A stretch of 63,445 nucleotides of DNA from Dinochytrium kinnereticum (taxonomy: Eukaryota; Chytridiomycota; Chytridiomycetes; Chytridiales; Chytridiaceae). The stretch spans positions 2,146-65,590 of the forward strand of contig JADGJT010000097.1 of the NCBI GenBank assembly GCA_027604005.1. Reading direction: 5' to 3'. The notes under the pieces were generated by a model. That model saw nothing but the letters and a program-made list of their open reading frames with translations, made no database searches and was not told where the DNA came from. A program made the position numbers and the translations under genes. Position 1 is the stretch's first letter. Each line of letters begins with the position of its first letter. Below are positions 1 through 63,445 of the stretch, piece by piece.

Positions 1-2368
1 CACCCCCCTGAATCCAAACCACAACAGCGGAAGCATCATCCACCATGGTCCCATCATCACCACCATCCTCAAACAAATCCCCCCACCCCCCCCTCCACCG
101 TGCGCAGAGCGTCTCGGCAACCTTTCGACAGCACAACGAGCTTCCCACTCCCAGGTTCAGAGGACCCGCGAGACCCGCTGTCGTGATGGTTCGAGGAATG
201 TCCCCCGCGGACCAACGCGATTCAAGCTCTTTGAACCCCCTTGGACTCTTTCGCGTGGGAGTCACATCATGCTGCCTCCTCCCACCAGCGGAAACGTGTC
301 TCCCAATCAAGGCTTCCAAGACCCTCTCCATGACAGACACAACCTCCAACCCCCCTGAAAGACTCGTGACCCCACGCTCCTCCTTCTCCAAAGCTCCCCA
401 AACCCCATCACTGGCAATCACGATCCCAACACCTCGACAAGATGGAACCCTCAACATCATCACGTCAGGGGAACCCTCAAAGATCCTCGGGTCAACTTTC
501 ATGACCAAGTCACCCAACGCGTCAGACATGGCAAGTGATTTGATGGTCCCCCCGTTGGGGGTATCCGCAAAAAGATCCACGAAACTCTCTGGTCGAAACA
601 CCCTCGCGTTGATGAGGGACGTGATGACCGCATCAGTTGACACAGGGACGTTCTCAGGGAACGGTATGGGAGGATCGTTTCTGGAGGTTCGAAAAACAGC
701 CTGAGAGAGGTGACACGCTCTCGCCTTTCTGGAATGAAAGACGGCATGATCCCCCGTGACGTGAAGAAGATCAACGCCATCCATCCTCCCTCTCTTCACC
801 GGCGTGCAAGTCTTGGAACGTGATGATCGTGATCTTTCTGGCGTTCCACCTCCCTCCTCCCCCAACGTCGATCCCTGCAAAGAAGAACCCTGGGAAGATG
901 CGACGGCCACCCTTGAATCTCCTACATGAGCGACAAGCATCCACCTTCCCCCCGGTAAAACACACACCAGCGCCATGGTCGCCCCATCATCCGGCACGGG
1001 TCGACCCTCCCTCACCTCCTCCAATCGACGATCACAAAACTCCCGATCCAGGTCCCGCACTCCCTCCGAGACCCCTTGACAAAGGTCCGATCGTTTCCTG
1101 GGGTCCTCGAGATCGGCCCAAAAGTCTCCGAGACGAGTGGGAGGTGATGATGGGTGGGAGGAGTGATGGGGTTTGTTGTTGGACCATGATGTTAAGATGG
1201 TTGAGATGCGTTCTCTTATCCGGGTTGGAATGCGGTCGAGGAACCATTGGGATGCTTCTCGTCCGCCGTGACCGTCTGCGAGCGCAAAGATGGGACATGT
1301 GGAGTCGGTGAGGGTTATGGGGTGGGTGGGGTCTTGTGTTAGGGTGATGGGAGATAAAGAGGGTGGGATGGAAACCAAGTCCTTTGAGAAACCGAAACAG
1401 TATGAGGAAAAGAAGGAGGGATAGTTTAACGGGGGGGGTGGGGGGGGGGGGGTTAGGAGAGTGATGTTGATTTCAAACTTAGAGACTAAGGGATCCAAAA
1501 GACATAATAAAGATAGATTATATCCAACCTCAATCTCAGTATGTAGAGGTTCCAATCGTCCGTTCCTTCCAAACTTCCACCCTAAAACCCCAGCAGCTCC
1601 CCAAGACACTTCCACCCCACCCCCAACCCCATCAACCGACCCACCTTCCCATCGCAGCGAAGAAGAGCCCAACGATTCATTAAAAAGGACGGGATCCAGT
1701 CCTGCCATCCTCCTCCAAATCATCACCGCCTCTTCATTCATACCAGCAGAAGATGCTGTTTGACCCTTGACATCAAAACTCTTTTCATCGTCACGCCCTT
1801 CACCACCCTTCCCCCCCGCCATAGGTGATTCGAGAAAAACAGATCGCACCTCATCACCTTTCCCCACCTCACCTCGCGCTTCTCTTCTAGCCATTGGCGA
1901 CTCGGGACAAAAAAACTCCCCACCATCACCTCCACTTCCCCCTTCACCATCTTCACACCCCTTCACCATCCTCATGGTCTTCCAGCACCCCAACATCCTT
2001 AAAACGACATAGAGCGCCGCAGTCGCAACCGTGAAATCCACCTTCACCCTCCCAAGACCCTCCTCCTGGACGCTTCCCAACATTCTCAGGTTCGGCTGCT
2101 TGCTCCATCGAGTTAAGAACGGGTCGGTGGATGGAGTTGGGAGGTGGAAACAGTCGGTTAGGATCGTGATGGAGGAGAGGATGGCGTTGGAGGTTGCGGT
2201 GGGTGTGGGGGGGACGTTTGCGTCGGTTGCTTTGAGGTCTTGGAGGAGGGTGATGGAGACGGGTTCAGGGATTCCGAGGAATTCCATGAGGGATTTCAGA
2301 GGTTCGTACAAGTGAACGCTGCGGGTCTCCGTTGATGGGGTGGGGTCGTGTCGTTTTCGTTTTGGCAT
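1..2368 (-). CDS. PP2C-family Ser/Thr phosphatase with long N-terminal extension (partial at left edge)
   Basis: Metal-dependent protein phosphatase of the PPM/PP2C family. On the minus strand one exon from about 1380 down to base 1 carries the family motifs in order: FALADGHGG (about 1290-1265), DDGATMALV and LVAHVGDSRVAVA, a VTGDH segment, GDLVMK, VIASDGVWGAL, and DDASAVVVW close to base 1. The acidic metal-binding residues are therefore present and the gene continues beyond the window. The upstream exon starts at the ATG at 2368 (MPKRKRHDP) and encodes about 280 residues I do not recognise, with a low-complexity Gly/Glu stretch. The exons are separated by an intron whose 3' end is probably the CAAAG near 1381. 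Its 5' site is uncertain, perhaps a GTTGGA near 1537. It lies 52 bp downstream of the methyltransferase gene on the same strand. Family is clear; exon 1 linkage is inferred from the open frame. Confidence 0.8.
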   Translation of the reverse strand, partial: MPKRKRHDPTPSTETRSVHLYEPLKSLMEFLGIPEPVSITLLQDLKATDANVPPTPTATSNAILSSITILTDCFHLPTPSTDPFLTRWSKQPNLRMLGSVQEEGLGRVKVDFTVATAALYVVLRMLGCWKTMRMVKGCEDGEGGSGGDGGEFFCPESPMARREARGEVGKGDEVRSVFLESPMAGGKGGEGRDDEKSFDVKGQTASSAGMNEEAVMIWRRMAGLDPVLFNESLGSSSLRWEGGSVDGVGGGVEVSWGAAGVLGWKFGRNGRLEPLHTEIEVGYNLSLLCLLDPLVSKFEINITLLTPPPPPPPLNYPSFFSSYCFGFSKDLVSIPPSLSPITLTQDPTHPITLTDSTCPIFALADGHGGREASQWFLDRIPTRIRERISTILTSWSNNKPHHSSHPSSPPTRLGDFWADLEDPRKRSDLCQGVSEGVRDLDREFCDRRLEEVREGRPVPDDGATMALVCVLPGGRWMLVAHVGDSRVAVASSQGSSLQGSTLGEEGGGTPERSRSSRSKTCTPVKRGRMDGVDLLHVTGDHAVFHSRKARACHLSQAVFRTSRNDPPIPFPENVPVSTDAVITSLINARVFRPESFVDLFADTPNGGTIKSLAMSDALGDLVMKVDPRIFEGSPDVMMLRVPSCRGVGIVIASDGVWGALEKEERGVTSLSGGLEVVSVMERVLEALIGRHVSAGGRRQHDVTPTRKSPRGFKELESRWSAGDIPRTITTAGLAGPLNLGVGSSLCCRKVAETLCARWRGGWGDLFEDGGDDGTMVDDASAVVVWIQGG

Positions 2369-2420
2369 TTGGAGGTTTGGCTGCTTCCCTTTTTTATTTA
2401 TTATGATTATTCAATAAAGT

Positions 2421-3614
2421 TCAGTTGCTTTTGAGATGTCCGATAAAGATCGTCACGTCTTTCCGCATGTACAAAGGATCCACCACCCCCAAATCAGCTG
2501 TCACCCAACTCATCCCTGCTCTCCTCATCTCCGAGAACAAGATCTCGTCGCCTCTTGTTGACCGAGTCTGATGCGCGAGGATGAGGGTTGTGGTTGGGGT
2601 CATCAGGGCTGGGTTGGTTGGTTGGTTGGGGGGGTGAAGAATTGGTTTAATGAACCCCTTATTTTACCCCCCAGAGAAGGCATTCAAACTCCTTACCTTG
2701 AATCGTTTCAACCAACGGCGCAATCAAATCTGATACCCAGACAACATCCGCAGCAAGAATAAAGTCAAATGGAGGTTGGTGGGAAAGGGCATTGAGCGTT
2801 GAGGAGCTTGATTCCTCTTTTAGTCATCGCGTTGTGTGAAAATGGGGGTCGCGGCTCTTACTTGTTTGTCCAGTCTAACGGAACGACTTGATCCACGGAT
2901 TTCACTTGGTTGAGGGCAACGATCTCTTTCAGGTCGGGGATGATGGTGTGGACGTCTGTGAGGGTCACGCGTGCACCGAGGATGGATGCGGCGATGCCAA
3001 CAATGCCTCTGCCAGAGCCCTGTAGGGGAGAAAAGTTGGTTTAATCGCATTCACGTCAACTGAAGATGACTCGATCATGAAAAGGAAGTGAAGAACCGAG
3101 AAAGAACGGGGGGAAAATGTTAAACTGATTGACGCATCGCATCATTTTTCTCTCGACACGAAAAAAGAGAAGGAATAGAGGAAACGAAATGAAATAGAAT
3201 CGAGAAAAAGATAGCGCATAGGGTTATCGTGTGGGTCCATCCAAGCCTATAAAGCGAACAGGCAACCAAAGAGGAAAAAAAAAAGTTAAAACCTCGCCAA
3301 CTCCTCACCAGCTCAACAACCCGTCTCCCACGCACATCAAAACCACCATTACCCCCCAACCCAGCCTCCAAAAACTTTGCCAAAACAATCGAACAATCCC
3401 AAACCGTCAACGCCGTCAAAACCGTGTGATGCGTCTCCCCATCACACCTCTCCGTCCCGCTCTCCTCCCCAACCTCCTCCACAAACACCGGTCGATCAAT
3501 CACAGTAAAAAACCCTCCATCCCGCTTCTTATCAACAGGTTGATCAAAGTCGAACCCGTGGGGCTTCCGAAAATCAAACCTCCATGCTTGTTCTGGCCCG
3601 CAGAGAAGCAGCAT
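2421..3614 (-). CDS. METTL21-like (Methyltransf_16) protein methyltransferase
   Basis: SAM-dependent methyltransferase of the Methyltransf_16/METTL21 group, whose members usually methylate lysines on proteins such as elongation factors and chaperones. Four exons join in frame: 3614-3309, 3019-2862, 2806-2697, 2608-2421, giving 253 residues. Motifs seen are VWDCSIVLAKFLE before the Rossmann fold, motif I VVELGSGRGIVGIAA split exactly by intron 1, VTLTD as the acidic loop, VPLDW, and FDFILAADVVW as the post-II motif. HQTRS takes the place of the YxxR/ExR motif seen in relatives. The start ATG at 3614 is chosen because translation upstream runs into the divergent NTH1 gene; the two start codons are only 49 bp apart, implying a shared promoter. 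Substrate cannot be told from sequence. Confidence 0.85.
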
Positions 3615-3663
3615 TGAGAGAGGAAGGGGGTTTTTTTTTTTGCCCTTTAGTTGGGTCACACCG

Positions 3664-5373
3664 ATGCAACTTCGATCACGGACTGCTGATGTTGTTGGGA
3701 GTGAGGTTGGGGATGGGGTTGGGAGGGGGATCAAGCGGCAGGTGGTGAAAGTTGAAAGGGTAAAAGAGGAAGGTGTTGGAGATATTGAGGATTGTTTGGC
3801 GGGTGTTGAAGGAGGTGTCGTTACGCCTGTGAAGAAGAGGAAAGGAATGAAGGTTGAGACGCCGGATGGGAAGAGTGGTGACGGGACCCCTGGGGGAAGG
3901 AAAAAGAAGGTGAAGAAGGAGGTGATGGAACCAGAAGGATGGAAGGAGATTTATGAGTTGATTAAGGTGGGTTTGAGTGTTTTTAGCTTCAATGGACGTT
4001 ATAGAGTGATTTTTTTAATGTCAAGCTGGCTGGCTTCATTGCTATAAATATATGTATTTTTTTTCCTCTCCCTTTCTATTAGACGGCATCATCGCGATTT
4101 CGTTCTTTCCTTTCCACATCTCTTAAACCCTCAACTAAAAAAAACAAAAAACTCTATCCGAATTTCATAGGACTTTCGCTCCAAAAACATTGCTCCAGTT
4201 GACGAAGTCGGTTGCGGCTCTCTAGCGTTAAAGGACTCATCCCCAAAAGTACGTGCCCCATCCACCGCGAAAATTAAAAGAAGAGTCAATTCCATATTTC
4301 ATCCTCCCTTCACCAAAACCAAAACGCGAAAACAGACCCCACCCCCCCCCACCTTCCCCTCCCACTCACATCCTACTAATCAAACTCAAGACCTATCGTT
4401 TCCAAACCCTAGTGGCACTCATGCTCTCCTCCCAAACGAAGGATCCGATAACAGCCGCAGCAGTTCACCGTCTGCAAACCCAGCTTCCAAACGGTCTGAC
4501 CCCGCAATCCGTGTCGACCCAATCAGCACTGGACATTCAAAACATCATTCACGGTGTGGGCTTTCACGTCAAAAAGGCAGTTTATTTAAAAAAAGTCGCC
4601 GATATCTGTTTGGAGAAGTTTGGTGGAGATATACCGGAGACTGTGGAGGGGTTGATGGAGCTGCCGGGAGTTGGGCCTAAGATGGCTTATCTGGCTATGC
4701 AGTGTGGGTGGGGGGTTAGTGTGGGAGTTGGGGTGGATACGCATGTCCATAGGATATCAAATCGATTGGGGTGGGTCAAGTCGAAGGAGGCAGAGGAGAC
4801 GAGAGAGGTACTTACCTTTTCATACTTCTTTTTAAGCTTCCTTTTTTTTTGCTTGCTTTCTTCAATTTTCTAACCAAATTCCATAATCACTCTTGCGCCA
4901 ACATGTAGCAACTCGTAAGTAACCATCCCACCAGAAACTCAACCATTGCGTTTCTTTTCCTCCTTAGTAAAACCCCACCCTTCACAAAAAAAAACCTACC
5001 CAAATCACCACCTAATACTTTTTTCTGAAAGGAATCCTGGCTCCCATCCACCCTCTGGACAGAAATCAACCCTCTTCTCGTCGGCTTCGGTCAAACAGTC
5101 TGCGGCGGCGTGTCCCCAAGTTGCGGCATCTGCCCCATCTCCTATTTATGCAGGAAGATTGGAGTGAAGCGATCGCGATCCATCTTGCAGACTCCCGTCA
5201 AGAAGGTGAAAGTGATTTTGGACGAGATGGAGGCGCCTGTGAAGTTGTCCTGGGTTGGGGTTGAGGTGAAGGAGGAGGAGGAGGAAGTGAAGGAGGAGAG
5301 GGGAGGGAAGGTGAAAGAAGAGGGTGGTACGGATGAGGAGATTGGGATTGGGATTGTAAAAGTTGAGGAGTGA
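3664..5373 (+). CDS. NTH1: endonuclease III homologue (DNA glycosylase/AP lyase), with a 6-nt microexon
   Basis: Base-excision repair enzyme removing oxidised pyrimidines and nicking abasic sites, acting in nucleus and/or mitochondria. Exons 3664-3966, 4171-4248, 4391-4807, 4909-4914 and 5032-5373 join in frame to 381 residues. The N-terminus is basic and Lys/Glu-rich. The catalytic core shows FQTLVALMLSSQTKD, the helix-hairpin-helix LMELPGVGPKMAYLA with the catalytic Lys, and VDTHVHRISNRLGW with the catalytic Asp. It ends in an intact [4Fe-4S] loop with C-x6-C-x2-C-x5-C spacing. The C-terminal tail is a low-complexity acidic/basic extension. Exon 4 is only CAACTC (Gln-Leu), flanked by TGTAG and GTAAGT; it restores the conserved spacing TREQLESWLP. 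Start at 3664 is the first in-frame ATG. Confidence 0.93.
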
Positions 5374-6019
5374 TTCAGCGTGGTTCGCACCTTTGAGTAG
5401 AATAGTCCGCCCTTCTTTTTTTGGGCATGTTCTTCGCCACATGGATCTCCACATAGATACCCATCACACGTCTCCTCGTTTTTGCAATGTAATTCTCGCG
5501 TGCTGAAGTTATCCAGGTGATGCGCCAATGTTCTTTTCAACTTCGCAATTTACTTTTTGCAGCCAAGATTGAATCAGAAAAACAGAGGAGTATCATTGAC
5601 TTTAACGAAGAGCATGTCTAAAGAATAGAAAGTAAGATAATAGAACTGCCAATGTATTATTTATAAGAAGGAAAAAGAAAACCGAAAAAAGGAGGGAACA
5701 AAAAATATATATATATATATGAAAAGGCCAAACGGAGCACCACTGATACCATAAAATGCAAAAAAATAAGGTCTCAGAAGAACAAGCACATTAAGAGGTA
5801 AGATACTAATGCAATAAAACGATAACTATCATCCCCCCCCCACCCCCCCCAAAAAAAAAAGAAAGAAAAAAAGGCAATGAGAAGTGATGATATTACGCCC
5901 CAAAAAAAGGCATAACAAAACAAACCGATTTCAAGACAATAAGGTTATCAAAAAAGGGCAAGACAATAAGCAGTATCGAAGAGAACCAAATTAGAGTAAA
6001 TTAAAGTAGCAATCGATCA
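5374..6019. other. intergenic, convergent 3' regions of NTH1 and the cyclin
   Basis: No supported gene. The stretch is A-rich on the plus strand with a short TATATA run at about 5708-5719 and C/A homopolymers near 5836-5870, as expected for facing 3' untranslated regions and polyadenylation signals. A minus-strand frame over 5380-5540 has clustered Cys residues, but it is open only by continuing antisense through NTH1, so I do not call it. Confidence 0.5.
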
Positions 6020-8581
6020 CTAAGTGCTTTTAAGTGCCTCCTCTCTCTCCGGCCCAACCATCTCGTCACAACCTCCTACCATCCCTACACCCGTCCCTTT
6101 ACCATTCCCCTCCTTCGAGGGATACGGTAAACCAGAAGACAAACGCTTCATCTCCCCATCCACACACATTCCCATCCTATTCACTCCTGCTACCTGCGTA
6201 AGCCCCGTCACCGAAAAAGGCGACTGATTGAACACCACCGGCGCCCCCTTCATCGCACCACCAGGGCTGAGATAAGAAAGAGGTGAGACAGCCACGGCCG
6301 ACAAAAGAGGAGCAGGTGGGGGGGGCGCCACAGGTGAGACCGAAGTCGCCGACAGAACCGAAGAAGGCGGCATCACCATCATCAACGGACCAGGCGAAGT
6401 AGACGATATTGAAGAATGTCCGGGAACCATCAACCCCGTTCCAGTGGGTCTTCTCACACCTCCCGCAATGGAAGAGACTGTAGAAGAAGCATTGGTGGCC
6501 CCGACCACAGCCGCAGCAGCACCAGCAACCCACCCCTTAAGTCTCTCCAACCAAGCCTCGAATTCCGTTGGCGGAATAACAATCTTCCATCCCAAAGCTT
6601 CACAGGCAACAATCTTCAACTGCGCCACCCCTCTTCGTTCATCAACTCCCGCGCCAATGGCTTTTCCAATCGCGCACCATACTGCAACAGGGGTTGTCGC
6701 GTCTCTTAACACCACGTCTGCAAGCATCAAAGATGCAAGGAGGAGACGGGTGGGGGTTGCAAGCGGTTCGGGTAGAGTTCGGAGAGAAACTAAGCGGTGG
6801 ACGATGAGAAGAGCATAAGGGACGATTTGTGCAGGAGCACGGGTTCGAGATAATGCATGGGTGACCATCGCGCGAAGTCGGTGAGCGTAATGAAAGAGAT
6901 AAGTTGCAGGAAGAGGGCTACTCCCGTGACTATTGGTCTGAGGGGGTGGTAGCTGTTTTGCAGATGCAGATCCGCCTAGTGTGGTTGTGCTGGTGATGGA
7001 TTCAACTGGGGAGACGGAAGCGGTTGAGGGGTGCCTCGAAATTGTCACTGGGGAGGAGGTTAATTGCCCTGGCGAGGGATTTTGAGTTGGCACAGGTTGG
7101 TTGACAGAGTTGAGATGCTTAAATGGGGATTGGGGAGGGGTAAGAGGGTGAAGGTGTTGTTGTGGGATCGTGAGGAACATGCCGTGACCCATAGCGGCCG
7201 CGGCCGCTGCAGCTGCAGCGCCATTCATAGGTGATAGCATGTAAGGGCTGATGGGGCTCGAAGGGGTAAGAGTTGACGGGGAAAGTGAAGCAGCACTAGA
7301 AGACCGACTCGACGGTCCGAACCCCAAACTCGGGTGATTTGGAATATGCTGAAGAGGATGAAGAGGCAGATGCTGTTGGCTATGCTGATGAATCAAATGC
7401 TGCTGTTGCATCACAAGCCGCCACCGCGTCCCGACAAGACGAAGCGTCACATTGGCAGCAAGACAAGAAAGCTGTTCAATCACCTCCGGTTTCAATGCAC
7501 TTCTCTTGATTTTGGATGGCAACTCTGTCGATGGCGGTGGAGGGTTCGACAGAGCAGATGCTCCCTGGACTCCGACTTGCAAGGTCTCCCCTCCACTCAC
7601 ATCACCCAATTTGGCCTGTGGAGGCAGCTCGCTGTGATGCTTTCTCAAATTATGCGATTTCTCCAACGCGTTCTGAGTGTGTCCTAACAGCAGTTGCGGG
7701 TCGTTCGTTTTACGGTGAAGCAATGTGACAGAAGGCTCGTGAGGGTTGGGCAATGGCGATCGTTCCCCAGCCACAGCTGCGGCAGATGGCATCAAATCAT
7801 CCTCCTCTTCTTCCTCATTAGAGGGGGACATGCACACCATCCTGTCGGTGATCTGTCGGTAAGGCAAAAGCATAGATGTTGTTGTGAAAGCCGTGCCAGC
7901 GACGGTCGTTTTGGGGTTCACTAGGGTAGTTGCAGATTGCGGCTTGAAAGGTTCCTTTGGTGGCAACAGGGATTTATAGGGGGTGTTCGTGGTATCCATC
8001 GTCTCTACGGGTCGATCCGAAACACTCTCACCATTTTCAGCCAGAAGAACAGCACCACCACTCAATAAAGGCGACGCCGAAGAGAAAGATAACGATTCAT
8101 CCATCCGTGACGGCGACGGCTCAGCTGTAGAGGTATTCCCACAAGACGAAGGAACGCTGCAACTGCCGTCATTGACCAGGAGTGTAGGGACAGTCTGGGG
8201 AACTCGGAAGTGGGGAGCGGGTGCTGTGGCAGTTCCAGGAGGGAAAACCGCGGAGGGATTCGAGTCGGCGGTTGCTGACGGGTCAAGTTGCGTATCATGG
8301 GTAAGTGTTGGAGATGATCGGAGAGTACGGGTTGACAAAAACGTAGACGGGGGCATCGACTCTACAGATGCCAATGGTTGCAGTTGAAAGGGATAAGGCT
8401 GATGAGCCCACGGCGGTGGGACCAGCCCTGTCGTGGTTATCGCATGTGGATGATATTGAGCATGATGGTGATGATGTTGATGATGTTGCAGCTGATGATG
8501 GTGATTGTGAGGGACAGGAGTCGGAGCGCTTTTTGTCTCGATGGGATGCGCACATACAGGACCGTCGTCCGTCCCCACCAT
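6020..8581 (-). CDS. PHO80/PCL-like cyclin-domain protein
   Basis: Large single-exon protein (853 residues from the ATG at 8581) with a short cyclin box. The recognisable part (about 6910-6500) includes ATYLFHYAHRLRAMVTHAL, IVPYALLIVHRLVSL, TRLLLASLMLADVVLRD and LKIVACEALGWKIVI, which matches the five-helix fold and typical residues of PHO80-type cyclins that activate PHO85/CDK5-like kinases. The rest is disordered: a His-rich segment near the N-terminus, many Ser/Thr-Pro sites, a ten-residue poly-Ala run (about 7195-7225) and Pro-rich stretches. The frame is open upstream of 8581 to a TTG at 8695, so an additional spliced 5' exon is possible. Length is far above that of yeast PCLs (about 300 residues), but long versions are common in filamentous fungi. 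Confidence 0.75.
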   Translation of the reverse strand: MVGTDDGPVCAHPIETKSAPTPVPHNHHHQLQHHQHHHHHAQYHPHAITTTGLVPPPWAHQPYPFQLQPLASVESMPPSTFLSTRTLRSSPTLTHDTQLDPSATADSNPSAVFPPGTATAPAPHFRVPQTVPTLLVNDGSCSVPSSCGNTSTAEPSPSRMDESLSFSSASPLLSGGAVLLAENGESVSDRPVETMDTTNTPYKSLLPPKEPFKPQSATTLVNPKTTVAGTAFTTTSMLLPYRQITDRMVCMSPSNEEEEEDDLMPSAAAVAGERSPLPNPHEPSVTLLHRKTNDPQLLLGHTQNALEKSHNLRKHHSELPPQAKLGDVSGGETLQVGVQGASALSNPPPPSTELPSKIKRSALKPEVIEQLSCLAANVTLRLVGTRWRLVMQQQHLIHQHSQQHLPLHPLQHIPNHPSLGFGPSSRSSSAASLSPSTLTPSSPISPYMLSPMNGAAAAAAAAAMGHGMFLTIPQQHLHPLTPPQSPFKHLNSVNQPVPTQNPSPGQLTSSPVTISRHPSTASVSPVESITSTTTLGGSASAKQLPPPQTNSHGSSPLPATYLFHYAHRLRAMVTHALSRTRAPAQIVPYALLIVHRLVSLRTLPEPLATPTRLLLASLMLADVVLRDATTPVAVWCAIGKAIGAGVDERRGVAQLKIVACEALGWKIVIPPTEFEAWLERLKGWVAGAAAAVVGATNASSTVSSIAGGVRRPTGTGLMVPGHSSISSTSPGPLMMVMPPSSVLSATSVSPVAPPPPAPLLSAVAVSPLSYLSPGGAMKGAPVVFNQSPFSVTGLTQVAGVNRMGMCVDGEMKRLSSGLPYPSKEGNGKGTGVGMVGGCDEMVGPEREEALKST

Positions 8582-9984
8582 CCCCGATCCCAATGAAAAT
8601 GAAGATGCTATAGAAATCCCGTTCCTCCCAACGCACTCTTTCCACCTTTTATCGTTTGAAACGGCCCCGCACACAAAGCAGCCCAGGCTTTCCAAGAGCA
8701 GGTTTCATTCACTGCAAACGATGCGCTGTTATTCCTCACACGAAGCGTGCGATCCCCAAGCCAAGGTAGCGATTCAGAGGCCAGAAGATCCCTAAGTGCC
8801 TTGATGGGTATCGTAAAGGCAGCAGCCAAAGAAAGGTCTGTGGTGATGCCCAGTCTTGTGGGACGAGAGACGTTGAAAATGTGTTCCAAAGAACTGTGTT
8901 CTGTTCAGGTGCCTTGGCACCAAACCTGCTGGCAGTTGCTTTTACTGTGATCCTATTGGCTTCCTGTGCTGTCTGCAAGACAAGCGCTGGGAATGTGTGT
9001 GTGGTTGAAGGCCCGCACAGGTGATGATGGGGGAATCGGGGAAGGAGCGGACGTTGCCAGCCAAAAGAAAAAAAAAATAAGAAGAGGAAAAGATGGCAGG
9101 CGCGTGCGGTGAGTATGCAGTCCAAGTGGATTGTTAGGGGTTATGGAAACAGACACGCTTGCAACGGAGGCCCTGTTAATTGTTCTCTCTGTGGATTGAC
9201 GGGGAATGGATGAATAGTGTGAATGCAGAGTCTTGCGAATCCCAGATCAAAGTAGAGGGACATTTAAAAACCGCGGGCAGCCATGCATTCGATGCCTGCA
9301 GCCAGATTGAGGTTGATGTGAGTGCAAGTGAGGTATGGGCAAAGCATGCCATCAGAGAAGGTCAAAACAGAAACAATTCTGTTTCAGAATGATCTTGAAT
9401 CGCTCTGACCTCCTCGCCATCCCAACCTTCCACACGCTTTTCACGTTACGAGATGGCAACTTCTAACCTCTCTACATTCTTTACCCTCCAACTTAAATAC
9501 TATTTTCATTTCAAGCGTACTTGCCTCATCCTAAAAATCCTTGAAACAGAGAAGAGCGAAAAGGACTTTAGCAGTTCGCGTGAACTATTCACTCTTTCCA
9601 GCAAGAGTAACGGAGAGTTTTTAAAACAACGAATGTATGCTGCTATGGAGATAGGATTATGTCACTAGAAGTTGTTTAAAGTTTCTTTTCTTTTTTCTTT
9701 AGAATGGCCGAATAAACATATAGATAGATGAAAGAGTAACTCCTATTTGCCTTCCATGAAGACTACTGATACCGTAGGTAATGACGGGTGCACCCCCTTT
9801 TCACACCACATACACTATCAAGTGACATATATTCAGTGACAACAACCATCTGCTTACGAGCAAATAAACTATAAAAAAAAAAAAATAAACTCCGTCATCT
9901 GGAGCTTCCCAAAACGAAAATAAAACAGATAATGCAAAAAGGAGAAAAACAAAAACAAAACATGCGTTATCAATGTGTTTAAAT
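8582..9984. other. intergenic: cyclin 5' leader and carbonic anhydrase 3' region
   Basis: About 1.4 kb between the cyclin start and the carbonic anhydrase stop, both on the minus strand. Several short open frames exist on both strands (for example 8889-8608 minus and 9453-9668 plus), but none shows a family motif or flanking splice signals that I trust. The 8600-9160 part is probably promoter and leader of the cyclin gene. I see no repeat or RNA gene here. Confidence 0.45.
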
Positions 9985-11442
9985 CTAATCCTCGTCATCA
10001 TCATCAACATTGGCGCTCCCAAAAACGTGAACATAGTTCCCCTCTGCACCCGCAGCAGCCTCTGAAGCTTCTCCTTCAGCACTGCCCTCTGCAACAGCCT
10101 CGGCACCAGCCTCCCCTCCCATTCCAGGCACGGTAGCCTCTGCGGGTCCACCAGAGGGCGCTGCACCAGGTGCTCCTGCAGGTGCTCCAGGCACAGGCAT
10201 GGGCGGGGTAGGAATAGGTTTCCCAGGCTTCACAGGCCTGACAGGCTTGCCACCTTTCTTACTACCAGCAGGGCTCGCAACCTGTCCAGCAGTTCCTTGG
10301 TTGTTTTGAGTGCTTCTAGCGTTGAAGTCCATTACATTCTGGATGCGGAGGAGCTGGGCGGCGGAAATAGTGAGGGGCTTGTCGGCAACAGTCCAGAGAA
10401 CGCCTTCCGTGCAGGGGGGGGTGGTGAGAGATCCGGCGTAGGTGTAGTAGTCGGTCCTGTTGAGGGACTTCATCAGAGGACCAAAGTTCAAAACGGCTAA
10501 GTTCTTCTTGGCCTTCTTTTTCGAGGGGAGCTGGATGAAATGGCGGTTGTTTTAGTGAGAGGCTAAAAAAAATTATGGATATCAAAAGTCACATACATAA
10601 TCGAGAAGCTGGCAGAGGAAGGTGCTCTCGTCTCCAAAGTCAAAGAAAACACCAACAACAGTAAGCTTCTTGTTGGCACTCATGTGAACAAAGTGGACCT
10701 CAAGGGGAAAATCTATTATACCAGCGCCAATCAAAAAAAGATGAGTTAATTCGGAAGAGTTGAATCCAAGCAATCGCCAGAATTCAAAGAAAGAAAGGAG
10801 CAAGTTAAGCTTACATTTTCCTTCAACATGATGCTCGGACGGGCTATGAAAGTGAAACTGCTGAAGGGTGTACATCTGACTGTCAATCTGTTTCAAAGGG
10901 TACGCCGGGATGCTCCCAGGTGGGATGTTGACCTGAATCGTATGGCCGTTGTTAACGAATTCGATTGGGCCATTCAGAACTTTTTGCCACTGGATCCCAG
11001 GCATTGACTTTGAGAGCAGAGAGTCTCCAATAAAGTTGATGGGACTCTGGAACTGGCCTACTGTGCAGGTATCTTTCCAACTGTAGGTCCCCTGCGCGCC
11101 TGAGAAGGATGAAACAACTGTTAGATGCAAGTCTTAAAATTCCATAGGGCCCTTCGGTTTCCCTCCTCGTAACAAAGAGTAGTGTCATTTTAGCTCTTCA
11201 AAACCCACTTGAACAGACCATACACCATCATCTCCCTCACCTTCATACGTAAAGTGGGCGTCCCCAGCCCTTCGCATCAGATGCCTCTTTTCCAAGCCAT
11301 GGTTGTGAATCAGCTCAGCCATGCAGTTTGGCTTTGCTTCGGGCTCGGGCAGCGGGGAGGCATGTGTGCGGACAATGAAAGTTGGTGACAGAATGGAGGC
11401 AATTGCCAGCAGCAGAGAGATCAGCGTTGACGGCCCAAACAT
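9985..11442 (-). CDS. secreted alpha-carbonic anhydrase with low-complexity acidic C-terminal tail
   Basis: Zinc enzyme interconverting CO2 and bicarbonate, probably exported. Four exons join to 387 residues: 11442-11226, 11099-10815, 10712-10597, 10530-9985. Residues 1-28 form a signal peptide (MFGPSTLISLLLAIASIL core). Alpha-family motifs follow: TYEGEGDD, QFQSPINF, VNNGHTIQVN, the zinc-binding pair in QQFHFHSPSEHH, the third His in LEVHFVHM, and SLTTPPCTEGVLW. The last about 120 residues are a Lys/Pro/Gly then Ala/Glu-rich tail ending in an Asp cluster; it is not part of the catalytic fold. The first intron boundary (GATG/GTGTATGG) is chosen to keep frame and is the least certain. It is divergent from the Hsp20-LEA gene. 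Confidence 0.92.
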
Positions 11443-11738
11443 GTTTCCAGCGCTGGTTGATATCCCACACTTTCCTTGGCTGCGCAAAACGAGGAAAGTA
11501 GCGATGTCCTGCTTATCTTGATGCCGCTGGTGGGTGAAGAACGAAGCCAGTGTCGTGTCTCTGGCTTCTGCTGTGATTTGTGTCTCTTACAAAAACAGTC
11601 ACCACCATGTCTCTTCCCTGACAATTCTCTGGGACAAGACACCCCTTTTTCCGGCTTCCATTCGACGCGACACGCGAACCACCAACGCGCACCCCTTCTC
11701 CACATATCAGCCTGCCCCAACGATCTCCCTCTGCTCTT

Positions 11739-11746
11739 TGACGTCA
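11739..11746. promoter_or_regulatory. CRE/ATF palindrome
   Basis: The eight bases TGACGTCA form a perfect binding palindrome for ATF/CREB-family bZIP proteins, which in fungi (Atf1/Sko1 type) govern stress genes. It sits 248 bp upstream of the Hsp20-LEA start and 297 bp upstream of the divergent carbonic anhydrase start. Confidence 0.4.
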
Positions 11747-11900
11747 ACTGGAAACGCGCGCGAGGGGGGCTGTCTCCCATCTTGCATCGCCCGCCAGCGG
11801 TCATCGTCATCTCACCAGCTGAACTCTGACAACGGGTCACGCGTCAGACTAGGCACACAGCTTCCCCACGGGTGGCAAGCATTATCAATCTCACCGAATG

Positions 11901-11910
11901 TATAAATATA
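11901..11910 (+). promoter_or_regulatory. TATA-box-like element of the Hsp20-LEA gene
   Basis: TATAAATATA, 77 bp upstream of the chosen ATG. Strong TATA boxes are typical of inducible stress genes, which agrees with the product. Confidence 0.4.
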
Positions 11911-11986
11911 TGGAGGGCCAACCCTACGCTTCAAGCTGGTGATTTCAACTGGCCTTTCCTGTCTTTCTCCACTCCACTCATCAGTT

Positions 11987-14110
11987 ATGGCTCAAGTCCA
12001 TCAAACCACGAAGCTAGATCCCACTGAGCCTCACGCTCGTTCCCCGCCCTTTCCAACCGAAGAAGAAGTCCACCGCACCACCACCCCTCCCGTCGTCGTG
12101 AGCACCACCCCCGCTAAGAAGACCAACTCCTCAAAGGCCAAGCAGGAGAAGACCCAAGAAAAGCAGCCACAGCAGCAGCAGCAGCAGCAGCAACGGCTCC
12201 CTCCAAGGGAATTGAAAAAATGGTTGGGGTATGTTGGCTTGGGGCTGCTTGGGATGTCGTCTTTGTGGGCATTGCCGCGTGTGTGGCAGTGGGGCAGGTC
12301 GGTGGTCGGTTGGGGGCCGAAGCAGCCGCAGGCACAATATAAGGAGCATTATAACGTTTATCCTTCCGAGAGGATGGCGCCTAGTGCTCCTCAAGGTTGG
12401 GCGGCCAGTCCTTTGTAAGTACTTAGATCAAGATCCTCCTTGCGTTTATTGGTATAGTTTGACTAGTTTTGCATGTATCTACCATGTACTTCTATCTATT
12501 CGTTGCCTCCTCTTCCTGGTGGAAAGCATTTACTTAACATCTCCCCATGCCCAAAAAAAAACTCAGCACGGAAGCTCTTGGTAGCCTCGATACCCTCGCC
12601 AACACCTTCCTCTGGCCCTACTCCAGCCCTTCCATGCGGGCCGGTTCCCCCCCCGGCGAATCCCACACCTCTCTCTTCCCCGGAAGTTCTCTCCCCGCGG
12701 GGTTGAGGGACTACGGTAGCTACTACGCCATGACATTGGCCATGCCTGGACTTGCTGAAAACGACGTGTCGGTCCGATTCTCGGAATCGGGAGCGAGGTT
12801 GAGGGTGGACGCTCACGCCAAGACGGTGGACCGACAAACCGGAAGAAGAGGAGAGGTTGTGGAAGTTGCTGTTGTTACGGTGCCAAGGGACGCTATAGTG
12901 GAGAGGGCTGCGGCTGAGATGGGGAATGGGATTTTGACGTTGAATATTCCAAAGTGAGATGGTTTCCCCCCTCCCCTCCTGTTTACTATCCACTTCATTC
13001 TTTTACTTCTATATGCTGTTTTAGTTTTGACGTGGCTTCGACGTTAGCTTCTAACCATCCTTTTCTACTGCCAGACGCCAATCTCAATCTGCCGATATGT
13101 ATGTCCCAGTCCAAGGTCCAAAGCCTGCGCGTGGTTACGGCATCAGTGATTTCTTCAGTGCCGGTAGCCAGAGCCAGCCCCAGCAAGGTCACCCTCTGCA
13201 AAGTGCCTTTGATAAAGCCGGCCAGGTAAAGAAAAACAACACAACAGATGCCGTTTGTTTTTCTCTATCTTTGCTCCACAAACCCCCTTCCTATCTAACC
13301 GTTTACCATCAGGAAATTTACAACACCCTTCCCCAATCCATGCGCGAGCAATCCGGCATTATGGACGCGATCCGCTCCGCCCTTCACAAAGCATACGAGT
13401 CTGGGGGAGGCATGGCCCGAAGCGCCGGAGAGACTATGCAATCCGGTACTGAAGCAGCACGTCAATACGGGTCGGCCGCCACTGAGCGAGTCAAGGAAGC
13501 CGGAGGATATGCTGCAGATCAAGCCAGAGAAGCTGCTGGGTACGCTCGAGACAGCGCGGGGTACGCTACAGATCGCGCTAAAGAAGCTGGGGGCTACTTC
13601 GGTAACATGGGGAGCTCGGCGACAGAGGGGTTGAAACATGCAGGGGCTTATGTTACTGACGCTGGGACGGCAGCGACGGATCGATTGAAGAATGCTGGGG
13701 AGTACGTTGTTGAGCAGCTTCAAAACATGGGCGCCTACGCCACTGATGCTGGTTCTGCAGCCACCGCTCGAGTGAAAGAAGCCGGTGAACAAGTTTACGA
13801 TAGCGCTCGCCATATGGGAGAAGCCGCGATGCACATGGGTCAAAATGTGGCTGATACGATTAAATCAGCGACGTCGGTGATCGGTGCTGGTGCTGCTCAC
13901 ACTGCTCAGGCTGCTACTTCGATTGTTGCCGAAGGTGTTAAGAAAGCTGGGGAGGGCGTGGCGGCCGCTACGGAGGCCGTTAAGGAGTTGCCTCATAACG
14001 TTGTTTGCGGAATGAAAGAACAGGCTGGCTCTGCGAGAGACTATGTTTGTGAGACTGTGTTTACCCATGCGAGGGCGGAGGAGACTCATCGCCATATGCC
14101 GAGGAGTTGA
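11987..14110 (+). CDS. membrane-anchored Hsp20 (alpha-crystallin) - LEA-like fusion protein
   Basis: Exons 11987-12414, 12567-12953, 13075-13225 and 13313-14110 join in perfect phase to 587 residues. Residues 1-72 are disordered with a Gln run. A hydrophobic helix (about 78-97, core GYVGLGLLGMSSLWAL) follows. Exon 2 holds a small-heat-shock core: YAMTLAMPGLAENDVSV, then GARLRVDAHAK, ending in the classic beta-strand GNGILTLNIPK. Exons 3-4 encode about 315 residues dominated by imperfect 11-residue LEA group-3-like repeats rich in Ala, Gly, Tyr, Lys and Glu (GYAADQAREAAGYARDSAGY and relatives). Such repeats form amphipathic helices on drying or at membranes. Role is inferred: a membrane-tethered chaperone protecting against desiccation or heat. 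Splice sites are all canonical and exon 1-2-3 phases match, so one gene is favoured over two. Confidence 0.82.
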
Positions 14111-14520
14111 AGACGGCTCAAAAGTGTGGGGTTCCGTTCGAGTCCTTCCTGTTGTAGGCTGTTGTTTCATCCGGTTGTGCTTCTAGCTTCTTGCGATGCC
14201 TGCTGTTTCTGTTTGTTTTTCCTTCGCTTCTATGATAGGGATAGTCGTCAGCGTTGCTGAGCATGATACCCTGTCAGTTGTCGCAGTGTTTCCTTCCACC
14301 AGGATGGTTTCCTTTTCCAAATGGCAAAAATAAAACGCGTTTTGCATATTCATTCCAAACTCCGCTCTCTTATCGTTGACAACCCACCTGATACAAGGCA
14401 GGGATAACGGTGGAGGACGGCGCATATTGCTGGGCCATTAAAGTAACGAGCGAACAACGGACCCATCCTTTGACGGTGCGGACGGAAGCGAGGGGAATTT
14501 ACGAGAAACCAAAGAGAGGA
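14111..14520. other. intergenic between Hsp20-LEA and sterol glucosyltransferase
   Basis: About 410 bp with no supported gene. The right half should contain the promoter and leader of the glucosyltransferase. The frame of that protein is open upstream of its first ATG to about 14410, but with no ATG. Confidence 0.5.
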
Positions 14521-17500
14521 ATGTTAAGGGGTGGCAGCACCAATGAGTTGGGGGAGAATGGCCCTGCAAGGTCTCGGCGGAAGGGTTTGACAGTGTCAAC
14601 GTCAAGTGATGCTATTCCCCCACAGAGGTCGTCTGAGGGCTCCCCGACAAAGCCTCCAATGAGCCCACGCAACCGTACCTGGTTCAACCGCCCCACCTCA
14701 CCAAACCCCCTTGACCAAGACCCAAGGCCCCAGCCAGCAAATGTTCTTCCCCCGTCACCTCCACCCATCGTTCCGTCGTTGCAGATAACGGATGAATCAG
14801 GAGAAAAGAGATCATTGGCGACAGGTTGGTTCGGCCGTGGCAGGAACGGGTCATCCTCTATCCCAACCACAATAGGAGGGCCAAGATCTCCTTTCATCTG
14901 GTTTAGCAAACCCGAAGCCCAACCTCTCGCTTGCCTGGAACCAGAGTATCTATTACAAGAAGCAGAAGAGAAAGCCCTTCCTCCACTTCCAGTCGACGCT
15001 GCTGAGGGTGTGGGAAAGGGAACTGGAGGTTGGTTTTTGAGGGGTTTCCGTACCCGTTCAACCGATGGGTTAGATCGGCATACTGCCGATGATGGTATGG
15101 GAAGGAAGGGGAAGGGGAAGGACGAGTTCAAGGAGTTTGAAGTTGGTGCTGTGGAGAGAGAAGCTGATGAAGGTGTTGCTATCACTGCAAATTCCATGTT
15201 GCAACTCATTGCAGCTGAGATGGTGAGCTTTCGCCCAGAAGAGAAACTACTAACCATTTTGTGCAGCAACTGAATGCGCAGGAAGATAACGACCGTCAAG
15301 ACATCATTCCATCTGCCGGAGGTAAAATCCCACCTGAAACCTTTGACATAAACCCTAAACCCCAATTTCCTCAGACGTCACCCCCCCGGACGAACGCTCC
15401 TCCATTCACAACCTTATCATCCACGGTCCACGAACAACCATCAAGCCTGGCAAAATTAGCGCGTACCTCGACGCCGGTGTCTTCGGACTCCCACCCTCAG
15501 GGACAGCGGTATCAACCCCAGATGCAGACCCTGTGGAATGGTCGGTGCTCGCGGCGGAGGATGAGGAAAATGGGAAGAAAGCATTGACGGTTGAGGAGAA
15601 GATTAAGATTGCGTTTGAATTGCCTACGGTTGAAGAATATCGTGGGGGTTGGTATCCCTTTTTTATATGTGGTAACCGACTTCTCTTTTTTTTTTAGAGT
15701 TTGCGTGTTGGCTTGTGCGGTCAGTGCTTTTAAAAGGGTATATGTATGTTACAGAGAAACATATTTGCTTTTATGCGAATCTTCCTGCACCAGAGATTGG
15801 GATTATTCAAAAATCGGGGTTTCTGGGGAAAAGGCCTAGGGCTGGGACAAGGCTTCAGTATACGACCTACTGGTTTTCGTTGAAGAATGATGTGTTGTAT
15901 TATTTTGAGAATTCGACTGTGAGTTACCTCATCAATACCTTGCTCAGTTTTTGTTTTTGTTTTCTTAAAGCACATTCTTGGTGCTTTGTTAGATGTCGTT
16001 TTATATAGCGGTAGATATGTTGAGGCTGACTGGTTTTTGCTCAGGATCTTTATTTTCCGACTGGAGGCATCAATTTAAAGTACGCGATCACAGTTGAGCC
16101 CTCAAAATCGAAGGAAAATGGATTTAAAATCATCACCCCCCGAAAGAAATACTACCTCCTAGCCGACACCGAAACTCTCCGAAAAGAGTGGTAAGATAAA
16201 AGCGCTGCCCGCAAAAGTATAAAGCGCTGACTCAAAACTCCGAAGGATCGCTGCTTTAAAAGCCTCTATCTTTCGCGCCCGCAATGAAGGTTCTGACGTC
16301 CGAATCGTCCTTCCTCTTTCCAACATAACGAACATAACTCACACGAAAACCTCCCCGTTCACTGACACTCTTGAGGTTCAAATCATGGATACGGAATTAC
16401 TCGTTACAGAAGAATACTACTTCTCATACTTCAACGACATGGAGCAAGCCTATGTTTTTCTCAAAGATCTGTGGGAAAAGAGGCCTCGGGGACCAGAATC
16501 TTCAGAATCCAGAGCAAGGTTTAGGCGAAGGAGAAGTTTGGCGGATGCTTCAGTTTCGGTTCATCCTATGGCTGATGAATCAAATGCGAGGAAGAGGCTT
16601 AGTATGCCAAATTTAGAAGACGTCGATGCGAGTTCGTTGCCCAAGTTTGTGAATAGCGGTAGTGGGTCGGTTCCGTCTAGTCCGACAAAGAAAGGCGGCC
16701 GAGATTCTTCCCAGACGTTAGTTCGGTCGCCTTCGTCTCCGTTTATGAAAGGAGAAAGGGTGTCGCCGACTAAGCCAAGAATGTTGCATCATCGGAGAAG
16801 TGAGAGTGATTATATTTTTAAGTTTATGAGCGGTGGGGAGGGGGAAGGGGGGACTGTCGCTGGGAAGGCGTCTGAGGAGGGAGAAGAAACGGGGAAAGAT
16901 AAAGAGGGAGGTATTGCAGAGCAGGAGGGAAGCTCGAGGTGGGGATGGAGGGGACACCGGAAGAGCTTCTCGGATGCAAGTGAGATGGAGGCGTTTGCGG
17001 CGTCGCAGAGAGGGGAGGAATTTAGGGAGCAATTTGCTATGCCTGATTCTGAGGTTCTACTGTCAGGTAATGACATTTCTATCTACCTGTCGAAATTGAA
17101 CATTCTGACTCACCCCACGACCAGCCTTCACCTGCTACCTCGTCCGAGTTCTACCACGCCTCGGCAAGATCTACATCTCCGAAAACTATATATGCTTTCA
17201 ATCGAAACTAGTCGGCATCCGGACCAAAGTCATAATCCCAATCTCTGACGTCATCACCGCTCAGCGAGATAAGCAAAGAGAAATATTCTATCACGGGCTG
17301 TTCTTGCTGTTAAGAGATCAGAGTGAAGTTTACTTTGAGTTTTATTCATCGGATCTTAGAAACAAGTGCCTTGATTTGATTACGGGAAGAATTAGAGCTT
17401 GTGTTGGTGGGCGGGGAGATATGCCGAGTCCCGAGAGAAGGGTGGGGACGAGAAGACATCTGGCGGTTTTGGATGATGTTCATCAGACAGATCATCATTT

Positions 17501-19451
17501 CAAGCTGGATTTCAGTAATGGTTGGTTCTTGCCATATAGACTTAGCGAGGCGTGCTTTTTTCCGTGGTTGTTTTATCACTAGCTTAGTGTCGAAGTCAGG
17601 ATTTCTAGTTAAACCACGCTAATATCTCCCTCCCTAAAACCACAGTCGAACTCTCCAGCCTCCCCCCGATAAACGGCACCCTCCGAAAAACGCGTCCAAG
17701 CCCTATGCATATCACCTGTCTCACAATCGGCACTCGAGGAGACGTTCAACCCTATATAGCCCTCTGCAAAGGTCTAATGGCCCACGGCCACACCTGCCGT
17801 ATCGCCACCCACCTGGAGTACCAATCTTGGATTGAGTCTCATGGGATCGAGTTCCGCGAGGTTAAAGGAAACCCTGCTGAGCTCATGCAGTGTTGTGTTG
17901 ATAACGGGATGTTCACTGTTAGCTTCATAAGAGACGCCGCTAGCAAGTTCAGGGGATGGATTGACGAGTTGCTTGTTTCGAGTTGGGAAGCTTGTCAAGG
18001 GACTCAGTTGTTGATTGAGAGCCCAACAGCTATGGCAGGGATTCACATTGCGGAGAAGTTGGGTGGGCTTGGAGAGTTTCTTCATATTCACTGATTCTTT
18101 TCTTTCTTTTTTGCGGCGTTGCAGATATCCCGTTCTTTGGAGCCTTTTCTATGCCGTGGACAAGGACACGAGCTTTTCCGCACCCGTTTGCTGTTACGGA
18201 GAGACATCTTGGTGGAGGTTACAATTACATGAGTTATGTGATGATGGATCAGATTCTTTGGAAGGGTACGAGCGCCCAAGTCAATCGGTGGCGAAAAAAC
18301 ACATTGGATAGAGTAAGTGTTCTTTCGCAATATGCTTGATGAAAAAACGTCTTAATCCCTCTTTACACTAGCCCCCTATCGTTCTCGGCAACATTGGCGA
18401 ACACAAGATCCCCTACCTCTACTTTTTCTCCCCGGCTATCGTTCCCCCGCCTTCAGACTGGCACGATTGGATCCACATGACTGGCTACTGGTTTCTTGAT
18501 AGCCCTGAAGTTGGGTGGGAAGCCCCTCTCTCCCTCCTCCGCTTCCTTGACGAAGGCCCGCCACCTGTGTACATTGGTTTTGGCAGCATCATTGTACCAG
18601 ATCCAGACGCTCTGACTCGGACCATCATTGAGGCTGTCAGGAAGGCTGGGGTAAGGGCTATAGTGAGCAAAGGGTGGTCGGCAAGGATGAAGGAGGCCCA
18701 GGGAGAGGAGATTTCGTTTCCTGAATTTATTTATCAGCTGGATAAGGTCCCCCATGATTGGCTCTTCCCAAGGATGGCGGGAGTTGTTCATCACGGTGGA
18801 TGTGGGACGACTGGTGCTGGAATACGCGCTGGGGTGCCGACAGCAATTCGACCTTGTGAGTTTGTAGGGCGATACCTGTCAAACGGTCAAACCCCCTGAA
18901 CTTTTTTTTCTCATCAATCGTTCTCGCTTGGATTATGCCTGATCATTGAACATACTCTTTTTGCAGACTTTGGAGACCAGTTCTTCTGGGCTGACCGCAT
19001 CCAAGAACTTGGCGTAGGCTGCGCAATTCGCAAGCTAACAGTTGATAAGCTAGCGTCTGCACTCACCTCTCTCGTTTCAGACGACAAGATGCGTGAGCGT
19101 GCACGTCTACTGGGTGTCCGCATTAGAGCCGAAGACGGGGTTGGCACGGCCATCGACTGTATCTACAGGGACCTAGAGTTTGCGCGGTCGCGGGTAAGGA
19201 GGCTGGCTCAGGTAGCATCCCCTGGAGCAGTTACCACCGCGACGGCATCATCACCGGTGATGCCACCAGGGGATGGAGTCAAGGAGGACGAGGAAGAGGT
19301 TTCCGTGACCCTCCCCGAGGGCGTGTCGTCTGATGGCTCAACCAAGGCACCTCCATTAAGCACTGGGTTTACGCCTTTCAAAGGAATAGGCAGGGCCAGA
19401 AACAATGGAAATGATGTTGTAGCAGCAGCACACCCTGACGCCCTTCCTTGA
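14521..19451 (+). CDS. ATG26: UDP-glucose:sterol 3-beta-glucosyltransferase, GRAM-PH-GRAM type
   Basis: Transfers glucose from UDP-glucose to membrane sterols; relatives (yeast Ugt51/Atg26) act in membrane remodelling and, in some fungi, pexophagy. Eleven exons: 14521-15222, 15267-15321, 15375-15647, 15698-15918, 16045-16190, 16246-17066, 17125-17514, 17646-18062, 18125-18312, 18372-18855, 18967-19451, totalling 1393 residues in frame. Order seen: disordered Pro/Ser N-terminus, GRAM1 ([20 protein letters not shown]), PH ([17 protein letters not shown] through [11 protein letters not shown]), a disordered linker, GRAM2 ([20 protein letters not shown]), then glycosyltransferase ([50 protein letters not shown]). 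The nucleotide-binding signature is intact. The 5' site at 15648 (GTTGGT) and the intron from 17515 are less certain. The C-terminal 80 residues are disordered. Confidence 0.95.
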
Positions 19452-20315
19452 CCACCCACAGCATGCTGAAACAAAAGACAGCACCATTAAAACCAACCAA
19501 TGACAATAATCAATGAATGAATGAATAATAATAATGAATGGTGCAAAAATCCACGTCGTCAAACAGCAGCCAGCAGACAGACAGACTGCCCAGTCGGCCA
19601 GAGTGGGAGTGGAGGAAGACACGAGCGGCTTTATAGGCGAAAAGTCTTATTTCGTGGGCAAGCCATGAAGTGGAAAAAAGGGGTGGAGAAGGAAGACGAC
19701 TTTGCCTCAGAACGCAAAAAAAGTGGATTTCCAACCAACCTGCAGCATTGTACCACCTCCGCCTAGCACCCCGCTGCTGCCAGGATATATCCCCAGCCGT
19801 CTCACCCCAAGCGTCCGTCCTTTTCTCTTCCCGTTCCCTCTGCCTGCGCACCTGTCCCTTAGGTTGCTCGCCCCCCCCCCAGCGCCGTCGCTGCCCACCC
19901 CAACAACCAACCCCTCAGCTCCTGCTCGCTACGCACGCACGCACGCACGCACGCACACGCATCGACAGACAGCCAGCCGCAGCAAGAGATCGCATCAACC
20001 GAGACACTACTCTCTTAACTAATAAGTAAGCGCCCACCCCGCCGGAAGAGAGAGAGGAATAGACGCTCCCCTCGCATCGAATTCGCTTCGCACTTGCAAC
20101 CGCACCACACCTCCCGCTCGATCGACTCCAAAGCACCCTTTGGAGACCTTGCCCCCTTGCTGCTCACTCCAAAGCAGCACAACTTGCCTCTTTGCCAACA
20201 AGCTCATCGCCCACCCACCCATCCACGTCGACCCTTTCCACCTTTTCCCCCAGCCACCCCTTTGAACCTGTTCCCACAGTTCACCCACCCCAAGAACCTC
20301 TCCCCCAACCAATAC
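19452..20315. other. promoter and long leader of the C2H2 factor gene
   Basis: About 860 bp with no supported gene. It contains an AATGAATGAATAATAATAATGAATG microsatellite-like stretch near 19511-19540 (short imperfect units) and a (CGCA)n run at about 19931-19956. The 5' leader immediately before the ATG is C-rich and free of ATG for over 100 bp. Confidence 0.45.
19931..19960. repeat. (CGCA)n tetranucleotide microsatellite
   Basis: Six to seven tandem CGCA units in the leader of the downstream C2H2 gene. A simple repeat, likely length-polymorphic. Confidence 0.8.
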
Positions 20316-22278
20316 ATGCCTTTTAGCCTTCCACTCTTTGACTCGTCGTTCAACTCAACCAACACTGCACCCCCGCCTCCTCGCCAAACTCACGTCAGCG
20401 AAGAGGATCTCGATTGTCTCGATCTTATTATTAACTCAAGCATTACCGGTACATCAGCCAACCTGCCTCTCACAAAGTTGGATACTTCCCTCTTTGATCG
20501 TCAACATGACCACCGTAACTACAGCAACCTCGACAACCTCTTTGGAGGAGGCCTCTTTGAAGATGAGCCGACCCCAATACTGCGGCAGCCAGGAGGGCGG
20601 CCGCCAGGCTCACCTGTAGGCATTCTCGCCTCAGCGTAAGTTTTCCTCTCAACCCGTCTTTCATAGCAAAATTTGTTTTTTTTTTCTCACCCGTCCCTAT
20701 GACGCGCGTAACAACATGCTGATACGCGTTCTTTCCTGCTGCAGTACCTACCCGTCCCCGTTCGACTCTCCTCTCGAGGGGTTCGCCGGGCGCTCCAGCT
20801 CGTCCTCGTCCTCGTCTAACAGCAACTTGATCGACCCCACCGCTCTTCTTCGTCAGAAGCACCGTCAGAGGAGTGCCCACCACCTCCTCCAGACTCCTGC
20901 CCAGACCCCCTTGTCGCCCTACCCACAGCAGCCTTCTCCGTTCTTTGGTACCTCAACGTCCGCCGACTTTGAATCCATTCTCCTTGGTTCAAACGCGGTC
21001 GGGTTGGGTGTCTCTCCCGACCTCTCCGCGTCCCCCGTTACCCCAACTCTCTTTGATTCGTTTTCAGCCGCCGTCGGTACTCCTTGCTCTCCGGAATTCT
21101 TGGACCTTGGTCTCGGTCTTTCGTCGTCTGCTTCCTCTCCACTCTTCGAGACACTCAATGCAGACTTTCCTCTATTTGATGCTGAACCTACTCCCGCCTA
21201 CGACCCTACCTGGGCGGGTGCCTCGCCTGCTCAAAACACGTGTTCCCTCGGGTTAACTCAACCTTCTCCTTACATGAAAACCCCCTTGGCCACTCCTATG
21301 CATCAGGCCGCCGCTTCGCCCATGTTCCACTCGATGCCACATGTTACCGCCTCGACTCCGTTTGTGGGAGCCATGGCCTCGCCTGCCGTGCCGCCGATGT
21401 CTTCCTTCGAATCCTCTCAGCCACAACCAATCCAGGAACCCACTGTCACCATTTCAGTTTCGGATCTGCAGGCCCTGTTGAAGGCCGTTCAGAACGTGCC
21501 GGCTTTGAGGCAAGCCGCTATAGCCAATGCTTTGGCCTCCTCCTCTGCCCTCTTTGCCCCATCTCCGTCTCTGGCTGTTGCCGCCTCCCCTGCTGCCACT
21601 CCTTTGAAAGAGAGCGACATTCTTTTTGGAGCCGAGCATAGGTTTATGTTTGGAGACGCTATGGATGCGTCTGCCACTCCTTTGGTCCGATCAGATGATC
21701 TTGACTTTGATGCTAAGGATCTGTTCGGCGAGACCGTCGTGATGCCACCTTCCTCTTCTAGCCCTAGTGACAACACCGCCGCTAGCGATGCTGCGCCCGC
21801 TGTCGAGGATATCCCCGCCTCAGGCCGCCCTCGTGGACGCAAAACTGACAACCTCAAGACTCTCAAGCCCTCTGCAACCACGCGCGTGTCCAAAAAGAAG
21901 GCAGAGGTTGCCCCTTCTTCTCCTCTCGTTGCCAGTGCTTCTTCCGGTGAGAAACAGCGTCGCCGCCCTTCCAAGCTCTACTCTTGCCCCCACGAAGGAT
22001 GCACCCGCACCTTTACCCGCGCTTTCAACCTCAAGACTCATATTGAGACTCATGATCCTTCTCGTGAACGACCCTTTGCTTGTGAGGATTGTGGAAGGGA
22101 CTTCGTGAGGGTTCATGACTTGCAGAGACACCGACTGTGTCATGAGCCTATGAGGAAGTTTGTTTGTGGGAGTTGCGGTAAGGGGTTCACCAGGAGAGAT
22201 GCGTTGAGGAGACATTATGGAGCTGAGAGGTTGGGGTGCGTTGCTCCTGCCGAAGATGGGGAGAGTGATGAGGAGTAA
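20316..22278 (+). CDS. three-finger C2H2 zinc-finger transcription factor (paralogue of the one at 60143)
   Basis: Two exons, 20316-20635 and 20745-22278, join to 617 residues. The N-terminal 500 residues are disordered, Ser/Pro/Ala-rich, with an acidic patch near EEDLDCLDL that could be an activation segment. A basic patch RGRKTDN precedes the fingers. Finger 1 is CPHEGCTRTFTRAFNLKTH with C-x4-C spacing, finger 2 CEDCGRDFVRVHDLQRH, finger 3 CGSCGKGFTRRDALRRH. Finger 3 has no normal second His and instead a Cys seven residues on, so it is C2HC at best. The HDL-RH and RRDALRRH helices resemble CRZ1-like fungal factors, but the identification stops at the family. Start is the first ATG in the open frame. 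Confidence 0.85.
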
Positions 22279-23173
22279 ATCTCGTCGTCCGTCCTCATCT
22301 CCCTCTCTCCTGCCTCCCTCCCTTTGTCCTTCTTGAGTTTTCTTTAGTTCTTTGTCTCAAATGTTGGTTTCTGTTTATTTCTGTATTCCATGTGTGTTCT
22401 TTTCCCATGTGGTCGTCTATCTACGCTTCTAATATCTTGTTCTTTTCTTTTTTTTCTTTTCGGCGTGTTTTCTGTTGACAGAGACACCTTTCCTCTTTCC
22501 TTTTTTTTTTTTTTTTTGTCCTTCTGACTCTTCTCTCTGGTGACTTTATGTCTGTATGTCTGTGTCTCTACGTGCTTGTTTGATTGATCAATTTGTTTTC
22601 TACGTTATTGAATGAATGAATGAACCTCCTCTTTCTTTTGGAAGACTTTGCTTTGATGGGTCTCTTGGCTCCCATTTCCTTATTCATGACGTTTTTACTA
22701 CCGTTTTATCATATCTTAATGTTGATTATCTCCCCAAAAATACTTTGCTTTTGATCTTTTGAATCTTACTTCCATTTTTCATTCTTACACCACTGTATTG
22801 CTATAATGATATTCCAAAAACACGTTGTTTGTTTCTTTAATAAGTTTTAATAAGTCATTCCGGCTCGTTTATATTACATGTACAAATATATCAGTTTCGG
22901 GTCATGTTTTAATACTTCTGCAAATGAGTAAACCCAATGATACCCGCTAACAGCAATAATGTATTTAAAATATATTTCACGTTCTAGCTTGACAAGGTTG
23001 GCAGCAGGGATCCACTAAAAGGTCCACAATCACCTGTTGAGGCAGCTTTGTTAACAAACGACCTCAAAAAAAGAAACCTGTTGGTAAAATAGAGTGGCCT
23101 AAAAACAGCACGCGTATTTGCAAGTAGATAGACATATCGGACACGATGATTTTCATTTTCCATCCCATTCAAC
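22279..23173. other. intergenic, T-rich 3' region and O-methyltransferase promoter
   Basis: About 895 bp without a supported gene. The first 500 bp are strongly T-rich on the plus strand with long T runs (22501-22517), typical of a long fungal 3' UTR. A minus-strand frame 23337-22984 is antisense to the next gene and is not called. Confidence 0.5.
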
Positions 23174-24422
23174 ATGACCAGCCCCATCGACCCCACTCCA
23201 GTCCTAGAGCTCATCAATGCCTTCCGCAAATCCAAGATTATGTTTACCCTCGTCACAACAGGCATCATCGACATCCTAGACACCCATGGCCCCATTCCAT
23301 CCTCGGAGATTGTCCAAAAGATGAGCCCAGCCTTCAACGTTGACGCCGTCGACCGAATCTTGCGAGCATCGGTTCCACTCGGGTTGGTTTCAGTTGAAGG
23401 GTCAACGAGGAAGTTTAGGTTGACCCCCGTGTCAAAGGTTTACCTTTCATCCAACTCAGAAAAGTCTATGGCTGGTATTTAACGCTTGACTGTTCACAAC
23501 AAACCACCTTTGACTGATGGATGGTCTTTTGTTTTAAGGATACATCTGGCACTCAGACAAGACGCTTTACCCACTTTGGAATGCCCTCCCATCTTCCCTT
23601 GAAACAGGTCAGCCAGCATGGACCGAAGCCTTCCCATCACTCTTCCCATCCTCATCCGCCCAGAACCCTTTCTCCAAGCTCTACGCCGACACCGACTCCC
23701 GTCTGCGATTCCAAGATGCCATGCACAGTCACGCCGTTCTATCAGCACCCTCCATCGTCTCGTCCCTCCCAAACTTTGACTGGGCCTCCATCGCTGTGGA
23801 TCTGGGTGGCGCGACAGGAGCGTTGGCGGTGGAGCTGGTCATTCAAAGACCATACTTAAGTTGTAAGGTGGTTGACTTGCCTGATGTAGTGAAAACTGCA
23901 AAGGAACGGTACCTGGTGTCTGATCGCGTGAAGGGTCTTTTGAAGCAAAGAGAGGCGGCTGGGATTGGAGCGGAAGAGGTGTTGCAGAAAGTTGAGGCTG
24001 TAGAGGGCGATTTCTTTACGGGGCTGGAGAAGTATATGGAGGGGTCATCGGCAGAAATCGAGACAAAGGATGACCTCCCACATGGGGACATTTACCTTCT
24101 TTCACGAATCCTCCATGACTGGAATGACACCCAAAGTCTGGCTCTTCTCAAACGCGTTTACAATCTCCTCCCAACCACCTCGAAAACCTCGAACAACGTG
24201 TGTGGTGCGATCGTGATCGCTGAGACGCTTCTTGACGATGAGACGTTGGCGGGGCCTGTCGGATCTTGCCTTCAAGACATAAACATGCTCGTTCAGACTG
24301 GTGGAAGGGAAAGGAGCTCGGATCAGTTTCGCTCCATGCTCGAGGAGGCTGGTTTTAAAGACATTGTTTCTGTCAGGACAGGGTCCTATCTGGATGTAGT
24401 TGTTGGGTATAAGTTGGGGTGA
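23174..24422 (+). CDS. class I SAM-dependent O-methyltransferase (ASMT/COMT-like)
   Basis: Small-molecule O-methyltransferase. Exons 23174-23474 and 23539-24422 join to 394 residues, typical for the family (350-400). The N-terminal half is the winged-helix dimerisation domain (TTGIIDILDTHGPIPSSEIV and the arginine-rich helix VDRILRASVPLGLV). The C-terminal half has the SAM motif VDLGGATGALAVEL, CKVVDLPDVV, then the catalytic His in SRILHDWND, and the closing DQFRSMLEEAGFKDI motif. Substrate is not predictable; family members methylate N-acetylserotonin, phenolics and fungal secondary metabolites. No neighbouring biosynthetic genes are seen, so a cluster role is not supported. The gene is convergent with the MIT-domain gene, 150 bp away. 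Confidence 0.9.
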
Positions 24423-24572
24423 TGAGGAAATACAGCATCAGAATATACAATAACAACACATATATTTATTAGAAAAACAACAAAAAAATAAGATAACAGT
24501 CCAAGATGAAGTCCAAGCAAAGAAAATCTATCCAGAGGGCGAAGATGAGGCGAGCAAAAGATCTCCACCAAA

Positions 24573-27500
24573 TCAGCCAGGCGGACTTCTTAAGCCTTCC
24601 AATCTCCTAGCAAGCACTTTCATAACATCCTCCTCCTCCACCTCCTCCACGCTCGCAGTCGCAGCCTCCTTACCTCTAAACATCGCCTCTACCCTCTCGG
24701 CAGCCTCCTCAACCCCTAAGTCCCCCACCATTTCCCTCTCCGACCCTGCAACTCCTGCATGCAACGCCGCAACAAGCAAATCTCTCGGCACCTCCCTATC
24801 CTCTCCGTCATCCTCCTCGGCCTCTCTCGTAAAGGCATCAGGAGCTGACGGAGCAAACGGAGAGAAGAGATGAGGCGCTACGACGGCAGAGGAATGCCCC
24901 CCAAACGGCACAGCATTGGAAAGCGCCGCATTTATTAGGGCGGGATCTGAGGAATGGGTGGAAGAGACATCATCGGCAGAGGTTTCGATAGGGGTCACAA
25001 ACTCGCCGTCTTCAGTCATGTCAACACCGTGGGTGGCGGTGGAAAATCTTTGAGGAGGTATGTCTTGGGTGGCTTTGGGAGAGGATAGAGCGGGCGGATC
25101 CGATGGCGGAAGAAGCTCGGCTGGCGCTTCTTCTGATGCGGACGGAGGTGAGGTGGGTTTCACGTCTTCTTCTGGGGCAACGGTATCGTCTCCTGGGGTG
25201 TTATTGTCGTCACTATCGTCGTCGTCAAGATCTTTCAGAGGCGAAGTTGGAACGGCGGGTAGGACCAGGCCAAGGGATTCAAGCCGTCTCAAAAGCTCTT
25301 CATCGTCTTCCTCGTCGTCTTCATGAACTTTATCCTTATGCTGCTGCTGCGAAGATGAATCAACAAAGGCTGCCTCAGACCAGGTCGATGGGCCCACATT
25401 ATCCGCATCCATGCCGGCAAGCCCTGCAGTCAATGCGGCCATTAGAACTTCACGTGGCACTGGAGCATCCCCATCTTCGTCATCGTCCTCCTCGTCTTCA
25501 TCCTTCCAGTCATCATCGCTATCATCATTAGGCTTGGTCGGTTCCTTCCTAGCTGCTGGGTGTCCAAAGAGTCCAGCGATTTTCGAGGCAACTGAACTAT
25601 CTGAAGGCGGCTTTGGATCAATTCCAGCCGCGGAAAGAAAATCCCTAGCTTTAAGCAGTTCGTCCTTTGCGGTGGATAAAAGCCTATCCAAATTACCAGA
25701 GTCCATGCCCAGCTCATCCTCTAATGATGAGTCGCCTCCAGCATCTTGCTTAATAGCTGCCGAGAGAGGACTCTGAGCAGTCAACGCACGGACAGACGTG
25801 GCCTCCTTATCTATATCAGGTCGCACATCAGGCACTGGCGACGCAGGAGCCTCCACGGAAAGCGCATGCATGCTGGTCGATAACGACTTAGGAGCAGGAG
25901 CTATATATCCCAACGTCTCCTCCCCACCTTTTCTTTCTTCGCACTTGAAAGTAATACTCCAAAGCTCCCGGTCAGTCCGATAAATCCTACTCAAAAGCCA
26001 ATGCAAGATTCTTCTATCGCCCACACCGATCTGGGTCAAGTCCGACACACGTGTAGCGAGCGGCCTCTCCCATGGGGGTTGAGGAAAAGGCCCAGCATCG
26101 GACTGCCCAACTCCACCACTAGCTCCCAAAGTTGAGAGAGAAGTCCATGCATCAGCGAGTGGGGTAGAATTTTTTGGAGGGAGGCTTTGTTGAGCGGGGG
26201 ATTCGGCAAAATGCCCTCCACCTTGTTGTCCTTGGCTATGGCCTAAACCGCGACAGCGCATGAGCATCGCCAGGATGTCACCAACAGCTTTTTGACCGAT
26301 GTCGGAGAGAACTGTGAATCGGCCGGCGCCAATTCCTGGCACTCCGCCTACAGTGGACATTGCAACGCCATCAGACGCTACTGTGTAAGACCGCTTTAGT
26401 TCTTCAAGTTCTCGCAGGAAGGGCTCTAGGTATGGTACAATGGTGGTAACCCCGCCTCCTATGTAGTAGTGGTCCAAAAGCTCGGCAACTAAGCCAATAA
26501 CTTCAACTGAAGCCTCATCAATCGCCGTCCCGCGGTCCAAAACACCGTCGTCATGAAACGACCTTCCAAAGACCATCTCCTCTAACTTTCGCAAAGCATC
26601 CTTGCAGGTGGGGGAAACCAGCTCCCAAGTTCTTCTCAGTCTTGATACTCTCATGTCGAGCAATCCACGAAGTAGCGCAATGCCGCCGTTAAGGTCCCGG
26701 TAGCTGTGGATCAACACATGCGCCACTCCTACAATCGCCTGGATCACCTGCGCCCTCGCAGCCGAAGCGACCGGACCCTGGACTGCCACAGAAAGCCCGC
26801 CCCCGAGAGTTGGGTTGTTAATAGATGCTGGTCTTCCACCCCCAAATTGCGTTGGCTGAGTCGCAGTCAGTACCGTACCGACCACAACTCTTTCCAAGTA
26901 TCTTGCAAAATCAAGGCAAGGGGTCAGAGTACCCATCAAATACGCGCCTTCCACCGTTAATGTTGCTGTGGAACGGTCCCAAGAATCAACTGTCGTCCCA
27001 GGATTCCCTAGAGGAACTCTCAAAAACAACCTAACGTTTGTCGCCGCAATCTGCTTAGCCAGACCTTCAGCGCTCCACGCAATCCATCCTCTCGAAGAAA
27101 ATGAGGCAGGTGAGCCGCCCACGGCGCCATCCATTACCGCAGCTTGAGGGGAATCAGCGCCCAGACCTCCAGCCCTCGCATTCGCAGAATATCCAACCTC
27201 CATGGCCGCTTTAAGAGTGTTTACCCTGGTTTCCGCAATGCGAACATCTTCTAGCAATCGCCGAAGCTTAGGTAATCCCTCTGGATTCGACATGGAGGTT
27301 GCCGAGGCAACGGCGTATTGCTCCCTAGAACCTGTAAAGTCCCGGATGGCGTACTGCATGGCGATGGAGAGAGGCGACAGTGGGATCATGGGAATAGAAT
27401 CAGCCTCTTCGGCGAATTCATTGCTGATAGTGACGCCATGTGATGTTGCTGTGGTCGGTTGAGCGATCTTGGAAGTGAGGTTGAGATCATTGACAGTGCT

Positions 27501-27951
27501 AAGTCGCAATATTTCCTCGGCCCTACTTAAAGACTCTTTTGCTCGACGGAATAGATCAGATACTCCATCTGGGGAACCTTTAACCTCTGATGGAAGAAAG
27601 AGATAAGGTACGATTAGCGTCACTAAAAGCTACGAAAGCCTTTCTGCTCGCAAAGCTTTACATGAGTAAGAAAGAAGTTGCATTTGCTTTAACTGCCAAG
27701 CGAAAACCACCTTGTAGACTTGCCCATTTCACAGAAGACGATAGCGCGACTAGAACAGCGTTGACTGACTTAAGGTATCCATTATACGCTTCCTGAATGC
27801 GTGTATTGTTAGAACTAGCCGCCTCAAGTGCACATGGAAAACGAATAAACAGGTAACTTTCACCATAGACGTCATGCTCCCAACTTACCCTGTAATCTCC
27901 GTTTGCGAATGCTGCTGCACTCGCGCCGAGATAACTCTCGACAATGTCCAT
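24573..27951 (-). CDS. MIT-domain protein of unknown function with duplicated C-terminal acidic modules
   Basis: Exons 27951-27889, 27792-27711 and 27586-24573 join in frame to 1052 residues. Splicing out intron 1 creates an MIT-like three-helix motif: SAAAFANGDYREAYNGYLKS, followed by LFRRAKESLSRAEEIL after intron 2. MIT domains bind ESCRT-III tails, so an endosomal role is likely. The middle (about residues 80-650) is mostly helical and I do not recognise it. The C-terminal 400 residues are acidic and contain a module twice: VPREVLMAALTAGLAG with ELLRRLESLGL, and again VPRDLLVAALHAGVAG with VLARRLEGL. The second exon's 5' site (CAAG/GTGGTT) was chosen over a GTAAAG 40 bp on because only it keeps phase. 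Confidence 0.65.
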
Positions 27952-28223
27952 TACTGAGTTGGAAATTTTTATTATCTGGTACCCACATAAAACGGATAAT
28001 GTTTACAGAAGCAGGAATTTGCCTATTCAAAATATTACTATAAAGGACTGGGCAATTTGACAACGGTAGCGGATGATGCACAGGAGCAAAGAAATAAAAA
28101 TAGAATGCAGGTTGATGGCTGTGTCATATCTATCAATAAGCATGAGATGACAACATCAAAAAAGTAGTAAAGATCATATGGCACCGTGAGTGAAAAAGGG
28201 TATCTCATAAAAACAAATATAGC

Positions 28224-31200
28224 TCAGAAGTTGACCGTGCCTGCACGTTTTTGCAACTGAGTCCTGCCATCCGTCTTTGGCTTTTGAGAAGCCTCTACAC
28301 TTCTACAAAGGGGGCAAACCAACCCTGAAATGTAACGAGACGAATGCCGCTCATATCCAAACTGAGCCAATAAGTCATTCAGGCCCCCGTCGCCTGGTAA
28401 ATCTGGCAGAGGTAGGATCGGGGGTGGAACGACGGATGCAAGGGAAGAATATGAACTTGGACCGGTTTGTCTTTCATAGATTAACTTCGTGGCTCGGGAA
28501 AGGCGATCTGTGAGGCCTTGATCACAGGTAAGTTCACAGCAAAGAGCTTTGCGAGAGGCTGAATTTTGCTTTTGACCTACCTTTGCTGCTTGGGCCTAAA
28601 GATACGAAAACAGCGCCTTTAGACTTTGCAGTAGCCGATGATTCTAAACAGGACAGGTGGAATACGTGGTGGCAATAAAAGATAGCAACACTTTCTTCTG
28701 GGTCTAATTGGGGAAAACGATATTAGAATCCTGTAGTAAAGCAAAAACAAGCAAGTAAGGGTATCGATTACCATCAAACGAAACAGGGGTTTCGCAGATA
28801 TTGCAGACCATATCAGCTGAAAGCGAAAGACAAAGGTTAAGGTGAAATTTAAAGATAATGCGCAAATTACCAGATATTCTCATGCCTTTTCTCTGCATTC
28901 TATAAAAAGACTCTTGGAGTTCAACTGCATCGTTCACTAGGATTCTTTGACATCCTTCCCGTAGTGACATCTACAGAGAATCATCGTTAAACAAACCCTG
29001 GAAGAAAACGGCAATCTACGACTAATCACAACTTCTTACCTGAATTCCATAATCCGTCAGAACCTTCACCAGAGCATCTCTCAATCCAGGAATCTCCAAA
29101 CCGTTAGGGATTCGACGAATGAGCTTCACAGGCTCAATGTATGCACCGAGATTCTCTAAAAGACCGATGATAAATGCTGATTGCAAGAAAAAGAGAAAAA
29201 AAGAAAAGAAAAAAAGAGTAAGGTTTTCCATAAGCAAAAATAGCAAACGGAAAAACTATGATTAAAGGAGGGAGGCAAAATATATATCGTTTACGTGGCT
29301 TATCCATCGAGTAAAGCAACAGATCTTCCCAAAGGCCCTCATCGTTTTGCTCTTTTGCAAAATCAATTGCCTGGAATTGAAAAGGATTAATAAGTTGCGG
29401 ATGACAAAGTAAATAAGTAGAGTTGATTCAATATAGCCGTTCAATAAAGAAATTTAAGTAACGGGATCAAGATCTTAGCACCTGCTTAACATCTCCAAGT
29501 CTCTCAATAACAAGAGCTAAAGCCCGTCGATTATTCCCCATTTTGCCAAGCAAAAAAACCATTTCAGGCACTAAATCCATAGCCTCGCAGATCTCAAACG
29601 CATCATCGAGTTTGTACGCTGTAGATAGCCTTAAAAAGTCTAAAAGCCGTACGGGATCGTATTCCGCATAAAGAGAAATCTGCTCTGAATGATAATCCAT
29701 TCCCTCCATCCTGTCTTTACGAAACAAAGCATCCAAATAGATGTGAAGGAATCGGCGAGATTTTTTCGAAGATGAGTCGCTAAGATGCCGAACTACTTGG
29801 CTAATCTGAAATGTAAAGACATCACCCAAGAGAAGGATCTTACAGGGATTCTATCCGTATTATTTACCAGGAGTTTTACGCCTTCAGCCACGCCTGCCTT
29901 TCTCAACTCGAGTAATGCCTCACTCAAAAGCTCACCATCTCTCCATCCATAATCCCTCAGATCGAAATCCTCCGGTCTCGCTGCCTTCATGATTCTCTCA
30001 TCATAATCGAAAAGAAGACTTATGTTGGATTCAATCGTCGTAAAGAGATTGAAAGACTGGACTAGGGAAAGTATTGATTGCTCCCCTAGGCGGAGCCCGC
30101 AGATAAGAGCTTGGTCGTGGCGTCGATCAGCAGTGTATCTGGTTAAAACTTAGATAAAACGGAAAGGGGCGGCTTAAGTCCCTTACAATTCAATAGCAGC
30201 CTCTAGAAGGTTTAAATCATCTGGTAGTTGCTTTAAATGCCGCCCAACGGCGTCTGCTACAGTCCTTACTGTGTATAATTTAGGGGACCATTTTTTTATC
30301 AAACTTGTAAAAGTCTATAAAAATAATTAATCATCCGACAAATTCTTTGCAATCGCTCACAGTTTTATCCGACTCCAAAAGGCGTCCTAAAACCATCTCG
30401 TAAACAGCTGAGCTCAAAACTGGATCCTTTAAGGGAATATACGGTAGAATCTCATATAAATGGTTTGCCTCCGCAAAGGTGAATATCCACTCCTCCCATA
30501 AGCGGCTGTCCTGCCTAAGAATCTTGGTTGTGGTGGAAGCGGCAAGCTCGTATTTTCCTTTAAGGATCGCTTAGACCTCTGGTGTGATTTTCCTTAACAT
30601 TTAATATCAAACCTTCTGTAACTAAGCTCCCAAGATATTTGACACCAATCTCAACAACTTGCGAAACACTCAACCGTCCCGTATATCCCTTAGTGTTTGC
30701 GCCATCAGCAGCCTGAAGTGCTTCCTCATATCGAGCCCGTTCGACAAGCCATTCGATATGATCATCGAGATCTCGGGGTTTGGCGACGACTATGTCTTTC
30801 GGTGAAACGACATAGAAAGTTCTTTCGGCTGGGTTTGGCGCAGGAAGGTATTCTATCAAAAGAGTAAGTGTCCGCAAACCGTGCACGCAAATTACCTAAT
30901 CTGTAATCGTTTGCACGATAATGTTCGTACCCGAAAAGGGAAAGGACATCATTTGCGACAAACTCGCCTTCAAAGTCAACAATGTGGATTTCAGGGGGGC
31001 TTGACTGGAAAAAAGGAGGGGGTGTTAAAGAAAACATCAAAGAAAATAAAAAGAAAAATATAACTCACCAGTTGATTTGGGTTTGAAGAAGGCTGTAGCA
31101 GGTCAACGTTTCGATGCTCATCAAGATCCACCATAAACGAAAGCAAGACAATATAATCATCAAGAGGGGCAATTCCACTAATAATGAAGTCTGTTCGGAA

Positions 31201-32721
31201 CCTATGATCATAAGTAAGCCGTTTTTCCTTCTCCCTACTGGCAAACTATTTCAACGTATCTCGCAGGCAGCCCCGAGGCAACATCAATCTTTGGTCGCTC
31301 TTTTACAATTCCAACCTTAACACTGTCCGCCCATCCTATAAATAAAGTGTCATCCGATTTCCAACAAAGATTGCACCGAAACAAATCTGCACGCGGAGAT
31401 CCTGGAGGTCTATCAATGTAGGCAAACTTTTGCTGGGCAGCTATATCATAGATTTTTACACCCTGCAGAGACATTAGATAGGGAGGCATGCACAGACTTA
31501 CAGCTTCATTAGCCCAGGCAATGAAACTACCCCTCCATCGCACGGTATAAACAGGTCCTTCACCAGAGTGAATAACTATATCCTTGCTCCCAAACCACCC
31601 CTTTCCTGATAGCAGAAGTTCTTCCCCAGTGCCACCACACACAAACTGTCGCGCTGTCTTCCGAGAGTAATCAGGTTCAAGAGCGACCGACTTCATGGGT
31701 CTGCGATGTTTATAGGAAGCCGTTTCACTGCTATATAGTGAGTTGATTACGATCTTGCCTATGGGTTTTGGATGTTAGGGTGGATTCTTTTCAACGAAAG
31801 ATACCATCATCCGACGCGCTCGCGACGTATTCTCCGTTCGTGTCAATGCTAATTTCATTGACTGTAGCCGAATGGCATTCGAAGCGTTTTACGTCGTTTC
31901 CGTTCAGATCCAGAATGTGAATAATGCCCCAGTGCGTTCCCAGTGCCTACCATTAGAGTTAAAATGAATGACCTGAACTGGCACATCGATTCATACAAGA
32001 AATCTATCACTGACGGCCATCGTGCTGACTGCATCCTTTTTCAAAGTCTCGCCAAGAGTGCCAGCCAGACGCTGATATTTTAATTTTGGCTCTTCATCGG
32101 GCTCTTCATCTTCGTCGTCGTCTTCCTCATCGTCCTCGTCGTCTTCATCATCATCTTCAAATTCTTCCTCTCCATCTTCCACATCCTCCTCCTCCTCCTC
32201 CTCCTCCTCCTCCTCTTCTTCTTCAACTGACCTATCCTCTATTTCTGCCTTTTCCTCGTCTTCCATCTCTTGCCCATTTATCTCAATCATTTGAGCAACT
32301 TCCGACACCTCGTTAGCATGATATGCTTCTGATGGTACATCAGCTTTCCTTGAGTTCCCATTCTCATAAACATCTTCGCGTTCCTCATCGTGTTGATTGA
32401 GCCCTGCCTCCTCCAGCTCCGGCTCGAGCTTATGGACATATCTACCAGTTAGTTCCTCATGCGTACTCAGTCTGTCAATCTCGTTTAGCTCCTGTGAAGG
32501 TTTAGATTATAATCCACAGCATCAAACCAACATACCTGTTCGCCGTTGACGGTATACCTCACTTCGCTGGACCCTTCCACCACCTCGTTCACCCCATCCA
32601 AATTATATGCTCTTGAGGGCCCAACTTCATTACTTCCTCCCATTATTCTCACAATTCCTTCCGCAGTTCCTTTATCCTCGTTCCCCTCAATCTCATCTGA
32701 TCTTGGTTCCTCTCCCTCCAT
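28224..32721 (-). CDS. VPS41: HOPS complex subunit VPS41
   Basis: Tether subunit needed for fusion at late endosome/vacuole. A dozen or more short exons read on the minus strand; the first two are 32721-32536 and 32491-31997. After an acidic N-terminus comes LKYQRLAGTLGETL and a beta-propeller, including LFIGWADSVKVGIVKERP and LPARYVEIV, which are diagnostic for VPS41. Clathrin-heavy-chain-repeat helices follow (for example around 31000-29470), then ILVNDAVELQESFYRMQRKG and a RING-H2 finger: VCNICETP, YCHHVFHLSC and, 28300 region, CPLCRS. The stop is at 28224. Unusual is a 45-residue run of Glu/Asp (32095-32250, encoded by a GAG/GAC microsatellite) in the N-terminal tail. Divergent from SRPRB with 52 bp between starts. 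Internal exon borders were not all resolved. Confidence 0.92.
32180..32222 (-). repeat. GAG trinucleotide microsatellite coding for poly-Glu
   Basis: A tandem run of GAG on the minus strand (CTC/TCC on plus) inside VPS41 exon 2, giving an uninterrupted Glu stretch of more than ten residues that continues into Asp/Glu codons. Confidence 0.8.
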
Positions 32722-32773
32722 ATTCAGTATACAGTACACAGTACTTTAGATTTGTCTAAAATTTGAAGTCGAA

Positions 32774-33898
32774 ATGGCGAGACCATCTGCCATTGATGCC
32801 CTCTCGCACCTCCCACCCCTTGCAGAGGCGATCGGAGGGCCTTTCGTCCATCTAGATGCAATCTTCTCTTCAATCCTCCCGCCATACATGCACATTAATG
32901 GCGACCCAGCGCTCTCGGGCCTAATGTTTTTGTGCCTCATGTGCGGTGTTATGTGCTTTTTTGCTCTATGTAAGGAACGCATCTTTGAACGCACTAAATT
33001 AATGTGCTTTGCATTCAGTTCTGGCTTGGGGGCAACTAACGGGATCTGGTTTGAATGCCTCCAGAAACTCGGTCTTGATCACCGGCTTGAACGATTCGGG
33101 GAAAACCACGTTATTTACAATGGTGGACGGTATTTGGATGCTCTATCTGATAGCTAATACAGTCGTTAGCTGAGATACGGAAAAACTTCTGCAACCCAAT
33201 CTTCAATGGAAGACAACGTTGGTAGCTTCAGTTTACATGACAGGTGGCTTTGCATCGTAAGTTGTTATTCTTTCATTTCATTTCGTTTGGATAGCATGCG
33301 CTAATGCTTTTTTGAAACGAAAGACGGATGGCGAGTCACCGAAGCCAAAGCAATTCAACTTCATCGATATTCCGGGCCACGATAAGCTGCGTTTCAAGCT
33401 TGTGGATAATTTACCGAAAGCCAAAGCCATTCTTTTCGTCATAGATGCCTCAACCTTCCAGAAGAAGGTCAGGAATATCGCTGAGCTCCTCGCCGATGTA
33501 CTTGGTGACCGAGGCGTCGCCAAGGACGAGATCCCTGTCTTGGTCCTTTGCAACAAAGCTGACAGCCTCCTTTCCACTTCAAAGGACCGTGTGAAGGCTG
33601 CCCTGGAATTAGAATTGTAAACCCATTCCCCAATATCTATCTGCTAACCCCGCGCTTAAAAAAAAGGGACCGGATACGAGCGACGAGAACCGCAGGTGTT
33701 GATAATCAGACTGGCGACGGGGCGACGGACTGGGAATACATTGGCCTGGAGGGCACGACCTTTTCATTTGACCAGCTTGGAAACAAGATCCAGTTTATTG
33801 AATTGAGTCTCAAAGAAATTGCAGAAACTAAACCAGAACGTGATGGAGAAAACAAGGAATTAGTCGACCTCTTATTGTTCCTCGTAAATGAGGCGTAA
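32774..33898 (+). CDS. SRPRB: signal recognition particle receptor subunit beta
   Basis: ER membrane small GTPase that anchors SRP receptor alpha. Exons 32774-32969, 33019-33122, 33170-33256, 33324-33616 and 33667-33898 join to 303 residues. The single membrane helix (GLMFLCLMCGVMCFFALFLAW) is completed across intron 1. The P-loop is LITGLNDSGKTTLF, the switch region TSATQSSMEDN, the G3 motif IDIPGHDKLR, the G4 motif LVLCNKADSL, and LELDRIRATR is a typical SRPRB helix. The exon 2 end (ATG/GTGGAC) was chosen because it alone connects TLFTM to LRYGKTSATQ in frame. Length fits the family (about 270). It ends 53 bp from the convergent UBC6 stop. Confidence 0.93.
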
Positions 33899-33951
33899 AA
33901 GATCTGCAATACATTCCTTGCTATATGTCTTTTAAACCGTGCGTGTGAACA

Positions 33952-34897
33952 TCAGAAGCTTGGAGTGGCCAAAGCTGTGTAGACGATGGAGACCCGTCGA
34001 ATGACTATGTAGGAGAGAACTGCGAAAATGATGAGGATCATTGTGTCGATTTGTTTTTTTCGGGCCTCGTTGGCGTTAAGGGATTGTGGGTCTATGACGG
34101 CGTTTTGCTGGTGGTTGTTGGGCACAGGCCTCTCCTCTGCTGCCAATGCATCGGGGGCGGCAACAGGCACCCTTTGCCGCAATACTGCGTCAAGTTGTGG
34201 CAATTGTGGTTGTGGCACCGCTACTGCCTCAACCTCCGAGACCTTGTCCAGGCTCTCAGTCGAGGAATCTTCTTTCCTAACTGAAAAGGATATCTCTTCA
34301 TCCTCCGCAAGCTTTTTGGACTCTCCTCCAGAATCCTCCAGGCCCTCCTTCCCACCTCCACCACATTTGTCGCATCTCCAATCCAAGCTACGTTTCGCCA
34401 AGACCTTTCTCTCTTCTTCGGTGTAATCCAAAGCAGCAATGGCTCCACTGCCTGGTGTTGGAAAGAATGAGATCAGGGCTGTCAGTGCAGATCTGACGCC
34501 CCAGGATGGTCGCCATGATTCGGGGTGGTGGTTGGTGATAGAGAGGCATATCTTTTTGTTTGTCTCGAAACGACCGTTGGGGGTCATGAACATTATGCTT
34601 GGAGGCTGAGAAAGGTCCACTTAATCCATGAGAAATTGAAAAGTATCCTACCTTGAAGGGATATTCCACTGGGAAATTGATTCGCCCATGATATCGGCCC
34701 CCTAGGAAACCCCCTTCCAAAGGACCCCTGACAGTGAAATGCCTTTGAAGTTGGTAAGCTAATGAACCCAGACTTCAGCAATTCTACCATTCAAATATGT
34801 TGTCCTCCAGAGGAGCAGCGGTGAACTCAGGAGAGGGATCTGCCTGCAGATCAGCAAACTCCTTCATTAGGCGCTTGACAGAGGGGCTGGGTGCCAT
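33952..34897 (-). CDS. UBC6: tail-anchored ubiquitin-conjugating enzyme of the UBC6/UBE2J family
   Basis: E2 enzyme of ER-associated degradation. Exons 34897-34788, 34742-34652 and 34605-33952 join to 284 residues. The UBC fold shows VKRLMKEFADLQADPSPEF, EWHFTVRGPLEGGFLGGRYH, FPVEYPFKPPSIMFMTPNGRF, the catalytic Cys in KKICLSITNHHPESW, and WRPSWGVRSALTALISFF. This is the UBE2J pattern that lacks the usual HPN. A long disordered acidic linker leads to a C-terminal membrane helix (MILIIFAVLSYIVIRRVSIV), giving a cytosol-facing tail-anchored protein. Splice sites are canonical and phase is consistent. Confidence 0.95.
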
Positions 34898-35012
34898 CTT
34901 ACTGTGATACTTTTAGGGTGTTATTTTCGAAAATTACACGTTGCAACAATTGACCATAGGCAGCCTATAAATCTGATCTGTAAACTCATACCCCAACTTA
35001 TATTACTTGTTA

Positions 35013-37124
35013 CTAATCAGTGGATGTGGTTGCCCCTGTCTTTCCCTTCTTTCCCTTTGGCAGAGTCCCCGCCTTTGCCTTTTTTGCACCATTTGGTATA
35101 GTCTTCTTGCCAGCACTGGCTGGCCTAGAAGTTTCCTCATTCGGCCTTTTCTTGCCCTTGCTCTCATCATTCAAAATAGGTGTCGTGACAGGTGTTGCTG
35201 TTGAGCTACTTGATGCGGAGTCTGCAGAGGGAGGTTGGTCGCCATCAAAATTGCTTGTCGAAGAATTTGTCTTGGTTAGGTTTGCGGCAATCTGCTGTAA
35301 ACATTCTAGATAGAGGAGTTAGTTAAAAACGAAGAATGGAAAAGATATAAGGGAGACACACGTATGGGCCCACTCTCTCCCTTAAGTGTCTGGGTGATCA
35401 GATCTCGCATGTGCCCAACAATTTCGATAATCTATGGATAGTTTAGTCAGACGCGTTAATACTATTTAAGTACTAACGTCTAAACATCTTTGCGTTCGGC
35501 TTGTCACCCCATAAGGAAATACTACACTTGCACCTTGAAGCCCGCAATCTCGCTTCAGCATGTCATCACTTTCTCTCTTGAGCCCGTCTTTTCTCGCAAA
35601 CCATAATGCAGCCTCCCGCGTGACCATTTCAGTGTACTTATGGGTTGAAAATTCAAAAAGGTCCATTTTCAATGCAGAGTTAAAGGTGGCGCGCAGCGCC
35701 CCATTGCAGTACACCTTAAAAGCGATAGTAAGGCGAGTGTTTATGCAAACGTGTTTTTACCTGCTCGCCTGACTTAAAGTGATACACTAACGCGGCTCCG
35801 GGACACATAATAATTGTTTGTTTGTCCACGCCCACCTGATACTCCTTAGCCCCCTTTAAAATTAATTCGATTCGCTCGACACCGGAATCAAATGTAACTT
35901 TGAAAAACCGTGGCAGTATTGCAGTATTCAATTCTTAAAAAAATTATGTGCATTAGAATAGCAAACAATCACAAGGAATAAACTTGCAGCATTACTAAGG
36001 CAGATACTCACCAAATGATCGGGAATCATCATACTCTGCATGCCTTAAAACATAAATCATACTGCCACTTTCGGCAAAATGTTCCGCAACAACCTTGATC
36101 CAGAACTCCATGTCCGACGCCAGCTAATGAAAAAAGTATGGCTTTAATCGTTGCGAGATAAAACGGGAAAAAGTGTTAACGCACCTCTTCCGTGGGGCAA
36201 AGACTCTCCGCAAACTCCGAAAGCCGGTTTAATGGCGACATGGGGCAAGGTATCATTCTGTGATAAGGGAAAACCTATCAGCTTTGCCACAAAACGCAAA
36301 ACCTAAACGAACCCATGCTCCGACGGGGATTTAGCCGGCCCTTGCCCTGGTATACTTTGGCTTGATGACGCTGGTTGGGGGGTATTGGGAGTTTGGGGTC
36401 GGGGAGGCCACATTTGGGAAGGCTGTGTCTGGGTTCTTTGAGGTAAGGGTGGTTGCTGAGTCGCGGCTGCGGCGGCTGCAGCAACGGTGGCACCTTGAGC
36501 ATGCTGCTGCTGCTGCTGCTGCAACAACTGTTGATGATGTAGGGCAGGACTTTGCGACATTTGTTGCGCCATCAGCTGGGCATGTTGCGCTTGTAGTTGC
36601 TGATTTTGAATTTGTTGGAGGGACGGAGGCGGGGGTTGTTGTAATTGGTGCTGTTGAGGCTGCTGTTGCGGGGTCCCGACAGCAACCTGATGCTGTTGTG
36701 CTTGTTGTTGCTGTTGCTGATGTTGTTGGTGTTGTTGATGCTGCTGCTGTTGTTGCTGCTGCTGTTGTTGTTGTTGCTGCTGCAGCTGCAGCTGATGTTG
36801 TATCTGCTGCTGCTGCTGCTGCTGAAGCATGTGTTGATGCTGCAGCTGAGCCTGAACTTGGGCTGCCTGAACCTGTGCCTGAGCCTGCTGATGCAAATGC
36901 TGCGCTTGAGCCTGTCGGAGCTGCTGCAGCTGTTGCAAGCTAATCTGTTGGGCTTGAGCCTGCTGATACTGCTGCTGCTGGTATTGCTGCTGCAGGAGCT
37001 GCTGCTGAAGCATTTGTTGTTGCTGTTGCTGTTGCTGCTGGACCTGGTGTTGCTGCTGCTGCTGCTGCTGCTGTTGAAGCTGAAGAGCCGCGATCTGCTG
37101 CGGATTCATCATAGCCGGATTCAT
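35013..37124 (-). CDS. LIM-domain-binding-protein (LDB/Adn1)-type transcription cofactor with poly-Gln N-terminus
   Basis: Nuclear adaptor that dimerises and links DNA-binding proteins. The first exon (37124 to about 36310) codes for some 270 residues that are more than half Gln in mixed CAG/CAA codons. Later exons carry the LDB dimerisation region: MSPLNRLSEFAESLCPTEE, FWIKVVAEHFAESGSMIYVL, LPRFFKVTFDSGVERIELIL, VYCNGALRATFNSALKMDLF, and the typical GVTSRTQRCLDIIEIVGHMRDLI. The last exon adds LQQIAANLTK and a Lys-rich tail (KGKKRPNEE), probably a nuclear localisation signal, ending at 35013. The exon 1 donor near 36310 is ambiguous (a GTTCGT or GTTTAG site). Fungal relatives act with Flo8/Som1-like partners in development. 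Confidence 0.8.
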
Positions 37125-37804
37125 CTTCTACAACTTCGTTACTTTTGCTTGAAGTGGTCGTTTCACGCACAGTCAGAGGCTTATAGTCAGTCCCCTTTCG
37201 TCACCAGCGAAAGCGGGATCGTCCGTCCCAGCGTTCCTTCCTCCTCTTGTCTGCCCTTGAAGCCCCCCACGAGTATAAGATATGCGGCTTCCTCAGTCAA
37301 CGGCTCTCTGGTCGATTAGACGCTCACAGCGGTGAGATGCGGCAGTCCGAGGCAGGGGAGAGAGGTGAGGTTCGCTGATGGATTTGCTGCGAGCAGAGCA
37401 GGTGCAGGGAGTGTTCTGCGGAGGGAATTTTGAAAATTCTTCGGCTGCCATGCAACACTTGGTGGACAATGGGACCGTCGCACCAGTGTCGATATTTCCA
37501 ATCCTTGCGCCAGCCAGCCAGCCAGCCTGAGGTTGCGATCCTGCATTCACACCCATCAACCCACCCATCGATCCAGCAGGCCGTCGCTGCTGCTGGTGCT
37601 GTCCGCGCCTCTATCTCATATCCCCACGCATTGACAGTACACTGCTGCATGAGCTACGCTCATCCATCGATTCGTGTCACTGCTGCATACGACATTACAA
37701 CTGCCTGCACCCCACGGAAGAGGGAAAAACGAGCAGACGCGAGTTCGATTTGCTAGGCTACTAGGCATCCCTTGTGCGTGCTTGAGGTTTCCGAACCGGG
37801 CAGA
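37125..37804. promoter_or_regulatory. divergent intergenic region between LDB cofactor and SEC7
   Basis: About 680 bp between two divergent start codons. No supported gene; short frames on both strands lack motifs. It contains a short CCAG/CAGC tandem run at about 37508-37528. Presumably holds both promoters. Confidence 0.45.
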
Positions 37805-40800
37805 ATGGTCGCGAAATCGCCTGACCAGACGAGGAACAACTCGCAATCAAACCTTGCAGGCGGTTCCTCTGACGTTTTTATCAAGCTTGCTCTCGAACAA
37901 CTCCTAAACGCAAAAGAATCCAAAAAGCTGACTTCTCTGCGCGATGCCGCTAAGCAGGGTTTAGGTAGGGATCCTTGTTGGTTTTTGTATAGTCTGATCA
38001 ACGTTCCAAAGCCTCTTTGGATAACCCTGAGCCCGATCTGGCCTGCATTCAGACAATACTGCAGCCCTTCCATCTCGCCTGTCAGTCGCGACAGGTTGTC
38101 TTAGCTGTTATTGCCATTGATTGCTTTGGGAAGCTTTTTACCTATAACTACTGGAGCCACCATAATGTCCTTGATCCGTCATGGGAGGACGGGGATTCTC
38201 GATCAGAAGCTGGGGCCAGTACCGGCGAATTTGATGATGCATCAACTTTAAGTGGATCATCAGTGGCCCCTTCTCTTCGTCGTGGCGGAACATCCCTGGC
38301 GACTGCTGATCCCAGGGGCTCACATGATGAGGACCGAAGTTCTCTTGACAGTTCTGGTGAAAGTACTGGTGGGGGAGGAATCATTGGGCAGGTCGTGGAT
38401 ACAGTCTGCGATACCTTCTCTGGAGGCGAGAACACGGACGACAAAGTGCAAGTTCAGATTGTCAAGGCGCTCCTTGCCGCTGTATCTTCTACAGACCTTT
38501 CTTCCGCTATCCACGGCGGGGTTCTGCTGAGGGCCATCCGAACCACCTACAATATCTTTCTCCTCTCTAAATCGGCCAATACGCAGATTATTGCTCAGGC
38601 CACTCTCACTCAAATGGTTCAGGCAGTATTTGGAAGAGTGGCCAAGGACCTTGCCAACGATGTTCAAACCCAGGCAGTGTCCGACGCAGTCAGTGAAGAG
38701 CTGGTTCATTCTCCTCAGAACTCAGGTAGCATCGAGATCAAGGTGCCCTCCGTTGATGGATCAGGTGACGTAAATTCCACTACGCAGCCTTTGAAGACTG
38801 GTGAGGAGGCATCCTTAACACTTCGCGGTGTTGGTAGCCAGGATAGCTTGTGAGTGTCGCCTTCGTGGGTTAATTTAAGATTCTAATTATACCTAGCAAC
38901 TCAGTTACTGGCGAGGCAAAGGCTGCCGATATCCTTGGCTCTCCCCGAAAGAAAATGGACATTGTCACGGATCAGTACATCAAGGATTGCTACCTTGTAT
39001 TTCGGGCTCTTTGCAAGCTGAGCATGAAGCCAATACCTGCACCTGAGGGGTTAGTATATTCTTCACCTCTCGTAACTTATTAATTTTGAATGTAGGGCAA
39101 CAGAATTAAAATCACATGCGATGAGGTCCAAGCTGTTATCCCTGCACTTAGTGTACACTGTGTTGTCCACCCATATTCATATCTTCTTTGTCCCCGCCCA
39201 GGTTCTATTCCCCTCTTCTCAGTCAGCATCGACTAGCAATGTTTTGTTTATTCATGCCGTAAAGCAGTATCTTTGCCTCAGCATATCTCGTAATGCTGTG
39301 AGCGTCGTCCCACAAGTATTTGATATCAGCATGGATATTTTTGGGAAGGCACTTGTTGGCCTGCGGACAGTCTTGAAGGTTTGTTCATTTTTAAGAGCTT
39401 TAAGGACTTGTATTCTCACACCTAGTGCTAGCGTGAAATCTCAGTTATCTTTACGGAAATCATTATACCCATCATGGAAGCTCGTTCATCGATTACATTT
39501 AATCAGCGAACCTCTCTCCTTAAAGCGTTAAATCGCATCTTATCGGACCCGTCTGCAGAAGGAGGACGTCTTCTCGTTGAAATATATTTGAACTACGATT
39601 GCGATCTCGAAGCTGGTGCTCGCGAGAATATTTGGGAACGCCTTATCAATACCCTTGGGCGAGTTATGACTCAACACCATTCAGCGGACCCTAACGCTAC
39701 TCCCGCTTCTCTAAAAAGCGGTCTTGAACCGTCGGCAAGCAAAGGGCTGATTCCACCCGCGATAACAACCGCTACCTTAACTAGCTTTACTAAGGAACAA
39801 GTTAAAGAGCTTTATTCCTCCACAGGAGACTACACCGAGCTAAAGAAGCGAGGGTTGGAACTTCTTGTGAGGGGAGTTCTTAAGCCTCTTGTTCAGTGGT
39901 GCAAGCTGAAATCGGGGCAAGCTGATGCTGACGTGAGTAGGAAAAGCGGCGAGGAAGGTGGTCTTGGCAGTGAAAAACAGGAGAAGGAACCTAGTCTGGG
40001 ACTTGTTGTTGATGGCGAAGAGCCTAAGAGGATAAGCCGTGTTCGGGAAGATGATCCTACTGCTTTCGAGACGTTGAAGCACAGGAAACAGGTGCTCTTA
40101 GAGGGTATAAAGCGGTTTAATTTTAAGCCTAAGAAGGTAATACATCGATGATTATAACTTCAAATTCACTGGTGATTTCTAGGGTATTCAATTCCTTTTA
40201 GACTCTGCTTGCATTCCGTCAAGGACTCCTCGAGATATTGCAGTCTTCCTCCTTCACACCGAAGGCTTGAATAAGACTATGATTGGAGAATTCCTTGGGG
40301 AAGGGTAATTTGATTTTATAGGATTTCGTTTCTTCTTATACTTCCAACAGAGAAGAAGAAAACATTGCAATTATGCACGCCTTTGTCGATGAAATGGACT
40401 TCAGCCACGTCGGTTTCGTCCCAGCTCTGAGAAGCTTCCTCCAAACCTTCCGCCTTCCCGGTGAAGCTCAGAAGATTGATAGATTCATGCTGAAATTTGC
40501 TGAGAGGTTCCTTCAAGGAAATCCCACTACTTTCTCTAGTGCCGATACTGCCTATGTTTTGGCTTATTCGGTTATTATGTTGAATACGGATCAGCATAAC
40601 GCTCAGGTGAAGCAAAGGATGACGAAGCCGGATTTCTTGAAGAATAATAGGTTACTGCCTGTCTTTTTTATTCTTCCTTATATCTTTTGTATTTAGCTTG
40701 TATTAGCTTCTAATCCTGTTTTTTTCTCTTACAGGGGAATCGATGAGGGAAAAGACCTTCCACCAGAACTCCTAGAACAGATTTTCGACGAAATTAAGAG

Positions 40801-43800
40801 CAATGAAATCGTCATGAAAGATGAGGCGATGTCTAAGGCAGCCGGAGGTTCCAACAATGCCACAGGATCTTCAGGCACCGTCCTTTCTCTTGACCTCGAC
40901 CCAAACCGTTACCGAAGCAAAAAGGAGGTTGCTCAATTCGCTATTGCTAGTGAAACCATGGCTATGAAGACTGAAGCTCTGTTCAACACCATCCTCAAAT
41001 CTGGCAGCGGATCAGGATCTGCCAACAGCAGCCGCATGGCGTCTGGAGTCGCTACTCCCTCTGGCTCTCTTTATAGCTCAGGTTCCGGCACTATCCAATT
41101 CTTCTCCGCAAGTCACTTTGAACATGTTAAGGCTATGTTCACCTTGATATGGATGTCGATCCTTACCGGTCTTTCTGGGCCGCTTCAAGAGAGTGATGAT
41201 CAGGAGACCATCGTTATAGCTTTGGAAGGGTTCCACTGTGCCACTCGTATTGCATGCTTGTTTGACATGGAGCTTGAGAGAAAAGCATTCGTGTCAACTC
41301 TGTCCAAGTTCACGCAGTTGGGTAATTTGAGCGAAATTAGGACCAAGAATTTGGAGGCGGTAAAGACGTTGCTTCTAATTGCCAATGAGATGGGGAATCA
41401 ACTTGGAGAGAGTTGGAAGGATGTTGTGGTCTGTGTCAGTCAACTTGAGAAGCTTCAGGTCTTGGGATCTGATGTCAACCAGAGGTATGGGTGGTGAATT
41501 TCAATTCTGAAGAATTTAACCTTTTTGTGTTATAAGAATGTCGGTGGACGCCAAGTCTGCAACTCGGAAAGAGCCCAATACTGGAAAACGCGACACCCGT
41601 GGTAACCTCCCGAATGAAGAGGTTGTCCTGGCAGCCTCGTCGCAATCTATGACCTTGATTGTTGATCGGCTATTTACCTCATCAGTCAGGTTGAACGGAA
41701 CCGCGATCGTAGAATTCGTCCGATCCCTATGCAACGTATCTTGGGATGAGATAACAACTTCCGTCCTTGCTTCGTCCGAGACGCCTCGAATGTACTGCCT
41801 GCAGCGTCTTGTTGAGATCTCCTACTACAATATGAAACGTATTAGGGTAGAATGGAGCAATATCTGGGCGATCCTTGGTGAGCATTTCAATAAGGTTGGA
41901 TGTCACCCCAACGCACAAGTTTGCTTCTTTGCGCTCGACAAGCTCAGGCAGCTGGCTATCAAGTTCTTGGAGTTGGAGGAGTTGCCAAACTTTAAGTTCC
42001 AGAAAGACTTTTTGAGGCCTTTTGAGCATGTGCTAGGGAATAATCCTGACCCGAAGATTAAGGATATGGTTTTGAGTTGCTTGCAGCAGATGATTCAGGC
42101 CAAGGGAAGCAAGTCGATGAAGAGTGGATGGAAAGCTATGTTTGGAGCTTTCATAAAAGCTGCTCGAGAATCGAATGGTGTGTTGCTTATCTCTTTTAGT
42201 TAATTTTCCATACTAATGGTATCATAGAGCAAATTCTTTTGCTAGCTTTTGATATCGTAAAGACGATTTTTAAGAACCACTTTGAAAGCGTAGTGGCCAA
42301 CCTTGCTTTGCCGGACTTTATTTCTTGCCTTGTTGAGTTCTGCAAAAACCGCAAATTTGCTAAAACTAGGTTAATTTACTTTCTTGAGACTTGACGTTTT
42401 CTCCTTTCAGATATGTTTGCATTTTTTTTTTCGAAGAAACTATTTCTTACTCTTAGTTTTTTTTTCTCGTTTTTTCACAGTCTACAGGCCGTGGAAATTC
42501 TGAGGCAGACTATCCCTAGGATTTTTGAGATGTCTAAGACAGCTGCTGGCTTCAAAATCCTACAATCTTCAGCCGCTGCATCTGAAAAAACTACCTCCGA
42601 ATTGCTCTCGTCTGCCGGTGCAACCGTCGTACTGAAGCAACCGAATGCCCCTGCCGTAGGCCCCAACCCATCATCGATGCAGTCCCCCAACGTGATTCAA
42701 GAGAGCTCTGTCGATGACCCGAACTTTAAGATCTGGTTCCCGATCCTCTTTGGTCTCTATGAGGTTGTGATGACATGCGATCTTGAGGTTCGTACTCGAG
42801 GATTGAACTACTTGTTTGATGCCCTCCGTGCACATGGTTCAAGCTTCTCTCGCGACTCGTGGGAGGTTGTTTCGAAGGGCGTGTTGTTTCCTATATTCGA
42901 TGATTTGAAGTTAAGCCGCGTTGAGCACAGCAAGTTTGCGAATAGGGAAGATATGAGCGTTTGGCTTAGCACTACATTAATTCAGGCTTTGAGATGCTTT
43001 GTGGATCTTTATGGGACTTACTTTGAGGCGTTGAGGTTCTGCATCGACCAGCTATTCGAGCTGCTCACGGTTTGTATGACGCAAGGTTCGTTTTGAAAAT
43101 CATAATGATATTCTAATAATGTCTAGAAAACGAGACCCTTGCAAGAATCGGGTCCACGTGTCTGCATCAATTTATCGAATCCAACATCTCGAGGCTTGAT
43201 GCTGAGATATGGGACCGAATCTGCATGACATTCTCGCATCTCTTTAGGGTCACCACCCCTGACGCCCTATTCTTTGACTACAGAGCACAAGCTCCACAGG
43301 CTCCTCCAACCGTCATTGCTCCTCCCGAGCACGACGAGGAAGTTAAGCCAGATGTGGAAAAGCCGGTCGTGAATGGAGCCGACGTTTCGCCGGGTGTCAG
43401 GACATCTCTTGAATCGAACGCGAGCGCCGTCACAACTCTCTCCACAGGTGGATCAGGATCGACCAATGTCAATGTGGGCGGCATTGCGCCATTGAAGAGC
43501 GGTATCGATAGTGCCAGCGACCCTATCGTTCCAGACATTACTGGTCGTCCTAGACCTCAAAAGAAAGACTTCCAGGGCATTATTGCGAAATGCGTTCTTC
43601 ACTTGCTTGTCATTCAGACTCTCCAAGAAATTCTCGCCACTGAGATTAATGGAAATGTGCCGAACGCTATCTCTGTCTACCGGTCTCTGACTTCCCGGCA
43701 CTTATTAGTTCTTGTCGATTGCCTTGAGCGTAGTTATCGGTTTGCCGCTGCGTTTAATGCTGATTTGGATCTCCGTATGGCACTGTACAAGATGGGTTTC

Positions 43801-44398
43801 ATGAAGCAGTTGCCCAACTTGTTGAAGCAGGAGACTACGAGTGTTAGCACATATGTCCAGATTTTGATTAGGATGTATGCTGACCCTGATTCCGAGAGAA
43901 TTTCAATGAGGTCTGAGGTGGAGAGGCGTTTAATTCCGTAAGTTTTTGTTTTCCAAAGCATATCTAGTCAAGCTTTTTTATTTATTTTCTTTTTTCTGCA
44001 GTTTGAGCTTGGATATTCTAGTTCATTTCAACACTCTCGATCCAGACTCCAAGCGCCGAAACGTCACCGCATGGCGTCCAGTCGTTGTTGCCATCTTGAA
44101 TGCACTTGTAGATCTTGAGGATGAGCAATTCAAACAGCATATCCATACATTCTATGCACCCGCTGTTGGATTGCTTTTGCAGGATCCTACCGGGGCGGCC
44201 GCACCTGAGGTTCGATTAGCGCTTCATTCGCTACTGATCCGAGTCGGTGCTGTATTTGGAATCTGCAAGGCTTCCGATTCCGCTGTTACGATGGGAGCCC
44301 CAAACCCGCTGCTACCACCTCCTCCTATGAAAGAAGAGTTGGGAAAAGAGGGAGTACCTATTGAGGCTGATGATTCGGCCGGTGATGGACTTTGTTAA
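37805..44398 (+). CDS. SEC7: SEC7/BIG-family ARF guanine-nucleotide exchange factor
   Basis: Activates ARF GTPases at the trans-Golgi. Thirteen exons join in frame to 1968 residues: 37805-37964, 38012-38849, 38897-39049, 39096-39378, 39432-40136, 40183-40304, 40351-40650, 40735-41484, 41537-42177, 42228-42369, 42481-43085, 43127-43937, 44002-44398. The order is DCB (IKLALEQLLNAKESKKL; IQTILQPFHLACQSR), HUS (around residues 380-520), Sec7 (IPSRTPRDIAVFLLHTEGLN; IGEFLGEG with the catalytic Glu; FRLPGEAQKIDRFMLKFAERF; YVLAYSVIMLNTDQHN) and HDS repeats including MYCLQRLVEISYYNMKRIR. The usual LNTDLHN reads LNTDQHN here. Length matches yeast SEC7 and human BIG1. All junctions are GT-AG. Confidence 0.96.
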
Positions 44399-44454
44399 AG
44401 GCACTTTTTTTTTCACTTGCTTTCATGGACATTTTCTTAAATAATATCATATGC

Positions 44455-45614
44455 TTAAAGTGCCCATATTCCTGTTTTTTTCATAACACGCGCAAAATCC
44501 TCTTCAGTGATCTCGCCGTCTCCGTCTTTATCAGCCTCTTCAAGCATCTCCCTCATCTCCTCCTCCGTGAATCCCTCATCCGCAGCTACAGCCTCTACCA
44601 TAGCTTTGATATGATTTAGCGTAGCTCTTCGAGGGGGATTTGTTGGCTTTGCAGACAGTGCTGAGATTCGGCTAAATAGGTCTTGAGGACTGCTTGATCG
44701 CGAGCTTGGGGCAGACAAAAGATGCTCGGGTATCTCAATCTCGCAAAGTGATCGGAACATGCGGTTCATCTCATCTCTGGCCATTTTAGCAACCTTAAAA
44801 GACAAATGTAAATGATGATGATAGTTTCTTCACTCGTGTATTTTCTTACCAGTCTTTTTGATACCATTGCGAGGAATTCTTCAAAGTCGATGGTTCCGCT
44901 GCCATCCTTATCCATCTCCTGTAGCATTAACCGAAGCTCATCCTTGGACGGTTCAAAGCCCATGGCCCTCATCGCCACCCGCCATTCTTTTCTCGTGATA
45001 CTCCCAGACCCATCCGTGTCGAAAAGATCGAAAGCCTCTTTAATCTCTGCCTCCTGCTGCGGCGTGATGTGAAATTGGCGTTGCTTCTTGCTTGACCCTC
45101 GAGCCTGGGGAGTTGGAGGTTTAGTAACTTTTCCATCTAAACTCTTTAACTCCCCAGTCTTCTGGGAGTCGGGTGCGCTGTGAGGTGCACTTGACGGAGC
45201 TGATTGCTGGTAGCTGTCCTGGGGTCTGGAATCCTTCAAGCCTGTGCTTCTGGGTCGAGTGAGAGATTCCCTTCGCTGCGTCGCAACATCGCCATAGCTG
45301 TAGTTATTGGAGGAAACATCCGGAAGAGGGGTTCGACTGCTTCTCCTGTTAAGGTCAGATGGAGTGCCAACTCGGGAGTGCGATGAGAAGTCGGCAATGT
45401 TATGGTTGCTGGAGAGCTTGTTCAGAGGTCTTGTGCTGCCATGGGGCACGGAGACGGGCCTCAACACAGCCTCGCTGCTGCCTGGACCACTTCTTCTCTC
45501 CCCTAATGCCCCAATGCTGCCTGTCTCTGCATGCTCCTTTCGCCTCTGAGCAAACGGGTTGCTGACCCAGTCGCCCTCATATTCCCCTCTACTTTCATGG
45601 ATTCTGTGGGTCAT
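44455..45614 (-). CDS. centrin-like EF-hand protein with disordered N-terminus and degenerate third EF-hand
   Basis: Calcium-binding protein related to centrin/CDC31, which works at basal bodies and spindle poles. Exons 45614-44850 and 44793-44455 join to 367 residues, twice the usual 160-170. Residues 1-185 are disordered (Ser/Arg/Pro-rich). Then [20 protein letters not shown] starts EF1 ([12 protein letters not shown]), EF2 follows ([12 protein letters not shown]), and EF4 is intact ([12 protein letters not shown]) ending MKKTGIW, the centrin C-terminus. Where EF3 should be, its first helix ([13 protein letters not shown]) is followed by a Ser-rich stretch instead of a calcium loop. It sits 177 bp downstream of the adenylyl cyclase gene on the same strand and is convergent with SEC7. 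Confidence 0.83.
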
Positions 45615-45791
45615 TTGGAAGTGACAAACCCAACGTGACAATCTTGATAATTAGATATAATATTCATTGCACATTTGAAACATTCGAAACAGTTGAGGAG
45701 AAAAAGTTCGTGCCAACAACAACAACGACAACAGGATGAATGATATTAGATAATGCTAATGTACATGCTTCATTTAAAATACACAGTGGAA

Positions 45792-48700
45792 TTACATATA
45801 TGTCTGAATCCAAGCAGACAGCGCGATGTATCCGATCTTGTTGAAGAGCTCGACACACTCCATTAGTAGCACTTGATTCTCAGATGCGGACCTTCCTCCC
45901 CGCAAAAGTCCGATTGCTGCTAACATCCAAGCTCGAAGCATCAAATAATTCTTTAGCACAGACGCATGCCTTCCCATGGCTCTCTTAACCTTAATGTAAG
46001 CTCGTCTCGCTCCGGCTTCTCCGTGTTCAAGATAGGCCATCATAACGGTCCCAATCTGAAAAGCCCACTCGCAAAGTGAAACTCTTTGGACCATGCTCAT
46101 CCTCTTGTTGCAATCTCTCAAGGCCGAAACCGAATTCATCAGTTTTATTCGATCTAGGCGCGATAACTCCGATTTTGGTGATTTCAATGGGATACCGGAG
46201 TTGAGTGGAGGAAATAATATGAAAAGAGGGTAGAAAGAAAGCAATACTATCCCGTCTATAGGTGTCGGAAATATAGTGTTTACATTCTTGAGTACTTCCA
46301 CAATTTCGATAAACATCTTTAAGCCGGAAGATGTGTCAGACGGCCGTAAAAGGATCGCAAGAAGTTCTGACAGTCTGTATGATGTTTGCGAAATTATCCC
46401 AGGCATGTAGATTCTGAAAGCCTGGCACGTTTTTAACCATATCTCGGCCTTTTCAAACTCAGCCCGCAGTAGCATCTCTCTCGAGATCAGAATAGTCCCT
46501 GCTACAACACCTACTATTATCTCTTGGCGAAAAACCTCAGAAAAAACGGCGATTAATTCCTCCGTTTCAGTTGTCCTTGGCACTCCGATCCAAAACAATA
46601 TATGCTCTCTCATGCAAAGGCCCATATAATGGTTTCCAATATCCCCGTCCGATTTCCGGTTTTCAATGTAACGAAGAACATGCTTGAGGGATTCCTGGGC
46701 CTTCCCGTCATGATAGTCACATATGCAACGAACCATTTCCAAGATTTCCAACTTTGATACCATAACTGGGTGCAGATTCGAAATCAATTCTTTCTCTCTT
46801 CGGCTATAAATACGTTGAAGAAATGGAAACCTGCTACGAAAAGCCAACGAAGACCGAACACATAAATTTGCAAATGCGGCAGGGCTATCCTTCGCATATC
46901 TTATGCAGACATTGAGACATTTGAGAAGACTAAGAAACTGATCTTCATCGGAACGGGTAAAATCCCAATAGGCAGACTCCCTCAACAGGTTATAACAAGT
47001 AGCCTTGATCCGATCCGTTTCAAAGCTGGCCGCACAAGCTTCATTTAGAAATAATCTTTGTGGCGGTAGCAAGGTTGGTCCATTAATCGAGAAATCATTC
47101 ATAGAGCCGACCCGTCGCCGCGTGGCTTTATGTTCACGGCGACCCCCGGCGGTCACTGTCCAAAGGCGGAAATGATAACCTAATTCTCGAACAAGCTTCG
47201 CTTTGAAATCTTTTTTCTCTTGAGGCCATGGCTCATCCCCAAGCAAAGACAGAGTTGACATTGCTGTGCTCCAGGCATTTTTGAGGTTCTTTTTCAAGAA
47301 GTGCGCATTGGTCAGAACACATAGCCATCGGGCTCTTTGTAGCTTATGATGATATGTGCAGTTTTCTTCTGACATGTCAGGTAGATTTTTGCTAGCAACT
47401 GAAAGTAGTAACTCTGTGGTCTGTAGGCAACTATCTAATATAAATCTCTCGCTATAAAGAGACCTTAAAGACTTCTTAACAATTTAAAAACATGGAATTG
47501 AAAATACCCTAGTTCCTGTAGATACTGAATAGACTTCTCATGTTCCGTACTCTTAGTAAAGTGAAAAACCAATAGGGGAAGGACAACGTCCCGATTTTCC
47601 TCTGCTAAAATAGTCTCAAATTTACGGCCAATGAGTCCATGTGTTGACTGCCGATAAGAATACGGCTGAGATTCATAGATACTAGTCATGATAGCGATGT
47701 TTCTAAAGGTATACATCCGTCGATCCAAGTCGAAGGATGAGTCCATACCCTCGCCTGTTCCAATCATGGTCGTATTATAATTTAAAAAGCGAAAACGGTC
47801 AGATATGTCAATCCATATCGCAAGTTCTTCCGCGCTTTCAGATAGATCAAATGCAAAAATGAGATCCTCTAGTGCGAATTGCTGTGAAACTTTTTTACGA
47901 AAGACTCTTTAACAAAATATCTAACCTGGCCAAACACTGCCGCTAGTCGAAGAAAATCCTTGAACGACCCGTCTAGTCTTACAAAAATTAGAATCATATT
48001 ATTAGGCTCTCAATACCGATCGAACTGAACAAGTATCATTGATGTCATATTTTTAAGGTCAATTGTGTCTACATCGAAGGCCAAAATACTGGTTCTCTCG
48101 CTGACAGATTTTGGGCTCAAATCATACCCGATCTTGGACAACATATCGTCCATTAATACGTCAATAAAGAAAGGATTTCCTGATGAAACTTCAAAAATTC
48201 GCTCTAGAATTTTTGGGCTTAATTGCGACCCTTGAGTCTCCTTCATTTTCCAAGACTCAAATTCGAGTTCGGTTAGCGTGGCAAAATACGGAATAGTAGT
48301 CTTAAGCTTACCATATATTGTATAAAATCTTCCCTTTGAAGCCCCTTTAAAGACAAATGAACAACTTTGGGAAGCCTTAATAGTTTTGGAAACGCATCCG
48401 TCTGATATTCCTCACGAGGCCTACTTAATAATAGCAGGAATGTCTACAAGTTACTTAATTAGATATCAAGACTAGGGTCAAAGTGAGGCTCTTTAACGTA
48501 CATTTCGGCAGGTTTTTGCAATTGAGATAAAAATATCCATCGACGTCGCGTCAATCCACTTAAACTTGAGTTAAAATGATATAATCAACTGATGAATATA
48601 CCTGAATGTCATCAATAATCAGAACCAGCTTGCCTTCAACGCCGGGTTTGGAGCTAAAGCGCTGAAAGCAATTAAGCAATATCGACTTTAGGATCGAGAC

Positions 48701-51559
48701 GCGAGCCTGCGCGTCCAGTCTCTTCACTCGATCAGAATCCGGAATCTGTAAAGAAGGTATAACTTGACTTTGCAAGCATTAAGTGATCTGTATAAAACTG
48801 AAATAGTACCGAAATAAACTCGCCAATTCTGCAGGAATACCAAGCCTAATGAATGTCTTGATATTGTGCTCTATCTCTTCTACGGAAACCGTTTCTCGTC
48901 TAGCTGACGATACCTTGGTAGTAATTGAACCATTCCGTTCGCTTTCCCCTCCCGCAGTCTCTTTTGAGTGCATAGAAAACTTTGATAGTGATGACAGGCT
49001 TCTAATCACCTGCCCTCTTCGATTTATTTTAGATTCGTTTCTTTGGTTGGCTTCTAAAATATATGCAATCACTGGCTTAATTCCAAAGAATGGCGTTCCC
49101 TGATCAACTTCCGATCCTGAAAAGGAGGAACTTAGAAATGGGTAGACTTACAATGACGGTGGAAAATACAAACCGCTTATGAAGCTGAAATGAAAAAGTA
49201 TAAAACCATTAGATGACCGGGATGGAAAAATTGCACGACATAAAATAATTATACTATACCATATAGGAAGGGACAGTTTTCTTGCCTCGCGTTTGATAAT
49301 GCTTGCCATCTTTGTTTTCCCGATTCCACTCGGACCTTCAAGAACACCAACGAATTGCTCGCTGTATTCATGCCAAAACTTAAGACCATTTAAAATTGCT
49401 TCCATTTCTAACTGATATCCAAACAAAGGATTCTCTTCATCAATTGCTTCATTGACCTTCGTTGCGGATTTTTCAGATTGAACGCTTGGGCTAATAAGCC
49501 AAATTCTTTCGGCATACTGCCTGCCTTTAATCTATAAAAAAGTTTAACAATTAATGTATCAGATAAAGGAAGGGGCTTACGTCCTTCATACCCAGGAGAC
49601 TGTGGGATCCCAGATGCGGTGATTTCAGATGTGTTTCCTCGTCGCATGCGATGGAATTCAGGCCAAATCTAAAAAAAATAATTATTGAGATATATGGAAC
49701 AAATATGCATTCTTACTGAAGTAGCCGTGCGGACAGATTGACAGAATCGCCTTATTCGAAGGGGGAAAATATGATTATGAGATAACGAGCCTAATAAGGA
49801 TGATGATACCTAAGAATGAAGCTTCAGAGCGTACGTCATTGCCGATGAAGGAGACGAGGACCTCTCCAGTAGCAACAGAGATAGAAATAGGCCCGTATTC
49901 AAAAAGGGATATGGCAGCTAAAACATCAATAGCTGCTCGAATCGCGAATGCTGAGTTATTTTCCCTATTCCACGGCTGAAGCATAGATTATATTAATTTG
50001 ATTCGATTGGTGTGCCTGCCAAGACGGTATATAATTTACCGGAAGTCCGAAGAAAGCCAGAATCGTTTGACCCTTATCATCAACGGAAAATTGCTGAAAC
50101 ACACCGCAATATTTATCGAGCGCTTCAAGTACAACATCCATACAAGCTGTAGCCCATACGGCATTAAATCCCCATAGGAGCTTAATGAACATAGTCGAAA
50201 GAGTGCGAAATTCTGATTCGATGACAGTTGCCGACGCTCGACTTATACTAGCTTTTCTGCTATTGGTCATCGCCATGGAATGAAAACTCGACTTTTTTCT
50301 GGCTAAAGGGCTAGGTTGAGGTGTTTCTTCAATGATTTTTTGCATTGCAGCATCGAAAATATCAGGGCGGATTTTGAAGATAAAAGATTGGTTGATAAAT
50401 CTCATAATAAACATCTCGCTCTCTAAATTCGGACCTAGAGCAAGAGACGATAGCGTGAGAGATGTAGTTCTTAGAGAAGTAAAACTAGCGTCAGTTCCCG
50501 TCGACCTCTCACTATGAACGCTCAACGTTGTGGACATTTTTCGACTTGCAAAGACCTTTTGCAAAACGGTGCCGTTTAAAACGCAAAAGCCAGAGTACTT
50601 CCTAACTGAAGATACCGGAAGGTACTTCTTAATTGGGAATTCGCAGAGCTCCCAGACCGCGTTTGACACCCCAAGTTCACCTAATGATTTGTTTGTTTGT
50701 TTTTTTTTTTTGAAGGATTTTTCAGGCCTATTACAAAAAGAATATAAAAGAGGATATTACCTTGCTTGGAGTGTTCTAGTATGACACCGAGCTCGTTAAG
50801 GTGATCCCCATAAATAAAGTAGTCCAGTCTGGAGCTTGGCCTTCCTAGGACAACCCTTGATGTCTCTCCGACAGACACTGCCGTGTGAAGTCTCAAGGAA
50901 TATAAAGTGGTTTGGCCGGAGCCATCCTTTTTCGACCTGCTTGTTCCTTTGACCAACGGATCATTGTCGCGGCCTCGACTAGCGTGAGATTGTGACCGAG
51001 GAAGAACGTTCTCACTCATTTCTCCCATATTTATGTAGGCTGACGTGTCAACCTCAATGTAGGGATATTGCGAGAGAATGTGGGCGCAACAGAGTGTTGC
51101 TCTTTCTGTCACCCTTGATATGTTCTCATCACACTGTGATTTAGAGAACGTCACCAAGACCGCATCACCCAAGAATTTTACTATATCACCCTCATACGTG
51201 CTGAGAACGTCAATGATTTTGTTCATGTACGCCCCCACAGTTTGAGTGATAAGCTCTGAAGATATTTTCCCCTCTTTGGCCTGATAAGAGTCAAAAAAAA
51301 GTATACATGAAGCCGTTCTTACCAAATTGGACGTTAAAGCGGAGAAGCCCGAAATATCTATCATAGCCTATATGATCAACCTAAGTTCCCTTTGTTTGGC
51401 ATTTGAAGCGAGGCATACCACTGCAAGAACATCCTTTTCAATGTAGGGCTCGCCAATTTGGAGGCAGTCAATGAGCTGCTGCCTCTTTCTTTCATTAACA
51501 AAGGTTTCCTTAACAAATCGAGCTGTGAAGGCAGTCAGGCTCCGAGAATCTGCCTCCAT
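45792..51559 (-). CDS. soluble (class III) adenylyl cyclase, ADCY10-like, with STAND-type ATPase region
   Basis: Produces cAMP; in animals and flagellate protists it is the bicarbonate/calcium-responsive cyclase of cilia. Many short exons from ATG 51559 down to 45792. C1 has VLAVAMIDISGFSALTSNL and GDIVKFLGDAVLVTF, supplying both metal-binding Asp and the Lys; C2 has QFSVDDKGQTILAFFGLP, SISVATGEVLVSFIGNDVR and GDSVNLSARLL with the transition-state Asn and Arg. After C2 comes FGYQLEMEAILNGLKFW and the Walker A GPSGIGKTKMA (about 49330), then a Walker-B-like KLVLIIDDIQ (about 48630). A long helical TPR-like C-terminus (single exon 47375-45792) follows. Total about 1,600-1,700 residues, the size of human sAC. 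Internal exon borders were only partly set. Confidence 0.9.
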
Positions 51560-51743
51560 CACGGAGGGCCGGATTTGTAGCCAGCCTTTCGCTCAGTAGT
51601 TGAGTCGTCTAGGCAAAAAATGCAGGCCGCGTTAGTTTCTTTATTCCGTTGATCTTCACTGAGATCGGATTTACATAAGTATGAAAGCAAGGAATGCAAA
51701 GTTAACAATCCTTTGGTTGATTACAGTTATGATCTTTCCCTTT

Positions 51744-52295
51744 TTATTCCAAAAGGCGGAGCGTTGTTTCGAGGCCAAGAACAGACAGATACCACCAAAC
51801 TGGCGCGACCGTGCTTCCCCCGCTAGTCAATGCCCCCTCCATCATGCGAAGCCGCAAGATAAGGGCCGTCACCGTCCTCACGGCCCATTTTCTGAATCTT
51901 CTAACATACAAAAACATGACAAGATGACGCATGGCCCGCCCCACATTATCCTTCACAGTTTTCGTGATCTGAGTGCGAAGCACATCCCAGGGGATAAAAA
52001 GAATGTACCAAAAGGTGGAAGATATTGCCGACGGGGTTTTGGTTTTTGGAGTTGATACGGAGGGCAAAGTTGGGGTGTGGGCTGCCTGGTGGGCTGCGGC
52101 ATCGACAGTGAGTCTGCGGATGACAGCTTCAAGCTGTTCTATCCGGTCTTCCATGGCCAGACTCTTCTTCTTTAGAATGCCCAGCTCACTCTCCTTCACG
52201 TGAATCCGAGCACCATTATCCTCCTCGGCGGCGGACGGAGCAATCGCCACGGTGGTGCCCGCCGCTGAGTCTTTGCAGTCCATCTCGCCGGCCAT
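51744..52295 (-). CDS. unknown 183-residue protein with short coiled coil and hydrophobic segment
   Basis: Uninterrupted frame with ATG at 52295. I do not recognise the family. The N-terminus is disordered and acidic. A heptad-like helix (ESELGILKKKSLAMEDRIEQ and on) probably forms a coiled coil. After a Thr/Pro linker comes a hydrophobic patch SSTFWYILFIPWDVL and a basic, amphipathic C-terminal half (VGRAMRHLVMFLYVRRFRKW), suggesting peripheral membrane association. It lies 184 bp upstream of the cyclase start on the same strand. It is divergent from the W2-domain gene with 228 bp between starts. Coding potential is supported only by frame length, an ATG, and biased composition, so confidence is moderate. 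Confidence 0.5.
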   Translation of the reverse strand: MAGEMDCKDSAAGTTVAIAPSAAEEDNGARIHVKESELGILKKKSLAMEDRIEQLEAVIRRLTVDAAAHQAAHTPTLPSVSTPKTKTPSAISSTFWYILFIPWDVLRTQITKTVKDNVGRAMRHLVMFLYVRRFRKWAVRTVTALILRLRMMEGALTSGGSTVAPVWWYLSVLGLETTLRLLE

Positions 52296-52523
52296 TGCAA
52301 GCCGAGACAATCCAGATAGTTCCCTGATGCCGCGAGAAAATCCAGCTAAATATTCATCTGAACAAAGGTCGCAGCGGGAGCGATGTACATGGAGCTCCTG
52401 ATCCTCAATCTGTGTCGATGCTCAAGTGATTCACACAAGAGGGAAATCTCTGAGGAGAAATCTATACAGATTCACAATTGCCATTCAAGAAAAAAAAAGT
52501 TGACCTACTGATACTCTACGGAG

Positions 52524-55500
52524 ATGGAGGGGAAGGGTGTGGCCACGACGTCGTCGGCGAGTCTCTCACGACACTTCGGGACGCCCTTCGTCGTGAGCGC
52601 TGCGATAGCAACGTGTCTAGGCGTTGTTGCCTACGTATCCACCTCAAGGCCACCTGCAAAGGACGACACAAAGATTCGAAAGAGGAGAAAGCCCCAGAGG
52701 TCACGGCCGAGCTCGGCCTCCCAGACCCTCGATACAGCGTCAGAGGCCCAGACTTCTGTAAGCACGCCCGCTAAGAAGGTGTTTGTGGATCAGGGAAGCC
52801 AGACCTGCGCCGGTTCTGAGATTCAGGAAGCCTCAATCCCACACTTACCATGCCACCAGTGCAACTCAACACATTCGACCTCACAATCCACCTTGTACAC
52901 GCCAAACACACCCATACCCCCCACGTCACGAACGACTGGTACAGTTAAATCTGCTCAAGCACCTAATTCAACACCCGTTGCCGTGTATACTGGTCTTCCT
53001 CCTCTGTATGGTGGTTCCAGTTCCTTGTCTTCACCAACTCGTTCCGACTCTGCCAGTCAATCTCCCAACAACGTACAAACATCCATGCCGCAACTCAACC
53101 TCCTCTCGCCTATGCTCCAACCCACAGATACATTTTCTGATACCAGCTCTATTCCCTCAGAGAGTTCAGTTTTGTCCCTCACGGGCCTTCATAGTGACGG
53201 ACGAGACGTTTCGACGCAAGCAATTCTTGGGGACGATCCTCAGGTGCTCCTTGCGGAGATTGCCAGGTTGAAGCAGCATTTTCATGTTTCCCGGTTTCAG
53301 AACAAGAAGCTTGAAGCCCAGGTTTGCTTGATTCCTTTTCCTTTTTTTGTTTCTATGTAGTAACCAGTGGGGGGAAGCTGGCATTTATTTTGTCGTTCCT
53401 TTTGGAGACTATTTTTTATAAAAAGTCGGCTGATTCACTTTGTATTAAAGGTTCGCTTGCTTAACCGCAAGCGAGATGCCTTAACAGAGTCTGTACGTGG
53501 GCTAAAAAACGACGTTCGCTCTGAGCGTGATGCTAGGTTCGTGATGGAGCGCTGCCTGAATGACCGCATGAAGAAGATGGAGTTTGATCTCGACTTTAAG
53601 GAAAACGAGATCATCCAGCTTCGAGATCGCGAAAGGCAACTTGAGGAAGATCTGGAAAATAAGTTCTTCGATGACGGACCTACACAGTCTCACCGCAAGG
53701 AGATTTCCACCAGCTCAAGGTTTATTTCGTTTTCAGCCGAGCCGAAGTTATCAAGAGCTTTGAGCGACGTGTCTTTCCGGAGACCCTGCGAGGATGTTAC
53801 CTCTGAGAGTGATGACGAGGAAGAGGAGGACGCCAGCGAAAGTGATAAGGAGTCAAAGACGCCTGGACGGGAGCCTGAGGAAGGGTACGGATCAGAAGAA
53901 TCCGCCTCCTCTGACAATAAGGAGGAAAGAACCCTCTGTGCTTCTCCTTTTCATTCTAGAAGATGCTCGGAAGACGTTTCTGGGTGCAACGACTCTGTGC
54001 CCGGCACCCCGATGGATACGGGGTTTTTCGCCATCGCGAAGGACAAGATTTTTCAAGAGCTCGTTTCGGATGCGTCCCTATCTACCATACTGGTTGATTT
54101 GGATGAGATTGTCGCGAGCCACTCGGCTTCGAATAAGGACTGTTTGAACGTTGTTGTGGAGTCTTTGATTAGGTTTACGGAGATTAGGGCCTTTTGCTCT
54201 GGAAATAAGAACGTGAAGGTGGTTGATGCTGTTGAGAAGGTATTTATCATTCATATATATCACCCATTACGTTATTTCGAGAAAGAGCTGCTTTGATTAA
54301 AACAGGCTTGCGTTTCTTGATAAGGTGTTGTCGAAGTACTGGAAGCTCCTCTCGGCTTCTGTCGACTCTGAGGATGACGAGTCATACCTTTTGTCTGCCC
54401 TTGAGTCCGCCTGTACTTTGCCTCGAACCAGGATTCCACTTCATCGGTTCGTCATCATGAATCTCTATCGACAAGATTTGTTCCAGCCAAACTCTCTGAT
54501 TTCGTGGTGGTCAACGGTGACTCCTGGCGCTGTTGCGGAGATTCGCGAGCAGGTAGGGTCTTTCGTTATTTCTTGCTTTGTTTTAGGGATGGAGACAAGT
54601 CATTTCAATTCAAATCTTTTGCCATTTCTGAAATGGATGAAGTTGTTCTTGCGTTTTCTAATATTTGCAATTTTACTTAGTCTGCGTCTTTTGTTTCATG
54701 GCTGAAGAACAAGTTGGAGACGGAGAGCGAGGAGGAGGAAGAGAATCTAGAACACCCTCCTGAAGCTGCCCTTGAGGAGGAGGACGACGAAGACGAGGAA
54801 GATGAGGAGGAAGAGGATGATGACGACGACGAGGAAAACCTTGTTGAGGATGAAGGGACTAGTGAGGATGCTGGGAGCGTTGGTAGCGTGGTTATTGAGT
54901 TTGAGTATCCCCCTGGTGAGGAAGGAGCCAACAACGACACGGGCGATTCCGACGGTTCTGACGCCTCTGAGGATGACTCGGAAGATGAAGGCTCGGACGA
55001 AGAGGACGATTCCGATGACGATAGGAATGAGACGACAGCAGTTCCTGCCCCTATTGAGAGTTCCCACGACCTTTTCCCTACCGTTACGTCCATGGACGAC
55101 ATTGAGGACGGCGCCTTCGCCTCGGTCGAAAGCATTCATATGGATCCTCCCTCCGTCTGCGTGACCGAACTTCCCCCCGCCACCGCCGCCCTTGACACAC
55201 GCAATGACCCTTTATCTTCCAAGCTGTCCGTTATGGAAGCCAATCCCCGCATGATCCGGTTAGAAGTCGAGTCGACCTCCAAACTCCCACCCTTGCCCCC
55301 CGACGCGCCTCGTGAGCGTGGCCGAAACCGCCGTTCCCCCGATGATGACACGGCCTTGCGTCATGACTTTGGACGCTCCCCCGTCATGCCCAGCGATGGA
55401 GTGTATCCTGCCCTTGATCTTCCTGGTTCTGTTCCTGGTGATTCTGGGAAGGAAAGGAGGGTGGCGAAGAAGCAGGGGTTGAGGCCGTCGGCTTCTTGGT

Positions 55501-55637
55501 GTTCTAGTGGAGCTGGTTTGGGGGTTGAATCTAGGTCGAGGAGCGCTTCGAGCGTTGGAAACGGAAAGAGGGTTACCTTTTCGAGCGTTGTTGGGGTTGT
55601 TGGGGTTGTGGGGGTGCCTGGTGACGCGGAGGGGTAG
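52524..55637 (+). CDS. membrane-anchored W2 (eIF2B-epsilon/eIF5-like) domain protein with RVxF PP1-docking motif
   Basis: Exons 52524-53321, 53451-54239, 54325-54552 and 54681-55637 join in frame to 923 residues. A single N-terminal helix (residues about 20-40, TPFVVSAAIATCLGVVAYVS) followed by a basic cluster KIRKRRKPQRSR predicts an anchor with the rest cytosolic. A disordered Ser/Pro segment and a coiled coil (about 245-345) follow. Residues about 460-620 match the W2 HEAT fold: KIFQELVSDASLSTILVDLD, VEKVLSKYWKLL, YLLSALESAC, HRFVIMNLYRQDLF, SLISWWSTV and SFVSWLK, then a long Glu/Asp tail like the AA-box. A canonical PP1-docking motif KRVTF is at residues 901-905 (55566-55580). No catalytic eIF2B nucleotidyltransferase domain is present. 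Function is inferred, see findings. Confidence 0.75.
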
Positions 55638-57091
55638 TTTTTGTGGAACTAAGAAGGAGGTGTACATCTGTTGAATTTTTTAACATCGGCCTCCCACTTG
55701 CTGAAGATGAAGCTTATCACCAGACCGGAAGAACTTCTTTGCCTCTGACATTTTTTCCGACGGCAGATCTGGGTGTCTTTATTGTTTTATTTTTTTTTTT
55801 TTTTCATCATTTCTTCGTCTTTAAGTTAATTTTTGATCGTCATCACAATCGATCTCCTCCCTATTCCTATTCCCCTTCCCCTTCCTCCTCCCCCTTTCTC
55901 CCCCTTTTTGGTTGAGAACGGAGCAGACAGCCGGGCGCCTTGTAGGCAACCCCACTTCTCCAGTGCCACCAATTTATTTCCATATCTATTTGTCGTGATC
56001 GTTTTGCTTCTGTAATCTCCTTCTCCAAATTCTGATCATTTGATCTTCCCCTCCTTTTGTTTTGCTAACTCTTGGGGCGTTTTTGTTTGAATCACAAAAT
56101 AGCATTTTGAAGAGAATGGTCCCCTCCCGCCCCCACTTTTTTTTGTTGTTGATTTGGTTTGTTTTTGTTTTTTTTTCTTCTTTTTTTTTTCTGATTGTTT
56201 GTTTTGTTCTTTGTTTTGTTTTGTTCTTTTTTTTTTTTTGATTGTTTGTTTTCCTCTTTGTTTTGCTTTGTTCTTTTTTTCCTTTTTTTGACTACTCGTT
56301 CACTCGTTGTACATTGTTTTGGAGGTCTTTCCCGCCTTCTTTCCTATATATTATTGTCGATGACAGTTTTGATGATGACAATGGCGCGGGTGACACCCCC
56401 AGTTTCCTATCTTACCACTTTCTTTGCCCTTCCCCACACCACCATTCCTATTATCGCTTCGATGTCTACCTTGTTGACGCGAACCTTGTTTCTGTTGCAG
56501 CTAGCTGCTTGGTTCAATATGATGGTTTGGCTGCCTTGTGTGCCCTTCAGTCTTGGTTAAGTGCAGTGATGAAGTTTTTTTTTCGAGGACATTGCAGGCG
56601 TGGATAAAGCGTTTGCACATTATGAGAATGCTGGAGTATTGCAATGTGAAGATGAGGATATTTGCTAAAGGATGAGGAAGGGAAGTTGATGTTTTTCAAA
56701 TGGGGGGTTGATTTCCAGTGGATGTCAGGGAGCTTTGGTGTTGAGGCTCCGATAGCCTGACCTGTTGGAGCGAGGTTCTTGCGTGACAATAAATTGTTTT
56801 CCTACATCCTGTCAGTATTGTTATTCTCTCATGTGCAGTTAAGTTAGTTGAATTGTTTGAAGGTTAAACGGAGGTTTGAATGGGTTCCTTAATTGTCATT
56901 GATCATTCGATGATTGGCTGACACTTTCAGCATGTCTCAATAGGAAATCAAGCTATGAGTTTGCCAAGGCAACATCAACGAAAAACTCACAACAGCGAGA
57001 CCAAACAAATGCCTTTCAAAGAGTGGACTTGGGGCACAAACAAATACAAGAAAAACTAAATTACAACCGTTGGGTACCGACGCATAATCAA
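55638..57091. other. intergenic, T-rich convergent 3' regions
   Basis: About 1.45 kb between two convergent stop codons. Very T-rich on the plus strand with GTTTTGTT-type repeats at about 56140-56290. Short frames (for example 56195-56607) encode Phe-rich products of the T runs and are not called. No RNA gene or repeat family recognised. Confidence 0.5.
56140..56290. repeat. low-complexity TTTGTT-rich tract
   Basis: Imperfect tandem TTTTGTTTTGTTC-like units, partly duplicated in phrases such as TTTGATTGTTTGTTTT, downstream of the W2-domain gene. Confidence 0.6.
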
Positions 57092-58446
57092 TCAATCACG
57101 GGGACAAAACACCACGCGGTACCCTTCCGGATCCCTGCACCTGAACGTGCTGGTATGATCGTCATAGGGCCAGGAGTATGCGTCCGGACACATCTTCTTG
57201 AAGAACCTTGCTTTGACGCCCTGGCCGTCTTGATCATCATTGCGGCATGAGATGAGTTTGCCGTGCTTGTTCTTGAGTTGGTATTCGGGGGGGCAGCTTA
57301 TTTTGTGATTGAAGAAAGGTACAGCATGTGAATAAGAGATTTTGAAGAGGGTAAGAAAACCTCACCTCTCAATACCCCCCTTCCACTCACACGTCACGAT
57401 GTCACATCGCCCGTAAGGACTGCTAGGGTCCACCGGAATTCCATTAACGGGCTCAATGCTGACACCAATATGGTAAGCATCCACAGCGGAAATGTCAAAG
57501 TAATCCCCATCGCCTTGAACAAATGTCCATTCGGCCAGTAAAACGTTTGGCGTTCCTGTTGTGAGTTGACAAGCAACATTCGGCCCGCAGTCTCCGGTGT
57601 CGCATTGGAAACGATGCAAGAGGTGGCCAACATTAGAGGGAAAATTGCTGGAAACGCTTTGTCCAGTGCACCCTGTTCGAGCCCAAAGACGCCCTGACGT
57701 CCAGGTGGTAGGGAGTTCGAAGGTCTTGGGTTTCATAGGGGTAAAAATTGGGGTTAGGTGGATCAGGGTTTTCCTGTTGTACACATTGCGGTTCAAGGAG
57801 AACAAGCCCAAGGAAAAAATGAACTCACAAAGTTGGTTCCAGCCATAAGCTCCCAACCACCACCCATGGCCTTCCCACCAGAAGTTTTGAGACCATAGAT
57901 GGCGGGCCAGACCGTGTCATTGCAGTTGTTGGTGACGGTCATGAATCTAGTTGGGGCGGGGGTTGGTGAGGGTGCTGGAGAGGGTGAGGGACGTGGCGTG
58001 GATGACACGCAATTGTTATGGTTGGACGAGGAGACTTTCGAGAGACGACCGTCGGGTTCACAACAATAAATGGCGTCGTTGAAGCACGCATGCGGGGGTG
58101 AGGGTTGGGATTGGGATGGAACCTGAGCACATGCACGTGGGGCTGTGAGTGGACAAAGAAGGGAAGGCTGACCAGTGTTGCTGGCGGTTCCGCAGGTAAA
58201 GAGGGTTGGGTCATATGGTAAGAGGCCACACATAGGAAAAAAAGAAGGGAAAGCGACCGGGGAAGCCATGACGTGGAAGTCTGGGGCATTCAAAGGGATG
58301 AGGGGGGACGGGGCCTTTCCGATGATGGGAGATAGGAACGGAGGGGCCCTGGCAGGGGTGACTGCGATGCCGTTGACGGCGGTTGCGAAAAGGGATATGA
58401 GGAAGGTGAGGGCGAGGGAGAAGAGGAGGTCTTTGCTGAGAGGCAT
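57092..58446 (-). CDS. secreted thaumatin-like protein (GH152-type) with N-terminal Cys-rich glucan-binding-like module
   Basis: Exons 58446-57829, 57724-57366 and 57296-57092 join to 393 residues. A signal peptide (LLFSLALTFLISLFATAVNG) is followed by a Cys-rich module: MCGLLPYDPTLFTCG, LLCPLTAPRACAQ, ACFNDAIYCCEPDGRL. This spacing resembles the small carbohydrate-binding domain found at the ends of fungal endo-1,3(4)-beta-glucanases (CG..YDP..Y.C...LCP...C.DACY). A Pro/Ser linker leads to the thaumatin domain: VTNNCNDTVWPAIYG, TTWTSGRLWARTGC, CDTGDCG, LLAEWTF, ending FFKKMCPDAYSWPYDDHTSTFRC and YRVVFCP. Family members bind or cleave beta-1,3-glucan, so a role in wall remodelling or attack on other fungi or plants is likely. 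All junctions are GT-AG. Confidence 0.92.
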
Positions 58447-59692
58447 CTTTGTGGATGCTGGAAAGAATTTCACACGGTTTGGGTGAGCTGGTATGGCCTT
58501 TTTATACCCTCGGCAACTTTCCCACGGTTCCGCGCGCTTCCCCATTCATCGCCGTCGCTCGTTCGCGTATCTCGGCTGTTTTTTGTCTCAAAGAACCTTG
58601 ATATCGGGGCACTTGACTGCGAAGAAGGTGATCCAGGCATCTGCACAAGAAAGTTTCATCCGCGTCAATGGAGGTGTTGTTAGAAGAAAGCGAGCCTTCC
58701 ATGCAGTTCTTCACGTCGACTTTGCAAAATGACCACGATCACACCTCATCTTTTAGTCATAAGCCACAGGCTCTACTCCCCATGCTTTCATGGGCATCCA
58801 CAGGACTTGACCACTTCATAGCCATCCCGAAGAAAGTAAACCGATAAAACAGACAGAAAAAGAAAAAAAAATCGGGCGAAAACTCCAAGACCATTACATT
58901 AGCACATCGGACGGGGAAAAAGAAAAACCACAAATACTCCACTTACCACACAAGAATCTTTGTCTGAGTCTCTGCGGCTGTCCTGTGTTCATCCAAACGC
59001 CCGAAGCTTGGACAAAAAATGGATATCAAGACCCGCGTGGAGGAGCTCTGAAGCCATTCACGGGAGATCCAAGAGCACCCTGTGCCAGAACCACTCCACC
59101 ATGAATGAAGATTTCAACTCGCACGCTTGCCTCGGCGAAAGATAAAGACAAAACCAAGGGCGTTTTCTTTAGGTCTTCTTCAACTCATGAAGAGACAGCA
59201 TGCTCTAGCAATAATAACAACAATAATGATGATAACAAGAATAACACTGGAGGAATTTGTATCAACAGGCGGAAAACAAAGCATGGAACATTTACTACAC
59301 ATATGTACAAGAATTATTATTACATGCATATGCATTGGTAAAAGAGAATAAAAATTTTTTTTGGATGGAGACGGAATCAGCAGGGAAGGGAAATAAATGT
59401 CGTGTTTAGAGGCCAGCCAGCCCTTGAGACATCCTGAGATGGCTCAAACATGCAACCAAGAAACAACAGCTGAGCATGCGCCATTTGCTGCCATTGCCAT
59501 TGCTACTATATATATATTTATTATTATTATTGAAATCACGCAAGTAATGCATAGTAATCTGTCTTTCCAACAGGCAGCAGCAGGATTAAGATCAGACAGG
59601 GAGGGAGGAGAGGAGGGCAGTGACTTTGGGTGGTGTTTGGTTTCTGATCGGTTTGAAACTCGCAAAAAAAGCCAGCTGCAGTTGGCCGCTGC

Positions 59693-59708
59693 CTGCCTTT
59701 TATGGCAG
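59693..59708. promoter_or_regulatory. 16-bp inverted-repeat element, copy 1
   Basis: CTGCC-TTTTAT-GGCAG: two 5-bp half-sites that are exact reverse complements around a 6-bp AT spacer. The same 16 bases recur at 59782. Position is 450 bp upstream of the C2H2 ATG. It looks like a dimeric transcription-factor site; the factor is unknown. Confidence 0.45.
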
Positions 59709-59781
59709 GTACAAGCTGAGAGCATGGTTGGTGCGCATATTATTGTGCCGACCAATCAGAGCCTGGGAAATGGGAGCTCAG

Positions 59782-59797
59782 CTGCCTTTTATGGCAG
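59782..59797. promoter_or_regulatory. 16-bp inverted-repeat element, copy 2
   Basis: Exact second copy of CTGCC-TTTTAT-GGCAG, 89 bp downstream of the first start and 361 bp upstream of the C2H2 ATG. Both copies lie in an otherwise unrelated context apart from flanking AGCTG-like bases. Confidence 0.45.
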
Positions 59798-60142
59798 TTG
59801 GTCGATACCTTGAGTCGTCTGTGCCATTCGCAGGGCTGTCTTCAGGTCACACCAGAGCCTTCATGCCATTCATTGTCCTCCCTTCCCTCCCAAAAAGACC
59901 TCCCTGCTTCCCTCTGTTCCATCTGTTTGCTGCCGAAAGACACACACACGCTCCTCGCGCAACAACTGAACTGACCAAGAGGCAACAAACAATTTTAATA
60001 TTCGGAAGGGTTTTTTTTATCCTAAAGCGCTGCTACTCTGACTTTATTTAAAAGAAAAGAAACCTGCCTGCTCGCTCAGAGTCTTCCTCCCCGTTGCTCT
60101 AAAGGACGAAAGCTATCAGCATCCCTTACCACCCCAGCGACA

Positions 60143-61126
60143 ATGGCACTCGAGACTACCCTCACCGACGCTCTGTTGTTTTCCTCCTTTGAGCAAGACA
60201 TACCTTACCAGCACAGCTCCTCTTCTTTCTCTTCGGCCTACATGCCCCCAATGCAGCAGCCCATCAACCAATACAGCAGCCTGCTCCCTCAACAGGACAA
60301 CTACACTCACTCTCCTCCACTGTCGCCGGAAGCCTCCACATACGCCAACGCCTTCACCCCGTTATTAGTCATGCCAATCGAATACTCGCAGCAGCTGGTC
60401 ATGCATAGCCCACCACCGTCGCCCCAGCAACACTATAATTTAATCTCTCCGCTTATGCGCACCCAACAGCTACCGCGAATCCCATCCATGCAGTCCACCA
60501 TCCACCCTAGCTCCATAGCCTTCTCTGGATTGCCCGTCACTCTTCCAGTTTCAACACAACAACCTCAGCTCAACTTTGATATCTCACTATTGACGTCGGC
60601 CGACGTCGACCTCAGCCTTCCTTCCGTGGTCACGCCCACACCACAAAAAGTGCTCTTCCAACCCCCACTCGTCTTCCCTGACATTCTAACCCCGCCTCCA
60701 CACACCTTCCTGGACATCGAAATCCCAACTCCACCGACCTTTCCCCCCCTTTACACCCTCAGCACAGACTCCACCCTCAGCACAGACTCCATCGCAACCA
60801 ACACAAACGTAGAAGTCCCAATATCACGCCGCGCCGTTCGCGAGCTTCATTGCCCGCACGTGGGATGCACGCGAACCTTCACACGAAAGTCCAACCTCAA
60901 GTCTCATGTTGTGTCGCACGAGTCTTACCGCACTTTTACGTGCGAAGCGTGTCCTGCGACTTTTCGACGCGGTCATGATCTGCTCCGACACGTCAGGGCT
61001 AGACATAGTAATGTGAGACCGCATCGATGTCATTTTTGCCCGGCTGCTTTTTCGAGGGCGGATGCGTTGAAGAAGCATTTGGACTATGAGAAGCGGGAGA
61101 GGGAGGGGAGGGATAAAGGCGTTTAG
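60143..61126 (+). CDS. three-finger C2H2 zinc-finger transcription factor (paralogue of the one at 20316)
   Basis: Single exon, 327 residues. N-terminal 225 residues are disordered, Gln/Ser/Pro-rich, with repeated LSTDS units at about 60760-60790. Finger 1 is CPHVGCTRTFTRKSNLKSH with C-x4-C spacing, finger 2 CEACPATFRRGHDLLRH, finger 3 CHFCPAAFSRADALKKH. Finger 3 lacks a second His or Cys ligand, ending in a charged tail. Order, spacing and the CPH-GCTRTFTR and HDL-RH motifs match the factor at 20316, so the two share ancestry although the N-termini do not align. The start ATG is the first in the open frame and follows a long leader. Confidence 0.87.
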   Translation: MALETTLTDALLFSSFEQDIPYQHSSSSFSSAYMPPMQQPINQYSSLLPQQDNYTHSPPLSPEASTYANAFTPLLVMPIEYSQQLVMHSPPPSPQQHYNLISPLMRTQQLPRIPSMQSTIHPSSIAFSGLPVTLPVSTQQPQLNFDISLLTSADVDLSLPSVVTPTPQKVLFQPPLVFPDILTPPPHTFLDIEIPTPPTFPPLYTLSTDSTLSTDSIATNTNVEVPISRRAVRELHCPHVGCTRTFTRKSNLKSHVVSHESYRTFTCEACPATFRRGHDLLRHVRARHSNVRPHRCHFCPAAFSRADALKKHLDYEKREREGRDKGV

Positions 61127-61433
61127 GCTTCTTCTTTTCTCTCTTGTCTTTTTTTTTTTGGATGAAACCGATGGTATCTCACCTTGTTTCCTTGCTGGCG
61201 AGGAGTCGATCATCTTTTTTTTCTTTCTTCTTCTTTTTGTGTCGTGGTTAAAAAAAAAAAAAGTTTTGAGTGCAAAAATCAAATTATTTATACGAGTACG
61301 GTCTGAGTACGGTGCAGCCTTTTTTCAAACACAAGCCAAGCCTTCCAACGGGTATCGGACCTTTGGGATGGATGGAGGGGTGGATGAGTGAATTGTAAGA
61401 GTAAAGGAAACCCAGTACCTGTGGGACACGCAG

Positions 61434-61784
61434 CTACATCTCCGGGTTGTCTTGGCCTTTGGTAGACTCCAGGCTGCAGGGCAGTCCACTGGTCGGGGCA
61501 CTCCCCATTCTCCCGTCTCCTCACAGGCCGTCCTCGTGCAAACGGTATGCTTTCTCTTTCTTCTCTTTTTCTTCGATTGTCTCAGCTTTTCCTGGAGCTG
61601 TCCCTGCACTTCTGTTGGCTGGATATGCAGTGGCAGCAGCAGCAGCAGAAGCAGCAGGAGGGATCTCTGATCCCTTTTGCCTGTAAAGAGGAGGAGAAGA
61701 GGGCGTGAGGGCGGACGAGGAGGATGGGTTGGGGCCAGAGGAGGCTGGCTGACGACTTGTGGCAAAGCCACCAGATGAATGCAT
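61434..61784 (-). CDS. possible small two-exon gene, unknown product
   Basis: Weak call. ATG 61784 opens a frame of 86 codons that meets a good donor (GCCT/GTGAGG, exon 61784-61525). An acceptor CTGCAG 50 bp on gives exon 61473-61434 and a stop, total 99 residues. The product is Ser/Pro/Ala-rich with a charged helix (KAETIEEKEKKEKAYRLHED). No family is recognised. The phase match and canonical sites are the only support; it could equally be noncoding. Confidence 0.25.
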
Positions 61785-63445
61785 GGTGCTTTTTACAGAG
61801 ACGGAGACTGCAGTGCCTTGAGATGCTGGGAATGGCCAAAGAGGAGCCAGCGATTCTCAAAGGCTGGAGCAGGATAGCTAGCTAGCTTGAGGCTGTTGGA
61901 TACGCTGGAAACGGTGCCTGGCTGGAAGTTGGAATTTGGCGAAGGGCTGCAGCTCTTTGGCTGCGGCAAGATACATGCACTGCCACAGAAGCTGCTCAAG
62001 CTGGATTTCAGTTGCCATCAGTTGCTTGAGCGGTAAAAGAGGTTGCCAGAGGAACACTTGTAGCCTTTACACCTTTTCATGACCTTGCTGGAGCGGCAAA
62101 CCTCCATGTACTGATGTTGCTGAGTATCTTGAGGTTGTTCTTGGGCGATACGCCGCAATTGGAGCGGTGAAAGGTATGATGAAGTCATTGACAGATTTTG
62201 ATTGTGTTTGGTGATCCCGGCGTGTTTTTTCTTTCAGAACGTAAAACCTGTGCTTGAATTCTGTTACCTTCTGTTCTTGTCTCTTTTCCTCTTACTGTTT
62301 TAAAGTTAAGTATGTATCATAAAAACATAAATGCACTGAAAGCTCTTCTATTTTTTTTTACATTATTTAACAGATCCAAAAAGTAAATGACCCATGTTTT
62401 TTTAGAGTTTGATTCAGCTCTTTTTAACATAAAGAGAAATCCAAGGTATGAGAGGAGATTTCCCACATCTCTCCCGCACCCTCTGATCGGACGACAGGTC
62501 TTGTGAACTACAGCACAGCACATGATCAAACAAACGTGTTAAAAACTCAATTATCCCCGCTGGCAAGTGAGTGCTTACTTCGGAATCTCTTTTCGTGCTT
62601 TGAGGGAGAGAGAGATTTAGAGATTTTATTTTGATGCAAGAGATGGGTATTTTTTTTTTGTACTTCAGTGAGTGCGGGAACATCCCCATCACTGACCTCT
62701 TTATCCTGCCCCCAATACTTCCCATGACGACCTGAGGCGCACCACCTTAGCGCCACAGATGCGGTCGCCTCACTGACAGCTCCTTTAAAACAAGAAAAAG
62801 AACAAACAAAAATGTACTCCTGAAGCAGGAGAAGTTTGGGAAGGGGAAAAAACAGAATAGGGAAGGAAAACTTTGAGTTGTGAAGAACAAAAAAAAGAGC
62901 TGACGCGTATAAAAGGATGCATCAATGATAGCATTCTAAGCAAGATGCGTAGAAGTGCATATGACGCACATTCTCGCAATTGTGTTTGGCAACCATCTGC
63001 TGTTCCGGTACAATGTTCGCAACACAATTCCAACCATCACTCTAACAGGTTGCAGATATTCAAGTGGGTTGTTGTTGAACTATTCCTGTAGCAAGATCAA
63101 TAAACATATGTGTATTCAGTGGGATGTTCCTGTTGGCATTCTGGTGGACGATGTGGGGCCGGTTGTGAGTTTTTCTCTTTGGCCCTCACTTGTTCAAGCC
63201 TTGACCACTATGGAGAAAGAATTCACTGTGCCGCGCCAGCCTCGTTCTTGAATGTCCTTCAAGGTCCATGGATGGCTGCAGCTCCTCTTTTGCTGAGGCT
63301 GTCAAAGAACGAGAACTCTGGACGCGTAAACGGTCCTAGGATTGTTGACACGTACAGATAAAGTTGTTAAGTTTACGCGTTTTGACGCGTTCTGGGGAGA
63401 CTAAAGGACCCCAGATTAACTATTCTTCCCTCCCATCTTCTTTTT
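61785..63445. other. right-end region without a recognised gene
   Basis: About 1.66 kb. Short frames on both strands lack motifs. A TATA-like TATAAAAGG lies at about 62909. Four ACGCGT hexamers (62903, 63322, 63375, 63385) fall in the last 550 bp, the last two 10 bp apart, suggesting a promoter for a gene starting beyond 63445. A frame near 63110-63170 with a good donor (GGTT/GTGAGT at 63166) could be part of an unresolved gene. Confidence 0.35.
63375..63390. promoter_or_regulatory. paired MCB-like (ACGCGT) elements
   Basis: Two ACGCGT hexamers at 63375-63380 and 63385-63390, with 4 bp between them, so the centres are one helical turn apart. ACGCGT is the MluI cell-cycle box bound by MBF (Mbp1/Swi6-type) factors in fungi. 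The hexamer also occurs singly elsewhere in the window, so only the pairing is notable. Confidence 0.35.

Follow-up and report, generated by a model that had tools for sequence, protein, structure and literature searches.

We show here, from sequence and predicted structure, that HDU67_010354, a single protein of Dinochytrium kinnereticum (Chytridiales), has an eIF2B-epsilon-type W2 domain, a coiled coil and a hydrophobic stretch at its N-terminus, together with an RVxF motif that is conserved near the C-terminus. With moderate confidence, we propose that HDU67_010354 is a targeting subunit that places PP1 on eIF2-alpha Ser51, resembling PPP1R15 in its action while being built from unrelated parts. 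The W2-RVxF family to which it belongs would be a new, unrelated variant of PP1 targeting subunit, probably for eIF2. As an earlier note on this DNA had claimed of the architecture, this family is undescribed in the literature searched. How PP1 is recruited to eIF2-alpha in fungi with neither the Saccharomyces-type eIF2-gamma motif nor PPP1R15 is an open question, raised in a 2023 review for S. pombe, Aspergillus and plants. The W2-RVxF family provides a concrete chytrid candidate, in which motif and domain can each be mutated, and suggests an unrecognised fungal way of switching protein synthesis back on.

In the mechanism we propose, the N-terminus would keep HDU67_010354 on the cytosolic side of a membrane and the coiled coil would mediate oligomerisation. 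The W2 domain, together with the acidic tail, would attach to the lysine boxes in the tail of eIF2-beta, and the RVxF motif, itself on a long and flexible tail, would hold the catalytic subunit of PP1. PP1 so placed would take the phosphate off eIF2-alpha Ser51, allowing initiation to restart.

Architecture of HDU67_010354 and its relatives

HDU67_010354 lies in the window, that is, the whole stretch of 63,445 nucleotides of D. kinnereticum DNA that was analysed (Table 1). Our spliced product is identical over its full length to the public hypothetical protein of that name (P0001), itself an automated prediction and not a cDNA. The three introns (129, 85 and 128 nt) are of the GT..AG type and all in phase 0. 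An alternative exon 3 acceptor at 54306 was rejected because it breaks the frame, and the phase-0 acceptor before 54325 yields the deposited protein. From the N- to the C-terminus, HDU67_010354 comprises a hydrophobic stretch, a basic flank, a long low-complexity region, the coiled coil, an acidic serine-rich linker, the W2 domain, the acidic tail and KRVTF.

Table 1. Coordinates of HDU67_010354 and its parts within the window
Feature	Position	Strand	Basis or remark
Whole coding gene HDU67_010354	52524..55637	+	4 exons, 923 aa; splice model, 100% identity to deposited protein
Exon 1, aa 1-266	52524..53321	+	GT donor
Exon 2, aa 267-529	53451..54239	+	Splice model
Exon 3, aa 530-605	54325..54552	+	Splice model
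Exon 4, aa 606-923 and stop	54681..55637	+	Splice model
Hydrophobic stretch aa 17-40, probably a membrane anchor	52572..52643	+	Kyte-Doolittle 1.95 at aa 22-40; no helix in AlphaFold
Basic flank aa 50-61 (KIRKRRKPQRSR)	52671..52706	+	Sequence
Coiled coil aa 239-339, intron 1 inside	53238..53669	+	AlphaFold; conserved in group A
GYGSEES heptapeptide aa 411-417, present in 5/5 group-A proteins	53883..53903	+	Sequence comparison
W2 HEAT domain aa 457-628, introns 2 and 3 inside	54021..54749	+	Pfam profile, alignment, AlphaFold
Acidic tail aa 618-720	54717..55025	+	Sequence composition
RVxF PP1-docking motif KRVTF aa 901-905, then SSVVGVV (possible PhiPhi element)	55566..55580	+	Sequence, conservation, shuffles

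Protein searches recovered eight family members from six species in two orders. Group A comprises P0001, Phlyctochytrium planicorne P0002, Chytridiales sp. JEL 0842 P0003, Batrachochytrium dendrobatidis P0004 and Polyrhizophydium stewartii P0008, and group B consists of D. kinnereticum P0005, P. bullatum P0006 and P. planicorne P0007. A coiled-coil region, a W2 domain and an RVxF motif are combined in all eight. These counts exclude P0009, a JGI eIF2B-epsilon piece from the profile search that was listed with other eIF2B-type domains and lacks an RVxF motif. Outside the window, and still part of the finding, the paralogue HDU67_005117 (L004/L006; G000 contig C28, about 89,700-91,800, minus strand) shows hydrophobic segments, a coiled-coil region, W2, an acidic tail and a C-terminal RVRF.

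The feature that the earlier note had picked out from the letters alone is confirmed as real. The coiled coil is modelled by AlphaFold as one long helix (pLDDT mostly 84-91), and the long acidic tail reaches 30 D/E per 40 residues. The supposed W2-like HEAT block, for which a comparison of residues 450-625 with eIF2B-epsilon had been suggested, was likewise borne out. Pfam PF02020 matches aa 548-623 with 37.9 bits (E 1.9e-9; curated cut-off 30 bits), a HEAT-type fold is predicted across the full domain (pLDDT mostly about 90), and the closest W2 by both sequence and fold is that of eIF2B-epsilon. Judged by sequence and model, the domain is of eIF2B-epsilon type. The window exon by itself scores 27.9 bits in the genome profile search. 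Among the relatives, P0002 (52.1 bits), P0004 (56.6) and P0008 (40.1) exceed the cut-off, and P0003 (26.8) and P0007 (28.4) stay below it. W2 was not detected by hmmscan in P0005 and P0006; the P0005 locus nonetheless reached 33.8 bits in the genome profile search.

The N-terminal hydrophobic helix with a basic flank stood only in part, and it is the weakest item of the architecture. The hydropathy maximum and the flank C-terminal of it are present, but AlphaFold models no helix there (pLDDT about 33-36). The identical scan gives peaks of 1.47-1.84 within the W2 of P0004, P0007 and P0008, and of 1.54 at the C-terminus of HDU67_010354 itself. Hydropathy, together with the N-terminal peaks of P0003 (2.14) and P0004 (2.09), points to a possible anchor, and in group B each of the three proteins shows two peaks (1.51-1.88) ahead of the coiled coil. 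The membrane-W2-RVxF order envisaged for chytrids was recovered for W2 and RVxF in all members, but the N-terminal peak is absent from the gene models of P0002 and P0008, which are probably truncated. HDU67_010354 may sit at the ER, but a segment of moderate hydrophobicity followed by basic residues would suit the outer mitochondrial membrane as well.

No Pfam match to the nucleotidyltransferase or hexapeptide domains was found in any of the eight proteins. P0004, included in that count, carries the public name eIF2B subunit epsilon, and W2 alone exceeds the Pfam cut-off in it; this name is probably a domain-based misannotation of a W2-RVxF family member. The other D. kinnereticum W2 genes readable to their end (5MP-like, CCCH-finger and eIF2B-epsilon) lack an RVxF motif and end at or just after W2. 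The 5MP-like gene matches HEAT_5MP1_2 with 63.8 bits, and the separate eIF2B-epsilon (L003/L008) matches LbH_EIF2B with 55.8 bits. The genome W2 profile search did not find eIF5 itself. At L002 (G000 contig C48, 42055-45273, minus strand), a W2 domain scoring 58.6 bits follows a pair of CCCH zinc fingers (42.3 and 39.5 bits) in the same orientation; together they probably form one gene for an RNA-binding W2 protein.

The W2 domain and its putative partner

Through their C-terminal domains, eIF5, eIF2B-epsilon and 5MP bind lysine runs of the eIF2-beta type, according to the accessible part of PMC12224906. Three such runs (K-boxes) are present in the eIF2-beta of D. kinnereticum, identified by a PF01873 match that shares its contig and strand. 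Moreover, eIF2-alpha retains SELSRRRIRS and a GCN2-type domain was detected in the genome. A 'KVTF' ending an eIF2-alpha open frame was rejected as an RVxF motif, as the frame there seems to run on into an intron. We regard the W2 domain and the acidic tail as a putative eIF2-beta binder, and the acidic stretch after AA-box 2 would suit lysine boxes. This stretch is more than half acidic in six of the eight members, and weak in P0004 (32% D/E in the first 60 residues) and P0008 (19%). In the alignment, AA-box 1 appears less acidic than those of eIF5 and eIF2B-epsilon; its tryptophan is missing in P0008, and that of AA-box 2 is missing in group B. Binding to eIF2-beta may therefore be weaker or redirected. 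Asp482 of HDU67_010354 (Asn in P0008) aligns with the yeast eIF2B-epsilon position numbered Glu569, counted from the chain end, which we take to be the catalytic glutamate.

It is unlikely, though worth serious attention, that HDU67_010354 is a PP1 targeting subunit whose W2 binds another partner or whose PP1 serves another phosphosite, such as the CK2 sites on eIF5, eIF2B-epsilon or eIF2-beta, or eIF3/eIF4G. W2 domains are versatile, as the AA-boxes of both eIF4G and DAP5 bind Mnk and, of these two, only those of DAP5 bind eIF2-beta (PMC4402527). The eIF2-beta-binding regions of eIF5, eIF2B-epsilon and 5MP are targets of CK2 phosphorylation (accessible part of PMC12224906), and the seemingly reduced acidity of AA-box 1 and the degenerate AA-box 2 of group B would fit as well. 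However, the W2 nearest in sequence and fold belongs to an eIF2 binder, and the acidity after AA-box 2 fits lysine boxes.

We find it distinctly improbable that the protein is an eIF2 anchor or decoy, storing eIF2 at the membrane through W2 (5MP similarly competes for eIF2) while PP1 acts not on eIF2-alpha but on the anchor's serine-rich acidic tail or linker and so tunes W2 affinity. The tail of HDU67_010354 is indeed rich in acidic and serine residues, GYGSEES is invariant in group A, and CK2 phosphorylation raises the eIF2-beta affinity of W2 proteins in vitro (PMC12224906, same part). Alone, though, this would leave unexplained why the RVxF motif lies near the C-terminus in every member.

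The C-terminal RVxF motif

The strict pattern [KR][KR]?[VI][not P,D,E][FW], which was chosen after the motifs had been seen, matches exactly once in each of the eight proteins, always inside the last 34 residues. KRVTF, to which the earlier note had drawn attention while asking for its conservation, is the sole such match in HDU67_010354, and the motif is kept throughout the family. In group A it reads KRVTF (P0001, P0008) or KKVTF (P0002, P0003, P0004), and in group B RVRF (P0005, P0007) or RVSF (P0006). The P0003 motif was misplaced in a four-sequence alignment and aligned properly in the eight-sequence one. A loose pattern, [KR]x(0,1)[VI][not P][FW], adds one match each in three proteins (RFISF 356 in P0001, RGISF 199 in P0002 and KLVEF 579 in P0004); these are unconserved and were rejected as RVxF sites.

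RVxF motifs are short and degenerate, and such additional loose matches would favour another conserved peptide, not a PP1 site, or chance, which we nevertheless consider very improbable. When the HDU67_010354 tail is shuffled, its last 45 residues contain a match with a probability of 0.003 (strict) or 0.010 (loose), and across the eight proteins the values are 0.0008-0.021 and 0.003-0.050, respectively; because these proteins are kin, the probabilities do not multiply freely. The tails after W2 range from 57 to 351 residues and can hardly be aligned. Chance is unlikely because two diverged groups keep the motif in tails that barely align. AlphaFold assigns pLDDT <50 to almost the whole tail of HDU67_010354 from aa 701 and of P0007 from aa 541. 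As expected of a PP1 regulatory subunit, the RVxF motif is conserved across the family, and in these two proteins it lies in a segment predicted to be disordered. The PP1 motifs SILK and MyPhoNE were sought in the eight proteins and not found. Between 2 and 29 residues follow the RVxF motif, and in five of the eight members it ends 2-3 residues from the C-terminus, where additional contacts with PP1 are therefore lacking.

That annotation fused two genes into HDU67_010354 is hardly credible. Gene models are automated, and those of P0002 and P0008, which open at the coiled coil or close to it, seem to lack an N-terminal part, but our own splice model is identical to the deposited one and every member unites a coiled-coil region with W2 and RVxF. 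The exons at 54325-55637 very probably belong to one gene with those upstream, as the earlier note had it.

Relation to known routes of PP1 to eIF2

The proposed likeness to a PPP1R15-type eIF2 phosphatase scaffold is partly supported, by the W2 domain and the conserved RVxF motif; the PPP1R15 core is missing and the membrane helix is not modelled. PPP1R15A/GADD34 and PPP1R15B/CReP have N-terminal membrane association, an eIF2-contacting middle and a C-terminal RVxF, an order that HDU67_010354 would share through its putative anchor and W2, and the long disordered link before the motif of PPP1R15A is mirrored in HDU67_010354 (accessible text of PMC10743859 and PMC10998612). Whereas PPP1R15 places short helices on eIF2-gamma, HDU67_010354 would place a folded W2 on eIF2-beta. 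None of the eight proteins matches the conserved core of about 70 residues (PP1c_bdg, PF10488) at E 1. Because of this, and because so few residues follow the RVxF motif, these proteins are not PPP1R15 members. A genome-wide PF10488 search was uncontrolled and is excluded from the evidence.

Compared with eIF2B-epsilon, HDU67_010354 has no nucleotidyltransferase or hexapeptide match and has Asp482 at the Glu569 position, whereas its coiled coil, RVxF motif and hydrophobic N-terminus are extra. 5MP/BZW, eIF5 and DAP5 also bear a C-terminal W2, with an acidic end in eIF5 and 5MP. We know of no membrane segment or RVxF motif in eIF5 or DAP5, and the D. kinnereticum 5MP-like gene, unlike HDU67_010354, stops at W2.

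A known fungal case of an RVxF motif bringing PP1 to eIF2 is that of S. cerevisiae, in which KKVAF on the eIF2-gamma extension recruits Glc7 (accessible parts of PMC10743859 and PMC8262944). In yeast the motif is on eIF2 itself, while in D. kinnereticum it is on a separate protein; the eIF2-gamma of this species starts with MDVDPSKLHPLSPEVISKQATINIG and has no extension before the core, although an unseen upstream exon is not wholly excluded. As stated in the accessible part of PMC10743859, only Saccharomyces and its close relatives have KKVAF; in S. pombe and Aspergillus it is absent, as are GADD34/CReP homologues. Routes other than RVxF exist, because Neurospora recruits PP1 by an eIF2-gamma extension with no consensus RVxF (PMC8262944, in part). 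Mammalian NCK1 provides a precedent for PP1 recruitment via the eIF2-beta tail (PMC12224906, in part).

A further step, which we offer tentatively, is that chytrids, independently of animal PPP1R15, evolved two membrane-anchored eIF2 phosphatase scaffolds of their own, for which an eIF2B-epsilon-like W2 and a C-terminal PP1 hook were joined in a gene that was then duplicated. Such a pair would parallel GADD34/CReP, and its setting may be the zoospore, with translation restarting on germination. Zoospore ribosomes are dormant in a cluster, ER-bound in some orders. Translational inactivity and dormant ribosomes are described for chytrid zoospores in the accessible part of PMC8887899. The W2-RVxF family would offer a handle on the restart of protein synthesis in these cells. 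If the targeting of PP1 to eIF2 that we favour is right, the holophosphatase logic of membrane anchor, eIF2 binder and C-terminal RVxF arose twice from unrelated parts.

Elsewhere in the window, an EF-hand protein, centrin-like by eye, lies beside frames resembling soluble adenylate cyclase by eye (44766-51367, minus strand); two of these cyclase-like pieces gave no match when searched against Pfam. A divergent neighbouring frame at 51744-52421 (minus strand), likewise with no match in a Pfam search, shows coiled and hydrophobic stretches by eye. Finally, GYGSEES lies between the coiled coil and W2 in group A, and there the three group-B proteins have DSGF (aa 271 in P0005, 378 in P0006 and 211 in P0007), which we take to resemble a beta-TrCP degron. 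CReP degradation goes via beta-TrCP (PMC10743859, in part).
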